Made by a program: the position numbers and the translations under genes. Under the pieces are notes generated by a model. That model was not told the DNA's origin. It worked only from the letters and a program-made list of their open reading frames with translations, and ran no database searches. Source: Hyphomicrobiaceae bacterium (GTDB lineage: Bacteria; Pseudomonadota; Alphaproteobacteria; Rhizobiales; Hyphomicrobiaceae). From it: a DNA stretch of 64,000 bases. Positions 1 through 64,000 of this stretch are shown in pieces. The DNA is taken from assembly GCA_021775735.1 (NCBI GenBank), contig JAJFHG010000059.1, positions 62,001 through 126,000 of the forward strand. The letters run 5' to 3'. Numbering within the stretch: the first letter of the stretch is position 1; the number at the start of each line of letters is the position of its first letter.

Positions 1-1893
1 ACTGGTTTCACAACTGCTCGTGGCGTGCACCGGGTCTGCTTTGAGACGAGGCAAAGTGTCTGCGTGTTCAAGGCGTGCCCCGCCACCGGTGGCTTCAACG
101 TCCAACGTTGCAATCGTCACTTGTTTTTCCGGAGATGCAAATCCATAGCGTTTTAGATGGGCGGCTTCAAACGCCTGACGCATCGTGGTGTCATCGGAGA
201 GCGTGATGGGGAGCGCACTGTCTGAACCTGCGTATTTCAGATGAGCACGTATCACGCATGTTGTGTCTTGGCCCGCAACACCTGCCGCCTGTAAGTCGTC
301 AGAGACTGTATCGGTTAATTTTTGAGCTCGTGTGTTCAACCGAGCTAACGTCTCTTCCGATAAATCTTCCTCAATAGTGACAGCACGACCAGCGCGCAAA
401 TCGGCGAGCCCCATGCCGTAGGCGGACAGCAAACCTGACAGTGGGTGGATCAGGATCGTTTCAATGCCAAGCGTGTCTGCGACGAGGCAGGCGTGCTGTC
501 CGCCTGCGGCACCAAAGCATTGTAGCGCGTATCGGCTGACGTCGTGCCCGCGCCCGATGGAGATTTTCTTGATGGCGTTGGCCATGTTTTCAACGGCGAT
601 GCGGATTGCGCCATCGGCCAGATCGTGAGGGGATTTATGTCCTGAGGTTTGTTTGGCCAAACGAGCAAATGCGGTGTTCACCGCGCTGGTATCCAATGGC
701 TCATCGCCATTTTCCCCAAACACGTTGGGAAACCATTGCGGGTTGAGTTTGCCGACCATGACATTGGCATCGGTAACGGTGAGTGGGCCACCTCGGCGAT
801 AGCATGCAGGCCCTGGATTAGCGCCAGCGCTTTCAGGACCAACGATCAACCGTGCTCCGTCTGTTGTGATGATGGAGCCCCCACCAGCGGCAACCGTCTC
901 AACAGCCAGCATCGGTGCATGGATGCGTACCCCTGCTACGGTGTTTTCAAAACTGCGTTCAAAGTGTCCGGAGTAGTGGGCAACGTCTGTTGAGGTGCCA
1001 CCCATGTCAAAGCCGATAACTTTGTCAAAGCCCAGCAGACCTGCTGTCTTTGCCATCGCAACCACACCGCCAGCGGGACCAGATAGAATGGCATCACGAC
1101 CACGAAAGTTTGACGCCGGGGTGAGGCCTCCTGAAGAGGTCATAAAGTCAATTCTGGGGGTGGGCTGTCCCTGTGTCGTGTCAAAGGCAGACGCAACGCG
1201 TTTGACGTAGGATTTTAAAACAGGTGACAGGTACGCATCTGCAACTGTGGTATCACCACGTCCGACGATTTTGATCAATGAGGATACGTCATGGCTGGCC
1301 GAGACGTTCTGAAACCCCATCTCATTGGCAAGCTGCACAGCTTGTTGTTCGTGATCGGGGTAGGCATAGGCATGCATAAAGACAAATGCGACAGATGACA
1401 TGCCAGCTTTAAGAGCCGTCCCGAGATCGTGACGGAGTTGGTCAAGGTCAAGCGGTCGTTCAACGGTGCCATCAGCGCGCACACGCTCGTTGGCGGCAAT
1501 AACACGTTGATAGAGTTGCGTCGGCTTTCGGATTTTACGGGCAAAGATATCGTCGCGTGCTTGCGTTCCAATTTCGAGTTGGTCGGTGAGGCCTTGCGTC
1601 ATCACCAGGACAACCGGTGCCCCTTTGCGTTCCAAAAGAGCGTTGGTGGCAACTGTCGTGCCCATTTTGACAGACGCTATTGCAGAGGCAGGCAGTCGCA
1701 CACTTGAGGGACTCCCAATGAGACGATGCATGCCTTCAACCGCCGCATCATCATAGCTTGTTGGGTTTTCTGACAGCAATTTGAGGGCGTGTTGCGTGCC
1801 ATCTGGCGCTTGCGCGACAATGTCGGTGAACGTGCCGCCGCGATCAATCCAAAACTGCCATTTTGAGGGTGCTGTGTCGGGACTTGAGGTCAT
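1..1893 (-). CDS. 5-oxoprolinase / hydantoinase A family protein (partial)
   Basis: The frame is open from the ATG at 1893 to the window edge, giving 631 residues with the C-terminus missing. The N-terminus reads FWIDRGGTFTDIVA, the phosphate-binding start of the ASKHA-fold HyuA domain, followed by a KMGTTVATNALLERKG segment typical of the family. By family knowledge these enzymes are ATP-dependent and cytoplasmic, opening 5-oxoproline or hydantoin rings. The FWIDRGGTFTDIV form favours ATP-hydrolysing 5-oxoprolinase (glutathione salvage, about 1200 aa, HyuA and HyuB fused) over a stand-alone N-methylhydantoinase subunit of about 700 aa. The missing part would decide this. The gene is transcribed leftward, away from the DUF2147 pair. 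Confidence 0.88.
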   Translation of the reverse strand, partial: MTSSPDTAPSKWQFWIDRGGTFTDIVAQAPDGTQHALKLLSENPTSYDDAAVEGMHRLIGSPSSVRLPASAIASVKMGTTVATNALLERKGAPVVLVMTQGLTDQLEIGTQARDDIFARKIRKPTQLYQRVIAANERVRADGTVERPLDLDQLRHDLGTALKAGMSSVAFVFMHAYAYPDHEQQAVQLANEMGFQNVSASHDVSSLIKIVGRGDTTVADAYLSPVLKSYVKRVASAFDTTQGQPTPRIDFMTSSGGLTPASNFRGRDAILSGPAGGVVAMAKTAGLLGFDKVIGFDMGGTSTDVAHYSGHFERSFENTVAGVRIHAPMLAVETVAAGGGSIITTDGARLIVGPESAGANPGPACYRRGGPLTVTDANVMVGKLNPQWFPNVFGENGDEPLDTSAVNTAFARLAKQTSGHKSPHDLADGAIRIAVENMANAIKKISIGRGHDVSRYALQCFGAAGGQHACLVADTLGIETILIHPLSGLLSAYGMGLADLRAGRAVTIEEDLSEETLARLNTRAQKLTDTVSDDLQAAGVAGQDTTCVIRAHLKYAGSDSALPITLSDDTTMRQAFEAAHLKRYGFASPEKQVTIATLDVEATGGGARLEHADTLPRLKADPVHATSSCETS

Positions 1894-1948
1894 GCGTCAG
1901 GAATTTAGAGCATCATACCCAGAGAGGAAACCAAACGTTTTGATTGAC

Positions 1949-1987
1949 AAAAAAGCAACCCGCCGAGCAGGAAGCTGCCGACGGGTT
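1949..1987 (-). terminator. Intrinsic terminator after the DUF2147 pair
   Basis: Read on the minus strand, AACCCG (1982-1987) pairs with CGGGTT (1957-1962), with further GCAG/CTGC pairing inside. Six T follow directly (1949-1954). This lies 38 nt beyond the stop of the second DUF2147 gene and upstream of the oxoprolinase start. Confidence 0.8.
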
Positions 1988-2025
1988 ACTGATATGAGAG
2001 ATCAGATAAAAGTTCTGCGAGATCG

Positions 2026-2400
2026 CTATCTGAGGCGTCTCCACGTGTCGTTTTTACAGATCAAGCCACCGAGAACGCAGCCAGATAGTGTCAGGCTGCT
2101 ACCAATAAGTTTGACGTAGCCTGAGTATTTTTGGTTATCGTCAAGGTTGAGAACGGTGCCTTTCCATTTGTTCACGCCTGTCTTCTTGGCGCCGCACATA
2201 ATGGTCTTGCCAACTTTTTTTGGTGACGGTGATTTGATAACCCTCATGCCAATACCGCCACCGCAGTTAAAGACTTTGATATGGGCGCCATTACTGCGCT
2301 TCCAGGTGCCATTTGGTGACCCTGCAAAAGCGGCGGTGCTTGCCACCACTGCAAGAGCCAGCCCGCAGGTCGCAACTGTCGTTAGTTTTGATATGTTCAT
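2026..2400 (-). CDS. Secreted DUF2147 family protein (copy 2 of a tandem pair)
   Basis: 124 aa. The ATG at 2400 is chosen because AGAGAGGAAA stands just upstream and a signal peptide follows at once (MNISKLTTVATCGLALAVV, cleavage near AFA-GS, residues about 23-25). The mature part has the DUF2147 pattern: a GTWKR start, a cysteine in VFNCGGG, a KW-G segment, YSGYVKLIGSSLTLSGC, and a final TW-R-R. The family is small, periplasmic and of unknown biochemical function. It lies 47 nt downstream of a paralogue, probably in one transcript, and ends at a strong terminator. Six cysteines could form disulfides. Confidence 0.82.
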   Translation of the reverse strand: MNISKLTTVATCGLALAVVASTAAFAGSPNGTWKRSNGAHIKVFNCGGGIGMRVIKSPSPKKVGKTIMCGAKKTGVNKWKGTVLNLDDNQKYSGYVKLIGSSLTLSGCVLGGLICKNDTWRRLR

Positions 2401-2447
2401 GGTGCCGTTTCCTCTCTGTACTATTTTCGTTTGTCGTATCGTTATAG

Positions 2448-2870
2448 TTAGCGCACACGCGACCACGTCGCGGTTTTGCAGAATACGCCATAGGCGCATC
2501 CTGATAGGGACAGGGTATTCTTACTGATGACAGTGACTGTGCCAGAGTAAGTTTTTCCGTCCTTACGATTGTAAAGCGAGCCAGACCATTTTTTGGCACC
2601 GGTTTTTCGTGCTCTCAAAATAGTCAAGCCAATGATCGAGCGACCACGCTTCGCTTTATTCGGGTTTTTGTAATCAACTTTTTGTCTGTCGGTAACTTTA
2701 GCAATGGAGCCACACAGGTTTGGGCCGCACTTGTACATTCGGATCAAACTGCCGTTTTCGGGATGACGCCAGGTGCCAACGGCGTCGTTTGCAGATTGCG
2801 CATGAGCAGATGTGAATGTCGCAGATGTTAAGATGAGGGATGCGGCTGCAAGACCTGCAAGTGATTTCAT
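2448..2870 (-). CDS. Secreted DUF2147 family protein (copy 1 of a tandem pair)
   Basis: 140 aa from the ATG at 2870, which has GGAGAGGTCCCAC immediately upstream. A longer in-frame extension to 2948 lacks this support. The signal peptide is MKSLAGLAAASLILTSATF, cleaved near AHA-QS. The mature domain has GTWRHPENGSLIRMYKCG, a KNPNKA segment, KWSGSLYNRKDGKTYSGTV, and closes with LSGC and TWSR. It shares fold signatures with the following gene, so the two look like an old tandem duplication. The role is unknown; a periplasmic location is inferred from the signal sequence. Confidence 0.85.
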   Translation of the reverse strand: MKSLAGLAAASLILTSATFTSAHAQSANDAVGTWRHPENGSLIRMYKCGPNLCGSIAKVTDRQKVDYKNPNKAKRGRSIIGLTILRARKTGAKKWSGSLYNRKDGKTYSGTVTVISKNTLSLSGCAYGVFCKTATWSRVR

Positions 2871-3549
2871 GTGGGACCTCTCCTGAAACTTAAAAAGTAA
2901 CGATGGCATGGCGCCCATTGTAATCCAGGTCTCGCAACGCGTGGCCAATAATGGTCACTGTCTGTGTGGTTGGCCAACGACTGTGTCTAATCTTGCGCTC
3001 TATTTACCATTACGTCAAAGGGGAGATTTTTCTGAAAAACGAAAAACACTCATAACCTCTTTTCTTACAAGAGGTTGTGCGGGTATTAGTTGGTTGTGGG
3101 GCTTAATCAGAGGCGCGTTTTTCGACGACGAGCGGCCCGGAAAAGCCGCTTTTTCCGGATTGGTTCATGAGATGTTTTGGTTGTGTTCGCCGTGATCAGG
3201 CCGTGAGCACACCTAATGCGGCGGCAACAGCAATTGTAATCAAAAATGTACGCATGTCTTACCCCGAAATCATGCTGTTTTTCTGGTATGAGAGGCAAGC
3301 CGTGCACGCGACTGGTCTCAACATACTGGACAACGGCATCAAGCATACAACAGATTAAGAATTTGCATAGACACCGCCGCAGTGCAGCATTGAGGCTGAA
3401 TTGAATTTGTTACACAAATAGTTGTGTGCAACGTCGGTAATATTGCATAGCAAAAAAAACCAGAGCTCATTTGGCGTAAAGGCAGAGCAAAAAATGGCAA
3501 GTTTCAATTTGAAGATGCGCAAAGGGGCTTTGCAGAAACGTGGGTCCTA
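2871..3549. other. Intergenic region with a hairpin and a TGA-interrupted mini frame
   Basis: No ordinary gene is visible. A perfect hairpin CCGGAAAA/TTTTCCGG lies at 3137-3158. A minus-strand 19-codon frame with a hydrophobic product (3196-3255) is described separately. Near 3408-3441 a CACAA/TTGTG-type stem occurs in AT-rich DNA, a likely promoter region for the co-chaperone gene at 3550. Confidence 0.5.
3103..3255 (-). other. Possible small membrane peptide, or remnant with an in-frame TGA
   Basis: From the ATG at 3255 the frame reads MRTFLITIAVAAALGVLTA and then TGA (3196-3198). GGGGTAAGAC precedes the ATG. The peptide resembles the signal half of a tiny lipoprotein of the entericidin type, where TGC (Cys) would be expected in place of TGA. 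After the TGA the same frame continues for 30 more codons, a basic, polar stretch, to a TAA at 3103-3105. It may be a real 19-aa hydrophobic peptide, a decayed lipoprotein gene, or chance. Confidence 0.3.
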
Positions 3550-4248
3550 ATGGCACAAACTGACGTGCAGCAGACACCAGGAGTTATGCCTGGGTTCCTG
3601 CAAAGATTATTGAGCTTTTTTGGTTTTGGGAAACGCAGTTGGCGCAATTCAGAGCGCTGTGCTGCCTTCACCAGTGCATTTATTTCATTGGCCGCCAAAA
3701 TGGCTAAGGCTGACGGCGTGGCTGTTGCTGCAGAAGCCAAGACGTTTGAGCGATTTTTGGATGTTGATGCGCATGAACTTCCCAACATCCGCCGGCTCTA
3801 CGCACAAGCTGAACGTGATGTCTCCGGTTTTGAGGCTTATGCTGATCGCATAGCTCAAATGCTGGCCAAAGATCCGGCAATGAAGCGGCGTGTATTTGAG
3901 TGCTTGTTCTATGTCGCCTGCTCAGATGGGATTTTGCATCCTGCCGAAGATCATTTTCTGCATGATGTAGCAGGACGCTTTGGTTATGACGAACATACCT
4001 TTCGCGCCATTCGTGCAACCTTTGTTCACGACCCTGATAGCCCATATGCGGTGCTTGATATCGCGCCAGATGCTTCAGACAAAGCAATCAAAGCGCGCTA
4101 CAGAAAACTTGTTTCTGAGAACCATCCAGATAAATTGATGGCGTCGGGTGCGCCGGCTGGCGTGATCAAAGCGGCTACGGCCAAAGTTGCAGCCTACAAC
4201 GCTGCGTATGAGCAAATCGAGGCCGCGCGAGGGCAGGCGACGTCATGA
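3550..4248 (+). CDS. TerB/DjlA-type J-domain co-chaperone
   Basis: 232 aa. Residues about 30-150 form an all-helical TerB-like (DjlA central) domain, with the acidic repeats KADGVAVAAEAK and CSDGILHPAED. A C-terminal J domain follows (about 165-230) with the DnaK-activating motif NHPDK. This is the DjlA order, but no N-terminal membrane helix is seen, unlike E. coli DjlA, so a cytoplasmic co-chaperone is inferred. Its stop overlaps the start of the amidase by 4 nt (ATGA), suggesting translational coupling. The pairing with a cell-wall amidase is conserved-looking, but its meaning is unknown. Confidence 0.85.
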   Translation: MAQTDVQQTPGVMPGFLQRLLSFFGFGKRSWRNSERCAAFTSAFISLAAKMAKADGVAVAAEAKTFERFLDVDAHELPNIRRLYAQAERDVSGFEAYADRIAQMLAKDPAMKRRVFECLFYVACSDGILHPAEDHFLHDVAGRFGYDEHTFRAIRATFVHDPDSPYAVLDIAPDASDKAIKARYRKLVSENHPDKLMASGAPAGVIKAATAKVAAYNAAYEQIEAARGQATS

Positions 4249-5024
4249 TTATAAAGCCCGACAGCCAGTTGGTGGCGGATCTTATTCCGTCACCGAATAT
4301 TGAGCCGCGCCAAAATGGGCTACGCCCGACCATTCTCGTGATGCACTACACAGGCTTGCCAACAGCAAAAAAATCAATCGAGATTTTATCACGACCGGAT
4401 TGCAAGGTGTCGTGCCACTACGTTGTTGATGTGGACGGGCACGTGACGCAAATGGTGGCTGAAGAAATGCGTGCCTGGCATGCTGGGGCGTCTTCATGGC
4501 ATGGTGAAACGGATATCAACTCCCAATCAATCGGCATTGAAATTCAGAACGTGGGCCACAACCAAGGCTATCCAGACTTTCCTCACATTCAGATGGCTAA
4601 GGTGCGCGATCTCTCTGTCGACATATTGAATCGTCACGACATCCCATCACACCATGTGGTTGCCCACTCTGATATTGCACCGGGGCGAAAAACAGACCCT
4701 GGTGAAAAGTTTGACTGGCCATTTTTGCACCAACACGGCGTTGGCCACTGGGTGGATCCGGTCCCGGTCGAAGAAGGAATGCCAAGCATTCAGTTGGGTG
4801 ATCAATCACCCGTCGTTACAAGTGTGCAGACAAAATTACGCCGCTACGGTTATGGCATAGAGGTAACGGGCCAACACACGGAAGAAAGCGTGACGATTGT
4901 CTCCGCTTTTCAGCGCCATTTCAGACCAGCGCAGTTTGATGGTGCGATTGATCAATCGACAATTGCAACCCTTGATGCTCTTTTGGAGACCCTCGAAACC
5001 GGCCCGCCGGATACCATTGTCTAA
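4245..5024 (+). CDS. N-acetylmuramoyl-L-alanine amidase, AmpD/AmiD-like
   Basis: 259 aa. Residues about 25-165 are an amidase_2 (PGRP-like) zinc domain: the LVMHYTG histidine, GIEIQN, and the HSDIAPGRKTDPG segment with the second histidine and the acidic ligand. Residues about 185-250 are a peptidoglycan-binding_1 domain (LGDQSPVVTSVQTKLRRYGY). It cleaves the bond between MurNAc or anhydroMurNAc and the stem peptide. No signal peptide is seen, so a cytoplasmic AmpD-like recycling role is favoured over a periplasmic AmiD role. That call depends on the true N-terminus. Its ATG overlaps the upstream co-chaperone stop by 4 nt. Confidence 0.88.
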   Translation: MIIKPDSQLVADLIPSPNIEPRQNGLRPTILVMHYTGLPTAKKSIEILSRPDCKVSCHYVVDVDGHVTQMVAEEMRAWHAGASSWHGETDINSQSIGIEIQNVGHNQGYPDFPHIQMAKVRDLSVDILNRHDIPSHHVVAHSDIAPGRKTDPGEKFDWPFLHQHGVGHWVDPVPVEEGMPSIQLGDQSPVVTSVQTKLRRYGYGIEVTGQHTEESVTIVSAFQRHFRPAQFDGAIDQSTIATLDALLETLETGPPDTIV

Positions 5025-5082
5025 GTAGAATGGCAGATCCCAGGCCAATGGCAGCATGCGCTCAAATTGTAAGATAATATGG

Positions 5083-5128
5083 AATAAATTTATTGTGCGT
5101 CTTGGCCTGACCACGTGACTAGGCCAAG
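5083..5128. repeat. Palindromes between amidase and NUDIX genes
   Basis: AATAAATTTATT (5083-5094) is a perfect 12-bp palindrome. It is followed by an inverted repeat CTTGGCCT (5101-5108)/AGGCCAAG (5121-5128) whose loop contains CACGTG. No T-run follows, so a protein-binding or processing site is as likely as a terminator. Confidence 0.5.
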
Positions 5129-5212
5129 GTTTGCGCAAGCGATTCGATCTTCGTTGAGGACGTACGCGCGCTTACATCGTTTTAGTTTTCAGCAAAAAGC
5201 CGGAGCCGCACC

Positions 5213-5668
5213 ATGCATCGTGTTGGGATTATTCCTTTCGATACAAAGGCAGACCAGATTGCCTTACTGTTCGTCACCTCACAAACGCGCGGTCGATGGA
5301 TTTTGCCGAAGGGGAAGCGCAAACCAGGTGAGAGCCAAATGGAAGCGTGCCATCGTGAAGGCTTTGAAGAAGCAGGCGTGCGTGGCGAAATTCTTGAAGA
5401 TTTTCCGTGCACAGTTGTGATCGGCAAGCAAGGTAAAAACGGCAAGCAAGACATCGTCGTAACGTACTATCCGTTTCTGGTGAATAAACAAGAAGATGAT
5501 TGGCCGGAAAAAGAACGTCGGCAGCGTCATTGGGCTTTGATTGAGGACGCACCTAAAGTTGCCTACAAAGAAGACTTCCTTGCGGTGATCGAGCAATTCC
5601 AGGCGCTACGTCCTTGGATTAAAGAAATTGCACAAAATAGAAAATCAGCGCAGCCAGACAAGCGGTGA
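5213..5668 (+). CDS. NUDIX hydrolase, DIPP-like
   Basis: 151 aa. A complete Nudix box lies at residues 34-56: G-x5-E-x7-RE-GF-EE-AG, with all metal-binding glutamates present. The N-terminus (HRVGIIPFDTKADQIALLFVTS) and WILPKGKRKPGE match the subfamily that includes diphosphoinositol-polyphosphate or diadenosine-polyphosphate hydrolases, so a cytoplasmic house-cleaning pyrophosphohydrolase is inferred. The substrate cannot be read from sequence. The last 50 nt of the gene overlap the end of the convergent phosphate transporter gene. Confidence 0.88.
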   Translation: MHRVGIIPFDTKADQIALLFVTSQTRGRWILPKGKRKPGESQMEACHREGFEEAGVRGEILEDFPCTVVIGKQGKNGKQDIVVTYYPFLVNKQEDDWPEKERRQRHWALIEDAPKVAYKEDFLAVIEQFQALRPWIKEIAQNRKSAQPDKR

Positions 5669-7109
5669 CCGGCACGGTCACCAACCACGCTGTTACAATT
5701 GAAAACACAAACTTACGTCTGACAAGTCGCCGTGTGGTGCGGACGCGACGGCTTGAGAAGGCTTGTGCTGCGGTGCGATTGAGTTTGTGGCCCGGGCGCA
5801 CTTTCCTTTTGTTTGGATTTTCAAGGAATTCTCTCAAAAACCCAACGCCAAAGACAGCACCGACAGCAATGTGCGTTGAGCTCACCGGCAAGCCCAACGT
5901 TGTTGCGATGAGAACAGTGACGGCGGCAGACAAAGCCACACAATAAGCGCGCGGCGAGTTGAGGCGCGTAATCTTTTCGCCGACGACTGCGATCAATTTG
6001 GGTCCGAACAGTGCCAGCCCTAACGCGATGCCAATCGCGCCAATTGCCATCACCCAAACCGGTATCGAGACCTTTGCTGCGATTTCACCTGAGTCACCCA
6101 GGGTTGAAACAATAGCAGCCAGTGGGCCTACAGCATTAGCGACATCATTGGCGCCATGAGCAAACGACAGCAGCGCTACGCCAATCAGAAGGGGTAGATC
6201 AAAGAGACAATACATGTCTTTCTTGCGATTTTTTAACGTCGCCGTGCGCTTGGCAATGTATGGTTTTGCCAATAACCACGCTGCAACAAATGAAGCCAAT
6301 GACGCTAGAATGATGATTCCGGTTGACGGTTTCCAGACCTTCTTGAGGCCTTTCATGCCCATGTAGGCGGCAAATGCAGCGGCCATAAGCGCAATCAGGA
6401 TTGGCACCCACTTTTTTGCCGCCTCAATACGGTCCGTCGCATTGAGGATGTTGACCTTAATAAAATACAAAAGAGTTGCAGCAATGGCGGCGCCAAACAC
6501 GGGTGAGATCACCCAGCTTGCCGCGATCTTGCCAACAGTTGCCCAGTTGACGAGATCAAACCCGGCAGCTGCAATGCCAGCACCAAGAACGCCACCGACA
6601 ATAGAGTGCGTTGTTGAGACAGGTGCGCTTAAAATGGTGGCAAGGTTGATCCACAACGCTGCAGCCAACAAGGCACTCATCATGAGATAGCGAAAGTCAA
6701 TCACGCTCACGTCTTGGCCTGGCGAGATGATTCCCTTGGAAATCGTTTTCACAACATCACCACCGGCCAGAAGCGCACCTGCACTTTCGCACACCGCAGC
6801 TATAATGATGGCCGTGGTGATTGTGAGAACCTTGCCGCCGACGGCCGGCCCCATGTTGTTTGCAACGTCATTGGCGCCAATGTTCAACGCCATGTAACCA
6901 CCGATGACGGCGGCGACGATGACAATGAGTGGGCTTTTTGTGAAGCCTTCACCGCCAACCAAAAGGGCGACGATGGCGAGAAAGATGACGGACAATCCGA
7001 TCGGCACAATATAGGCGCGCAATCCGAGCGATTGTTGTTGGATGTAGCTCAATCGCCTGAGGTCGTTGATATATCTATTCTCAGGTTTTTTGCGTGTTGG
7101 TGCGTTCAT
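5619..7109 (-). CDS. pit: Inorganic phosphate transporter, PiT family
   Basis: 496 aa from the ATG at 7109. A TTG at 7175 in the same frame would add 22 residues, and neither start has a good ribosome binding site. About ten membrane helices are visible. Both PHO-4 signatures of the family are present: GANDVANNMGPAVGGK in the N-terminal half and GANDVANAVGPL in the C-terminal half, each followed by an SSTH or STTHS motif. PiT proteins are low-affinity, proton-coupled phosphate (metal-phosphate) importers of the inner membrane. No PhoU-like accessory gene is adjacent. The 3' end overlaps the NUDIX gene by 50 nt. Confidence 0.92.
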   Translation of the reverse strand: MNAPTRKKPENRYINDLRRLSYIQQQSLGLRAYIVPIGLSVIFLAIVALLVGGEGFTKSPLIVIVAAVIGGYMALNIGANDVANNMGPAVGGKVLTITTAIIIAAVCESAGALLAGGDVVKTISKGIISPGQDVSVIDFRYLMMSALLAAALWINLATILSAPVSTTHSIVGGVLGAGIAAAGFDLVNWATVGKIAASWVISPVFGAAIAATLLYFIKVNILNATDRIEAAKKWVPILIALMAAAFAAYMGMKGLKKVWKPSTGIIILASLASFVAAWLLAKPYIAKRTATLKNRKKDMYCLFDLPLLIGVALLSFAHGANDVANAVGPLAAIVSTLGDSGEIAAKVSIPVWVMAIGAIGIALGLALFGPKLIAVVGEKITRLNSPRAYCVALSAAVTVLIATTLGLPVSSTHIAVGAVFGVGFLREFLENPNKRKVRPGHKLNRTAAQAFSSRRVRTTRRLVRRKFVFSIVTAWLVTVPVTACLAALIFYFVQFL

Positions 7110-7238
7110 GGAAGATGGGCCATTTTCGACGGTATGATTCAACCGCTGGCTATCAAGTTTCGTGTTTGACCTCAAGTAAACCGAGCAATTCGCCCCTAGT
7201 TCCTATTGATAGCTGTGAATTGTTGTCATTTAGGTACT

Positions 7239-7499
7239 CTAGATCTGGCCGAGGATCCTTAGCGCAACAAGGTCTATGGCGATCAATACGGAGATGAACA
7301 GCGCCCAATGCCACCACGACACGTGCATATCTTTGGCGACCCAAAAATCAGCCACGCACCAAGCGGTAATGAACCCCGCCCATATCAACCAACTGGGTTG
7401 AAGCACAATGAGCCAAAGGCATGCTGCGATGAAAATGGCATTTATAATCAAAAATAACTTCAATTTCTGAGCTCCGTTGGCTTGGAGGTTAACATGCAA
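7239..7499 (-). CDS. Small membrane protein of unknown function
   Basis: Up to 86 aa with about three hydrophobic helices (LFLIINAIFIAACLWLIVL, WLIWAGFITAWCVADFWV, WALFISVLIAIDLVAL). There is no ATG near the beginning. The frame can begin at TTG 7499 or at TTG 7463, and the latter has GGAG at good spacing (8 nt) and would give 74 residues. Tryptophan-rich interfaces resemble 2TM/3TM domain proteins. It lies upstream of the phosphate transporter in the same direction, separated by about 130 nt. Function unknown. Confidence 0.6.
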   Translation of the reverse strand: MHVNLQANGAQKLKLFLIINAIFIAACLWLIVLQPSWLIWAGFITAWCVADFWVAKDMHVSWWHWALFISVLIAIDLVALRILGQI

Positions 7500-7544
7500 A
7501 AAGTGGCGTACGGATGGGTATCAAACAATGTGATCTGCCGCTCA

Positions 7545-7573
7545 TTGTCACTTTGCATGCTCTCTCCTATATA
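7545..7573 (+). promoter_or_regulatory. Promoter of rnpB
   Basis: TTGTCA (7545-7550) and TATATA (7568-7573) are separated by exactly 17 nt. The predicted start near 7581 matches the first base of the RNase P RNA P1 stem at 7583. Confidence 0.75.
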
Positions 7574-7582
7574 GATGGTGTC

Positions 7583-8006
<424 letters not shown>

Positions 8007-8172
8007 GACACATAATCTCATTGCGCACGCTACCCGGCATTAGCCATGACGCTCATGTGGGTTTTGATCCTGGCATTTATTTGCCTACACTGCGGGCTAG
8101 CGTATAGATTGGTGTCGAGCAACGAGGTGTGGCTGCATTTGTTTTTGGACAGCCAGTTCTGGAGAGTGTCCC

Positions 8173-9411
8173 TTGAACTACGGGTTGAAAATCATTCGAT
8201 TGGCTGGTGTTTTTTTGCTGGCAAGTGTTGGCGCTATTGCCGTTTCAAAAGGCGTGGTTGGCCAATCCTGCGATGTAAGCGCGTGCCCGGCGATCAAAGT
8301 GTATGGTGACAGCGAAGCGGCAAAATGCCGAGCTTGGGCCACGCAAGCGGTTGGTCAGCAGCTTGAGAACGAGCAACGCTCGTGTGGTTACAGTGGGGAT
8401 GATTGGCACTTAGACATCAAATTACATTTTCGTGTTTGCGGTGGGCTCAGCGACTTGGATCGCGAACAGTTTTCTGAAGCGCGTGCCGAGATGTTGGCAA
8501 AGTGTCGAAGCTCCCCGAAACGCGCCTCCAACAACCCCGACGCAGAACCCAAGGCGGCCAAATCTGGCAAGGTTCCAGAGTGGGATGAGTACTGTCGCAA
8601 GTCTTATATGGTGGACGCGCTAAAAGTTGCGCGGCTGGCCAGGGATTGGAAGTGTACAAATATTGATCCTGAGCTGCACCTCAGCAAACAACGCCACTAT
8701 GATTTTTGTATCAAAAAAGCGCCAAAGGGGGCAGGCGACTATCCGCTGCATGATTTGATCGGTGATCGTCAGGAAAAAATCAAACAATGCCAGCAAGCAG
8801 CGGCCGTGAAGAAGCCAATCGATCCTAAAGTGACAAAGCGGCGGCGTGCGTGCAGCAAGTTTGCTGATATCTTTCTAAACGCAAAGCTCGAAAACGACAG
8901 ACTGAAATGTGCCTATTCTGGTGATGATTGGCACACCAATTGGAACAAACATTATCGTGACTGTACTGATTTGAAACTTACTGATCGCTTGCGTCTGATT
9001 CACGACCGTCAGGCTGAAATGAGTTCGTGCCGCTCGAAGGTTTTCCCAAAAGGCCAACTTGAAGCTGATGATCCTGACCTGAAGCCTGACACGAGTGGTG
9101 ACAATGACACCGGCGGTGCAACAGAAAAAGTGCGCAGTGCGTGTGATGCCTATGCCAAAGACGCGGTAGCCCATGAGGCTGCTAACAAGCAACTTAGCTG
9201 CGGTTTTTCTGGCCCGCTTTGGACATTGAAAGAAGCCACGCATTTGGACGCCTGCATGTCGAGCCGTGCCGATTATGCGTTTAAATCGAACATGTCACGG
9301 GATGCAAAATTGCGTCAGTGTACGGCCGTGCGCTTATGCAAAGACCCCTCGCGCGCGAAATCTCTATTCTGTCAGGACTTAACAGGATTGGTGCCGCCGA
9401 ACGCCAACTAA
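8173..9411 (+). CDS. Secreted protein with four cysteine repeats, unknown function
   Basis: 412 aa. The start is TTG at 8173 with GGAGAG six nt upstream; no ATG fits. A signal peptide follows (AGVFLLASVGAIAVS). The mature part holds four tandem units whose cysteines keep register: 52/71/89/111, 141/161/179/206, 227/246/264/286, 324/343/361/383. Three units have spacing 19, 18, 22 exactly; unit 2 has 20, 18, 27. The unit motif is C-x18-C-[GA]-[YF]-S-G-x2-W with H-[FY]-x2-C near the third cysteine; unit 2 has lost the SG-W part. Linkers are Pro/Asp/Lys-rich. I recognise no family. A periplasmic or secreted disulfide-bonded helical repeat protein is inferred. It follows rnpB but has its own leader. 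Confidence 0.8.
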   Translation: MNYGLKIIRLAGVFLLASVGAIAVSKGVVGQSCDVSACPAIKVYGDSEAAKCRAWATQAVGQQLENEQRSCGYSGDDWHLDIKLHFRVCGGLSDLDREQFSEARAEMLAKCRSSPKRASNNPDAEPKAAKSGKVPEWDEYCRKSYMVDALKVARLARDWKCTNIDPELHLSKQRHYDFCIKKAPKGAGDYPLHDLIGDRQEKIKQCQQAAAVKKPIDPKVTKRRRACSKFADIFLNAKLENDRLKCAYSGDDWHTNWNKHYRDCTDLKLTDRLRLIHDRQAEMSSCRSKVFPKGQLEADDPDLKPDTSGDNDTGGATEKVRSACDAYAKDAVAHEAANKQLSCGFSGPLWTLKEATHLDACMSSRADYAFKSNMSRDAKLRQCTAVRLCKDPSRAKSLFCQDLTGLVPPNAN

Positions 9412-9471
9412 TTGTGTGTGGCGGAGCAAAGTCGTTGGCCGGCGTGGTTGATTGGTCTCTGCGGGTTCTTT

Positions 9472-10092
9472 TTATGTCGCAGCAAATGGCAAGCCATCTT
9501 CATCGCTTCTGAACGGCCAGTAGCCAACTTGCTCATTAGGTGCAGCAGGTGCTGAGATGGCATCGCTGTACAGCGTGCCTTCATGATAAAAGTACGAGAT
9601 TGTTGTGCGAAACATAGAAACGTTTGCACTTTCAGGCGTCTCTAGGACACTGCGCGCCACGCTTGTGACGCCAACGACTTCACGTTTGGAGATGGCTTTT
9701 TGTAATTCGTGGTCGTCTAACATCTCCTGCAATACTCCGGCTGCGATCTCAACTAAGTTTTTGCCCCGCCAATTCTCAATGGATGGCCGTTTGGTAAGGG
9801 CTGGTTTGGACACAGCAATCAGTTGCAAGTTTTGCGTGCGTGTTAATGCGCGTGGGGCAGGGCAATTCACAACAGCAGCAATCAGCGACCGCAAAAAAAC
9901 TTCCGGTGGTTCAAGGGCTAAATCACGCAAGTGCTTTTTGTGTTGGATGCCAGGACTGTCTTCTCCGCGTTCCCACCGCGAAATCGTCCGTTGAGATACA
10001 CGCATAAGTTTTGCCATATCCGTTTGGCTCAACCCATGACGTAACCGGTAGTGCTTTACAATTTCATTCCAATTTTCAGGCATGCAAACCAT
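9472..10092 (-). CDS. XRE-family transcriptional regulator
   Basis: 206 aa. Residues about 8-60 are a helix-turn-helix of the XRE/Cro type (YRLRHGLSQTDMAKLMRVSQRTISRWERG). The rest contains a possible small sensor domain (REVVGVTSVARSVLETPES, then ISYFYHEGTLYSDAISAP). I do not recognise the C-terminal part. The start may be the ATG at 10092 or the one at 10083. It is convergent with the cysteine-repeat gene and divergent from the large protein at 10585, so the long intergenic region with its 15-bp inverted repeat is a plausible operator. Confidence 0.75.
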   Translation of the reverse strand: MVCMPENWNEIVKHYRLRHGLSQTDMAKLMRVSQRTISRWERGEDSPGIQHKKHLRDLALEPPEVFLRSLIAAVVNCPAPRALTRTQNLQLIAVSKPALTKRPSIENWRGKNLVEIAAGVLQEMLDDHELQKAISKREVVGVTSVARSVLETPESANVSMFRTTISYFYHEGTLYSDAISAPAAPNEQVGYWPFRSDEDGLPFAAT

Positions 10093-10584
10093 TCACAAAA
10101 GTCAGAGTTAGACGTTGATCAACGCGGTGTCGGATCGTTACACCATGCGTGCGGTTATGAAAAGGTTGGACTGGCTGCAACTGTGTCTGGCTTGTGCGCC
10201 CTATTTGAGTTTGACGAAAGTGCTATTCAAATTTGGGTAACCGTAAGAGCGGGGAGGTTAGCGGCTCATTGTATTTTTCGCGTGTCTGCGCCCGATACAT
10301 GAGCCGCTAACCTAGTATCTATTTGGGTTTGCCAATTTGGGCCCGTCAACGCGTTTGCATCATTCAATCAACGCAGGTTCTCTGCAATTCTAGATTGTCG
10401 TTGGCCGCACATGTGCAATCTTTGGGGTTGCACGCCCAGGTGGCGCTGAAAATGGTGAGTTTGCCAGAAAATCCAGACTTATCTGTTCCCCGAAGTGTGG
10501 ATAGCTTCATTCCCCGACCCAGGCGACTCGGGTAGTGCTGAGGCTAACTGGGTTGATGAGAAGTGACAGGGCACAACATACGAC
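10093..10584. other. Divergent intergenic region between the XRE and Clp-N/DUF4332 genes
   Basis: About 490 nt with no supported gene. The main feature is a perfect 15-bp inverted repeat (listed separately). The rest shows no clear promoter consensus by eye. Confidence 0.5.
10255..10313. repeat. Perfect 15-bp inverted repeat
   Basis: AGGTTAGCGGCTCAT (10255-10269) and ATGAGCCGCTAACCT (10299-10313) are exact reverse complements separated by 29 nt. No T-run follows. It lies 163 nt upstream of the XRE start and 272 nt upstream of the gene at 10585. It could be an operator with two half sites, an RNA hairpin, or a small mobile-element remnant. Confidence 0.75.
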
Positions 10585-12462
10585 ATGGAAAATTGTCGAA
10601 CTTGCAGCACACGTGGCGCAGATCAGTGCGCCGCCATCTGGAATTTTGACGCGCATGTTGTTGCATGTCTGCGTCGCGGTGCTGAAATCGCGCAACGCTC
10701 GGGTGTGTCGCAAATTTCAATTGCACATTTTATGACGGCGCTTTGCCATGATGAGGCGGCGGTGAACATGCTTAGCGGTTTGGGTGCTGACCCGCGCGTT
10801 CTGGAATTTGAGATGGTGCAACTCGTGGTGTCTTCGCGCCAAGGGCCTGGCCAGGACCGTGTGGTTCTGTCTCAATCGCTGAATGCATTATTGATAGCCG
10901 CAGAACAAACAGCGCAACATGCCCGTCGTTCTGTTGTGACGTTGGATGTGGTCATTGCGACGCTTATGCAAAATGCAGCGCAGGACGATGCGGCTGGTAT
11001 TTTTTATCGCCATGTTGCAAGTCGCAAGGGTCAACAGCAGGTGGCATCAGCGGGTGTCCGACGTGATGTGAGATCTAATCTTCGACAGGACGACGGTTTG
11101 AGCCCGCGCGCAGGTGCGCGAGCCAGGTATGCCCATGAGGGGCGTGACGTTGAATCGAGCCGTCAGTTCCGGCAATCTCATGAGCAGTCATATGCATCTA
11201 AGCAGACACAGCAGCGGGCATATGATGTTTTAGGGTCGCGCGGCGCCACTCACAATGCAGCCCCCTCTGCCGGCGCGATGTCGCGATCTGAACGACATCG
11301 TCAAACTGCATCCGCACACAGCGGGTCTATGCAGACGATGATATCTGATACGCGAACGCAATCAACGTCTGTAGCCTCCCAGTCGACGGTCGCTCGTGAG
11401 GGTGGAGTCAACGCGCGCGGTGAACGGAGCCAGCGGTCCAATCGCTCGGACTACGCTTCGACAGTGTCATTACGAACGCCGGGCGCCGCTCAGTTTAAAG
11501 ATCACGCCGGTCGGCGCGAGGCGACCGAGCATGAGCATTATGAAACCATTTTACGGATGCTGCGCGTTCAAGAGGCGCGTCTGGAGCGCCTCGAAACGGA
11601 CACTGAACGCACGCGTGGGCGCAAGTCGAGCCGATTGAGGGTCCGAAAAATTGCGCCTTTGTCGCTTTCCAGTCGGGGTGCCAAGACATCCAAGTCGCAG
11701 ACAAAGCGACAATCGCAATCTCATAGTGGATCGTCAGGAGCAACGACCCGGCAAGCAAGCCAAACAGCTGCGAATTCGTCCGATCATTCCGGGTCGCGTT
11801 CTTCATATGGATGGCGTGAGCGTCAGTCATCAGGGGCGAGTTCACAGTCGAGCAACACACATTCCAGCAGGTTATTTGAGAACGCGTCGGTTCGTGGATC
11901 CCGCGCAGGTCAAGACCGTCGTCGCGACAGTGATCGTGATGGATGGCGTACGGGGTCCTCTCGGGAGCCGGATCTTCGTACTGCAACACAACGCCAAACT
12001 GAGCGCACAGACGGTCAGAAAGAAAAACGTTTCTACCTCGCGCGAGAGGATGAACTCGTTGAAGCACCTTCAATTGGACCAAAGACTGCGGCGCGATTTA
12101 CGCCGCTCGGCATTCGCACCGTGCGCGATCTTTTGGAGCTTGACGCCGATACTGTTGCGGCTCAGTTGAAGGTGCGTCACATTTCAGCGGACGTGCTGCG
12201 CGATTGGCAGGACCAAGCACGTCTGGTGTGCACGGTGCCGTGGCTGCGAGGCACGCACGCACAATTGCTTGTCGGTGCAGATTATCGCAGTGCAGATGAA
12301 CTGGCGAAAGCAGACCTTGGTGATGTGTTCGCGGGTATTTTACGGTTTGCGTCGACAAATCAGGGCGAGCGCGTTTTGCGCACCAATCCACCGCCTGAAC
12401 GCGAAAAAGTCGCTACATGGCTTGGGTTTGCCAAGCAGTCTGACATGAGCCGCGTTGCGTGA
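10585..12462 (+). CDS. Protein with Clp-N-like N-terminus, Ser/Arg/Gln-rich linker and DUF4332-like C-terminus
   Basis: 625 aa. Residues about 20-145 are helical and look like a double Clp-N repeat (FDAHVVACLRRGAEIAQRSG, ISIAHFMTALCHDE, then LSQSLNALLIAAEQTAQ and VTLDVVIATLMQ). Residues about 150-480 are low-complexity, rich in Ser, Arg, Gln and His, with a short predicted coiled coil near 315-350 (ILRMLRVQEARLERLE). Residues about 480-625 carry a helix-hairpin-helix region typical of DUF4332 (APSIGPKTAARFTPLGIRTV). No AAA+ ATPase is present. An adaptor or DNA-binding role is possible but not shown. The start is the ATG at 10585; a cysteine-rich N-terminus (CRTCSTRGADQC) precedes the domain. 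Confidence 0.7.
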   Translation: MENCRTCSTRGADQCAAIWNFDAHVVACLRRGAEIAQRSGVSQISIAHFMTALCHDEAAVNMLSGLGADPRVLEFEMVQLVVSSRQGPGQDRVVLSQSLNALLIAAEQTAQHARRSVVTLDVVIATLMQNAAQDDAAGIFYRHVASRKGQQQVASAGVRRDVRSNLRQDDGLSPRAGARARYAHEGRDVESSRQFRQSHEQSYASKQTQQRAYDVLGSRGATHNAAPSAGAMSRSERHRQTASAHSGSMQTMISDTRTQSTSVASQSTVAREGGVNARGERSQRSNRSDYASTVSLRTPGAAQFKDHAGRREATEHEHYETILRMLRVQEARLERLETDTERTRGRKSSRLRVRKIAPLSLSSRGAKTSKSQTKRQSQSHSGSSGATTRQASQTAANSSDHSGSRSSYGWRERQSSGASSQSSNTHSSRLFENASVRGSRAGQDRRRDSDRDGWRTGSSREPDLRTATQRQTERTDGQKEKRFYLAREDELVEAPSIGPKTAARFTPLGIRTVRDLLELDADTVAAQLKVRHISADVLRDWQDQARLVCTVPWLRGTHAQLLVGADYRSADELAKADLGDVFAGILRFASTNQGERVLRTNPPPEREKVATWLGFAKQSDMSRVA

Positions 12463-12590
12463 CGCTTTCCTCGCTTTAACGTCTTGATACGTCGCCGACA
12501 TGGCGCTGCGCTCAAGTTGGATGCGACCGATTGGAACGTGCTAAACTCTCAGGCCAGCAGATCATAGTCACGAGAACTTTGGAGGTCGCC

Positions 12591-13052
12591 ATGGAAGACG
12601 CGCGGATCGAACTCCTACAGGGCATGCCGATCTTTGGAGGCGTCCGGGCTGAGACGCTTGAATTCCTACTTCCCTTCTGCCCGGTCGTTTCGGTTGCCAA
12701 GAACGACTATTTTTTTCGAGAAGGCGAGGAAGGCGATTCCATGTTCGTCATCGAGAAAGGCAAAGCCGCCGTGTTGAAGTCGTGGCAAGGTCAGGACCAC
12801 GTTCTCCAGACCATGAACGCGGGCGACTGTTTCGGCGAGATGGCGGTTATGGACTTCGGCGCACGCAGTGCATCCGTTCGCGCACTGGAAGATTGCACCG
12901 CAATCCAAATTTCAGTCGGCAACCTTTATAAAGTCTATACGCAGGATCTGAAGCAGTTTGCGCTTATCCAGATGAACATGGGACGGGAAGTCTGTCGCCG
13001 ACTTCGGGCAGCGGATGATCAACTGTTCAGCGCAAAAATGGAGTCACCTTAA
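12591..13052 (+). CDS. Cyclic-nucleotide-binding domain protein
   Basis: 153 aa. The ATG at 12591 has GGAGGT at ideal distance; a longer frame back to 12531 has no such support. Nearly the whole protein is one cNMP-binding beta-barrel (YFFREGEEGDSMFVIEKGKAAVL) with a phosphate-binding cassette GDCFGEMAVMDFGARSASVRA that keeps the glutamate and the arginine. There is no DNA-binding domain or other effector, so it is probably a single-domain sensor binding cAMP or cGMP, or a degenerate Crp relative. It lies beside a cyclic-di-GMP enzyme gene, but on the opposite strand. Confidence 0.85.
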   Translation: MEDARIELLQGMPIFGGVRAETLEFLLPFCPVVSVAKNDYFFREGEEGDSMFVIEKGKAAVLKSWQGQDHVLQTMNAGDCFGEMAVMDFGARSASVRALEDCTAIQISVGNLYKVYTQDLKQFALIQMNMGREVCRRLRAADDQLFSAKMESP

Positions 13053-13139
13053 CCGGCTTTAAGATATGTTTTCACAGTCGACCGGTCTTTCATTGTCGGA
13101 TGATAACGCGGTCGGCTGGCAAAAAATATCTACATAACT

Positions 13140-14951
13140 CTAACTCTGGGATTTGGGGTCCGATTTCGATAAAGCAATAATACCGATATTTTCTGCTGTT
13201 GTTGGCCGAGCGAAATAGTATCCCTGTATCTCTGTGCATCCTTCTGCTTGCACAACGGACAACTGCTCTGCATTCTCAACGCATTCTGCTGTCGTCTCCA
13301 TGCCAAGACTATTTGCTAATTGGGTTAGAGATCTAACAATAGCTAAAGATTTTGTGGGTTGATCTCCCAAACCTTGAACAAAGCTACCATCAATCTTTAT
13401 TCGGTCGACCGGGAAAGAATGGACGTGACTGAGAGAGCTGAAACCCGTTCCAAAATCATCAAGAGCAACCCGTAGTCCAAGCTCCTTTAGGGCCACAAGA
13501 GTTTTGTAGATCTTGTCTCGACCGCCTTCAAGAATTGCGGTCTCAGTAATTTCAAGCTCAACCCTATTTGGAGAGATGCCGGAATTCACTAGCGCAGACT
13601 TGACATTTTCTACAAAATTATCTGCGCGCAACTGCACTGGCGAAACATTTACTGCAATTCTAATGTCTTCGGGCCATTTACACGCATCGTGAAAAGCTTG
13701 ACTGAGCACCCATGCTCCCAATTGGACCATCAGCCCCGTCTCTTCTGCTACAGGAATAAAGTCATCCGGTGAGACAAGACCTCGTTTTGGGTGTTCCCAA
13801 CGCAAGAGTGCTTCACAGCCTGCAATCTCTCCACTATCGACTTTCGCGATCGGCTGGTAATGAAGTATAAAATCACCGTCTTTAATTGAGCTGCGAAGAT
13901 CACTTTCTAGTGCGAGGCGTTTTCTCATGTCTACGTCCATCTCTTTTTCAAAGAAATGGAACGTGTTGCCTCCGACCTTCTTCGAACGATAAAGAGCTAA
14001 GTCGGCATTTTTCATGAGTTCTTCGTCTTTGGTGCCATTTTGCGGCGCGAGCGCAACACCAAGACTAGCTGTTAGAGGCACGGCGACGCCGTCAACACGG
14101 AACGGTTGTTCAAACGCTGACAGCAAACGTTTGCATATAATAGCAGCATCTATGGCACCACGCTCCATCGATTCGGCAATGGCAAATTCGTCGCCACCCA
14201 GTCGTGCCAACACAGACGTTGAACGGAGCGCAGACCGCAATCGCTGCGCAACCATAATCAGAACTTTATCAGCAAATGGATGTCCAAAAGTATCATTTAT
14301 GGATTTAAAACCATCAAGATCAATAAGAATGACACCTATATTGGTGTCGCCCTTTCTTGATCGAGTTAGCATGCCATTTAGTTTCACGCGATATGAGCGA
14401 CGATTTTCTATTCGGGTCAAAGCGTCGTGCGTGGCAAGAAAAGACACTTTACGGTCAGATTGGAGTTTCTCCGTGATGTCTTCTTGCAAATCGACCCAAC
14501 CACCTGGTGCCAACCTCGTATACTGTGCTCTTAAAAAGCGGCTATCAAAACTTTGATTGATTTGGGAAAACGATTTCTCATCATCAATCTTTTTAGCGTG
14601 ATTTATAAGCCAATTATTGATGCCTTTTTTTTCTTCGTCATTTAGTGGGCGGCCATTCTTAGTCTCAATATGGTATCTAAGAATATCTCCGAACGCGGTA
14701 CCAGGCGCGGTGAGCTCTTGCGGCAAGTCGAAAAGTTCACGATACCTTTTGTTGCAAAAGGCAAGTTTATGATTGGCATCAAATATTGAGAAGCCAATAG
14801 GAAGGCAATGCAAGGCCTCCTCTAGCGATAAATCACAACCAGCGATTGGCGCTGTGACCTCTTTAACGGCTTTAGCGGTGGTATCATTGCCGCCTGTGTA
14901 GTCTCCGAGATCGGACGAATGTTGTTTCAATATACTTTTGGAAGCTGACAT
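13140..14951 (-). CDS. PAS-GGDEF-EAL cyclic-di-GMP enzyme
   Basis: 603 aa, soluble. Residues about 45-160 form a PAS fold (LPIGFSIFDANHKLAFCNKR). A GGDEF domain follows (about 170-330) with an intact RLGGDEF near residue 250 and a metal-binding DLDGFKSINDTFGH. The usual RxxD inhibitory site before GGDEF is not seen. The EAL domain (about 345-595) keeps CEALLRW near 380, NVSPVQL, EITE, DDFGTGFSS, KIDGSF and QGYYFARP, so both diguanylate cyclase and phosphodiesterase activities are possible. The gene looks more AT-rich than its neighbours, which could mean transfer. Confidence 0.92.
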   Translation of the reverse strand: MSASKSILKQHSSDLGDYTGGNDTTAKAVKEVTAPIAGCDLSLEEALHCLPIGFSIFDANHKLAFCNKRYRELFDLPQELTAPGTAFGDILRYHIETKNGRPLNDEEKKGINNWLINHAKKIDDEKSFSQINQSFDSRFLRAQYTRLAPGGWVDLQEDITEKLQSDRKVSFLATHDALTRIENRRSYRVKLNGMLTRSRKGDTNIGVILIDLDGFKSINDTFGHPFADKVLIMVAQRLRSALRSTSVLARLGGDEFAIAESMERGAIDAAIICKRLLSAFEQPFRVDGVAVPLTASLGVALAPQNGTKDEELMKNADLALYRSKKVGGNTFHFFEKEMDVDMRKRLALESDLRSSIKDGDFILHYQPIAKVDSGEIAGCEALLRWEHPKRGLVSPDDFIPVAEETGLMVQLGAWVLSQAFHDACKWPEDIRIAVNVSPVQLRADNFVENVKSALVNSGISPNRVELEITETAILEGGRDKIYKTLVALKELGLRVALDDFGTGFSSLSHVHSFPVDRIKIDGSFVQGLGDQPTKSLAIVRSLTQLANSLGMETTAECVENAEQLSVVQAEGCTEIQGYYFARPTTAENIGIIALSKSDPKSQS

Positions 14952-15477
14952 TCTTTTTTTGTCCGATGTTTGACGATGAGCAATTCATGGTGCGAAATCA
15001 GCATAACCGCGCTCTCGCAAAGGTTGTGTTAATGTCACAATACATCTTTAAGTATAATTGAGAGTTAAGGAAAATATGTCTCGAACACATAACTGTCGGT
15101 AAGAAACCTTTTACCGAGGTCGAGATCCAAAATAGCGCTCCAACAGGCCTTGAGCTTTTGCCACCCAGGAAGGTTTGGGGTGTTGTTTTTGCACATAGGA
15201 GACAGACAGCGAACGCTTCGTAGATGCTTTTCGCAGGCCGGACATCGACGACAAAGTCCGCTTGTCGCCCCGAGCGGACCTTATGGCGCGCTGCGCTAGA
15301 GGTTTGCTCTTCGTGTGGATGCGGAAACCGCACTCGGCTGGTGTTGACGTCCATACATGACCCGAAGCGGACTAGTTCACGTCGAGCGCTGAGGCTGCAA
15401 TGACACAACTCGGTTTTAAACCAGCAAAAGAAACTCTAATCCTCTTGTGAGGCAAATCTGTCTGCTGTCTAGTTAGC
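14952..15477. other. Intergenic region with a decayed palindromic repeat
   Basis: No convincing gene. GTCCGCT (15256-15262) pairs with AGCGGAC (15273-15279), and another AGCGGAC lies at 15366-15372 with GTCC near 15349. The arrangement resembles the degenerate GCGGAC palindromes found between genes in many Rhizobiales, but this is from memory. A minus-strand frame of 136 codons crosses it and is judged spurious. Confidence 0.4.
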
Positions 15478-15863
15478 ACACCTGTAAAGAACGCTGTTTT
15501 AAAGCGGTTTGCAGGTGTTTGTTGCAGCAACTGCAGCAAACATGGTGAAGACGTGCGGCACGTCTTCAGTTTACGAGCGGTGCTGCTCGTGACGTCTCCT
15601 GAATGGGCGCAGGAGCTGCGGCAATCTAAAGTGGGGTGGTTATTAAGCGAAGGCTCGCGGCAGAGTCCATTCGCTTGCGCGTGTTGAGCGTTCTTCGCTC
15701 AACTGAGGGCGCGTGTCTAAATTCCAAATCAGCGGGGAAATGTGGCGCTTGCGCACGGTCTGGTTCTGATCAGTCGATGTGCAGGCAGAACGGCGCTGCG
15801 TTCATTGCAAATTGCAAGAGCAATTGCAATGCGCGTTCAGCGGGATTGTAGCTCACCTGAGCT
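15478..15863 (+). ncRNA. Candidate structured RNA: train of consecutive hairpins
   Basis: At least eight hairpins follow one another. ACACCTG/CAGGTGT spans 15478-15518 with an inner AACGCT/AGCGGTT stem. GTTTGTTGCAG/CTGCAGCAAAC (15517-15541) has loop CAA and one G-U pair. GAAGACGTG/CACGTCTTC is at 15547-15567. ACGAGC/GCTCGT is at 15573-15590. CTCCTG/CAGGAG is at 15596-15615. AAGCGAA/TTCGCTT is at 15645-15676. GTTGAGCG/CGCTCAAC is at 15683-15703. A 12-bp stem with one bulge is at 15803-15831. A short AGCTCA/TGAGCT follows at 15850-15863. The strand is assumed from the downstream porin gene at 15987. It could be a long 5' leader, an independent small RNA, or a processed array. It matches no RNA family I recognise. 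Confidence 0.45.
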
Positions 15864-15986
15864 GCCAATGTGCTCCGGGGCGGCGCGCCAAAAGACGATC
15901 GAACACGATCGCATCCATCAGCGGGAAAACTCAGGGAGGGCAACCTCCAATTGTCTCTTTGCGTACTGGCGTGGGGGCCGGATACC

Positions 15987-16922
15987 ATGTTGCGTAAAAC
16001 TGCTGTCACGAACACTGTTGCTGCGATTCTATCTATAGGCGCTGCAATGATCGCAAGTCCTGGACCGGTGCACGCTCAGGAAATAAACTGGAACTGGACT
16101 GGCTTTTCCGTCTACGGCGGTGTTGGCGGAAGTTGGATTGATGGAGATATTTCCGTCTCGGATAGGACGCGGCATTCTCGGAGAGATACGTGTGTCGCGA
16201 TCCCAGATACAGGAAAAAGGCGCGGCAAGTGTCGTACAAGACGTTTTCGACCGCGCCGCCCAATTCGCAATGATATTTTTTCAAACTTTGACAGTGACAT
16301 CGGAGTCTTAGGAACGATTGGTGTCGGCGCTGACTTTGAGCCGGTGCCGGGAATTGTTCTTGGTCTATTCGCCGATGTCGATGTGTCGAGCGCTGAAGGC
16401 AGCTTTTCTGCAACCTCGACCAACCGACGCCGTCGCAATAGAACCTCGCTATATGGTGAAATGGAACATGACTACTCCTGGACGATTGGTGGTCGTGCCG
16501 GCCTCCTATCGCTCGACCGTAGTACGCTCGTTTATGTGCTTGCCGGCTATAGTGAAGTCAATTTTGATGACCCGTCATTCACAATCGCGACGATCAGGGG
16601 ACGACGGTTTCCTGCTGTTCAACATGCATTGCCAGATCAGTTTGAGGGGCTAACGCTTGGCGTCGGCACGGAAGTCAAACTTTCTAATGTCTGGTCATTG
16701 AAGCTCGAAGGCAGATATACCGATCTCAACTCACAGACATTGCGGTATGCAGATACAGCAACCCGGTCTGTGGCGGGGCGCGTTTTCGAGCACGGGTGTA
16801 AGGGCCCTAAGGGCAGCGATTGCCAAAGGTTCCGCAACTTTAGATCTCGGAGCGCTGGAACAGTCGACATCGATCCTGAAATTTGGTCAGCGCGCATCGT
16901 CCTCTCGTTTAAATTGAATTAG
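15987..16922 (+). CDS. Outer-membrane beta-barrel protein with Arg-rich loops
   Basis: 311 aa. The ATG at 15987 is chosen because it starts a good signal peptide (MLRKTAVTNTVAAILSIGAA, cleavage after VHA, residue 30). A longer frame from 15870 does not encode one. The mature part begins WTGFSVYGGVGGSW, the usual start of Omp25/RopB-like barrels. Alternating strands follow (IGVLGTIGVGADFEPVPGI, YSWTIGGRAGLLS, LTLGVGTEVKLSN) and it ends in an aromatic-poor IVLSFKLN. Two unusual Arg clusters, residues about 77-95 and near the SATSTNRRRRNRTS segment, probably sit in loops. It is located in the outer membrane; function unknown. It lies downstream of the hairpin train. Confidence 0.8.
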   Translation: MLRKTAVTNTVAAILSIGAAMIASPGPVHAQEINWNWTGFSVYGGVGGSWIDGDISVSDRTRHSRRDTCVAIPDTGKRRGKCRTRRFRPRRPIRNDIFSNFDSDIGVLGTIGVGADFEPVPGIVLGLFADVDVSSAEGSFSATSTNRRRRNRTSLYGEMEHDYSWTIGGRAGLLSLDRSTLVYVLAGYSEVNFDDPSFTIATIRGRRFPAVQHALPDQFEGLTLGVGTEVKLSNVWSLKLEGRYTDLNSQTLRYADTATRSVAGRVFEHGCKGPKGSDCQRFRNFRSRSAGTVDIDPEIWSARIVLSFKLN

Positions 16923-16958
16923 CCTGGCCGTTCACCGGCGGAGTAGAGTTTTTTGCTG

Positions 16959-16985
16959 CCCAACACTCGGCAAGCCGGTGTTGGG
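16959..16985 (+). terminator. Strong hairpin after the outer-membrane protein gene
   Basis: CCCAACAC (16959-16966) pairs with GTGTTGGG (16978-16985), extended by CGG/CCG inside. No T-run follows on this strand, although TTTTTT at 16949-16954 precedes it after a weak GCCG/CGGC stem. It may stop transcription with Rho or protect the 3' end. Confidence 0.45.
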
Positions 16986-17215
16986 GCCGCACCGGCTGAT
17001 GTTTGAGATCGGTGCACATCCTTCCATGTGCAGCGTGAATCGAAAAATCCAACAATAAGGCGCCGCTGCTCAGCTCCCCGGACACACCGTTGCGCGACAC
17101 ACAAATCTTCGGGCCCGCCGGGTTGGGAGGTGACGATATCTGCCCGCGTGGGGAGATCAATCCAATGCGCTGCGGGCGCGGTCATTCCGGCCTTTTCCAC
17201 TGGAATACATCCAGA

Positions 17216-17260
17216 TTCCATTGACTTCCATAAAAATCCATGGAATCCCATAATAGCCCA
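17216..17260 (+). promoter_or_regulatory. Probable MraZ operator: five repeats with 10-bp period
   Basis: On the plus strand TTCCA, TTCCA, ATCCA, TCCCA and GCCCA start at 17216, 17226, 17236, 17246 and 17256, each followed by a 5-nt spacer. Read on the minus strand these are TGGGC, TGGGA, TGGAT, TGGAA, TGGAA. MraZ is known to bind TGGGN direct repeats with 5-nt spacers upstream of its own gene. Here the repeats face away from mraZ, 177 nt before its ATG. Confidence 0.72.
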
Positions 17261-17278
17261 ACTGCACTGGGCTTTGGA

Positions 17279-17345
17279 CCGTGACTGCCCCGCGCGCCAG
17301 ATTAGAGGGACCTGGCAGAGCGACAGTCACGGCCCGTCTCTTTTT
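17279..17345 (+). promoter_or_regulatory. Terminator-like structure in the mraZ leader
   Basis: CCGTGACTG (17279-17287) pairs with CAGTCACGG (17324-17332). Inside it GCCAG (17296-17300) pairs with CTGGC (17312-17316). CCCGTCTCTTTTT follows. This lies between the MraZ repeats and mraZ, so it could be an attenuator of the dcw operon or the terminator of a short transcript. Confidence 0.5.
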
Positions 17346-17361
17346 CAGGAGGTATCTCCTG
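17346..17361 (+). promoter_or_regulatory. Hairpin hiding an AGGAGGT sequence in the mraZ leader
   Basis: CAGGAG (17346-17351), GTAT, CTCCTG (17356-17361) form a perfect 6-bp stem that contains a consensus Shine-Dalgarno. It is 75 nt from the mraZ ATG, too far to serve it directly. A short frame (ATG near 17369) is the only start close to it. Confidence 0.4.
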
Positions 17362-17436
17362 GGTGTGATGTGTTGCAGGTCGCGTGTGTCATGCGGGCAA
17401 ACCTGAGTTGGCGTAGAGGTGAGGACAAAAGAGGGA

Positions 17437-17928
17437 ATGGACCGTTTTGTCTCGACGTACACCAATAAGATTGACGCCAAAGGCCGGGTCTCAATCCCAG
17501 CCCCGTTCCGCTCCGTCCTTGAAAATGATGGCTACAGCGGTGGTATCTATTGCTACCCCTCGCTCGACGCTGCTGCCCTTGATGGGGGCGGGGAGAGACT
17601 TGCGCAAAAGATCGACGGGCTTCTCCAGGGCTTGCCGGACTATTCGGACGAGCGCGATGAATTGTCTGTCGCGCTCTACGGCGACGTCCACGTTCTCTCC
17701 ATCGATGGCGATGGACGTATCATCCTTCCTCAAAGCCTGCGCACCCATGCCAACCTTGAAACCCAAGTCACATTTGTCGGCCTTGGCGACAAGTTCCAGA
17801 TGTGGCACCCAGAGACCTTCCAAGATCGCCACAAGCAGGCGCGCGAAAAAGCCAAACAACACCGGACCTTGTTCGGCGCGGGGAGCGGCAACCCAACTGG
17901 GAGCCGTGACGGAGGAGCACGGGAATGA
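17437..17928 (+). CDS. mraZ: MraZ, transcriptional regulator of the dcw cluster
   Basis: 163 aa. The ATG at 17437 is preferred to the in-frame GTG at 17419 because the family begins near M-x-F-x-STYxNKID. Two SpoVT/AbrB-like repeats are visible, each with a DxxGR signature: IDAKGRVSIPAPFR (residues about 12-25) and IDGDGRIILPQSLR (about 91-104). MraZ proteins form ring-like oligomers, bind the mraZ promoter and can localise to the nucleoid. The stop overlaps the rsmH start by 4 nt. Regulation by its own product is suggested by the 10-bp periodic repeats upstream. Confidence 0.96.
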   Translation: MDRFVSTYTNKIDAKGRVSIPAPFRSVLENDGYSGGIYCYPSLDAAALDGGGERLAQKIDGLLQGLPDYSDERDELSVALYGDVHVLSIDGDGRIILPQSLRTHANLETQVTFVGLGDKFQMWHPETFQDRHKQAREKAKQHRTLFGAGSGNPTGSRDGGARE

Positions 17929-18968
17929 CAGCGGCAGCAGACTCCGAGGCAACGCCCGGTCGTCACGGCCCGCCGCACATTCCCGTGCTGCTTTCCGAAG
18001 TCTTAGAGGCGCTAAAGCCCACTGATGGGGCAACCTATATCGACGCAACATTTGGTGCGGGCGGATATTCCTCCGCGCTATTGGATGCGGCCCGTTGCGA
18101 TGTGCTGGCACTTGATCGCGACCCGTCAGCCGTTCAAGCAGGTCAAACGCGTGTCACGCACTACACACCAAGGCTGAGTTTGGTGTTGGCGCCGTTTAGC
18201 GACATGTCTGACGTTGTGGCTGAGCGTGGTCTGGCGCCAGTCGACGGTGTGGTGTTTGATCTTGGTGTCTCATCCATGCAGCTTGATCAAGCAGAGCGTG
18301 GATTTTCGTTCGCACAAGATGGTCCATTGGATATGCGCATGTTTGCGCCAGCCAAAACGGGCGGCCTTGACGCGGAAGACAGTGGTCGCTTGGAACGCGG
18401 GCCGTCAGCGGCAGATGTGGTCAATACATTTGATGAAACCGAACTTGCCAATATTCTGTATGACTTTGGTGAAGAACGTCGCTCGCGCGCCATTGCCAAA
18501 GCCGTGGTCCAAAGACGTTTAGACAAACCATTTAAGACCACGCTCGATTTGGCAAGCGTTGTGGGTCGCGTTCTTGGTCAACGTGGTGGGGATCAAAAGC
18601 ACCCAGCAACGCGCACGTTTCAGGCGCTGCGTATTTTTGTGAACGATGAACTCGGCGAGTTGCGCCACGGACTGGTGGCAGCCGAGCAGGTCCTGAAGCC
18701 AGGAGGCCGCTTGGCGGTGGTCTCATTTCACAGTCTTGAGGACCGAATTGTGAAACGGTTTTTGACCGAGCGGGCGGGGAAGACACCTGGCCCATCACGC
18801 CACTTGCCGATGCAATCGATACAATTGTCTGAACCTTATTTTCGAATTGTTAACCCTCGCCCGTTAACACCTTCTAAAGGTGAATTAGATGTGAACCCAC
18901 GTGCACGCTCGGCACGGTTACGCATCGCGGAGCGGACAAACACGCCAGCAAATCTAGCAGCGTCTTAA
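17925..18968 (+). CDS. rsmH: 16S rRNA (cytosine(1402)-N(4))-methyltransferase RsmH
   Basis: 347 aa, the usual family length or slightly more. The start HIPVLLSEVLEAL and the SAM site YIDATFGAGGYSSALL are classic, followed by GVVFDLGVSSMQLDQAERGFSF, PLDMRM and SFHSLEDRIVKRF. It methylates N4 of C1402 in 16S rRNA, in the cytoplasm. The family is nearly always second in the dcw cluster. The ATG overlaps the mraZ stop (ATGA), suggesting coupling. Confidence 0.97.
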   Translation: MTAAADSEATPGRHGPPHIPVLLSEVLEALKPTDGATYIDATFGAGGYSSALLDAARCDVLALDRDPSAVQAGQTRVTHYTPRLSLVLAPFSDMSDVVAERGLAPVDGVVFDLGVSSMQLDQAERGFSFAQDGPLDMRMFAPAKTGGLDAEDSGRLERGPSAADVVNTFDETELANILYDFGEERRSRAIAKAVVQRRLDKPFKTTLDLASVVGRVLGQRGGDQKHPATRTFQALRIFVNDELGELRHGLVAAEQVLKPGGRLAVVSFHSLEDRIVKRFLTERAGKTPGPSRHLPMQSIQLSEPYFRIVNPRPLTPSKGELDVNPRARSARLRIAERTNTPANLAAS

Positions 18969-19035
18969 CCATCCTCTCCCGTGTTTGTGACCCGGTAATG
19001 CCGCCGAGCCACGTTGATCGTGTGGAGCGTTTGTA

Positions 19036-19332
19036 ATGCGTATGTTGTCGGTATCGGCCCTGTTCTTGGCGATTGCCAGTGCTTTTCTTCTCTACAGCTT
19101 AAATTATGAATCCCGACTCCTTGAAGCCAAGGTGCAGGCGCAGGAGCAGTTTGCTGAATCTGTGCGTGGTGATATCGCGGTTCTGAAAGCGGAACGGGCA
19201 CATTTGGCGCGCCCTGAACGCATTGAGCCACTGGCACGCGCGCAAGGCCTGAAGCCGCTTGATGAGCGCCAGGTCGTCACCTTGCCCCTTGCCACCAATC
19301 CCGTCGCTACCGGATCGGTGGATCGTCGATGA
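19036..19332 (+). CDS. ftsL: Cell division protein FtsL
   Basis: 98 aa. One N-terminal membrane helix (residues about 3-20, LSVSALFLAIASAFLLYSL) is followed by a periplasmic heptad-like coil (ESRLLEAKVQAQEQFAESVRGDIAVLKAERAHL) and RPERIEPLARAQGLKPL, the alphaproteobacterial FtsL pattern. It is a bitopic divisome protein that activates FtsWI with FtsB and FtsQ. The position between rsmH and ftsI supports the call more than sequence does, since FtsL is poorly conserved. The stop overlaps ftsI by 4 nt. Confidence 0.9.
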   Translation: MRMLSVSALFLAIASAFLLYSLNYESRLLEAKVQAQEQFAESVRGDIAVLKAERAHLARPERIEPLARAQGLKPLDERQVVTLPLATNPVATGSVDRR

Positions 19333-21038
19333 CCCAATCACGCAGACCGGTCATCATTACGCCAGGTCTGCCAAAACGGCGCGAAACAGTGTCGTGGCAG
19401 AGGTCGGGTAGTGAGCCAAAAAAGAGGTTGCGGTCTGCGGCAATAACATTGTCGGTCGTCGTGATGTCAACCGCGATTGCAGGTCAACTCGTACGCCTTG
19501 CCTGGGTTGGCCGAACCGGTCTTACAATTGCGATTTCCAACCCCATTGCAAATAGTTTTGCGCGACCAGATATTGTTGACCGGCGTGGGCGCTTGTTGGC
19601 AACGGATGTCAGCTTGCCATCTCTGTATGCAGATCCCTCGCGCATTTTGGATCACAATGCGGTTGTCGAGCAGCTGACAAACTTAATGCCTGATCTTAAC
19701 GGTCCGAAACTGCGTGCCGATTTATCAGATCGATCGCGGCGCTTTGTATGGGTGCGTCGTGGCGTTTCCCCAACCATTGCGCAACACATTCATAATCTTG
19801 GATTTCCAGGCCTGAGTTTTAAGAACGAGCTGAAACGTGCCTATCCAGCGGGGAAACTCGCTGGCCATGTGTTGGGTGCTGTCAATGTCGACAATAAAGG
19901 CGTGGCTGGGCTTGAGCAGTACATTGACACCGAGGTCGGCGCTGATCCTGTTCTTGGTACGGCTCTTTCGCGTAAAGCACCAGTACAAACCTCGCTTGAT
20001 CTGGGTGTGCAGCATGCTTTGCAGGATGAACTCAAAAGCGCGATGCGTCGCTATCAAGCCAAAGGGGCTTCGGGGGTCGTGCTGGATGTTGAGACTGGTG
20101 AAGTCATGGCGGCGGCTTCGTTGCCCGGCGTTGACCCGATGCAGCCAGCTCAATTGCAGGAGCCTGAACGCCAGGATCGCGTCACCGGCGGCACCTATGA
20201 ACTTGGCTCAATATTCAAGGCGTTCACGGTTGCTATGGCGCTGGAAGCAGGTCTTGTCACAGCAAAGACCCGTCTTGATGTTTCAAAACCGTTGGTCGAT
20301 GGTCGTCACACCATTCGCGATGGTCACGGTTCGGGTCGTCCGTTGAGTGTCACAGAAATTTTTACCCACTCGTCTAATGTTGGTGCAGGTTTGTTGTCGT
20401 TGGCGGCGGGACCTGAGCGCCACAAGCGGTTTCTTGAAACGTTTCGGTTGTTAGGCCCCATAAAAACAGAAGCCGGTCTCGTTGCCGCGCCGCAGTCACC
20501 TGAGGTCTGGCAACGTATTCAACAGATCACCATTTCATTCGGACACGGCATCGCCGTTTCGCCTTTGCAGTTTGCAGCCGCAGGAGCAGCGCTTGTCAAT
20601 GGTGGTCGCTATCACCGCCCGACGTTTTTGCGCCAAGGAACGGTTGGTCCACGTGATGGTCAACGGGTCTTGTCTGAAGCAACAAGTCGAACGATGCGCA
20701 AGTTGATGCGTTTGAATGTAAAGGATGGAGCAGGTACCGGACGGCACGCCAATGTGCCGGGCTACCGTGTGGGTGGAAAGACCGGGACGGCCGAAGTCGC
20801 AGGCCGAGGGGGATACAAAAAGAAAACGGTCATCTCCTCATTCTTTAGCGCCTTTCCCATGGATCAGCCGCGCTATGTGGTATTGGTTTCAATCTTTGAG
20901 CCAACAGGAAATCGCGCTTCTGGTGGGAACATTACAGCGAGCCGCAATGCAGCGCCAACCACGGCGCGTGTGATTGAGCGCATCGCTCCCCTGCTTAATG
21001 TTGCGCCACGACGCGCGCTTGCCGTGCTCAAAAAGTAA
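19329..21038 (+). CDS. ftsI: Peptidoglycan transpeptidase FtsI (PBP3)
   Basis: 569 aa. A short cytoplasmic tail and one membrane helix (about 38-57) are followed by the PBP dimerisation domain (ANSFARPDIVDRRGRLLA) and a transpeptidase domain. Active-site motifs are complete: SIFK with Ser at residue 294, SSN in THSSNVGAG, and KTGT at about 484. It cross-links septal peptidoglycan with its partner glycosyltransferase FtsW, encoded downstream at 26.9 kb. A hairpin AGCAGG/CCTGCT just after the stop could partly end transcription before the 179-nt gap to murE. Confidence 0.96.
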   Translation: MTQSRRPVIITPGLPKRRETVSWQRSGSEPKKRLRSAAITLSVVVMSTAIAGQLVRLAWVGRTGLTIAISNPIANSFARPDIVDRRGRLLATDVSLPSLYADPSRILDHNAVVEQLTNLMPDLNGPKLRADLSDRSRRFVWVRRGVSPTIAQHIHNLGFPGLSFKNELKRAYPAGKLAGHVLGAVNVDNKGVAGLEQYIDTEVGADPVLGTALSRKAPVQTSLDLGVQHALQDELKSAMRRYQAKGASGVVLDVETGEVMAAASLPGVDPMQPAQLQEPERQDRVTGGTYELGSIFKAFTVAMALEAGLVTAKTRLDVSKPLVDGRHTIRDGHGSGRPLSVTEIFTHSSNVGAGLLSLAAGPERHKRFLETFRLLGPIKTEAGLVAAPQSPEVWQRIQQITISFGHGIAVSPLQFAAAGAALVNGGRYHRPTFLRQGTVGPRDGQRVLSEATSRTMRKLMRLNVKDGAGTGRHANVPGYRVGGKTGTAEVAGRGGYKKKTVISSFFSAFPMDQPRYVVLVSIFEPTGNRASGGNITASRNAAPTTARVIERIAPLLNVAPRRALAVLKK

Positions 21039-21079
21039 AGCAGGCACGATTTATGGTCCTGCTAGTGCCATACCGCAGG

Positions 21080-21151
21080 TTGCTCTAACGCGTTTAAGTA
21101 GAACAAATTATCCGCCGAAAATCGCGTCTGATTTAACGTGGTTTGATCTAG
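21080..21151 (+). repeat. Dispersed 72-nt repeat, copy A
   Basis: Lies between ftsI and murE. It aligns without gaps to the reverse complement of 24131-24202, with 55 of 72 positions equal by hand count. Shared blocks include TTGCTCTAAC, CAAATTATCCGCC, GATTTA and GGTTTG-TCTAG. Confidence 0.7.
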
Positions 21152-21217
21152 GGTTTGACGGCGTGCGCCGTGGCTCATAAGAACCACTCATGTCAATCTT
21201 GCGCGCTACGAGGTCCA

Positions 21218-22672
21218 ATGCGGCTCGCCACACTTATTTCAGACACTGAACTCTCAAGCCAATCGATACCCGAATGTCATGTTACGGGTGTATCGCTTGA
21301 TAGTCGTACGATCAAAACCGGTGAGGTGTTTGCAGCGCTTGCCGGCAGTGCTGCTGACGGGGCGCGGTTTATATCTGATGCCGTTGACAAAGGGGTGTGT
21401 GCAATCCTGACGGGTCAGGAAACGCGCGTGCCGGATGGTATTAAGGTGCCCGTGCTCAGGGCTCAAAACCCGCGCCAAGTGTTGGCTCAACTGGCGGCAA
21501 AGTTTTATGCTCCGCAACCTGAAACCGTAGTGGCCGTCACAGGCACCAGTGGTAAAACGTCGGTTGCTGATTTTACCCGCCAGATCTTGCTGAATGCGGG
21601 CCGCTGTGCAGCCTCGATTGGGACCATTGGTGTCGTTACTGCTCAAGATGCGCGCTATGGTTCGCTTACGACGCCAGACCCTGTGACCTTGCACAAGATG
21701 CTACGTCATTTGGCAACCTCGGGCATTGATCATTTGGCGATGGAGGCCTCGTCACATGGTCTTGATCAATATCGCCTGGACGGCGTTGGTTTGAAGGCTG
21801 CAGCCTTTACCAACCTTGGGCGTGATCATCTCGACTATCACCCTGACGTCGAGGCATATCTCAACGCCAAGCTGCGTTTGTTCACTGAGCTTTTGCCGCC
21901 TGATGGCGTGGCGGTTGTTAATGTCGATGATGCTGTGTCGCGACGCGTGATCGATATTGCTAAAGCGCGCGGACAACGTCTGATTGATGTTGGGTTGAAT
22001 GCTGGGCGTGTCCGCTTAAACAGCGTGACGCGTGAGGGCTTTGCGCAGGTTCTGTCTCTTTCGATTGACGGTCACGATTATACCGTGCGCCTTGGTCTCG
22101 TGGGTGACTATCAGGTCAGCAATGTGCTTGTTGCAGCAGGTCTCGCACGTGCTATCGAGGTTGCCCCGGATGCCATAGCGGCAGCCCTTGGCAAACTGGT
22201 CGGTGTCCCGGGTCGCTTGGAAATCGTCGGAGATGTCAAAGACGCGTTGATGGTCGTCGACTATGCGCACAAGCCGGAGGCTCTTGATGCCGCGCTACGT
22301 GCCTGTCGTCCGTTTGCAGCGGGACGGTTGATTGTCGTGTTTGGCTGCGGTGGCGATCGCGACAAAGGCAAACGCCCACTTATGGGCCGGATTGCCCATG
22401 ACGGTGCCGATGTTGTTATCATCACGGATGATAACCCACGCTCAGAAGATGCAGGCCAAATACGCGCTGAAGTAGGCGCGGGGCTTGCCGGTGTCGTTGA
22501 AATTGGAGATCGGCGCACTGCAATCCGCCATGCGGTTGAGATGAGCCGTGCTGGCGACGTTGTGCTTGTCGCTGGTAAGGGGCATGAGACAGGTCAGATT
22601 GTCGGAAACGAGGTCATTCCATTTTCAGATCATGACGAAATCAAAGCAGCCATGGAGATGTTTGCTGGATGA
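21218..22672 (+). CDS. murE: UDP-MurNAc-tripeptide synthetase MurE
   Basis: 484 aa. The ATG at 21218 is chosen over an upstream in-frame start (21155) because MRLATLISDTEL is the family-like beginning and AGG precedes it. The Mur ligase order is present: N-terminal UDP-binding domain, ATP site GTSGKTSV, central domain with EASSHGLDQYRLDG, and C-terminal domain with DDNPRSED. The DNPR motif marks addition of meso-diaminopimelate to UDP-MurNAc-L-Ala-D-Glu. Cytoplasmic. The stop overlaps murF by 4 nt. Confidence 0.96.
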   Translation: MRLATLISDTELSSQSIPECHVTGVSLDSRTIKTGEVFAALAGSAADGARFISDAVDKGVCAILTGQETRVPDGIKVPVLRAQNPRQVLAQLAAKFYAPQPETVVAVTGTSGKTSVADFTRQILLNAGRCAASIGTIGVVTAQDARYGSLTTPDPVTLHKMLRHLATSGIDHLAMEASSHGLDQYRLDGVGLKAAAFTNLGRDHLDYHPDVEAYLNAKLRLFTELLPPDGVAVVNVDDAVSRRVIDIAKARGQRLIDVGLNAGRVRLNSVTREGFAQVLSLSIDGHDYTVRLGLVGDYQVSNVLVAAGLARAIEVAPDAIAAALGKLVGVPGRLEIVGDVKDALMVVDYAHKPEALDAALRACRPFAAGRLIVVFGCGGDRDKGKRPLMGRIAHDGADVVIITDDNPRSEDAGQIRAEVGAGLAGVVEIGDRRTAIRHAVEMSRAGDVVLVAGKGHETGQIVGNEVIPFSDHDEIKAAMEMFAG

Positions 22673-24075
22673 CCGAGCCGTTGTGGACCATCGATGAAAT
22701 CGTAAAAGCGACGGGCGGACGGGTTAAAGGCCCTGCAACGCGCGCTGTTACGGGCATATCAATTGATACACGCACGATTCAATCAGGCGACTTGTTTGTA
22801 CCGCTGAGTGACAAACGCGACGGCCATGACTTTGTTGCTGGTGCGTTTGACAAGGGCGCGGCAGCAGCGCTGGTTTCGCGCAATGTTCAGTTGCCCAATG
22901 CAGATGCCACCCTGATCCGCGTTAGCGATCCTCTGACCGCTCTTGAAGACCTTGCGCGTGAAGCCCGCCGACGTCTCAAGCCTGATGCTGTCGTCATTGC
23001 CGTCACAGGAAGTGTCGGTAAAACAGGTACAAAGGATATGCTGCGCGCGTGTTTTTCTGCAGTTGGAAAAACGCATGCTGCTGCAAAGTCCTTTAACAAT
23101 CATTGGGGTGTGCCGCTGACGCTGGCCACGACACCACGGGATGTTGACGCTGCGATCTATGAAATCGGCATGAACCACCCAGGTGAGATTACACCTCTGG
23201 CCAAAATGGTGAGTCCGCAAATTGCGATCATCACAACGGTTGAGCCGGTGCATTTGGAGTTCTTCAGCTCAGTTGAGCAGATTGCAGAGGCCAAAGCCGA
23301 AATATTTTATGGTCTGGAACCCGGCGGCATCGCTGTACTCAATGCGGACAATGCCTACTTCTCCTTGCTTCGAGACCGTGCCACGAGGGTCAATGCGCAA
23401 GTATTGTCTTTCGGCCGCGCAGCAGACGCAGATGTGCATCTTGACGACTACACCGTACAAGGATCAGGCGGTCACGTGTCAGCGACGGTTGGAGATCATG
23501 ACATTTCCTACGCGCTTGAAATACCAGGTGTCCACGTTGCGCAAAATTCTCTGGCGGTGATCGCCGCCTTGCACGCATCCGGGCGTGATGTGATGAAAGG
23601 CGCCAAGGCATTGTCTGGGCTTAAGCCAGTTGCAGGACGGGGCGCGCGCGAGTTGCTCAAAGTTCCTGGCGGTGAGGTCCTTGTGATTGATGAATCCTAC
23701 AATGCTAATCCGGCCTCCATGCGGGCAGCTCTTAGTGTCCTTGGTGACGTCCCGCGTGATGAACACCGGCGGCGTCTGGCGATTCTTGGTGATATGTTGG
23801 AGCTTGGCGCAGACAGTGACGCATTGCATGCTGGTTTGAGTGAGAGTGTAGAAACGGCGGCGATTGACCTGGTCTTTTTGTCTGGCCCTCATATGCAAAA
23901 GCTTTTTGAGCAGTTGCCCGACGCCACGCGCGGCGCCTGGGCCAATGATGTGGAAGATATTGCTGACGCTGTCGTTGCAGCACTGCACCCCGGCGACGTG
24001 GTGATGATCAAAGGCTCGCTCGGCTCGCGGATGGCACACGTTCTGGCCGCAATTCGCAACAAGTTTAGTGATTAG
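22669..24075 (+). CDS. murF: UDP-MurNAc-tripeptide-D-alanyl-D-alanine ligase MurF
   Basis: 468 aa. It has the MurF-type N-terminal domain (SIDTRTIQSGDLFVPL), ATP site ITGSVGKT-like VTGSVGKTGTKD, SFNNHWGVPLTLA, and IDESYNANPASM, a strong MurF signature. It adds D-Ala-D-Ala, made by Ddl encoded downstream, to complete the pentapeptide. Cytoplasmic. The 197-nt gap after it, containing a repeat, is one of the two larger breaks in the cluster. Confidence 0.96.
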   Translation: MTEPLWTIDEIVKATGGRVKGPATRAVTGISIDTRTIQSGDLFVPLSDKRDGHDFVAGAFDKGAAAALVSRNVQLPNADATLIRVSDPLTALEDLAREARRRLKPDAVVIAVTGSVGKTGTKDMLRACFSAVGKTHAAAKSFNNHWGVPLTLATTPRDVDAAIYEIGMNHPGEITPLAKMVSPQIAIITTVEPVHLEFFSSVEQIAEAKAEIFYGLEPGGIAVLNADNAYFSLLRDRATRVNAQVLSFGRAADADVHLDDYTVQGSGGHVSATVGDHDISYALEIPGVHVAQNSLAVIAALHASGRDVMKGAKALSGLKPVAGRGARELLKVPGGEVLVIDESYNANPASMRAALSVLGDVPRDEHRRRLAILGDMLELGADSDALHAGLSESVETAAIDLVFLSGPHMQKLFEQLPDATRGAWANDVEDIADAVVAALHPGDVVMIKGSLGSRMAHVLAAIRNKFSD

Positions 24076-24130
24076 TTGGATTTTGGTGCTGACCATGGTT
24101 TCACTTGCTGAAACCTCGTGGTAGGGAGCG

Positions 24131-24202
24131 CTAGACCAAACCGCCCTAAATCAATCCTGATTGAAGGCGGATAATTTGACCGACTTCAAAGAGTTAGAGC
24201 AA
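24131..24202 (-). repeat. Dispersed 72-nt repeat, copy B (inverted relative to copy A)
   Basis: Lies between murF and mraY. As well as matching copy A, its end TTAGAGCAA (24194-24202) pairs with TTGCTCTAA at 24231-24239, so a stem of 9 bp brackets 28 nt. Inner CCGCC/GGCGG pairing can fold copy B itself. Confidence 0.7.
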
Positions 24203-24272
24203 CTTGTCTGTGTTGGATGAAACGCGAGGCTTGCTCTAAGACGCGCCGATTGGGTGCCTGAGGGGGAAGTAG

Positions 24273-25355
24273 ATGCTCTACGAGCTCATCAATTTCAGTG
24301 ACCAGATTGGTCCGCTCAACGTTTTTCGCTACATCACCTTCCGTACAGGTGGCGCGATTTTTACCGCGTTGCTGTTTGTTATGCTGTTTGGCCCAGGCAT
24401 CATCGCCTTGCTACGTGTGAAGCAAGGCAAGGGTCAACCAATCCGAGACGACGGGCCTGAAACCCATTTTGCCAAGGTTGGCACCCCGACCATGGGCGGA
24501 TTGATGATTTTGGCAAGCGTCGCCATTGCAACGTTGCTGTGGGCTGACCTTTCCAATCAATATGTCTGGGTGGTGTTGGCGGTTATTCTGTCTTACGGCG
24601 CTATCGGGTTTTATGATGATTATCTCAAACTCAAGAAGCAAACCTCAGCTGGTTTTGGGGGTAGGGTCAGATTGGGTCTTGAGTTCCTGATCGCTGTGCT
24701 TGCAACCTATGCTTTGATGCAGATAGGTCCACCCGATCTTGCGGACAAATTAGCAATCCCATTTTTTAAAGATGTCGTCTGGTCGCTTGGACTGTTCTTC
24801 ATCTTTGTCGGCGCTTTCGTCATTTCCGGCGCAGGTAATGCTGTCAACTTAACCGACGGTCTTGATGGCCTTGCTATTGTGCCGGTGATGATTGCGGCAG
24901 GAACATTCGGCTTGATTGCCTATCTCATTGGTAACGTGAAGTTCGCCTCGTACCTGCAAATACACTACGTTGCAGGTACCGGTGAGTTGGCAGTCATTTG
25001 CGGCGCGCTGATTGGCGCTGGACTTGGCTTCTTATGGTTCAATGCTCCACCTGCCATGATCTTTATGGGTGATACGGGTTCATTGGCTCTTGGTGGGGGA
25101 CTTGGTTCCATTGCCGTTGCGACAAAGCACGAAATTGTGCTCGCCATCGTTGGCGGACTGTTCGTGTTGGAAACCCTATCCGTCATTATTCAGGTTGCCT
25201 CGTACAAGCTCACTGGGAAGCGCGTATTCCGAATGGCGCCACTGCATCACCACTATGAGCAAAAAGGCTGGCAGGAAAGTACAGTCGTTGTCCGGTTCTG
25301 GATCATCTCCTTCGTCTTGGCTCTCATTGGGCTGGCTTCGCTCAAGTTGCGCTAA
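24273..25355 (+). CDS. mraY: Phospho-MurNAc-pentapeptide transferase MraY
   Basis: 360 aa, the family length, with about ten membrane helices. Catalytic motifs are present: [40 protein letters not shown] and HHHYEQKGW. It transfers phospho-MurNAc-pentapeptide to undecaprenyl phosphate at the inner face of the membrane, making lipid I. A purine-rich GAGGGGGAAGTAG precedes the ATG. The promoter for the mraY-ftsA part may lie in the preceding gap. Confidence 0.97.
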
Positions 25356-25431
25356 ATTGTTGGTCGAATCTCGTCCTCCTGATGCATGGATGTGGTTTTA
25401 GATGAGGCGTTGATCGCTTAAAGTCCGCCCC

Positions 25432-26892
25432 ATGATTCGATTGACCTCATTTCAAAGCAAATCGGTCGCTGTGTTTGGGCTGGGTGGCTCGGGCGTTGCT
25501 GCCGCTGAGGCGTTGATAGCAGGTGGTGCGAACGTCGTCGCCTGGGATGATAATTCACACGCACAAGAGACCGCGCGCCGAGCGGGCTTAAATGTCACGG
25601 ATCTCAATCATGCAGACTGGTCAGGTTTTGACAGTTTTGTTGTGGCGCCTGGAGTACCGCTCACCCATCCGGAGCCACATTGGAGCGTTAAGAAAGCTCA
25701 GGCGGCAGGTGTTGAAATTATTGGCGATGTTGAATTGTTTGTGCGCCAGCGGGCAATTGACTGCCCCGATGCGCCGTTTATCGCTATCACTGGCACAAAT
25801 GGCAAATCAACCACCACAGCCCTCACGGCACATATTCTGCGCGCTCTTGGCTGTCAGGTCTCAATGGGTGGCAATATAGGTAAAGCTGTGTTGTCGCTTG
25901 AACCGGCTGCCGACAATCGCATTCATGTGGTTGAGATGTCGTCGTATCAGATTGATCTAACTCCCACGTTGCAACCAACTGTTGGTGTACTTCTCAATGT
26001 GACTCCGGACCATCTCGATCGTCATGGTACGATTGAAAACTATGCGCGCGTTAAAGCGCGGCTTGTGCAAGGGGCAAAGGCAGCATGTATATGTGTGGAT
26101 GATGCCTTTACCAAAGACATTGCTGAAACCATAACGCCACCTGAGCGGCTCTATGCGTTTACCAAAGGCAAAGGCACCTCGGTTGTCCCGCGTGGTTATG
26201 CGATTGGTTCAAGTTTGTTTGTGCACACGGTTAAAGATGGCATCGGGAAAAGCGAAGAGATCGCAAACCTTGATGGTGTTGCAGGGTTGCGCGGTGCGCA
26301 TAATGTTGAAAATGCACTAGCCGCAGTCCTTGCAGCACGTGCACTTGCAGATCAATGTGCTCGGGCCCATCCTAACCTTGCTGAGAAGTTGTGGCGTCCA
26401 GCGCGGATTGCAGATGGCCTGAAATCGTTTCCGGGTCTTGCTCATCGCTTGCAACAAATTGCACGGCGTGAACGGGTTGTGTTCGTCAACGACTCGAAGG
26501 CGACCAATGCAGAAAGTGCGGAAAAAGCACTGTCGAGTTTTTCGGGCGACATTTATTGGATTGCAGGGGGGCGCGCAAAAGAGGATGGCATTGAAGCGTT
26601 GACGCCATTGTTTCCGCGCATTTCCAAAGCCTATTTGATTGGCGAGGCAGCAGACGATTTTTCAAAGACCTTGTCAGGACGTGCGCCATTTGTGAACGCG
26701 GCGACAATGGACGCGGCTGTACAGATGGCAGCCAAAGAGGCAGCGCTAAGCAAGGCAAAAAACCCCGTTGTTTTGCTGTCACCGGCATGCGCTTCTTTTG
26801 ATCACTACCGCAACTTTGAAGTGCGTGGTGCGCATTTCACGGAACTTGTCGCTGCCCTGTCTGATGTTGAAATGCTGGGAGACACCACATGA
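25432..26892 (+). CDS. murD: UDP-MurNAc-L-alanine:D-glutamate ligase MurD
   Basis: 486 aa, slightly longer than usual (about 440-470). The N-terminal FGLGGSGVAAAEAL Rossmann start, ATP site ITGTNGKSTTTAL, central GAHNVENALAA and C-terminal NDSKATNAESAEKAL and IAGGRAKEDG are all present. It adds D-glutamate to UDP-MurNAc-L-Ala in the cytoplasm. The stop overlaps ftsW by 4 nt. Confidence 0.96.
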   Translation: MIRLTSFQSKSVAVFGLGGSGVAAAEALIAGGANVVAWDDNSHAQETARRAGLNVTDLNHADWSGFDSFVVAPGVPLTHPEPHWSVKKAQAAGVEIIGDVELFVRQRAIDCPDAPFIAITGTNGKSTTTALTAHILRALGCQVSMGGNIGKAVLSLEPAADNRIHVVEMSSYQIDLTPTLQPTVGVLLNVTPDHLDRHGTIENYARVKARLVQGAKAACICVDDAFTKDIAETITPPERLYAFTKGKGTSVVPRGYAIGSSLFVHTVKDGIGKSEEIANLDGVAGLRGAHNVENALAAVLAARALADQCARAHPNLAEKLWRPARIADGLKSFPGLAHRLQQIARRERVVFVNDSKATNAESAEKALSSFSGDIYWIAGGRAKEDGIEALTPLFPRISKAYLIGEAADDFSKTLSGRAPFVNAATMDAAVQMAAKEAALSKAKNPVVLLSPACASFDHYRNFEVRGAHFTELVAALSDVEMLGDTT

Positions 26893-28052
26893 GGGTGTCA
26901 CGGGCAGATCAAAGTCGGCTTGCCGGATGGTGGTTCACTGTCGATCATGCGCTTCTTGCAGCCGTGGCAGCAATCATGGCAGCGGGCATCGTCTTGTCAT
27001 TGGCGGCAAGCCCGTCGGTTGCTGTGGCTAAGGGTTTGCCGGCCTACTATTTTGTCAAGCGCCACATTTTATTTTCTGCTGTGGGGATGGGTGTCATGTT
27101 GTCGGTCTCGTTTCTTGTGCCGCAAATGATCCGGCGTCTCTCGGTGGCACTGCTTGCATTGGCGCTCGTTGCATTGATTTATATTCATTGGAATGGCCAT
27201 GAAATCAATGGTGCGAAGCGGTGGTTGTTGCTGTTTGGTTTTTCCTTTCAACCCTCAGAAATTGCCAAGCCAGCGTTTGTTGTGATCACGGCCTGGTTGT
27301 TATCTCAAACCCATGTGGCCAAAGACATGCCGGCGCTGACGTTGTCGATCGGATTGGCGATCGTGCTGTGCACGCTCCTGGTGTTGCAGCCAGATGTTGG
27401 CCAGACGGTGCTGGTGTCCATGGTCTGGGGCGCGCTTTACTTTGTCTCTGGTCAACCGCTGATCGGTGGCGTCATCATTGCAGCGCTGGGGCTGGTTGGG
27501 TTGGCGGTCGCATACGCTACTTTTCCGCATGTTCAATATCGCGTTGAGAAGTTCTTGAACCCAAATCCTGGCGATCACAGCCAAGTTGACCGCGCCATGC
27601 AAAGCTTTACCGAAGGCGGCTTTTTTGGGCGGGGACCTGGGGAAGGCACGATCAAAACGGTTTTGCCGGATGCTCACACGGACTTCATTTTCGCTGTTGT
27701 TGCAGAGGAATATGGGGTCATCGCCTGCTTGGCGTTATTGTTTGCGTTTACGTTTATTGTAATTCGCGCTTTTCAACGCGTGCGTCACGAACCAGATGGA
27801 TCTATACGATTTGCGGTGATCGGGCTGGCTTTGCTGTTTGCGCTTCAGGCCTATATCAACATGGGTGTCAATATCGGGTTGTTGCCAGCCAAGGGGATGA
27901 CGTTGCCGTTCATATCATCCGGGGGGTCTTCGATGATTGCCATTTCCATCACTGTTGGCATGTTGTTGGCGCTGACGCGCCGGCGGCCCAACCTTGCACA
28001 CATTCGTGCACCCTCTGTATCTGCCGGTGCCTATGAACCTCATCGGATATAG
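26889..28052 (+). CDS. ftsW: Septal peptidoglycan polymerase FtsW
   Basis: 387 aa SEDS protein with about ten membrane helices. Recognisable segments are GAKRWLLLFGFSFQPSEIAKPAF, LQPDVGQT (with the family acidic residue), QVDRAMQSFTEGGFFGRGPGEG and the C-terminal LLPAKGMTLPFISSGGSSM. It polymerises lipid II into septal glycan with FtsI. It overlaps murD and is followed after 2 nt by murG, as is typical in this cluster. Confidence 0.96.
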   Translation: MRVSRADQSRLAGWWFTVDHALLAAVAAIMAAGIVLSLAASPSVAVAKGLPAYYFVKRHILFSAVGMGVMLSVSFLVPQMIRRLSVALLALALVALIYIHWNGHEINGAKRWLLLFGFSFQPSEIAKPAFVVITAWLLSQTHVAKDMPALTLSIGLAIVLCTLLVLQPDVGQTVLVSMVWGALYFVSGQPLIGGVIIAALGLVGLAVAYATFPHVQYRVEKFLNPNPGDHSQVDRAMQSFTEGGFFGRGPGEGTIKTVLPDAHTDFIFAVVAEEYGVIACLALLFAFTFIVIRAFQRVRHEPDGSIRFAVIGLALLFALQAYINMGVNIGLLPAKGMTLPFISSGGSSMIAISITVGMLLALTRRRPNLAHIRAPSVSAGAYEPHRI

Positions 28053-28054
28053 TC

Positions 28055-29182
28055 ATGAGTGAAGAAAAATCAGTCCTATTGGCCGCTGGTGGCACAGCAG
28101 GCCATTTGTTTCCTGCCTTTGCGTTGGCGGAAGAACTGGCATCACGTGGACTCATTGTCGACCTTGCGACGGATATGCGCGGTGATCGCTATGGAGGTGG
28201 ATTTCCTGCCCGTAGGGTGTATCAAATTCCGTCAGCTACGGTGCGTGGAAAGTCACCTATTGCGCTTGCTAAAACTGCAACAGCACTTGCGCGTGGCCTT
28301 GCAGTCGCATACCGCATTCTCGGCAACCTGAAACCAAGAGCGGTGATTGGGTTTGGCGGCTATCCGACATTCCCACCTCTTCTTGCTGCACGCATGCGTG
28401 GGATTCCAACGGCGGTTCATGAGCAAAACGCAGTGCTTGGACGGGCCAACAAAATGTTGTCATCCCGCGTTGACTATATTGCAACAACGTTTGCGCACAC
28501 CAAGTTGCTTGACGAAAGTGCTGAGCGCAAAGTCCGCGTGACGGGTAATCCGGTGCGTGGCGCTGTTTTGCAGGCCGCGCAACTTCCGTTTCCAAATCTT
28601 TCAAGTGACGCGCCATTTCACATGGTGGTGTTTGGAGGGAGTCAGGGTGCGCGCTTCCTATCCGATGCCGTGCCACAAGCCCTGGCCAGCTTAGACCAAG
28701 ATCTTTTGCGCCGTTTAATCGTGGTTCAGCAAGCCCGCGACGAAGATGTCGCGCGGGTTAGGACAGCCTATGAGGCGGCCGGTATAAATGCTGAGGTCGC
28801 GACGTTTTTCCCTAACCTCCCCGAGTTGATTGCGAAAGCGCATCTGGTGATGGCGCGGGCAGGGGCCTCTACGGTTGCTGAACTGGCAGTGATTGGCCGG
28901 CCCGCCATATTGGTGCCTTTGCCAGGGTCTTTGGATAACGATCAGTTGGAAAATGCCAGGCAGCTTGCCGAATCAGGCGCGGCTTGGTGTATCGAACAGA
29001 AGGATTTATCAGCAGATCGCATTGCCAAAGAGGTTGCCCGTCTGGCAAACCAGCCAAACCTGCTTCAACACGCGCAGCAGGCTGCCAGAACTATGGGCAA
29101 CCCTGAAGCCGTCGGTGCGTTGGCAGATCTTGTGCAAGAGATGGTGGTGGGCTCCGGTGCGGCAAACGACACCATCACCTAG
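28055..29182 (+). CDS. murG: Lipid II synthase MurG
   Basis: 375 aa GT28-family glycosyltransferase. The glycine loops LLAAGGTAGHLFPA and GFGGYPTFPPL, the acceptor-side HEQNAVLGRANKML, and the nucleotide-sugar site VFGGSQGARFLSD followed by MARAGASTVAELAVIGRPAILVPLP are all there. It adds GlcNAc to lipid I on the inner membrane surface. Confidence 0.97.
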   Translation: MSEEKSVLLAAGGTAGHLFPAFALAEELASRGLIVDLATDMRGDRYGGGFPARRVYQIPSATVRGKSPIALAKTATALARGLAVAYRILGNLKPRAVIGFGGYPTFPPLLAARMRGIPTAVHEQNAVLGRANKMLSSRVDYIATTFAHTKLLDESAERKVRVTGNPVRGAVLQAAQLPFPNLSSDAPFHMVVFGGSQGARFLSDAVPQALASLDQDLLRRLIVVQQARDEDVARVRTAYEAAGINAEVATFFPNLPELIAKAHLVMARAGASTVAELAVIGRPAILVPLPGSLDNDQLENARQLAESGAAWCIEQKDLSADRIAKEVARLANQPNLLQHAQQAARTMGNPEAVGALADLVQEMVVGSGAANDTIT

Positions 29183-29246
29183 CGTTACGAACTTAAACGT
29201 TTGCGGCTAACGAAGTCTGCGACGCACGGAATAGGATTGAACGACC

Positions 29247-30686
29247 ATGCAGATGCCTCGCGACGCCAGGCACTTTCATATCATCGGGATCGGCGGCATT
29301 GGTATGAGTGCCATCGCGGAAATTCTGATGGCGAAAGGGTTTAAGGTTCAAGGCTCGGATCAAAAAGATTCAGCCAACGTACAGCGTTTGCGCGCCAAAG
29401 GTATTCGCATTTTTATCGGCCATGACCCCGTGAATCTGATCGGCGCGCAATGTGTGGTGATTTCAACGGCTGTGAAATCCGACAATCCTGAACTTGAGGC
29501 TGCGCGCAAGAAAAAACTCACGATTATTCGTCGGGCAGAAATTCTTGCGGAGTTGATGCGCCTCTATGCAACCGTTTCTATCACCGGAACGCATGGCAAA
29601 ACCACGACGTCGTCTCTGGCATCGCACGTGTTTGAAGCAGCCGGGCTCGACCCAACAGTGATCACCGGCGGCATTATCAACGACTGGGGTTCCAACGCGC
29701 GCCTTGGCAAAGGCGATTGGATGTTGGTCGAAGCCGATGAAAGCGATGGTACGTTTACACGACTGCCAACACAAATTGGTGTTGTGACCAACATTGATCC
29801 TGAGCATCTCGATTACTTTAAGAGCGTCGATAATATGCACCGCGAGTACGCAGCGTTTTTCAAAAACATTCCATTCTATGGATTGGCGGTGGCATGTGTT
29901 GACCACCCTGTGGCACGCAAAATGATTGAAGTCTTAGGGCTGCGTCGTGATGGCCGCCGTCTATTGACATACGGTGTCAGCGAAGATGCAGACCTCCGTC
30001 TCACGGACTTGCAAGCCGACGGCCATTTCTCCAACTTTGATTTTCAGATGAGTGACCGTGTGCTGGGTGGTGCACGTGTTGCACAAGGTTGGCGGCTGCC
30101 CTTCTTAGGCGAGCATAATGTGCTGAATGCTTTGGCGGCTGTTGCGGTTGCCACTGAAGTTGCTATTCCAGATGATCAGATCCGAGCAGGGCTTGCGTCA
30201 TTCTCGGGCGTCAAACGGCGCTTCCAGCTCACCGGAACTTGGAACGGTGTCAGCATCTTTGATGACTATGCCCACCATCCGGTTGAAATTCTATCCGTTT
30301 TGAATGCCGCAAAAAGTGGCGCGCGGGGACGTGTGATCGCGGTTGTTGAGCCTCATCGCTATTCGCGCGTGCGTGATTTATTTGGTGACTTTTGTGCCTG
30401 CTTTGCGCCTGCTGACCAAGTGATTGTAATGCCGCTTTATTCTGCTGGCGAAATTCCAATTGAGGGCATTGATCAAAATTCCCTTGCTGAAGGCATTCGT
30501 GCAACGGGGCACCGATCTGTAGCGGCTGTTGATGGCACTGGCACGTTGGTTGACGTGTTGCGCTCGTCTGCGCGCGACGGTGACATGGTGGTCTGCGTTG
30601 GTGCAGGTGTGTCAACGGAATGGGCGCATGCCCTTCCGGGATGGCTCACTGAAGATCACCCTATGCGCGCCGGGGGCGGGTATTGA
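29247..30686 (+). CDS. murC: UDP-MurNAc-L-alanine ligase MurC
   Basis: 479 aa. It starts [17 protein letters not shown], with ATP site [42 protein letters not shown] and VVEPHRYSR, all MurC signatures. It attaches L-alanine to UDP-MurNAc, the first amino acid of the stem peptide. Its TGA shares one base with the murB ATG (TGATG). Confidence 0.97.
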
Positions 30687-31663
30687 TGGCGTTTGACGAT
30701 CTGACAGAAGCGCTACGAGCAAAAATGCCAGAGCTGCGCGGTAAACTCATTGCCAACCAGCTCTTATCCAGCATCACCTGGTTTCGCGTTGGTGGTCCGG
30801 CGCAGGTTTTATTTACGCCTGCTGATGAAAGTGATCTCGCTTACTTCTTGAAACAAAATGCTGGCGCGTTACCCGTTTTTGTCGTCGGCCTTGGCTCAAA
30901 TCTGCTTGTACGTGATGGTGGATTTCCAGGTGTTGTGATCCGACTTGGTCGCGGGTTTGGCGCGATAGCTGTGGAAGAGGAGCACCGCCTACGTGCTGGC
31001 GCTATGGTACCCGATGTCAAGGTTGCGCGGGCTGCTGGAGAAGCAGGGATTGCTGGAGTTTCCTTTTATCGCGGCATACCAGGCTCGATTGGCGGTGCAT
31101 TACGCATGAATGCTGGCGCGCATGGTACAGAGACCAAAGATGTCTTGCTGGAGGCGCGCGCTATTTCACCGGACGGCGAAATTCACGTCCTTTCAAACAC
31201 GGACATGGGTTTTACCTATCGCCATTGCGCGGTGCCAGACGACTGGATTTTTACCGAGGCGTTGTTTCAAGGTCGCGCCGGCGCGACAGACGAGATTTCT
31301 GCGGAAATGCAAGATGTCGCGACGTATCGCGAAGAAAATCAACCGATCAAGGAGCGCACTGGCGGGTCAACGTTTAAGAATCCGGATGGTCACAGCGCGT
31401 GGCGTTTGGTCGATGCGGCCGGTATGCGTGGGTTTAGGGTTGGTGGCGCCAAAGTATCTGATATGCACTGCAACTTTTTGATCAACGATCAAGCAGCAAC
31501 GGGTGAAGACCTTGAACGCCTGGGCGAAACCGTGCGCGCGCGCGTTAAGGCCAATTCTGGCATCACCCTCGACTGGGAGATCAAACGCGTCGGTGTCGCC
31601 AAAGATGGAGGCACCGTTGGCGAAGCTTTGGCTGAACCACTGCCAGAGGTGGGAGAGGCATAG
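30686..31663 (+). CDS. murB: UDP-N-acetylenolpyruvoylglucosamine reductase MurB
   Basis: 325 aa. The ATG at 30686 is used; a TTG one codon earlier is less likely. FAD-binding segments are [20 protein letters not shown] and [20 protein letters not shown]. The catalytic serine lies in TGGSTFKNP and the C-terminal NFLIND segment is present. It reduces enolpyruvyl-UDP-GlcNAc to UDP-MurNAc with NADPH. It overlaps murC and ddl by one base each. Confidence 0.96.
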
Positions 31664-32637
31664 TGGCTGATCACCTTGGTACCGCGCCAAAACGTACGTT
31701 TAAACATGTCGCCGTGTTGATGGGTGGCTGGTCCTCAGAGCGTGAGATCAGTTTGAAATCCGGCGTCGCGGTTGCAAAAGCGCTTCAGGGCGAAGGCTAT
31801 CAGGTCACGTCTGTCGATGTGGACCGTGATATTGCAACGCGCCTGAAAGATTTGTCGCCGGATGTTTGTTTCAACGCTTTGCACGGGCCAATCGGTGAAG
31901 ATGGGACGATTCAAGGTGTCTTGGAATGTATTGGCGTTCCATACACACACTCAGGCGTTGGCCCATCCGCTGTGGCGATGCACAAGGCGCAAGCCAAAAC
32001 CATCATGGCTGCTGCAGGTGTTCCTGTTGCACAGGCCAAGTTGTGCCAACGCCAGGCTGCAGCGCAGGCGCATGTTTTAGCGCCACCCTATGTCGTAAAG
32101 CCGGTCGCGGACGGCTCAAGCTTTGGTGTCGTTATTGTACCGCCTGATGCAGCTACACCTTCTAGCGAGATCGCAACCGGTGGCGCGCCTGACGATGTGG
32201 TGATGGTCGAACAATTCATTCCTGGGCGGGAGTTGACCTGCGCGGTCATCGGCGACTTCGTTTCGGACGTGACGGAAATTCTGCCCGCTGATGACCGTCC
32301 GTTCTATGATTTTGAGGCAAAGTACGCCTCTGGCGGCTCAAGACACGTGGTCGGGGCCAAACTTTTACCAGATGTTTACCAAAACGTTAGGAAATACACC
32401 CTTAACGCCCATCAAGCTTTGGGCTGCCGCGGGGTCACGCGCGCAGACTTTCGGTTTGATGATTCAAACGGTGCAGACGGTGCCGTCATTTGCCTTGAAG
32501 TGAATACACAACCGGGCATGACGGAAACCTCTTTGGTGCCGGAATTGGCGGCGCATGCGGGCTGGTCATTTGGCGAGCTGGTGCGTTGGATTGTTGAGGA
32601 TGCGAGTTGCGACAGGTCGACAGACAGACTGACTTAA
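31663..32637 (+). CDS. ddl: D-alanine-D-alanine ligase
   Basis: 324 aa, GTG start with GGGAGAGG upstream. ATP-grasp features include VLMGGWSSEREISLKSG, NALHGPIGEDGTIQGVLE, PYVVKPVADGSSFGV, and metal ligands in EVNTQPGMTETSLVPELA. It makes the D-Ala-D-Ala that MurF adds. The position between murB and ftsQ identifies the DdlB type. Its 3' end overlaps the likely ftsQ start by about 31 nt. Confidence 0.96.
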   Translation: MADHLGTAPKRTFKHVAVLMGGWSSEREISLKSGVAVAKALQGEGYQVTSVDVDRDIATRLKDLSPDVCFNALHGPIGEDGTIQGVLECIGVPYTHSGVGPSAVAMHKAQAKTIMAAAGVPVAQAKLCQRQAAAQAHVLAPPYVVKPVADGSSFGVVIVPPDAATPSSEIATGGAPDDVVMVEQFIPGRELTCAVIGDFVSDVTEILPADDRPFYDFEAKYASGGSRHVVGAKLLPDVYQNVRKYTLNAHQALGCRGVTRADFRFDDSNGADGAVICLEVNTQPGMTETSLVPELAAHAGWSFGELVRWIVEDASCDRSTDRLT

Positions 32638-33554
32638 CCCCAGCCCGGATTGCACAATCCGCGCAAAGGCATATCGTTGACCAACTCGCACCTGAAGCTT
32701 CACATTACCTGACGGAAGATTATTTTGAAGCGCGCGATCGCCGCCGTTCTACAACCGGTGCACTAGGTTGGCGCAAAAAGATGGTGCGCCGCTTGGTAAT
32801 TGCTGGTGGTGCAGCGCTTGCGGGCATCGTAACGTTTGCCATCCTAACAGACGGTGGTTCGCGACTTGCAACACCCAGAGCGCTACATGGTGACCTTGAG
32901 CGCATGGCAATAGCCACCGGCTTTGGCATCAATCAGGTTGCGCTTTCAGGACACAGTTACACTTTCGAAGACGATATCTTTGACGCACTAGATTTGCCCA
33001 ACATGCATTCGTTTTTGAGCTTCGAGCCGTCCGTGCTGCGCGAACGCCTGCAACGTTTGCCATGGATCAAAACCGTTGAAGCCTCGCGTATCTATCCGGG
33101 CCAATTAAAAATTCACGTTACAGAGCGCCGACCAGCAGCCGTTTGGCAGCGCGGTGGTCAGGACTATTTGATCGATGAAGGCGGGCGTGTGCTGTCTGCC
33201 ATAGAACCAGGGGTTCTTGATCACTTGCCACGTCTCAGAGGTGAAGGTGCCTCCGCTCATGTTGGGGAATTGTTCGCGCTCATGCAGCGGTTTCCGGATG
33301 TTGCAGGCTTCGTTACGGTTTCAGAACGCGTTGGCGAGCGACGCTGGACGCTGAAACTTGTTGGAGGTGGCGCAGTACACTTGCCAACTGGTCAGGAAGC
33401 AGGCGCACTGGAAGCATTTCTCGCCCGTGACAAGGCGCTCGACATCATCCAAAGCGGCAGCAGCATTGTTGATTTGCGTGCCGTTGGACGCATCACCATC
33501 AGGCTTACGGTCCCGGGAACACGAATCAGTGCCCGCGAACAAGGTATGGGCTGA
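32607..33554 (+). CDS. ftsQ: Cell division protein FtsQ
   Basis: Up to 315 aa. The best start is TTG at 32607, inside ddl, with GAGG upstream; no ATG occurs before residue 56. A basic cytoplasmic tail, one membrane helix (about 60-78, LVIAGGAALAGIVTFAIL), a POTRA domain and an FtsQ beta domain (LPWIKTVEASRIYPGQLKIHVTERRPAAVWQ region) follow in the expected order. FtsQ recruits FtsL and FtsB in the periplasm. The start could be revised. Confidence 0.92.
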   Translation: MRQVDRQTDLTPARIAQSAQRHIVDQLAPEASHYLTEDYFEARDRRRSTTGALGWRKKMVRRLVIAGGAALAGIVTFAILTDGGSRLATPRALHGDLERMAIATGFGINQVALSGHSYTFEDDIFDALDLPNMHSFLSFEPSVLRERLQRLPWIKTVEASRIYPGQLKIHVTERRPAAVWQRGGQDYLIDEGGRVLSAIEPGVLDHLPRLRGEGASAHVGELFALMQRFPDVAGFVTVSERVGERRWTLKLVGGGAVHLPTGQEAGALEAFLARDKALDIIQSGSSIVDLRAVGRITIRLTVPGTRISAREQGMG

Positions 33555-33568
33555 GGGGAGCAACAACC

Positions 33569-34852
33569 ATGGCAAGCGCACATTGGAGCAAGGTTGGCGG
33601 TGATCGCATTATCGGCGTGCTCGACATAGGCTCTGCGAAAACAACCTGCCTCATTGCAGCTGTTGGGCCCTGGGCAACGACGCAATCGCAATCTCAAGAT
33701 CAGTTGCGCGTTGTTGGCGTTGCTCAGCAGCGTTCACACGGTGTAACCGCAGGCGTGATCACGGACTTGGATCGCGCTGAGCAGGTGACGCGCGCAACGA
33801 TTGCACAAGCTGAAACGATGGCGGGTGTTACGCTGGATGACATTGTTGTTTCGGTATCGTGCGGGCAACTCTTATCTCGAAATTTTAGAGCGAGTGCGGA
33901 CGTTGCTTCAGGCATCGTTGACGATGATGATTTGGCGCGCCTACACGGTGCAGGTCGCGGCTATGCCAAGCACGATGGACGCAGCCTCATTCACCTCAAC
34001 CATCGCGGATATCGTATTGATGGTTCTGAGTCCGTTGTTGATCCGCGTGGTATGGCGGCAAAACGGATCACAGCGGATTGGCACGCTGTAACGGCAGATG
34101 ATGCACCGATACAAAACCTGCTTTTGACGATTGAGCGCTGCTATCTGCGCGCTAGCCATATGTTTGCAGCCCCCTATGCAAGTGGACTTGCCACAACAAC
34201 TAAAGAAGAGCGCCAGTTAGGGATTACCTGCATAGATTTTGGAGGCGGCACTACAACTCTTTCGGTGTTCTCTGACGGTGAGTTCATGTTCACAGACTCG
34301 ATAGCGATGGGCGCAAACCACATCACCTTCGATATTGCACGCGCATTGCAGACGCCGCTTGCAGAAGCTGAGCGAATCAAGGCGCTCTATGGGTCTGTAA
34401 TTAGTGCGCAATCCGATGAACATGAGACGTTTTCCTATCCGCTGGTGGGCGAGGAAGATGGTGATGTGAACCAAACGACGAAAGCGCAGCTCTCAGGTAT
34501 TATTCGGCAACGTTTTGGGGGACTTGCCAAGCGCATTGAAACGCGCCTCAGCGAAGCCGGCGTTGGTCCCTATACGGGTGATCAGGTTGTCATTACCGGG
34601 GGTGGTAGCCAGCTTGTGGGCGCTGGCACATTTTTATCGCAAGTGCTGGGCAAGCGTGTGCGCATAGCAGGCCCTCATGCACTTTCTGGTCTCCCCAAGA
34701 TCATGACCACGCCGGCGTTTGCGACGGCGGTCGGTTTGTTGGAAGCGCGTGCAAAAGATTTGAACACGCCTGCGGTAACGCGCCGTCCAAGGGGGCGTCG
34801 CTCAAAAAATTATATCGATCGGGTTGGATCTTGGTTGAAGCATGGGTTCTAG
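33569..34852 (+). CDS. ftsA: Cell division protein FtsA
   Basis: 427 aa, actin-fold. The phosphate 1 loop IGVLDIGSAKTTCLIA, the SHMFAAPYASGLA region, ITCIDFGGGTTTLSVF and VVITGGGSQLVGAG are in order. The last residues (IDRVGSWLKHGF) form the membrane-targeting amphipathic helix that tethers FtsZ. A good ribosome site (GAGGGGAGCAAC) precedes it. Confidence 0.97.
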   Translation: MASAHWSKVGGDRIIGVLDIGSAKTTCLIAAVGPWATTQSQSQDQLRVVGVAQQRSHGVTAGVITDLDRAEQVTRATIAQAETMAGVTLDDIVVSVSCGQLLSRNFRASADVASGIVDDDDLARLHGAGRGYAKHDGRSLIHLNHRGYRIDGSESVVDPRGMAAKRITADWHAVTADDAPIQNLLLTIERCYLRASHMFAAPYASGLATTTKEERQLGITCIDFGGGTTTLSVFSDGEFMFTDSIAMGANHITFDIARALQTPLAEAERIKALYGSVISAQSDEHETFSYPLVGEEDGDVNQTTKAQLSGIIRQRFGGLAKRIETRLSEAGVGPYTGDQVVITGGGSQLVGAGTFLSQVLGKRVRIAGPHALSGLPKIMTTPAFATAVGLLEARAKDLNTPAVTRRPRGRRSKNYIDRVGSWLKHGF

Positions 34853-34970
34853 AGTGAACGGTAAAACGGTTCAGTGTTGCGTCACACGACGACAGAAATG
34901 AAACACTAGCTTACGCCAATAGGGCAGGCGCACTGCGCTGTTAGACCACCGAGATTGGCAAGAGGATGAC

Positions 34971-36767
34971 ATGAGCATCAAGTTGCAATTGCCAGAGCTC
35001 ACCGACTTGAGACCACGTCTCGTTGTGATCGGTGTAGGTGGTGCGGGCTGCAATGCCATCAATAATATGATTGCAGCTGGCTTGGACGGCGTTGAATTTG
35101 TCGTTGCCAACACGGATGCGCAAGCACTTGCTGCATCAAGCGCTGAGCATCGCTTGCAACTGGGCGCTGAATTGACAGAAGGCCTTGGCGCGGGATCGAA
35201 ACCTGAGATTGGCAAGGCGGCTGCCGAAGAAGCGATTGAAGACATTCGGGCTCAGGTTTCTGGTGCCAATATGGTCTTTATCGCAGCAGGAATGGGCGGT
35301 GGCACGGGCACAGGTGCGGCGGCAACGATTGCCGCTGTGGCCCGTGAGATGGGTATTCTCACTGTTGGCGTGGTGACGAAGCCGTTTCAGTTTGAAGGTG
35401 CGCGGCGCATGCGCATTGCCGAGGCGGGCATTGCAGAGCTGAAGTGCAACGTCGATACGTTGATCGTTATTCCAAACCAGAATCTGTTCCGGCTTGCCAA
35501 TGAAAAGACAACCTTCTCAGAAGCTTTTGTTCTGGCCGACCAGGTTCTGTTTTCAGGCGTTGCCTGCATTGTTGATTTGATCATCAAAGAGGGTCTTATC
35601 AATCTTGACTTTGCAGACGTCAGAACTGTGATCAGTGGTATGGGCTCTGCGATGATGGGCACAGGTGAAGCTGCTGGCGAGCGTCGGGCCATCGTTGCTG
35701 CTGAAGAGGCGATTGCAAATCCGCTGTTAGACGATGTTTCGCTAGAGGGCGCGCGCGGGTTGTTGCTATCGATTACAGGTGGCTCTGATCTGACGCTCTA
35801 CGAAGTCGATGAAGCGGCGAGCCGGGTCAGAGAAGAAGTGGATCCAGATGCCAACATTATTGTTGGTGCGACGTATGATCAAAGCCTTGGTGATCGCGTG
35901 CGGGTCTCGATTGTGGCCTCGGGCATGAAAAAGGGTGCGGGCACGGAAAGCCCCTTGGACTGGAAGGCACCTCCGCCCCTATCGCCATCTGAGATGCCCG
36001 TCACACCAAATATGTTTTCAGCACAGGCTGACAGCGAAACACCTGTTGGTTCGGCCCGGACCGATATGCAGATTGAGAGCGCGCAGAATGTGCAGCAGCG
36101 CTTAACGGAAGCTTTGCAAGCGGAACCAACAGTTCCTGGTGAGCCGCATCTGCCACCAACTGCTGACGCCGTCCCACCTATTCCCATCACACGTTATGCA
36201 GGCGAAACTGATTTTGATCCTGCCCAACCAACACCAATGGCAAATGAGGGCGGAAGCGCTTGGAGTGGTGCAGGCGATGTGACGATTGAAGATGGTTTGC
36301 CGCCGCTTCCAAATACACATACGCCCGCGACCCAATACGATGCGCCTGCAACGTCTCATTATGCAGAGTCGCAGGACTTTCAGCCCGCGATGGCGGAGCA
36401 AATTCCACGCGCTGGTCGGCGCATGCCAAGTGTTGAAGATTTTCCACCCCACGCCCAGATGGAATACCATCACAAACAAGCTCAAGGGCAGGCGTCAGGC
36501 GGACCTGGTTTTAGCGACCCGTTCGCTCACGAAGCGCCACGCAAGCGAACACTCCTGGATCGCCTAACAGGACGTACAAGACGTAAGGGTGATTCGTTTG
36601 TGGATAAGCCAAATTCAGAATCGGAACTGCAATCAAGTTCTGAGATACACCAAAATGATTCGCCTAAACAGCGTATAGAACAGGCCTATGAAGGGTCTGA
36701 AGGTGAACCTCAAGAACGCCATCAAGATGCTGATCTACCAATGTTTTTTGGTCGGATCGCAAAGTAG
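34971..36767 (+). CDS. ftsZ: Cell division GTPase FtsZ with long C-terminal linker
   Basis: 598 aa. Residues about 15-330 are the tubulin-like core with [15 protein letters not shown], the GTP signature [15 protein letters not shown], and the T7 region [11 protein letters not shown]. About 250 residues of disordered linker follow, rich in Pro, Gln and Ala, a Hyphomicrobiales habit. The C-terminal peptide reads [11 protein letters not shown], recognisable against the usual D-[IL]-P-x-F but with an altered end. It forms the Z ring. A weak AAATGG/CCATTT hairpin with TTT lies just downstream. Confidence 0.97.
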
Positions 36768-36777
36768 AAAGTTGACC

Positions 36778-36802
36778 AAATGGGAAGCTTTCCTGGCCAT
36801 TT
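36778..36802 (+). terminator. Weak terminator-like hairpin after ftsZ
   Basis: AAATGG (36778-36783) pairs with CCATTT (36797-36802), with GGAAGCTTTCC inside; a few T follow. It could partly separate ftsZ from lpxC transcription. Confidence 0.35.
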
Positions 36803-36912
36803 TCAATTTGATTGCAAGACAGTAACACTTGGTAAGAAACCGTGATTTGTAGTCGTCCATACACCCAGGTATCGTTTGTTTATTCGAGACCGTGTTCGAA
36901 TTACCTCAGATG

Positions 36913-36946
36913 GTCTCATTGCTCCCGAGGGGGGCGGCAATGAGAC
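36913..36946 (+). promoter_or_regulatory. Hairpin in the lpxC leader
   Basis: GTCTCATTGC (36913-36922) and GCAATGAGAC (36937-36946) are exact complements over 10 bp. The loop can continue pairing through CTCCC/GGGGG. It lies 111 nt before the lpxC ATG and after the TTTGTTTATTCGAG stretch that may hold the promoter. Confidence 0.55.
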
Positions 36947-37056
36947 TGACACGTAACAGAATTACTGAGGCTTTGAACAAAGGTTATGGGGGTGGCAGTT
37001 CGCTGATCTTAGACGATCGTGGGCATGGCCATTTAGGGACCGAGGGACGGCGCAAA

Positions 37057-38004
37057 ATGTCGAATCGCTTTATCGGCGCACGGCAGACCACGATAGCTCA
37101 AGAAATTGAGCTGAGGGGGACGGGGGTACATAGTGGAGCTCCAGTTTCAGTTCTTCTGCATCCAGCAGAACCTGACACTGGGCTCCGTTTTTATGTCACC
37201 AAACGCGGATCCATCATTGCGGATATCCCGGCACAGGTAAGTCAGGTTAAAAATCTGACATTGTGCACGGTGATTGGTGATGATGCTGGTGTGACCGTAT
37301 CGACCGTCGAACATCTATTGGCAGCGTTGCGTGGCCTGTCTGTCGACAACTGCATTATTGAGATCGACAGCAAAGAAGTTCCGATTATGGATGGCAGCTC
37401 AGCTGCCTTTGTGGAGGCGATCGACGAAGTTGGTATCCGCCAGCTCGACGCGCCTCGTAAATTTATCAAGGTTCTGAAACCAATCCGTATTCAGGAAGGT
37501 GATTGTTGGGGTGAACTGACCCCGCACTCAGGTTTCCATCTCGACGTTGAGATTGATTTCCCATGTGATGTGATTGGCAAGCAGCGCTTGTCGTTCGAGA
37601 TGAACCCAGCCATTTTCCGTCACGAATTGTCTCGCGCCCGTACGTTTGGTTTTATGAGTGATGTAGAGCGACTGTGGAAAGCAGGCCTCGCGCTGGGTGC
37701 AAGCCTCGACAATACGGTTGCTATTGGCGACGATAAAATCATGAACAAGGAAGGTCTGCGCGATCCTCTTGAGTTTGTGCGCCACAAAATGCTCGATGCT
37801 GTTGGTGATTTGAGCTTAGCTGGCCAGCCGCTGCTTGGTGCGTTTCGCTCAGTGCGTGGTGGTCATCGGCTCAATTCGCTGGTCGTTCAGGCTCTTCTGG
37901 CTGATAGCTCAGCTTGGACGTTGGTTGAAGCTCCGCGGGTACGCGATGTTTCGATCGCAACACAGCCTTACCAGGTGGCTCCAGCTTTGGCCGCAGGCGA
38001 GTAA
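37057..38004 (+). CDS. lpxC: UDP-3-O-acyl-N-acetylglucosamine deacetylase LpxC
   Basis: 315 aa from the ATG at 37057, which has GAGGGA upstream and gives the family length. A 55-codon in-frame extension to 36892 runs through the leader hairpin and is rejected. Signature pieces are QTTIAQEIELRGTGVHSG, TVEHLLAALRGLSVDN (zinc histidine), MDGSSAAFVE, FMSDVERLWKAGLALGAS and RHKMLDAVGDLSL with the HxxxD metal site. It is the committed step of lipid A synthesis, in the cytoplasm. Confidence 0.96.
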   Translation: MSNRFIGARQTTIAQEIELRGTGVHSGAPVSVLLHPAEPDTGLRFYVTKRGSIIADIPAQVSQVKNLTLCTVIGDDAGVTVSTVEHLLAALRGLSVDNCIIEIDSKEVPIMDGSSAAFVEAIDEVGIRQLDAPRKFIKVLKPIRIQEGDCWGELTPHSGFHLDVEIDFPCDVIGKQRLSFEMNPAIFRHELSRARTFGFMSDVERLWKAGLALGASLDNTVAIGDDKIMNKEGLRDPLEFVRHKMLDAVGDLSLAGQPLLGAFRSVRGGHRLNSLVVQALLADSSAWTLVEAPRVRDVSIATQPYQVAPALAAGE

Positions 38005-38371
38005 GTCTGCCCATATCCTTTGATTTCAAGACGATTTGAGTGCGCGGCGATTGCGGCGCGCTCGCGTGGGCTGAATTCGTCTTGATGCTAATTCTATGAG
38101 GCTATCTGGCCCCTTCATCGCGCGCGAAGCAGGCCTCTGCCAGCCCCAGAACAACCATATTCCAAAGCTAAACAACGGGTTGAATGGGATAATTAGCTTT
38201 TTCGCTCGAATTGAAACGCGCGGCTCGCTAGAATACCGCATCGAGTCCGTTGGAAAAGTGGCGTATGAAGCTGTGATGACGGGGCAAGCCCCTGAATTGA
38301 GATGAGAAGACTTGAGCTCAAAAAGCTCAACATATTAGTTTGCACGAACACACGAACATATAGGCGTCGGG
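38005..38371. other. Intergenic region between lpxC and bamD with three hairpins
   Basis: TCAAGACGA (38026-38034) pairs with TCGTCTTGA (38077-38085), enclosing a GC-rich inner stem, probably a 3' end or terminator for lpxC. GGGGC/GCCCC lies near 38281-38292. TTGAGCT/AGCTCAA is at 38312-38330. A 69-codon plus-strand frame (38096-38305) has no support. Confidence 0.5.
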
Positions 38372-39247
38372 ATGGCCGGGGGAATTTATAGACTTAAGCA
38401 AGGTGTGGTGCGCGGTGCGCGCCCATTTGTGTTTGTCTTAACGGGTCTTGCCGTCACCGCGTGTGCGTCTGCTGACATTACAACGTCGCTCAATCCAGAC
38501 CCGCCTGAAAAGATTTATAATTCGGCTGATGCGCTGATGACGGCTGGCAAGTTTCAAGAGGCTGCCAAGAAGTTTGAAGACCTGGATCGGTCACACCCGT
38601 ATGCACCTGAAGCGCGCCGCGCGATGGTTCTTGCCGCTTATAGTTATTACAAAGCAGGCAAGTTGCCAGAGGCAATTGTTGCAGCACAGCGCTACACGAG
38701 CTTGCATCCTGGGACGAAGGATGCCCCGTTTGCGCATCACATCATTGCCTCGGCTTACTTCGATGAAATGAAGAAGCCGAACCGGGACCAATCCTCGACC
38801 CTGAAGGCTGTGAAAGAGCTGAAGAAGTTGCGCTCTCTCTATCCTGACAGCAAGTATGCCAAAATTGCAGAAAACCGTATTCGTTTGGCAGAAGACACCT
38901 TGGCTGCCTCAGAGATGCAAGTCGGGCGCTACTACCTGAAGCGTAATAATCATGTCGGGGCCATCAATCGCTTCAGGACGGTGGTGTCGAAATATCAAAC
39001 AACGGCCCACGTTGAAGAAGCCCTGATGCGGCTGACGGAAAGCTACATGGCGCTGGGCGTTGTCAATGAAGCGCAAACTGCGGCTGCTGTCTTGGGACAT
39101 AACTTCCCGCAAAGCCCGTGGTATAAGGATGCTTATGCGTTGCTGCAATCTGGTGGACTTGCTCCGCGTGAAGATGGTGGCTCGTGGATATCGAAGACTT
39201 GGAAGTCGCTCCCGAGTTTCTCGCTTGGTGGACCTAAGAACGGTTAG
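38372..39247 (+). CDS. bamD: Outer-membrane assembly lipoprotein BamD
   Basis: 291 aa. A lipoprotein signal peptide ends with lipobox VTAC (residues about 28-31). Five TPR-like repeats follow (YNSADALMTAGKFQEAAKKFEDLDRSHPY and similar). It is an essential part of the BAM complex that inserts beta-barrel proteins, anchored at the inner face of the outer membrane. The order lpxC-bamD is typical of Hyphomicrobiales, but recN, often found next, is absent here. Confidence 0.95.
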   Translation: MAGGIYRLKQGVVRGARPFVFVLTGLAVTACASADITTSLNPDPPEKIYNSADALMTAGKFQEAAKKFEDLDRSHPYAPEARRAMVLAAYSYYKAGKLPEAIVAAQRYTSLHPGTKDAPFAHHIIASAYFDEMKKPNRDQSSTLKAVKELKKLRSLYPDSKYAKIAENRIRLAEDTLAASEMQVGRYYLKRNNHVGAINRFRTVVSKYQTTAHVEEALMRLTESYMALGVVNEAQTAAAVLGHNFPQSPWYKDAYALLQSGGLAPREDGGSWISKTWKSLPSFSLGGPKNG

Positions 39248-39418
39248 CCTTTGACTTGCGTCCCTGTCTGTTTTCTTGTCTGCTTTTACAGATCAGATTT
39301 GCGGCGCCTACTTCACCTCAATGATATCACCGACTATACCAACCTTCGTGTTCCAAATCTTGGTGCATCCTGGGTTCACGTGTATTTTGTTTCGCCCAAC
39401 CATTTCTCAGACCCCTAA

Positions 39419-41566
<2,148 letters not shown>

Positions 41567-41611
41567 TGTGACTGCTTCAGATTTTACAGACGACATCAAA
41601 AGGAATAAGAA

Positions 41612-42001
41612 ATGCCACTTTTGCGTATTGATTTGATTGAAGGCCGTACAGATGATGAGCTGAAGACTTTGCTGGACGCGCTACATCGCGCCATGGTTGA
41701 GGCGTTCAAGGTTCCCGTGCGCGACCGTTATCAAATTGTCCATGAGCATAACCCAACCCGCATGATCATTGAAGATACGGGGCTTGATATTCCACGCACT
41801 GACAAGGTCGTCTTTTTGCAGGTGACATCAAGGCCGCGTGGCGTTGAGAAAAAGAAAGAGTTCTATCGACTCATGTGCGAGGAACTTGAAAAGTCCTGCG
41901 GCATTAAAAGTTCAGACGTTGTGTTCTCGATGGTTGAGAATAGCGATGAAGATTGGTCGTTTGGTCTTGGGCGCGCGCAATTCTTAACGGGCGAACTCTA
42001 A
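41612..42001 (+). CDS. Tautomerase family protein
   Basis: 129 aa. It starts MPLLRIDLIEGRTDDEL, so the catalytic N-terminal proline is residue 2 (Pro1 after Met removal). The longer length and RDRYQIVHEHNPTRMII place it with tautomerase_2 proteins rather than the 62-aa 4-oxalocrotonate tautomerase. A keto-enol isomerase or hydratase role is inferred; the substrate is unknown. AAAGGAATAAG precedes the ATG. It is convergent with the aminopeptidase P gene with only about 10 nt between them. Confidence 0.85.
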   Translation: MPLLRIDLIEGRTDDELKTLLDALHRAMVEAFKVPVRDRYQIVHEHNPTRMIIEDTGLDIPRTDKVVFLQVTSRPRGVEKKKEFYRLMCEELEKSCGIKSSDVVFSMVENSDEDWSFGLGRAQFLTGEL

Positions 42002-42011
42002 CCTGATCTGG

Positions 42012-43829
42012 TTATAGCGGTTCAGTGGCACCCTTAAGCCAAAGTCGTGCATCGGAGGGCAAGGCGCCTGTAAGGCGCTTTCGCACGTCGCTATGATAGG
42101 CGTTGATCCAATCGACTTCCATTGGTGTGAGAAGGTCCTTATCAATTAAGGTTCGATCATAGGGAGCGAGGGTGAGAGTCTCGAAAGACATCATCTCGCG
42201 TTCGCCCCCCTTAACGTGTTCGACCGGGCGCACTAAAACCAAATTCTCGATGCGAATGCCATAGGCCCCTTGCTTGTAAAACCCAGGTTCGTTGGACAGG
42301 ATCATGCCGGGTTCCAAGGCCACCATGCCAGCGCGCGAAATAGATTGCGGGCCTTCATGTACTGATAAGTAGCTGCCAACGCCATGGCCCGTGCCATGGT
42401 CAAAGTCGAGGCCGTGCTGCCACAAGGCATGGCGTGCAAGGGGGTCGAGGTCAATCCCGCGCGTTCCTTTGGGAAAGCGCGCTGCAGAAATTGCAACGTG
42501 ACCTTTAAGAACAAGGGTGTAGTGACGGCGCATGGTCGATGTCGGACTTCCAATTGCCATCGTGCGGGTGATGTCGGTCGTGCCGTCGAGATATTGCGCT
42601 CCTGAATCGACCAGCAACAATTCGCCCCGCTTTAGCTTGCGGTTCGATTTTGGGCTAACACGATAATGGACGATGGCCCCATTGGGTCCGCTGCCCGAAA
42701 TGGTGTCGAATGATATTTCTTGCAGGGCGCCAGTTTCGGCGCGAAAGCGCTCCAGATTTTCGACGACCGTGATTTCATCGAGGGACGTTCTGCTTTCAAT
42801 CTCGCCCTCAAGCCAGCTCAGAAATCGAACGAGCGCCACACCGTCGCGTTCATGTGCTTGGCGACTGCCTTCGATTTCAGCGCCATTCTTAATGGCTTTA
42901 AGGCCAAGGCACGGGTCGCGACCGACATGATACGCTTTGTTGGACCCCAACGTGCTGTGGAACCAATAGGCTGCTGTCGCTGGATCAATGCGGGCAATCT
43001 TGCCGTTAGACTTGAGCTTGCGCACGCGATGACGCAACTCCTCTGGAGCGCTTATTTTCAGAGTACCTTTGAGCGCGCGTTTTACATCGGCCGGGATCTT
43101 TTCTGGTGCTATAAAAAGTTCAGGCTTTCCACTCTTGGGGACAAGCGCAAAGGCAAGTGCGACGGGTGTATGAGGAATGTCCCTGCCACGAATGTTAAAC
43201 AGCCACGCGATGGAATCTGGTTGTGTCAGGACAGCGTAATCTTCGCCGCTCTCCTTTAGGAGGCACTGGACGTCTGAAATTTTCTGTTCAGCGGTTGCGC
43301 CTGCAAATTTAAGTGGGTGCAATGAGATAGGTGTTATTTCGGTCTTTGGGCGTTCCGTGCCCCAGATTTTATCAACCAGGTTGCGTGCCATTGGTTTGAG
43401 TTTGATGCCCGCTTTGCTGAGATCGGTCTTCAACTGTTTGACTTCAGATATGGTGACGAGCCAGGGATCAAACCCAAGTGTATCGCCGCGCTTTAACGTT
43501 TCCATAGCCCAGGGTGCGATCTGGGTTCTGGCCAATCCGGGATAGGCAAAAAGTTTGGGGTCAGTCTCTAGCCCGACCTGAACGGTATAACGACCATCAA
43601 CAAAAACTGCGGCCTTGCGTGCTGCAATGACAGCGGCCCCCGCGCTCCCTGAGAATCCAGTAAGCCATTTTAGGCGCTCTGTGTGAGGTGCAACGTATTC
43701 GCCTTGGTGTTCGTCTGCGCGCGGTACAAGATAAGCGTCTACATTGGCTGATTTCATCGCGGCTCTGATTGCGGTTAGTTTGTCAGCCGCTGCTGCGGGA
43801 TCGGGTGGAGAATCAAAAGTCTGAAACAT
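42012..43829 (-). CDS. pepP: Aminopeptidase P family (Xaa-Pro aminopeptidase)
   Basis: 605 aa, the long three-domain form. Two creatinase-like N-terminal domains precede the M24 catalytic domain. Metal ligands are visible: the aspartates in LLVDSGAQYLDGTTDITRT, histidine in GHGVGSYLSVHEGP, and glutamates in NEPGFY and RIENLV. It removes N-terminal residues before proline, in the cytoplasm (no signal peptide). A downstream gene in the same direction is not present; prmA lies upstream, 34 nt away. Confidence 0.93.
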   Translation of the reverse strand: MFQTFDSPPDPAAAADKLTAIRAAMKSANVDAYLVPRADEHQGEYVAPHTERLKWLTGFSGSAGAAVIAARKAAVFVDGRYTVQVGLETDPKLFAYPGLARTQIAPWAMETLKRGDTLGFDPWLVTISEVKQLKTDLSKAGIKLKPMARNLVDKIWGTERPKTEITPISLHPLKFAGATAEQKISDVQCLLKESGEDYAVLTQPDSIAWLFNIRGRDIPHTPVALAFALVPKSGKPELFIAPEKIPADVKRALKGTLKISAPEELRHRVRKLKSNGKIARIDPATAAYWFHSTLGSNKAYHVGRDPCLGLKAIKNGAEIEGSRQAHERDGVALVRFLSWLEGEIESRTSLDEITVVENLERFRAETGALQEISFDTISGSGPNGAIVHYRVSPKSNRKLKRGELLLVDSGAQYLDGTTDITRTMAIGSPTSTMRRHYTLVLKGHVAISAARFPKGTRGIDLDPLARHALWQHGLDFDHGTGHGVGSYLSVHEGPQSISRAGMVALEPGMILSNEPGFYKQGAYGIRIENLVLVRPVEHVKGGEREMMSFETLTLAPYDRTLIDKDLLTPMEVDWINAYHSDVRKRLTGALPSDARLWLKGATEPL

Positions 43830-43863
43830 GACGCGTTGGGACCTGCCATTTTATTGTGTTGGC

Positions 43864-44763
43864 TTACAAGGCGCGCGAAAGGGTCAGCGTTGTCCAGCCG
43901 TGGAGTTTCATCTTAGAGCACACCTGAAAGCCATGGGCGAGATAGCGCGCCTGTACTTCACTCGCTTGTGTGTTGAGAATACCAGAAAGAATAAGCTTAC
44001 CGCCAATTTGTGAGGCACCTGCGATCTCAGCCGCCAGCGTGAGTAAGGGGGCGGCAAGAATATTGGCGATGATCAGATCAAAGGGCGTGCGGGCGCGCAA
44101 CTGAGGGTGATTGAGACCTGCGGCCGTTACTGTTGTGATGTGTGTGTGGGCACCGTTTTGGCGCACATTGTTAGCCGCGACGATCACCGATTGCGGATCA
44201 AGATCACTGGCAATGATGCTGGCATTGGGTTTTGCACGTGCCAATGCAATTGACAGAACGGCCGATCCGCACCCCAAATCCAACGCATTTTGTACCGAGC
44301 TTGTTCGCGTAACGTGGTCAATGGCAAGAAGGCAACCATAGGTGGTGGCATGATGAGCGGTGCCAAAGGCCTCGCCAGCGTCGATCAATATGGAATTAGG
44401 TCCGCGTGCCACACGGTGTTGATCGTGACTACCGTAAATCGTGTATCGTCCCGCTTCAACGGGCGGCAAAGCGGCCTGTGACAGCGCCACCCAATTGTTG
44501 TCTGGTATAGATTCTGGTGTGAAGTTATTGGCGGAAACATCAAGGCACATTGCCATGGTTTCTACGAGATGGCCCGTGTCTTCAGTATTATTGAAGTAAG
44601 ATTCTATTCGCCAGTTTTTGACTTCACCTGAACCACCGTCTTCTCGTACTTCAAAAATGGTCAATGCATCGGGAGTTGGTATGAGCAGTTCTTGAAGAAG
44701 GCTTGCTGCCCGGTGGGCGGCGTCACGCTCTGCGCATTCATAGACAATTTTTTGCTGTGACAT
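43864..44763 (-). CDS. prmA: Ribosomal protein L11 methyltransferase
   Basis: 299 aa. The SAM-binding motif NALDLGCGSAVLSIALA, ASDLDPQSV and DLIIANILAAPLLTLA (the PrmA NILA motif) are clear, preceded by FGTAHHATTYGCL. It trimethylates L11 in the cytoplasm. It probably forms a short operon with pepP downstream, as seen in many Hyphomicrobiales. Confidence 0.94.
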   Translation of the reverse strand: MSQQKIVYECAERDAAHRAASLLQELLIPTPDALTIFEVREDGGSGEVKNWRIESYFNNTEDTGHLVETMAMCLDVSANNFTPESIPDNNWVALSQAALPPVEAGRYTIYGSHDQHRVARGPNSILIDAGEAFGTAHHATTYGCLLAIDHVTRTSSVQNALDLGCGSAVLSIALARAKPNASIIASDLDPQSVIVAANNVRQNGAHTHITTVTAAGLNHPQLRARTPFDLIIANILAAPLLTLAAEIAGASQIGGKLILSGILNTQASEVQARYLAHGFQVCSKMKLHGWTTLTLSRAL

Positions 44764-44839
44764 CTGCGTCCGATTTCAAATAGTGAGTGGTATGGCTCGC
44801 AGCTATGTCGTGCAACCGTGGGGTCCAGTTGAGTTGGCT

Positions 44840-46273
44840 TTAAGAGGTGCGACCCTCAATTTCAACACCTTCCGCCTCATCGACATCAGCAAGATTGTCA
44901 AGGAATACGTCCCACTTGGCATCAAGATGTTCACTGGCATCATAAGGCGGTAACGTTTCAAACCTTCCGTCTTCGTGCTCGGTAACAATGCCATCATCAA
45001 TCAGTCGACCCAGGGCATCTTCAAGATCAAAATCAACGATCACGTCAAATGTTTCATACAGATAATGTTCAATCGCTGCGTCGATGGCGTCTAGGTCTTT
45101 GCGTGTCGCTGTTTCTTTGGCCAACACCGAATAAAGCAGCATTTCCTCTTTGACGTCTTCTTCTGCTGCGCGCTCGGCCAACATCACCATGGCGCTGCGA
45201 TTGTCCGCCATCGAGTGAAAATAAAGGTTTTGTGCCATCACCACCATGTAGCGCTGCTTTTGATTGGAGAAACTCATGAATTGGCGAAATGCAACGGCTC
45301 CAAGGCCGGCAACGGCGCCAGCGGCAGCCACCGGGTTTGAGGCGATCAAGGCGAGTTTCCCCGCTGCACCAACCGCGCCAACACCAAGCCCACCACTGGC
45401 CGTGACGCCGAGTTTGACTTTATCGAAGAGACGAAAACGAACTTCCGTATTCGGGAAACACATTTCAATGTCGTTGCGGGGAATGTTTTTAAACAGCTTC
45501 ATGTAGATGCTGTCCTCGCTGACCGACTTTGGTAGCACAGACCTCAATTTCTTTAGGACTTTCTCAGCCTCGCGTCGGTTGAGTTTTTCCTTGGTCATGA
45601 TTTCGCGTAGGCGCTCCTCGTAGGGCTTCAATTTAAAAAGCACAAACAGGCGCTGGAAAATCGGAACATCAAATTCTTCACGGCGCAGGAATTTGCGCCA
45701 ACTGCGACGTGTATCGCGTCGGGTCGTGGCGCCTCGATAAAAAAGTAGACACTCATCAAATGCACCAAGGTCAACGAACAGATCGAGGCCGTAATGACTA
45801 TCTTTGGTGAGGATGATCTTGAGATCGTTCGGATCGACTTCCGTATAGTTGGCCTGAGCGAGAATAGCGCGCATTTCGCTCATTACCCGCGCTTGCATGT
45901 GCTCCAGCTCATCCTCAGAATGCTTGCGCGTAATCAGCAAGTCTGTATCCGGGCTAAATGGCTCATAGGATGGTTGTAATTCGAGCATGCGCGCGGTGTA
46001 TTTTTGGCGTCGCCAATACTCAAGATAGCGAAAGAAGCGGTGTGCTTTGCGGGCTTCGCCACTGGGCCAGGCTTCCGACACGGCCAGTCGATCAACCAAT
46101 GCAGAAATGGTGACGGGGATAAATGTTTCTCGTTCCGGAGTGGTGTCACTATCAAGCACGGGCTTGCTGACGCCCGAATTGGTGGGGGTGCTGGCAGCAT
46201 TTTCTGTGCTGGGTTCTTTCGCTGACGACATCATAGCTGTCATGTCACGCGCGACTACCTCACTTGAGGCCAT
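44840..46273 (-). CDS. DUF3754 (TMEM143-like) protein
   Basis: About 477 aa from ATG 46273 (AAGGAG nine nt upstream; a second ATG at 46279 has only 3 nt spacing). Soluble first half, then a segment YMKLFKNIPRNDIEMCFPN that I associate with DUF3754, followed by a glycine/alanine-rich hydrophobic hairpin (about 285-330, LGVTASGGLGVGAVG, KLALIASNPVAAAGAVAG). The C-terminal part is acidic. The family name comes from a mitochondrial protein; function unknown. Membrane association is inferred. Confidence 0.65.
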   Translation of the reverse strand: MASSEVVARDMTAMMSSAKEPSTENAASTPTNSGVSKPVLDSDTTPERETFIPVTISALVDRLAVSEAWPSGEARKAHRFFRYLEYWRRQKYTARMLELQPSYEPFSPDTDLLITRKHSEDELEHMQARVMSEMRAILAQANYTEVDPNDLKIILTKDSHYGLDLFVDLGAFDECLLFYRGATTRRDTRRSWRKFLRREEFDVPIFQRLFVLFKLKPYEERLREIMTKEKLNRREAEKVLKKLRSVLPKSVSEDSIYMKLFKNIPRNDIEMCFPNTEVRFRLFDKVKLGVTASGGLGVGAVGAAGKLALIASNPVAAAGAVAGLGAVAFRQFMSFSNQKQRYMVVMAQNLYFHSMADNRSAMVMLAERAAEEDVKEEMLLYSVLAKETATRKDLDAIDAAIEHYLYETFDVIVDFDLEDALGRLIDDGIVTEHEDGRFETLPPYDASEHLDAKWDVFLDNLADVDEAEGVEIEGRTS

Positions 46274-46279
46274 TGCCAT

Positions 46280-46640
46280 CCACTCCTTACAACGAAAGGC
46301 AGCATCTGCCGCCTCAGGCCTCGAGCCCGGTTTTTTCTACGTCCTTCGATCAGCCATTGTCGAGCCTAACCCGCCTGAAAGCCAAGAATTTGACTGGGAA
46401 TGAACTAAATTCGCTGATGTTAGGCGTGCCTGATTTGTTAATGCACTGAAAAGACAAGAAAAATTATGCTGACTGAGCTGTGTCATGAATATGTGAGGTG
46501 CCGTTGAGCTGGTTTTTGGTTGTGGGTAGAAGTGCAATAGAACTGAATAAAACCCCTATTGCCCCGGTAGCGCCTTTCTTCGATTGAAGCTAGTTTGCCT
46601 CTGAGTAGTAGTTGGCGGGTTCGCATCTGGGGGGGTAACG
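46280..46640. other. Divergent promoter region between the DUF3754 and J-domain genes
   Basis: AT-richer DNA with no gene of its own. GGGGGG precedes the GTG of the J-domain gene at 46641. I see no clear repeats or known operator. Confidence 0.4.
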
Positions 46641-47669
46641 GTGCGCACATTGAGCGTGAATCAAATATTTTTAGCCATGATCGTTTTTGTGGGCTGTGTG
46701 CTCGGGTTGGCGACGCTTGCCGAAGCCCAAAGCCCGCAAGCGCCCAAACGCACGATTATAGAGAGCCTTGATGATGTTGGTCCGGCACCGCGACCTTCGA
46801 AACTAACGCAAACTTCTCAAAGATATGACTACTCGGTGTCGCGTGAGTTGTTGCCGCCCATTTCGGGAATGGAAGAGGTTACCGCGACGGCGGGTTGGGT
46901 GACCGTGATTGAAGCACGTGATCTCACGACAGGTTCGTTGCCGTCAAATGATACACCAACCCGATTGTGGCTTGTTGGCCTGTTGATTGCAGTCGGCAGC
47001 GTCGTGCTGTTTCGCCGTCCACTGCAAACAGGATTGGCACATGCACTATCAGGTTTGTCATTATCTTCCGTCACGAGCCGTTTGCCATTTGCGCACCTGA
47101 TTGCGCGAGCAAATGATTTGGGCGCCGATTTTGCACAACAATTCAAATCAGATCATGAGCCGCAGCCGCAATGGGATGCTGAAACTGAAAGCACGAATTA
47201 TCAAATCACAACACTGCTGTCGCAGATCGAAGGGGTTGTTTCCCGACTAAAAAACGGCGCGCCATTGCGCGATGTCCTTAATCAGGAATTGCGCCTTATT
47301 CACTATCGCATTGAGGCTGCCGCAGACGCAGCTCGCCTGGGTCATGAGACCAGCGAAAAATCAGCAGCTCGGTTTCGCGGGCTGGTGCGCGAATTGGAAC
47401 GTGTGCGGCGTATTGCTGATAGTGCAGCCGCCAGTGTGATTGATCCAAGAGATCAACTTGCGCACCCACAATCGCCAAGTGAAGCCTATGCAATGTTGGG
47501 TGTGAACCCAGATGCAGCACCGCAGGTTCTTAAAAAGCTTGTTGATGCGCTACGCGTCACCTGGCATCCAGACCATGCTCGCAATGAGAGTGACCGCTTA
47601 TTGCGTGAAGAACGTATCAAGCAAATCAACAGTGCGTGGGATCTAATCAATCCCGATGGCCGCATTTAG
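46641..47669 (+). CDS. Membrane-anchored protein with C-terminal J domain
   Basis: 342 aa, GTG start with a GGGGGG ribosome site. An N-terminal signal-anchor (LSVNQIFLAMIVFVGCVLGLATLAEA) and a second membrane segment (residues about 110-130, LWLVGLLIAVGSVVLFRR) put residues 30-105 in the periplasm and the rest in the cytoplasm. A helical coil (about 180-265) leads to a J domain (about 280-342) with HPD in TWHPDHARNES. It presumably recruits DnaK to the inner membrane. It is not DjlA or DnaJ by architecture. Confidence 0.75.
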   Translation: MRTLSVNQIFLAMIVFVGCVLGLATLAEAQSPQAPKRTIIESLDDVGPAPRPSKLTQTSQRYDYSVSRELLPPISGMEEVTATAGWVTVIEARDLTTGSLPSNDTPTRLWLVGLLIAVGSVVLFRRPLQTGLAHALSGLSLSSVTSRLPFAHLIARANDLGADFAQQFKSDHEPQPQWDAETESTNYQITTLLSQIEGVVSRLKNGAPLRDVLNQELRLIHYRIEAAADAARLGHETSEKSAARFRGLVRELERVRRIADSAAASVIDPRDQLAHPQSPSEAYAMLGVNPDAAPQVLKKLVDALRVTWHPDHARNESDRLLREERIKQINSAWDLINPDGRI

Positions 47670-47672
47670 CTA

Positions 47673-47713
47673 CCGCCCCGCTCTCATTTTTGTAGATCTT
47701 AAGAGAGGGGCGG
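47673..47713. terminator. Bidirectional terminator between the J-domain and bactofilin genes
   Basis: CCGCCCC (47673-47679) pairs with GGGGCGG (47707-47713), extended by TCTC/GAGA. T-rich and A-rich flanks occur on both sides (CTTTTTAAG repeats at 47724-47756). It fits the convergent arrangement. Confidence 0.6.
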
Positions 47714-47748
47714 CGTGCGTTAGCTCGGGCTTTTTAAGCTCGTTCTTT

Positions 47749-48342
47749 TTAAGATGACAGGTGGGGTGGCGTGCCCTGCGTGCTAAAGGGCGAAGCCGCA
47801 GTAGAGCTCTGTGGTTGTTGGACTTGGTGTCCGCCGCCCGCGCCATTGTGTGCTGATGATGTCTCAGTACCTGGCTTTACAAGCTGCGGACTGATGTTGT
47901 CACCTTCGCGTGCCTTGCGCGATCGGCCATCAAAGCTGGCACCGCTTTCAATCGCTAAGTTATTTGAGTGAATATCGCCATCAACGTCTGCTGTGGCGTG
48001 TAAAATCACGCGGCTACCAAGAATAGCGCCTGAGACTTGACCAAATACATTGACAGTTTCAGCAGCGATTGCCCCGGTTATGCGGCCTTCTCGGCCAACT
48101 TCCAATTCCTGTGAATGTAAGTCTGCTTCAATATCGCCATTTACGCGCAACCTGCCCTTGCAGCGAATTGTGATGGTTTCTCCTTCGATCGAAAGATCGT
48201 TGCCAATTACGGATTCAGCGGACGTTGCGTGTGTTGCTGCATGTTGTGCTTGCGCGACGACAGAACGATAGCCTGTGCGCTTTTGTGGAACAACTGCTGT
48301 GCTCGTGTCTGGGCTTGGTTCTTGCTTACGACTAAATACCAT
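47749..48342 (-). CDS. Bactofilin
   Basis: 197 aa. The core (residues about 45-150) is the DUF583 right-handed beta-helix: VIGNDLSIEGETITIRCKGRLRVNGDIEADL, EGRITGAIAAETVNVFGQVSG, and ILHATADVDGDIHSNNL. Disordered Ser/Gln-rich tails flank it. Bactofilins polymerise spontaneously into cytoskeletal filaments and scaffold wall enzymes or polar structures. It is monocistronic here. Confidence 0.92.
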   Translation of the reverse strand: MVFSRKQEPSPDTSTAVVPQKRTGYRSVVAQAQHAATHATSAESVIGNDLSIEGETITIRCKGRLRVNGDIEADLHSQELEVGREGRITGAIAAETVNVFGQVSGAILGSRVILHATADVDGDIHSNNLAIESGASFDGRSRKAREGDNISPQLVKPGTETSSAHNGAGGGHQVQQPQSSTAASPFSTQGTPPHLSS

Positions 48343-48513
48343 TGAAGACCTCCCTCATGTTATGATCTGCGCTCACAAAGACGCTTTGAGGTGGTCGAAT
48401 TATGGCTAGCGCAACACAAAATTATTGCGCTCCAAATGGGTATAACGTTCTGTTGTGCAGCAGCAATCATTTAACGTGTTGGAAAAACAAAAACGATTTT
48501 CAGTTTGGCGACA

Positions 48514-50964
48514 TCAAGAGGCGCGTGAAACAAAGCTATCGACGACACGTTTTGCTCCTGCATGATCAAACTCAATTGTGAGCTTGTTGCCATCAACACT
48601 GGTTATGGTGCCGGTGCCAAATTTTTTATGCACGACGCGATCACCAACCTGAAATCCAGCAGGCTCTGCTATCGATGACGCGATGAGTTCACCTTCAATC
48701 GTGACGGGTGGTTGATTCATCCGCCGCGCATGCGGTTTTCCAGCCGCCGCTGAGTCCGCATTGCTTTGTGTCCGTTTGCGCGCGCGTTTCCAGCCTGGCG
48801 TGTCATAAGGCTTCGCCTGAGAGATGTCTTGATCATCAAATCGGCTGGCGCCAAAGGGGTTTGTCGGCCGATTAGCAAAATTCTTATAGGTTCCGCCGAG
48901 CGGATTTGAAGCTTCCTCTACGTCGACGTGCGCGCTTGGTAGCTCATCAACAAAGCGCGACGGCGCCGCAGATTGATAGAGGCCGTGTGTGCGCCGGTTT
49001 TGGGCAAAAGAGACCTTGAGGGTTTTGCGCGCCCGCGTGATGCCAACGTAGGCAAGGCGGCGCTCCTCTTCGAGACCGGCTTGGCCTTGTTCATCGAGGG
49101 CGCGCTGATGTGGGAACAGGCCTTCTTCCCAACCGGGTAGATAGACACTGTCAAACTCTAGGCCTTTGGCGGCATGGAGGGTCATTAGCGAAACGCGATC
49201 ACCATCGTTGGCCTGCTCTGCATCCATCACCAACGAGACGTGTTCTAAGAATCCAGACAACGAGTCGAAGTCATGCATAAAGCGGATCAATTCTTTGAGG
49301 TTGTCTAGGCGGGTTTGGGCTTGTGGACTTTTGTCGGCCTGCCACATTGCGGTGTAACCAGATTCATCCAAGATGAGTTCTGCTGCTTCTGTGTGTTTTA
49401 GCGTGTCAACAGAGTGGCGCCAACGTTCAAACGATTGCATGAGATTCGTCAACGAACGTCGCGCCTTGCCAGAAAGATCCTCAGTTTCAACAATCACGCG
49501 CGCAGCTTCGGTAAGTGTGTAGCCCTTATCGCGTGCAAGATCGCGCACACGTTGAACTGACGCTGCACCAATGCCGCGTTTGGGTTGGTTGATGATGCGC
49601 TCAAATTTCAGATCGTTCGATGGGTTCGTGGTTACATCAAGATAGGCGATAGCGTCTTTGATTTCTGCACGCTCATAAAAGCGCGGACCCCCAATGACAC
49701 GGTAAGGCAGTCCTAAGGTGACAAAGCGATCTTCAAATGCGCGCATTTGTGCTGAGGCGCGGACCAGAATGGCCATTTGATTATATGAATGGCCCTTAGC
49801 TTTTTTAGCTTCAATATCATCAGCGATCATGCGCGCTTCTTCTTGGTCATCCCATACGGCAAGAAGTGATATTTTTTCACCGGGATTGTCTTCAGTGAAA
49901 AGTGTTTTGCCGAGCCGACCAGTATTGTGGGCGATGAGACCAGAGGCGGCTGCAAGAATATGCGCGGTTGAACGATAATTTCGTTCAAGACGGATCACCT
50001 GCGCACCAGGGAAATCTTTTTCAAAGCGTAAAATATTATCAACTTCAGCGCCGCGCCAACCATAGATGGATTGATCATCATCGCCAACACAGCAAATGTT
50101 GGCGGTTCCTTGGGCGAGCAGTCGCAACCACATGTATTGTGCAACGTTTGTGTCTTGGTACTCGTCAACCAGCATGTAGCGAAAGCGTTTTTGGTAGTCG
50201 GCGAGAATGTCAGGGTGTTTGAGGAATAGATTGAGGCACTCAAGCAGAAGATCGCCAAAGTCACAGGCATTGAGTTCTTTCAACCGTGCTTGGTAGTCAG
50301 TATAAAGGTTTGCGCCTTTTCCAGATGCAAAGCTGAAGGCCTCGCCAGGGGGTACTTTACCCGGCGTTAAACCACGGTTCTTCCAACTGTCGATCAAACC
50401 AGCCAGTTGGCGCGCTGGCCAGCGATCTTTGTCAAGACCAGCGGCTTCGATGACTTGTTTGAGCAGCCGAATGGAGTCGTCAGTATCGAGAATCGTGAAA
50501 CCCGATTTTAAGCCGACAAGTTCAGCGTGACGGCGCAGGATTTTAACGCCGATGGAGTGAAACGTGCCAAGCCAAGGCATGGCGGCGACATTGCCTCCAA
50601 TCAATTCACCAATCCGCTCCTTCATTTCGCGTGCCGCTTTATTTGTGAAGGTCACGGCGAGGATTTGCGAGCCATAGGCTTTATTGCAGGCGAGGATGTG
50701 GGCAATACGCGTGGTCAGCACGCGCGTTTTGCCGGTCCCCGCACCAGCGAGTACCAAGACCGGGCCATCCATGGCTTCCACACCGGCGCGTTGTCCAGGA
50801 TTAAGTCCATCAAGATAAGGCGCTGCGTTGCGCGTTAAAGCGCGTTGCGAATTAGACAACGGGGAATCGGCTGCGCCATCGGCATTCGGCAGGTCGAAGG
50901 GAGGTGCCTCCATATCCGAATCGGCAGGGCCTAAGTCTTGGGAATCTTTGGGTAACTTGCTCAT
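48514..50964 (-). CDS. uvrD: UvrD/PcrA-type DNA helicase
   Basis: 816 aa SF1A helicase. Walker A AGAGTGKTRVL near residue 75, DEYQDTN, the VGDDDQSIYGWRGA motif, LERNYRS, TLHAAKGLEF and YVGITRA appear in order. The C-terminus has a Tudor-like RNA polymerase-binding domain (VGDRVVHKKFGTGTI). It acts in nucleotide excision repair and in removing stalled complexes, 3' to 5'. The N-terminus (about 40 residues) is acidic and disordered. Confidence 0.95.
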   Translation of the reverse strand: MSKLPKDSQDLGPADSDMEAPPFDLPNADGAADSPLSNSQRALTRNAAPYLDGLNPGQRAGVEAMDGPVLVLAGAGTGKTRVLTTRIAHILACNKAYGSQILAVTFTNKAAREMKERIGELIGGNVAAMPWLGTFHSIGVKILRRHAELVGLKSGFTILDTDDSIRLLKQVIEAAGLDKDRWPARQLAGLIDSWKNRGLTPGKVPPGEAFSFASGKGANLYTDYQARLKELNACDFGDLLLECLNLFLKHPDILADYQKRFRYMLVDEYQDTNVAQYMWLRLLAQGTANICCVGDDDQSIYGWRGAEVDNILRFEKDFPGAQVIRLERNYRSTAHILAAASGLIAHNTGRLGKTLFTEDNPGEKISLLAVWDDQEEARMIADDIEAKKAKGHSYNQMAILVRASAQMRAFEDRFVTLGLPYRVIGGPRFYERAEIKDAIAYLDVTTNPSNDLKFERIINQPKRGIGAASVQRVRDLARDKGYTLTEAARVIVETEDLSGKARRSLTNLMQSFERWRHSVDTLKHTEAAELILDESGYTAMWQADKSPQAQTRLDNLKELIRFMHDFDSLSGFLEHVSLVMDAEQANDGDRVSLMTLHAAKGLEFDSVYLPGWEEGLFPHQRALDEQGQAGLEEERRLAYVGITRARKTLKVSFAQNRRTHGLYQSAAPSRFVDELPSAHVDVEEASNPLGGTYKNFANRPTNPFGASRFDDQDISQAKPYDTPGWKRARKRTQSNADSAAAGKPHARRMNQPPVTIEGELIASSIAEPAGFQVGDRVVHKKFGTGTITSVDGNKLTIEFDHAGAKRVVDSFVSRAS

Positions 50965-51072
50965 TGCTTTCAGTATATCATGGCTGTCAGCGAGCGCCTG
51001 TGCCCAGCTGCTTGCTTGCCCACAGTCGGGTTGGGGCTTGGCGCCGCAGAGCGTAGTAGGCCGTCTACGCCT

Positions 51073-52797
51073 TTAACGGTGCTCTTCAACATGGGCTTCA
51101 ACTAAGGCGTGATTGTAGGCGTGGAGTGCCGCCATGCGTTGAGCCTTGCCAATGATGCGCTGCCCGTCTTTCTCAGGATCAACAACAGGCAATACAGCTC
51201 CGCCGACGCGGGCGAAAGCTCTAAGTGCGTGTTCTAAGTTGTCGTCTGGTTTAAGAAATGGATCTTGCGGTGAGTTCAATTGTTCGACGTCATCGTCTTC
51301 ACCTTGAAGCGTCATAAAGTCCGAAACACGGGTGCGCCGCAAGATGGCGCGATGTGCTCCTTCATGGAGGAACAAGCCGCGTTTTTTAAGTTGCCAATGG
51401 AAGAAGCCTTGGCCGAGAAAGGCGTGCGAGAGACCGGTTGCAATGGATATCGTGATCAGTAAGGCAATCGCCATATTAAACCCACCGGTCAACTCGAACA
51501 CAATCATCGTAGTTGAGATCGGTGCGCTAAGCACAGCGGCTGCAACACCACCCATGCCCAGGATGGCGTATAGGCTGGTTGATGACGATGCATCCGGGAC
51601 TTGTGCTGTTGCTATCAATCCGAATGCCGCCCCCGTCATGGCCCCTAAATAAAGTGAGGGTGAAAAGATGCCGGTTGCAAATCGACTTGCCAGGGTAAAC
51701 GAACTGGCCGCTGTTTTGGCAACGATCAACATCAATAACAGAGAGAGGGAGTAGTGCTGAGATAGGGCCTGATCCGTTGCTTCATAACCTACGCCTAAAA
51801 TCTGGGGGAAAGACACAGCGATCAATCCGACCGCAAGTCCACCGATGCCTGCGCGCAACCACAACGGCATTTCAATTTTCCACATGACACGCTCTGTTGC
51901 ACGTATTGAAAGTTGAAATAGGATAGCGACGAGCGCACAAACGACGCCGAGGATCATGAAAGCGGGGAATTCCCAATTGGATACAATTTCGAAATTTGGA
52001 ATAATGAACGCGGCCTCATTGCCGAAATGCAATCTGGCGATGACGCCGGCTGCGGCGCTGGCAATGACAATTGGAACAAACGCGCGCAAAGCGTAGTGCT
52101 GTAAGATGACCTCGTGTGCAAACAAAACGCCTGCAATCGGTGCGTTGAACGATGCTGAAATGGCGGCAGCAACACCTGCAGCCAAAAGCGTGCGTTGTGC
52201 GTTTCGCGATAGATTCAACTTGTCGCGTAGCCAAGACGTAAGTGTCGCTGCCAGATGCACAACCGGACCTTCACGGCCAGCACTGGCGCCAAATCCGAGC
52301 GCAAATGCTGACAGCAGCGCGCTCAGCAACCCTGTCTTTGGGTCAATATGACAGTCGCTCAGCGCTTTGGCCTCAATGACGTCTGCGACGGAGTGTGCGC
52401 GTTTGCCTGGGACGTAGGCATCTAGGGCCCAACCAACAACAATCCCGGCGCAGGTCGGTGCCAGGATGAGGAGCCACCACGGCGTTGCGTGAGCTGCTGC
52501 AATGATACGCTCGTCGGCAGTAAACAGCCATGGTGTTTGGAAGACTCCTATCAGCAACCTAAAGCCAATTGCGGCATAGGCGATGGCAGGTCCCAGAGCT
52601 AATGCAACCAACCACAGCGTGAATTGCTGTTCGCTTGCAAACAGTTGAATGTTGGTTGCAAACTCATCTTTCAGCTGTCTTGATTTTGGAGCTGCTTGGC
52701 GCCGGAGCCAAAATCGTAGATTTCGGAAAAGGTAGGGTGTGGTCAGAGCAGCCACAAGCCTATCTTTCACAGCTTGAATTACGTCTTTTCCTGTCAT
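51073..52797 (-). CDS. CLC-family chloride channel/antiporter with C-terminal CBS region
   Basis: 574 aa. About ten to twelve membrane helices. The gating glutamate is present in GASAGREGPVVHLA (about residue 176) and the C-terminal selectivity signature in FATGIFSPSLYLGAMTGA. A C-terminal cytosolic part (from about residue 475) may hold one or two CBS repeats (VSDFMTLQGED, VGGAVLPVVDPE). The glutamate suggests H+/Cl- exchange rather than a channel, but transport mode cannot be read from sequence. Confidence 0.9.
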   Translation of the reverse strand: MTGKDVIQAVKDRLVAALTTPYLFRNLRFWLRRQAAPKSRQLKDEFATNIQLFASEQQFTLWLVALALGPAIAYAAIGFRLLIGVFQTPWLFTADERIIAAAHATPWWLLILAPTCAGIVVGWALDAYVPGKRAHSVADVIEAKALSDCHIDPKTGLLSALLSAFALGFGASAGREGPVVHLAATLTSWLRDKLNLSRNAQRTLLAAGVAAAISASFNAPIAGVLFAHEVILQHYALRAFVPIVIASAAAGVIARLHFGNEAAFIIPNFEIVSNWEFPAFMILGVVCALVAILFQLSIRATERVMWKIEMPLWLRAGIGGLAVGLIAVSFPQILGVGYEATDQALSQHYSLSLLLMLIVAKTAASSFTLASRFATGIFSPSLYLGAMTGAAFGLIATAQVPDASSSTSLYAILGMGGVAAAVLSAPISTTMIVFELTGGFNMAIALLITISIATGLSHAFLGQGFFHWQLKKRGLFLHEGAHRAILRRTRVSDFMTLQGEDDDVEQLNSPQDPFLKPDDNLEHALRAFARVGGAVLPVVDPEKDGQRIIGKAQRMAALHAYNHALVEAHVEEHR

Positions 52798-53095
52798 GGG
52801 ATGAAAGGTGCCCGTGAACTAATACCGGTCTTGGTACGTCTTAGTCCCTGTTCCGGTAGCAATAATCGGGCAGAACGTCTAAGGTAAATGCGGCCCTAGC
52901 GCCATAAATTCGTACAGTGTGGGGTGTAGAGGGACGTATGTGCTCCGATAATTTTTGCAGCACCGAAGTCCTGGTTGCTTGGACACGTAAACAGATCTCA
53001 CGTGCCGTGCGTGCGTGCCAAGGCCAACCCAACTACGAATGGGCCCATCGCTTAATGATTTGGACTATGGCTTTTGCAATTCTGGAGACGACTTA
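52798..53095. other. Divergent intergenic region between the CLC and AsmA genes
   Basis: About 300 nt. It must hold promoters for both genes. I see no clear repeat or known regulatory motif. Confidence 0.4.
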
Positions 53096-56000
53096 GTGAA
53101 TAACTTTCTGCTTTGGATTGGCGGGTTAGTTACGCTCTGTCTCGGGCTGTTGTTTGCGGCCCCGCATTTCATTGATTGGAATGGCTACCGCGGCGTTATT
53201 GAAGAGGAAGCTTCGCGATATTTCGGCCGTCGCGTGCGTGTTGGCGGTGAGGTCAATCTACGCATTTTGCCGGTGCCATATGTCAGCTTTGACAAACTCT
53301 CCATTGCCGATACCGATACGACATCCGGAGCCCCCTTGATCCGGGCAGAAAACTTTAAAATGTGGTTGTCCGTGCCGCCGCTACTTCAAGGCGTGATGGA
53401 AGCACACCATGTTGAATTGCGCCGCCCGGTGATCGAATTGGTCACCAACAACACGGGTGGTGGCAACTGGCAAAACTTGCGCCTCAAAACCGGTTCCATG
53501 ACCTATTTGCCAGGTGGATTTGCGCTCGAAGCACTGGACGTTATTGATGGACAAATCCTGCTGCGCAATGCCTCTGGCGCAGAAATGACCAGGTTTGAAG
53601 ACATCAATGGTAACTTATCTGCGCTTGCAATCGAGGGACCTTATAAGTTCAAAGGCGGATTTAAGTGGCAGGACCAAGAGCGCACGTTGCATCTTGCAAC
53701 CGCGCGTCCTAATTCGGACGGTGACGTGCGTCTCAAAGCGTCGATGACGTCCTCAGAGAAATCACAGAGGATTGTGCTTGATGGCATCATCAGCGCGCAC
53801 AATGGGCGGACGGCGTTTGATGGTGATGTAACAGCAAAACTCTCCGCAACGCGCCACACAAAGCAAGATGACGATGGTGCCCAAAAGCCAATAGGCAAAA
53901 TCATAAAGTCTGCATTTGATCTCAAGTCAAAACTGGTGGCTGACACCACGGCTCTGAAATTAAAAGATATAAACTTGGCCCTGCAGACCGATGGCCCGCC
54001 TCAGTTGATGACCGGCAGGGTCAACCTTGGTTGGGCCAAGGAAATAGCGCTTGATGTTGACCTCAGATCGCGGTGGATTGACTTTGATCGCTTCACCATC
54101 AGCACGGGCGACTTGGCACCTCTTGAAAACGCACGACAGTTGTTGATTGCACTCGGCCGCTCATTGCCTGAACAGGCTGATACCAATGTGCGTATTGCGT
54201 TTGATCAAGCCACACTCGGTGGACAAGCGCTTGGCGCCATTCAATTGTCTGCATTGCGAAAATCTGGTCCGCTGAAGTTACAGGAATTTGAAGCCAGCGT
54301 GCCCGGGGGCGGAAAAATCGCCATCTCGGGAGAACTTTCCGTGTCGCGAAAAGCGCCAGGGTTTAAGGGACAGTTGTCCGCAGATGGTCAGAGCTTTCTT
54401 AGATTTCTGCGCTGGGGACTTGGTGATGATTCGCTCGCGCCGGGTCTGACGGATGGCCCTTTCTCACTCGAAAGCGGCCTCAATCTTAGTGAAGATAGTT
54501 TTGCTCTAACCAATGCAATTGCTGATTTTGGTGGCACACCGCTTAAAGGTGCGCTCACGATGCAACTCGGCACCAAGCGCTCTATTGCTCTTGATCTTGA
54601 GGGCAATACCATTGTCTGGAATCGACTGTCGCCGGAACCACTTAATGTCGGCATTGCGCGTAAGTTGCTGATGGATGATGCCCAAAAAGGAGAAGAAAAC
54701 GCAGCACGTGAACCTGCCAGCGGTGAGCCGTCAGGACCACTAGCGTCTCATAGTTTTGCAGGCCTTGCATCACGCTTTGATCTGAACCTCAAACTAAAAG
54801 CGCTCAATCTGATTGATGGTGATGATGTGTATCGCGATTTTGAGGGTGCGCTTGATATAACGTCAGGAAAGTTGTCCGTTCCTGTTTTGCGCTTCGGGCG
54901 TGAAAGCGGACTTGAATTGGATGTTGGCGCGGAGTCTGAGAGTTCAAATGCAGGGGGGGACGGCGGACGGCGCAGCACCATTAAAGGTGTGATCACCGCA
55001 AAATCTCACATTGCTATCGCTGAGTTGTTGCAATTTCTGGAGGCGAGCGATCTCGATCCTGTCCTGCGCCAGCGTTTGTCCGCTTTGGCGCCGTTGCGTG
55101 TTGCCAGTGTTATTGAGCTAGGCAGCGCAAAGCACCCAGCGACAGACATGCGCTTTGATGGTCGTGCACGCGGTGGACGTCTGGTGGCCAGCGCACATTT
55201 TTCAAAAGGCCTGCCCGTTTGGCGGACGGAGCCGGTTACGGTGTCAGTAACAATTGAAAATGACAGGGCGGAACGCCTATTCTCGTTGATTTCCGATAGC
55301 CGCACGTTTACCCGAGGCCCGCTGAGCCGAGACCGCTCTGGTCGTCTGTTTGTCAAAGCGGTGGGCACACCGGCTACCGGACTTCTGACTCGTGCGGTTA
55401 TCGAATCCGATGGTTTGGATCTCGATTATTATGGCGATTTCTTACTCGCAGAAGGCACTCCATTTGCCTTTGATGGTCATGTTGATTTTGATGCCGAAAG
55501 TGTGCGCGAGGCGATGGCGCTGATGGGTTTTGAGTTGGGTGATGGCGCCCGGGCACAACCGATCAAAGGTCGCTTTGATGTGGTCCGCAAAGATGCAACC
55601 CTGCGTTTGAATGCCAAAGACGTTGTCGTCAATCATAGTCGCGTCAGTGGCCTCATCTCACTGACCGAGCAAACCAATGCGCCATTTAAGCTGGTTGCGC
55701 AGCTGGCGGTTGACCACGCGACATTGCCTGGTGTGATGCGCTCTGTTCTGGCACCAAAGAAAATCAAAGCCAGTGAGGTAGCGCCCGCACCGAGCCCAGT
55801 TCCACTTCGATCCAAGACGCACAAAGGCCTGGTGGAGAAAGCCGCCATGACAGCCGGCGCACCTTCAGGCGTGCCCCTTTCAACTGAAGCACCTTCTTCT
55901 GCGATCTGGCCAAAAGAACATTTTGATTTATCACCACTTACCAACATGGAAGGCTATGTTACCGCAACCTTTGATACCTTTGCCTTTGCTTCGGATGGTG

Positions 56001-57115
56001 CTTTGTCTCTGAAAGATGCGCGTTTGGAAGCTTCGGTTGCTCCTGGCTCGGTGTCGGTCACCAAGCTGACGGGTGCAGCACTGGGTGGCGTGACGGATAT
56101 TGCATTTGATATCAAAAAGGCCGCGGCTGGCGTTGATCTTAATGGCACGTTGAAAATGCAAATTGGCAAAGCGCCAAAGCCAAAAGGTAACGGGAATGCA
56201 GGTAAGGATGGTGCCGGGGAAAGCGCGCAAGACGCACTTCAATACGCGGCTGTGTTTGATCTCACTTATGCGGGGCGCGCATTTGCACCACAGGGGCTGG
56301 CTGCAGATTTGGACGGTGAAGGCAAACTCGTTCTAGCCGATGCATCACTGACAGGCCTGACCGCCAAAGAGGTGCGCCAATCAGCGCGCGAAACGATGGG
56401 CCAACAAGGTCCAATCAACAGCGAAATCTTTATTGCAGCCCTACGAGACAAGCTTAAGCAAGGTCAAATCAAGTTGGGCTCACTGAACATTCCTGTCACG
56501 CTCAAAGATGGCGCTGTCACCATCGCGCCTATCGAGATTGACGGACCTGATGGTAAAACGACATTTTCATCCAGCCTAGAAGTGGCGGCAATGAAATTCG
56601 ACAGTGAATGGAAAATCGCAGCGCGCGAACCTGACGCAAAAGAGGGTGACGCCAGCAATAATGTGCTGCTGCCGCCGATCACTGTGTTGTACGTGGGTGA
56701 CCTCAGTGCGTTGGCGACCGTGGAGCCACGTATTTCTTCAGGCGCGTTGGAGCGTGAAATCGCGGTCCGTAAGATGGAACGGGATGTCGCTGAATTAGAG
56801 CGGTTGCGTAGACTCGATGAAGCGCATGCGAAGGAAGAAGAAGAACGGCGCAAGGAGCTGGAACGGTCTTTAGCCGAGCAGCGCCGTCTGCAGGCAGAAC
56901 GCGAACGCAAATTGCTATTAGAACAGCAACAAAGTTCGCAAGTTGGTCCGGATGGTTTGCCAATCCAAGGCGGTGATGTGGTTGATCCAACCCTCACCGA
57001 CCCCAATGCTGTCCCTGGCGAGGATCCGGAGGCCAAACCGCGTCCGCGCGTTCGCAAGCGGCGCCCTCCGCCTAAGAAAGATGTCTGGAATCCATTCCAG
57101 ATCACCCCTTATTAG
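53096..57115 (+). CDS. AsmA family protein
   Basis: 1339 aa. The GTG at 53096 is chosen: GGAG lies eight nt upstream and the membrane anchor follows at once (NNFLLWIGGLVTLCLGLLFAAP). An in-frame start at 53015 has no such support. HFIDWNGYRGVIEEEASRYFGR is the family start. Beyond it are AsmA/DUF3971-like repeating beta regions. The extreme C-terminus is unusual: a charged coil (residues about 1220-1290) and a basic Pro-rich tail (RPRVRKRRPPPKK). AsmA-like proteins span the periplasm and are thought to move phospholipids to the outer membrane. Confidence 0.88.
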   Translation: MNNFLLWIGGLVTLCLGLLFAAPHFIDWNGYRGVIEEEASRYFGRRVRVGGEVNLRILPVPYVSFDKLSIADTDTTSGAPLIRAENFKMWLSVPPLLQGVMEAHHVELRRPVIELVTNNTGGGNWQNLRLKTGSMTYLPGGFALEALDVIDGQILLRNASGAEMTRFEDINGNLSALAIEGPYKFKGGFKWQDQERTLHLATARPNSDGDVRLKASMTSSEKSQRIVLDGIISAHNGRTAFDGDVTAKLSATRHTKQDDDGAQKPIGKIIKSAFDLKSKLVADTTALKLKDINLALQTDGPPQLMTGRVNLGWAKEIALDVDLRSRWIDFDRFTISTGDLAPLENARQLLIALGRSLPEQADTNVRIAFDQATLGGQALGAIQLSALRKSGPLKLQEFEASVPGGGKIAISGELSVSRKAPGFKGQLSADGQSFLRFLRWGLGDDSLAPGLTDGPFSLESGLNLSEDSFALTNAIADFGGTPLKGALTMQLGTKRSIALDLEGNTIVWNRLSPEPLNVGIARKLLMDDAQKGEENAAREPASGEPSGPLASHSFAGLASRFDLNLKLKALNLIDGDDVYRDFEGALDITSGKLSVPVLRFGRESGLELDVGAESESSNAGGDGGRRSTIKGVITAKSHIAIAELLQFLEASDLDPVLRQRLSALAPLRVASVIELGSAKHPATDMRFDGRARGGRLVASAHFSKGLPVWRTEPVTVSVTIENDRAERLFSLISDSRTFTRGPLSRDRSGRLFVKAVGTPATGLLTRAVIESDGLDLDYYGDFLLAEGTPFAFDGHVDFDAESVREAMALMGFELGDGARAQPIKGRFDVVRKDATLRLNAKDVVVNHSRVSGLISLTEQTNAPFKLVAQLAVDHATLPGVMRSVLAPKKIKASEVAPAPSPVPLRSKTHKGLVEKAAMTAGAPSGVPLSTEAPSSAIWPKEHFDLSPLTNMEGYVTATFDTFAFASDGALSLKDARLEASVAPGSVSVTKLTGAALGGVTDIAFDIKKAAAGVDLNGTLKMQIGKAPKPKGNGNAGKDGAGESAQDALQYAAVFDLTYAGRAFAPQGLAADLDGEGKLVLADASLTGLTAKEVRQSARETMGQQGPINSEIFIAALRDKLKQGQIKLGSLNIPVTLKDGAVTIAPIEIDGPDGKTTFSSSLEVAAMKFDSEWKIAAREPDAKEGDASNNVLLPPITVLYVGDLSALATVEPRISSGALEREIAVRKMERDVAELERLRRLDEAHAKEEEERRKELERSLAEQRRLQAERERKLLLEQQQSSQVGPDGLPIQGGDVVDPTLTDPNAVPGEDPEAKPRPRVRKRRPPPKKDVWNPFQITPY

Positions 57116-57164
57116 TTACATGCTAAGTCAGGTTAAAGCCCAGACGGGTTGCGCAGATGTGTAA

Positions 57165-57878
57165 TCACTTTGGCATTTTTTTAACAAACATGCGCGCGCT
57201 GTAGCCCGTATTGATTTGACCCTTAAAGTAAGGGGCCACCTTCGGTAGCGCTGCTGTGAAGTGTAGCGGGTTAATTTTCCTATGCCCTAGTTTGCTAAAA
57301 AACGAAAGCTTTTCGATGCCCTGGCTCTCAGCCACAAGCTTGAATTCAAACGAACCCTCTTTGGTAAGTACACGCTGTTTGTCATATGCATCGGGGTAAA
57401 ATAACAGCGTATCAGAGCGACTGGTGCGCCCGGGGACTGCAATCGGGACAAACGGCCTCTTGGGTCGCGTGAGGCCCTTTGTGTAGTCCTCTTTTGTCGA
57501 CAAGTAATTGTCGCCTGCAATAAAGTTGGAATGAAAGGTGCGGGTAACACCGGTATCGCTATTTGTGACTGTTAATTTTAGGGATGATACAAGCCCATCG
57601 CGTGCACCTGTGTTCGCAATAGTGACTGGAACAACAAACACCTCAAAGCTGCCGTTGGGATCGCGCGTGTAGGCGATGGTGTTTGGGACAAATGCATAAA
57701 CTTCCGCTTGTTTAAGCACAGTCTCGTAGAGGCTAATTCCTGAAAAGATCAGAGCAAGGGCGGAGACAAGGCCTGTGAGCCAGCCAAATGTGCCTATGCC
57801 GTGCGAAGCCTCTCTTGCAATATCGCCTGTGTTTGTCGTCAAGTCTTGATGCGCGTTACGTCTGCTTTTCATGAACAT
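57165..57878 (-). CDS. Membrane-anchored protein of unknown function
   Basis: About 237 aa from ATG 57878 (or 57872). A TTG at 57908 is less likely; no start has a strong ribosome site. A short basic N-terminus precedes one membrane helix (TFGWLTGLVSALALIFSGISLYETV). The remainder is an extracytoplasmic beta-rich domain (VPVTIANTGARDGLVSSLKLTVTNSDTG), resembling an immunoglobulin-like fold. I recognise no family. It is convergent with the AsmA gene. Confidence 0.6.
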   Translation of the reverse strand: MFMKSRRNAHQDLTTNTGDIAREASHGIGTFGWLTGLVSALALIFSGISLYETVLKQAEVYAFVPNTIAYTRDPNGSFEVFVVPVTIANTGARDGLVSSLKLTVTNSDTGVTRTFHSNFIAGDNYLSTKEDYTKGLTRPKRPFVPIAVPGRTSRSDTLLFYPDAYDKQRVLTKEGSFEFKLVAESQGIEKLSFFSKLGHRKINPLHFTAALPKVAPYFKGQINTGYSARMFVKKMPK

Positions 57879-58044
57879 GATGCGACCCAGTCTGTTTGAA
57901 AAGTCCAAACTTCATAACCTTGTCTCAATAACAGCCGCAAGTTGTAAGCGGATCCGTCACTGGGCTTCATGCGTGAGGCGTGTCTTTTTTGTTCGCCGCA
58001 AATATGCTCAATGTCGTTCTAGCCAGTCGTTTTCGTGCGCCTGT

Positions 58045-58290
58045 TCAATCCCGACTACCGCCATCATAGCGTCGGGTTGGGTTTGTGCGGCGGTAGTAGT
58101 GCAACAGCCAAATGCGTACAGCGCTTGAAAGACCGTCAGCTTGGCGCGTCGCGTCGATGGTTTCAACCAGCTTGGCGAGTGATACACCTTCGGATTTGGC
58201 CGCCTCGTTGAGCGCATCCCAAAACGGTGCCTCAAGAGATATCGAGGTGCGATGACCTTTGATGTTGAATGAGCGTTTTAAGGGTCGCAT
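58045..58290 (-). CDS. Ribbon-helix-helix domain protein
   Basis: 81 aa. The pattern RTSISLEAPFWDALNEAAKSEG and LAKLVETIDATRQADGLSSAVRIWLL fits the ribbon-helix-helix family (PF13467 type) common next to fumC and sspB in Alphaproteobacteria. It probably binds DNA as a dimer; targets unknown. It lies downstream of fumC in the same direction, separated by 112 nt. Confidence 0.8.
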   Translation of the reverse strand: MRPLKRSFNIKGHRTSISLEAPFWDALNEAAKSEGVSLAKLVETIDATRQADGLSSAVRIWLLHYYRRTNPTRRYDGGSRD

Positions 58291-58402
58291 GGGGCCACAG
58301 AGGTTTGAGGGCCAGATAGGCTTAAAAGTGGTGCCGGCTGTTCGCTACGCGAATCTAGAAGGCATACCACTATCTTTTCACGCGCGCTCCATCGCTGCAA
58401 CG

Positions 58403-59791
58403 TTATGCCGGTGCGATCATCTTGGCTGGATCAACAATCTGCGAAAATTCTTCATCGGTGACATAACCTCCCCCGACCGCTTCTTCGCGCAATGTCGTGC
58501 CATTGCGGTGTGCCGTTTTGGCAATTTTGGCGGCGTTATCGTAACCAATTTTGGGTGCAAGCGCGGTGACCAACATCAACGAGCGCTCAAGACCAGCTTT
58601 AATGTTGTCTACGCGTGGCTCTATGCCCGCGACGCAGTTGTCGGCAAACGAGATGGCGGCATCCGACATCAAGCGCACGGATTGCAGGAAGTTATACGCC
58701 ATGACGGGGTTGTAGACATTGAGCTCAAAGTGGCCCTGGCTGCCGGCAAACGTCATGGTTGTGTTGTTGCCCATGATTTGCGCACAGACCTGGGTCATGG
58801 CTTCACACTGAGTTGGGTTCACTTTGCCTGGCATGATGGACGAGCCCGGTTCATTTTCAGGTAGCGCCAACTCACCAAGTCCTGAGCGTGGGCCTGATCC
58901 CAAAAATCGAATGTCGTTGGCAATCTTAAACAGCGCCATGGCTACCGACGTGATTGCGCCGTGGCTAAATACCATCGCATCATGGGCGGCCAACGCTTCA
59001 AATTTGTTAGGTGCGGTTGAAAACGGAAGACCAGTCAGCTTGGTGACGTTTTCTGCAACCTTTTCAGCAAAGCCAATCGGCGCATTGAGCCCGGTGCCAA
59101 CCGCGGTGCCGCCTTGTGCCAGCTCCAGCAATCCAGACAACGTGTTTTCAACACGATGGATGCCGTTTTCCATTTGCTTTGCGTAACCAGAAAACTCCTG
59201 GCCCAACGTCAGCGGCGTGGCATCTTGAGTATGCGTGCGGCCAATTTTGATGATGTCATCCCAGATCTGCGCTTTGTTGTTCAGCGTTTCATGCAGGTAG
59301 TGCAAGGCCGGCAGTAATTTGTCGTGCACTTCCTGGGCCGCTGCAATATGCATGGCGGTTGGGAAGGTGTCGTTTGACGACTGGCTCATGTTGACGTGAT
59401 CGTTGGGGTGGACGGGTGTTTTTGACCCCATCTCTCCGCCGAGAATTTCAATTGCGCGGTTGGAGATGACCTCGTTGGCATTCATGTTGGATTGTGTGCC
59501 AGAGCCTGTTTGCCAGACCACAAGAGGAAAATGATCATCCAATTTTCCGTCGATCACTTCTTGGGCTGCTTGCTTGATGGCTTGACCAAGCGGTGCATCA
59601 AGACGCTTTAAGGCAACGTTGGCGCTCGCAGTAGCATGTTTGACAATGCCTAGTGCGCGCACGATGGGGGCTGGCATGGTTTCCCAGCCGATTTTGAAAT
59701 TGCCCAACGAACGTTGCGCCTGTGCACCCCAATACTTGTCATTCGGCACATCAATGGCGCCGAACGTGTCTGTTTCTTTGCGGCTGGTCAT
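58403..59791 (-). CDS. fumC: Fumarate hydratase, class II
   Basis: 462 aa. The ATG at 59791 gives the family length and has AAGGAC upstream; the frame continues to 59887 without support. Family landmarks: [27 protein letters not shown], and the signature [11 protein letters not shown]. It is an iron-independent TCA-cycle enzyme converting fumarate to L-malate, in the cytoplasm. Confidence 0.96.
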
Positions 59792-59982
59792 TTCGTTTTG
59801 GTCCTTGACTTTGGTCATTGGGGTTGGCCGTCTGTGACGGCGTGTTGATCCTGCCTTATCATGCAAGCCCCGCAGGCTCCAGGTCACAGGAGGGCGGAAA
59901 TGCGATCGGTGGTCAACATGGTCGCTTGCAGGGCGGTGGCAGCCTTGAGTGCGCCGGCTGGATGGTTGTGTGGTGCTTGCGC

Positions 59983-60654
59983 CTAGGTCTGTTTTTTGCG
60001 AAACGCGTCAAGACGCAGGATTTTTGCACCCTCGGTTGCTGATGCGACCTCCTCGGTATCAAGCACCGTTGGTTCATCATCAAATTGGCCATCATTTGAA
60101 GGCTCAGCGGGCTTGATGATGTTGGCATCAACTTCAACCGGAATTGTAGTGCTGTCTCCGTCGCTGCTGTGCTCAACCGGCCCAGTTCTCGTGCGAACAA
60201 GTTCTGGACCGCTACGCAATGTAGTTTCTGTATCGTGTCCTTGCGTGCCGGCAAAGGGATGCAATTCCGCATCCGCGTTTGAGGAGATGGCATCGGGGTC
60301 TTCAAATTGAAGCCCGTAGCGAACGCTTGGATCAAAGAAAACTTTGATCGCTTTAAACGGAATGACCAGTCGCTCCGGGATGCCGTCAAAAGTCAGCTTA
60401 ACTTCGAACCCGTCCTCATTGACGCTGAGATCGCGAAAACGATGCTGCAGGACAATGGTCATTTCGGTTGGGTATTTTTCTTTCAATCGCGGTGACATGG
60501 AAACATTTTCCGCGCACGTATCAAATGAAATATAAAAATGATGTTCGCCCGGCAAACCTGAGTTGGCGGTTTGCTCAAGGACAGAACGGACCAAGCCCCG
60601 CATGGCGGTCTGCGCGAGAGCTTCATAGTCAATGTGCGGGGGTTCGCCGGTCAT
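59983..60654 (-). CDS. sspB: SspB-family ClpXP adaptor
   Basis: 223 aa. Residues about 10-125 form the SspB fold ([68 protein letters not shown]). A long acidic linker then leads to the C-terminus ([10 protein letters not shown]), which should dock on ClpX. SspB delivers ssrA-tagged proteins to ClpXP. The tmRNA gene lies just upstream on the same strand, so substrate tag and adaptor are genetic neighbours. Confidence 0.93.
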
Positions 60655-60711
60655 ATATGCGTGTATCGTCTTTTAGGTCCCAAGCTGTCTCAAATGCTTT
60701 ATACTATCAAC

Positions 60712-61113
60712 AGCAACAAAAGTGGAGGGCTTCTGTTGCCCGGTGCCCTCCGTTACCGCGCCTTAACCGGCTAGGGCTAAGGGCTTAAGTGAGGCTCTTG
60801 GCACTGCATTACGCAGCGAGTTGAGCTTCAGCATAGTTGTCATTTGCAACTATTCAGATGGCCCGATATCGGTGGTACCATGCCGAGCAAAAGATCACCC
60901 TTTACACCCTCGTCGATCCTAGTTCGCCCCCATCAACCGCTCACTGTCCTTGGGACAGAATTGGGTAATGATCTCTCATTGTCTGCCTGCATTTTGCGAA
61001 AGACGGTTTTGCCTTTCTTGTCAGACATTCCAGGCCAATGAGCCGATGGTGGAGGCGCCGGGTACTGCCCCCGGGTCCGAATGGTTTATTTCGATGTCCA
61101 TTTATCGCCATAG
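60712..61113 (-). ncRNA. ssrA: Permuted two-piece tmRNA
   Basis: The gene is circularly permuted as in Alphaproteobacteria. On the minus strand the acceptor piece comes first and ends ...CGCCTCC-ACCA at 61047. After an intervening segment (60932-61046) the coding piece begins GGGGGCGAACTAGGATCGACG at 60931. GGGGGCG and CGCCTCC pair, including G3-U70, the alanine identity pair. The tag frame (60847 to 60809) encodes ANDNYAEAQLAA then TAA. Downstream a GGAGGGC/GCCCTCC helix (60724-60751) is a pseudoknot or the end. The 3' limit is approximate. The RNA rescues stalled ribosomes with SmpB. Confidence 0.95.
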
Positions 61114-61119
61114 CCGGAC

Positions 61120-61148
61120 GAATCCAGCACTTTCAAATATAGTGTCAA
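61120..61148 (-). promoter_or_regulatory. Promoter of ssrA
   Basis: On the minus strand TTGACA (61143-61148) stands 17 nt before GGATTC (61120-61125). The -35 box is perfect, the -10 poor. The predicted start near 61113 agrees with the first stem of the acceptor piece. Confidence 0.55.
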
Positions 61149-61230
61149 AGCGATGAAATTAAAAGGGTTTGTCCGTTTGCTGGGTGGCAAAGCCTGGTCA
61201 GTTTGGAATTTTTACGTTTCTAGTCCTGGT

Positions 61231-62001
61231 CTAGTCCTGACCTCCAGCCGTTTCAATGTCCAGAATACGGCCACAATGCTTGCAATGGACGGCGTCGCGT
61301 TCATGGCGATTGAGGCCGCAATCCGGGCAGCGATGAGACACCCTTGGCGGCTGAAACACGGTGCGCACAAGGCGCAAAAACAGCGCAACGCCCACCACCA
61401 TGATAAACACCGATAAAAGACGTCCCGTTGTGCCATACAGCGTGATATCGCCAAAACCCGTGGTGGTGAGGGCTGCGACGGTGAAATAGAGTGCGTCAAT
61501 ATAGTTGGCAATCATCGGATTTGAGCGCACCTGGGCAACAAACACGATTGCAGCCATGACAAAGACAAACACGCCAAGATTGATGGCAGCTTGAATAACT
61601 TCTTCATTGCGTTGGAAGAATGCCGACTCTGTTCGTAAATCACGTAGCACATGGTAGGTGCGCAGCAGTCTTAACGCCCGCAAGATGCGCAAGAACAGCA
61701 GGCTTTCAAAGAAGACGGGCAATAAAAGCGAAATAACAACAACAATATCGACCCATGTAACTGCTTGCTTGAGCAGCGATGTTGGACGATTGGAGATGTA
61801 AAACCTTGCCAACAGGTCAGCCAGGATAAATATCGCTATGATTGCATCAACCCAATATATCCAAGGTTCATCGCGGATCATCGATGACACTAAGAAAAAC
61901 GCAATCGAAAGAACATCGAACGTGAGCAGCGAGAACCGGAAGACACGCGCACGCTGATCCCAGCCGTGGTAGAGACTGTGCAAAATTTCGCGAAATGACA
62001 T
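61231..62001 (-). CDS. Voltage-gated-like K+ channel with C-terminal zinc ribbon
   Basis: 256 aa from ATG 62001 (GGAG upstream; the following residues are family-like); the open frame extends to 62163. Six membrane helices, an S4-like arginine helix (LRILRALRLLRTYHVLRDLR), a pore helix and the filter TTTGFGD. The cytosolic end carries two CxxC pairs (CPDC, CKHC), a zinc ribbon. This is an inner-membrane cation channel of the ion_trans family. The zinc ribbon could serve assembly or sensing; that is inference. Confidence 0.87.
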   Translation of the reverse strand: MSFREILHSLYHGWDQRARVFRFSLLTFDVLSIAFFLVSSMIRDEPWIYWVDAIIAIFILADLLARFYISNRPTSLLKQAVTWVDIVVVISLLLPVFFESLLFLRILRALRLLRTYHVLRDLRTESAFFQRNEEVIQAAINLGVFVFVMAAIVFVAQVRSNPMIANYIDALYFTVAALTTTGFGDITLYGTTGRLLSVFIMVVGVALFLRLVRTVFQPPRVSHRCPDCGLNRHERDAVHCKHCGRILDIETAGGQD

Positions 62002-62344
62002 GGAAGCGTAGACTCCGACTTGGGTTCCAGGTTGGGTGGTGGGACGCATGCCCGCTTTTCTGCTGGGCGAGAGTTGGCGAAAGCGAGGCTCTGTTGTCAA
62101 TCGAGAAAGTGCCCCTTCGTCGCATGATGTGGGGTTTGCGGCGCCTTTGATGACAATTCTCATCCTCTGATCAGCTCAGTATCGTGGAATGTTCATGGTC
62201 TGGGGCATTCTGAAATGGTCCATATCGGCGCAACGACGGTCCTCGATACTGCGGCCACGGGGCGAGTCAGGTACAAGGCAACAAATTTCGAGTAGGTTGC
62301 CATGCTTGTGGGATTTACCGCGCCTGATGGCGTGAGGAGGGATT

Positions 62345-63115
62345 ATGTCCGCATTGCACGAGTTCATCACAGCGCCTGCGCGTTACGAGCCCGAGACGCC
62401 ATGGGGTCCCTTTGAAGCGCTTGCAGCAACGGTTGCGATTGTGCTGACGCCGATGTTGTTATTGGCGCTGGTGATGCTCACGCAAAGTGCGTTCGGTTCC
62501 ATGACTGGCGGTGGCGATGCTTTTATGAAAGATATGATGCGTTTAAGCACACCAATTGGTGTGCTGGTGTTTGGTATCAGTCAATTGGTATCGCTTGGAT
62601 TGGTGTGGTGGTTTGCAGGACGCCAGGGCATGCGGTTGCCGACACTCAGTCTCACCTCCCCTTATCCAAGTTATACCATGTGTTTTTTGTTCGCGGCTTT
62701 GTTCATTCTCGTCATGGGTGTGATTGAGCTGGGGCTTTATCGACTGATTAAATTCGACGTTTTCAAAGACAGCAAATTTCTCGTTGAAGGTCTGAGATCG
62801 GCGATGTGGCCGTTCACGGTGTTTATGGCAGTTGTGTTGGCGCCGCTGTGGGAGGAGTTGACCTTTCGTGGATTTTTGCTGTCAGCTCTTGCCAGAACAC
62901 GCCTTGGTATTGTTGGCGGCGGTTTGATCTCAACGGCACTGTGGACACTGCTCCATGCCAGTTATTCTATTCCGGCTTTGATCAGCGTCTTTGCAGCTGG
63001 CTTGGTGATGACATGGCTGGTGTGGAAGACGGGAAGCTTGCGTATTGCGATTGTTACCCATGCTATGGTGAATGCCTCAGCGGCAGTCTTTGCCGGGCTG
63101 TATTCGCCCTACTGA
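62345..63115 (+). CDS. CPBP family intramembrane protease
   Basis: 256 aa with about seven membrane helices. The Abi/CPBP motifs are present: EELTFR at residues about 170-175 (the EExxxR pair), LLHASYSI, and HAMVNA (HxxxN). The family includes CAAX prenyl proteases and bacteriocin-immunity proteins; the bacterial target is usually unknown. GAGGAGGGATT precedes the ATG, a very good ribosome site. Confidence 0.88.
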   Translation: MSALHEFITAPARYEPETPWGPFEALAATVAIVLTPMLLLALVMLTQSAFGSMTGGGDAFMKDMMRLSTPIGVLVFGISQLVSLGLVWWFAGRQGMRLPTLSLTSPYPSYTMCFLFAALFILVMGVIELGLYRLIKFDVFKDSKFLVEGLRSAMWPFTVFMAVVLAPLWEELTFRGFLLSALARTRLGIVGGGLISTALWTLLHASYSIPALISVFAAGLVMTWLVWKTGSLRIAIVTHAMVNASAAVFAGLYSPY

Positions 63116-63180
63116 ATTACCGCAAACTCTGTCGGCTTAACCCATGTTTCAACACTAGATGACCAGGACGTGATGTTCTC

Positions 63181-63975
63181 ATGCAGCAGTATCTTGATCT
63201 TCTCAGACACATTCGTGATAGCGGTGTTGAGAAAGGTGATCGTACAGGGACTGGCACAAAGTCCGTATTTGGGCACCAAATGCGCTTCAATTTGAGTGAG
63301 GGTTTTCCGCTTCTCACCACCAAGAAATTGCACATGAAGTCTATCGTGCATGAGCTGCTTTGGTTCTTGGCTGGTGACACCAACATTGGCTACCTCAAAG
63401 AGCATGGTGTGCGCATTTGGGATGAATGGGCAGACAGCGATGGCAACCTTGGTCCGGTTTATGGAAAGCAATGGCGATCTTGGGCAGCTCCTGACGGGCG
63501 CACGATTGATCAAATTTCAGACGCGGTTGCGTTAGTCAAGACGACTCCTGACAGCAGACGCATCATTGTATCAGCGTGGAACCCTGCAGACATTCCCAAC
63601 ATGGCGTTGGCACCTTGTCATTGCCTGTTTCAATTCTATGTAGGTGATGGTCGCTTGTCGTGTCAGCTTTATCAACGTTCGGCGGATGTGTTCTTGGGGG
63701 TTCCCTTTAACATTGCCAGTTATGCCCTGCTGACTGAGATGTTGGCACAGGCGACCGGACTCAAGCCGGGTGACTTTGTGCACACGCTTGGCGATGCCCA
63801 TCTTTACAATAATCACTTCTCCCAAGTTGAGGAGCAGCTCGCCCGCACCCCGCGTCGCTTGCCTAAACTCATCCTAGAAAATCGCGGGCAATCTCTTTTT
63901 GATTTTAAATACAGTGATATAGCGATATCCGATTATGACCCGCATCCCCATATATCCGCACCGGTAGCGGTGTAG
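63181..63975 (+). CDS. thyA: Thymidylate synthase
   Basis: 264 aa, the exact length of E. coli ThyA. The catalytic cysteine is residue 146 in [11 protein letters not shown]. Also seen: [58 protein letters not shown] and [10 protein letters not shown]. It methylates dUMP with methylene-tetrahydrofolate. A short GGGG/CCCC hairpin lies directly after the stop (63975-63992). The dfr gene expected next lies beyond the window. Confidence 0.97.
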
Positions 63976-64000
63976 GGGCGACTTTTGTCCCCATTGTTGA

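Follow-up and report, generated by a model that had tools for sequence, protein, structure and literature searches.

What does a protein do when its cysteines recur in strict register along most of its length and its sequence recalls no named family? The question is raised by an open reading frame at positions 8173-9411 of a 64,000-nucleotide stretch of DNA from a Hyphomicrobiaceae bacterium (contig JAJFHG010000059.1), the whole of which is referred to here as the window. The features discussed below are as follows.

8173..9411, + strand: open reading frame of 412 aa, secreted protein with four cysteine units, TTG start likely, orthologue in the same genus
8161..8166, + strand: GGAGAG, likely ribosome-binding site judging by its sequence, 6 bases 5' of the TTG at 8173
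8173..8265, + strand: signal-peptide-like N-terminus by hydropathy, residues 1-31, hydrophobic core AGVFLLASVGAIAV
8269..8286, + strand: C33-x4-C38 motif before unit 1, conserved in the orthologue
8323..8505, + strand: unit 1, residues 51-111 (C52, C71, C89, C111), by profile and AlphaFold2 (pLDDT 95.6)
8593..8790, + strand: unit 2, residues 141-206 (C141, C161, C179, C206), by AlphaFold2 (pLDDT 89.5) and by profile (E 5e-11, from an iterated profile that had itself taken unit 2 in)
8848..9030, + strand: unit 3, residues 226-286 (C227, C246, C264, C286), by profile
9139..9321, + strand: unit 4, residues 323-383 (C324, C343, C361, C383), by profile
9337..9408, + strand: C-terminal tail with C389 and C400, conserved in the orthologue

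A conserved, probably exported protein with a non-random cysteine register

That 8173-9411 is coding is supported by an orthologue from the same genus (genome G001, locus L003/L096), which shares 64% amino acid identity over 406 codons and keeps all 20 cysteines of the window protein; dN is 0.31 and dS, at 3.4, is saturated. The comparison indicates purifying selection on the gene. The start proposed in the initial annotation is supported by GGAGAG (8161-8166), which ends six bases short of the TTG, and TTG also reads as the start in the orthologue; because the two proteins have N-termini of unequal length, the exact start at 8173 is likely only. In both genomes an XRE-like regulator adjoins on the opposite strand, followed by a serine/arginine-rich ClpN-like gene (both named by eye). 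The 625-aa open reading frame at 10585-12462 of the window, syntenic in the same-genus relative (L096), has a Clp N-domain-like start, a long low-complexity middle rich in Ser, Arg and Gln and a conserved C-terminal part.

Secretion, as originally suggested, is supported by the hydrophobic, signal-like segment AGVFLLASVGAIAV ahead of unit 1 (mean hydropathy 2.4); a similar segment lies no more than 45 residues upstream of the unit in 44 of 46 single-unit relatives.

The cysteines of the window protein stand at residues 33, 38, 52, 71, 89, 111, 141, 161, 179, 206, 227, 246, 264, 286, 324, 343, 361, 383, 389 and 400. The sixteen first described do fall into four units, but the total is 20, as two more precede unit 1 and two follow unit 4. 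The unit spacings given initially (19/18/22, 20/18/27, 19/18/22 and 19/18/22) are exact, as is the observation that units 1, 3 and 4 have C-[GA]-[YF]-S-G-x2-W in common and that unit 2 lacks it. The 19/18/22 register is not due to chance: none of 200,000 random placements of 20 cysteines gave the three 19/18/22 units observed, and the maximum was two.

The unit defines a family in Hyphomicrobiales

An iterated profile seeded with three of the window units recovers all four repeats in the window protein. It found 68 units in a first set of relatives and, after wider sampling, 229 distinct units across the order Hyphomicrobiales, whose members live in soil and water. The four cysteines are kept in 212 of 212 full-length units, that is, those with all four cysteine columns filled, a figure somewhat biased since the profile favours cysteines; several segments below the profile threshold likewise retain all four. 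Homologues that had lost the cysteine spacing, which the initial annotation named as evidence against a register of this kind, are thus absent among the full-length units. The core can be written as C-x18-C-G-[FY]-x-G-x2-W-x6-H-x2-W-C-x14-R-x3-L-x2-C, with Trp27 conserved at 98%, Arg53 at 86%, His34 at 85% and Trp37 at 71% of their profile columns. Its G-[FY]-x-G-x2-W, H-x2-W-C and R-x3-L elements are largely present in window units 1, 3 and 4, and in all four window units the residue before the third cysteine is not Trp. Unit 2 is without the G-F-G-W part and has a five-residue insertion before the third helix; its His, Arg and all its cysteines are kept.

In a tree of units, whose 61 columns resolve the shallower forks, each window unit pairs with the G001 unit of the same number (70-79% identity, support 100), which indicates that the four-unit layout is older than the divergence of these two members of the genus. 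Units 1 and 3 form one group (98/86); units 2 and 4 branch off separately. We read the window protein as a four-unit form of the family that its genus has kept. The G001 orthologue has a fifth unit at its C-terminus, after the tail that holds the equivalents of C389 and C400.

At least one unit occurs in 61 of 99 genomes of the family of the window, mostly in single-unit form, and in 67 of 397 genomes of its order; the window's own genome is the sole match in a class sample of 289 genomes, and the three matches in a phylum sample of 398 genomes all belong to the window's order. These are minimum figures from a quick initial scan. The named relatives with units are Hyphomicrobiaceae, Filomicrobium, Hyphomicrobium and one Devosia bin, a range that puts the window itself in or near Hyphomicrobiaceae. 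The viral contigs and plasmids searched gave no units.

A predicted three-helix fold

For unit 1, AlphaFold2, given 26 aligned units from the window or related loci, predicts a compact three-helix domain with helices at fragment residues 4-24, 38-45 and 50-68 (mean pLDDT 95.6, pTM 0.83). With unit 2 as the first row of the alignment, the same three helices are predicted, the loop that leads into helix 3 being longer (mean pLDDT 89.5), which argues that unit 2 is a true unit that has diverged. The three-helix fold is thus a prediction for units 1 and 2, and in these two it agrees with the profile. A Foldseek search against solved structures gave nothing below E 1, and structure comparison gave Z values of up to 5.5, such as are expected between common helical arrangements. 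A similar overall arrangement of helices is seen in generic three-helix bundles of the PDB, for example 9cwp_K (Z 4.5) and 2p5t_C (Z 5.3), but their scores stay within that expected range and their Foldseek E values lie above 1.

Two disulfides within each unit, as first proposed, are plausible: the four invariant cysteines recur in the single-unit proteins, so that the unit must be self-contained, and export would bring these cysteines into an oxidising compartment. Paired losses of cysteines, which would point to the pairing, do not occur, as no full unit has lost any. In a coupling analysis of low depth (Neff about 152), the couplings between helices 1 and 3 lean weakly towards an antiparallel arrangement, with which C1-C4 and C2-C3 pairing might fit. 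Weak couplings of Arg53 with Tyr4, Gln11, Gly24 and His34, obtained at the same low depth, suggest a packing network.

The unit is absent from the searched libraries

The initial annotation could not name a family, and our searches with the whole protein and the units bear this out: every Pfam and NCBIfam match of the window protein or of a unit stayed below the cut-off of its model and is put down to chance, and there is no match among PDB sequences. A match of the whole repeat to a described domain, which the initial annotation likewise named as evidence against its reading, was not found in these libraries. An immunity-type relationship was considered because a short W-rich stretch of the unit gives sub-threshold matches to DUF3304 (3 of 26 units, best E 0.019) and Tli1a (2 of 26 units, best E 0.015). 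It was rejected by profile comparison: hhalign of the unit profile against DUF3304 gives a probability of 1.2 over 19 columns, that is, no profile-profile relationship, and the cysteine layout of these families is unlike that of the unit. The module itself is well supported; it is uncatalogued in the searched libraries, though a more sensitive profile-profile search could still bring out a distant clan. Small, disulfide-stabilised, tandem extracellular modules are a well-known kind of protein; what is new here is the family and a predicted fold that has no clear solved match.

Architectures of the relatives

The commonest relative is an exported-type protein of about 100 aa, with one unit after a hydrophobic, signal-like segment. 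In Hyphomicrobiaceae these proteins have the same unit, the same four cysteines and a signal-like N-terminus in common with the window protein, but they have one unit instead of four and are located beside recQ. One such gene is present in the genome of the window itself (contig 70, L095:3273-6059), beside recQ and then a probable DUF2939 gene, and in 18 of the 22 named loci (L073-L094) the single-unit gene and recQ are neighbours in divergent orientation. Some of the single-unit/recQ loci have his genes or groEL nearby.

Copy number ranges from one to eight, arrays having two to eight units. Among 46 distinct multi-unit open reading frames, at least 24 have a PAN signature by regular expression, and Pfam PAN_4 matches (up to E 2e-14) confirm many of these. 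Other domains fused to units in relatives are Tectonin (1e-58), FG-GAP_3 (2.5e-33), CAP (5e-18), DUF11 (2e-11) and fn3 (7e-8), and sub-threshold H_lectin (H-type lectin) and Jacalin matches also occur in proteins carrying units. Several relatives are very large, secreted-looking proteins that join the unit to FG-GAP, CAP with fn3, DUF11 or Tectonin (L105:5277-7931, L099:1481-4003, L100:1877-8941 and L132:541-3387). The C-terminal parts of L100:1877-8941 and L099:1481-4003 contain several tandem copies of a second cysteine repeat, roughly C-P-x-x-R-P-x-G-x-x-P-N-C-C-P-x-G-x-x-[FY]-x-x-G-x-C-x-R. An unusual fusion, L144:2-1519, has a single unit at its C-terminus, after some ten TPR repeats.

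PAN/Apple domains mediate protein-protein and protein-carbohydrate binding and fold as a beta-sheet with a single short helix (PMC3532174). Like the unit, they (PF14295 PAN_4, PF00024 PAN_1) are small, cysteine-rich, disulfide-stabilised and extracellular, and the two share polypeptides in related bacteria; the models of units 1 and 2, in contrast, are all-helical. The window protein has no Pfam PAN match at E up to 10, and no papers on PAN domains in Hyphomicrobium-like bacteria came up in a literature search.

A possible role in extracytoplasmic recognition

We propose, with a probability of roughly one half and by analogy with its relatives, that the window gene encodes an exported, disulfide-locked module protein that serves extracytoplasmic recognition or adhesion and is non-enzymatic. 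The gene product would be exported, and its mature part would consist of four three-helix modules of about 60 residues. Two internal disulfides probably lock each module, and charged linkers with prolines connect one module to the next. The fold would depend on the invariant cysteines, Trp, His and Arg, and the variable faces of the helices may bind a glycan or protein, either of the cell envelope or of a surface outside, with the tandem copies adding avidity. The formation and pairing of the disulfides, the final location, the ligand and the avidity are the parts of this scheme that we infer. The suggestion of a recognition role comes from the company that the units of relatives keep, i.e. 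PAN, Tectonin, fn3, CAP and FG-GAP. Since neither the window protein nor the common single-unit proteins have a PAN or lectin partner, binding is attributed by association, and for the window protein, which has units only, the odds of such a role are about even. Retention of the window protein in the periplasm would be equally compatible with the data, and the neighbours of the single-unit gene, recQ and the probable DUF2939 gene, are not adhesion or polysaccharide genes, which also speaks against recognition.

The main rival is a passive structural or periplasmic protein, the units of which would be disulfide-locked spacers or scaffold parts without a specific ligand. That the invariant residues appear to hold the fold, that the linkers are charged, that one relative fuses the unit to TPR repeats and that many forms stand alone at about 100 aa would all suit such a protein. 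One would not, however, expect a pure spacer to be retained on its own, in single copy, by such a large share of the family, or to be fused repeatedly to binding domains, and we regard this explanation as rather unlikely. Two further explanations are less likely still. The invariant cysteines, together with the Trp (98%), His (85%, in H-x2-W-C) and Arg (86%), could bind a metal or haem, but the unit has no CxxC or CxxCH motif, its cysteines lie some 18-22 residues apart and the Arg53 couplings, weak as they are at this depth, point to packing; a cofactor site is therefore improbable. Inhibition of envelope enzymes is frequent among small exported proteins, and the sub-threshold DUF3304 and Tli1a matches would be in line with an inhibitor, or an immunity protein, whose periplasmic target is an incoming toxin or lytic enzyme. 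The negligible profile-profile probability for DUF3304 and, by eye, the lack of an effector-like gene adjoining 8173-9411 in the window make such a protein similarly hard to credit.

Recognition or adhesion by an exported module protein is thus the reading that we prefer. A broader and more tentative proposal, which we put forward as a possibility only, is that the units form a new family of binding domains confined to Hyphomicrobiales, a helical counterpart of PAN/Apple, in which the diverged surfaces of tandem copies bind different ligands in attachment or envelope recognition. Pfam and NCBIfam miss the domain; with one profile for it, many proteins now called hypothetical could be annotated together, some of them large and modular. 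Should the module bind sugars or surface proteins, this bacterial order would have in it a system of attachment or recognition.
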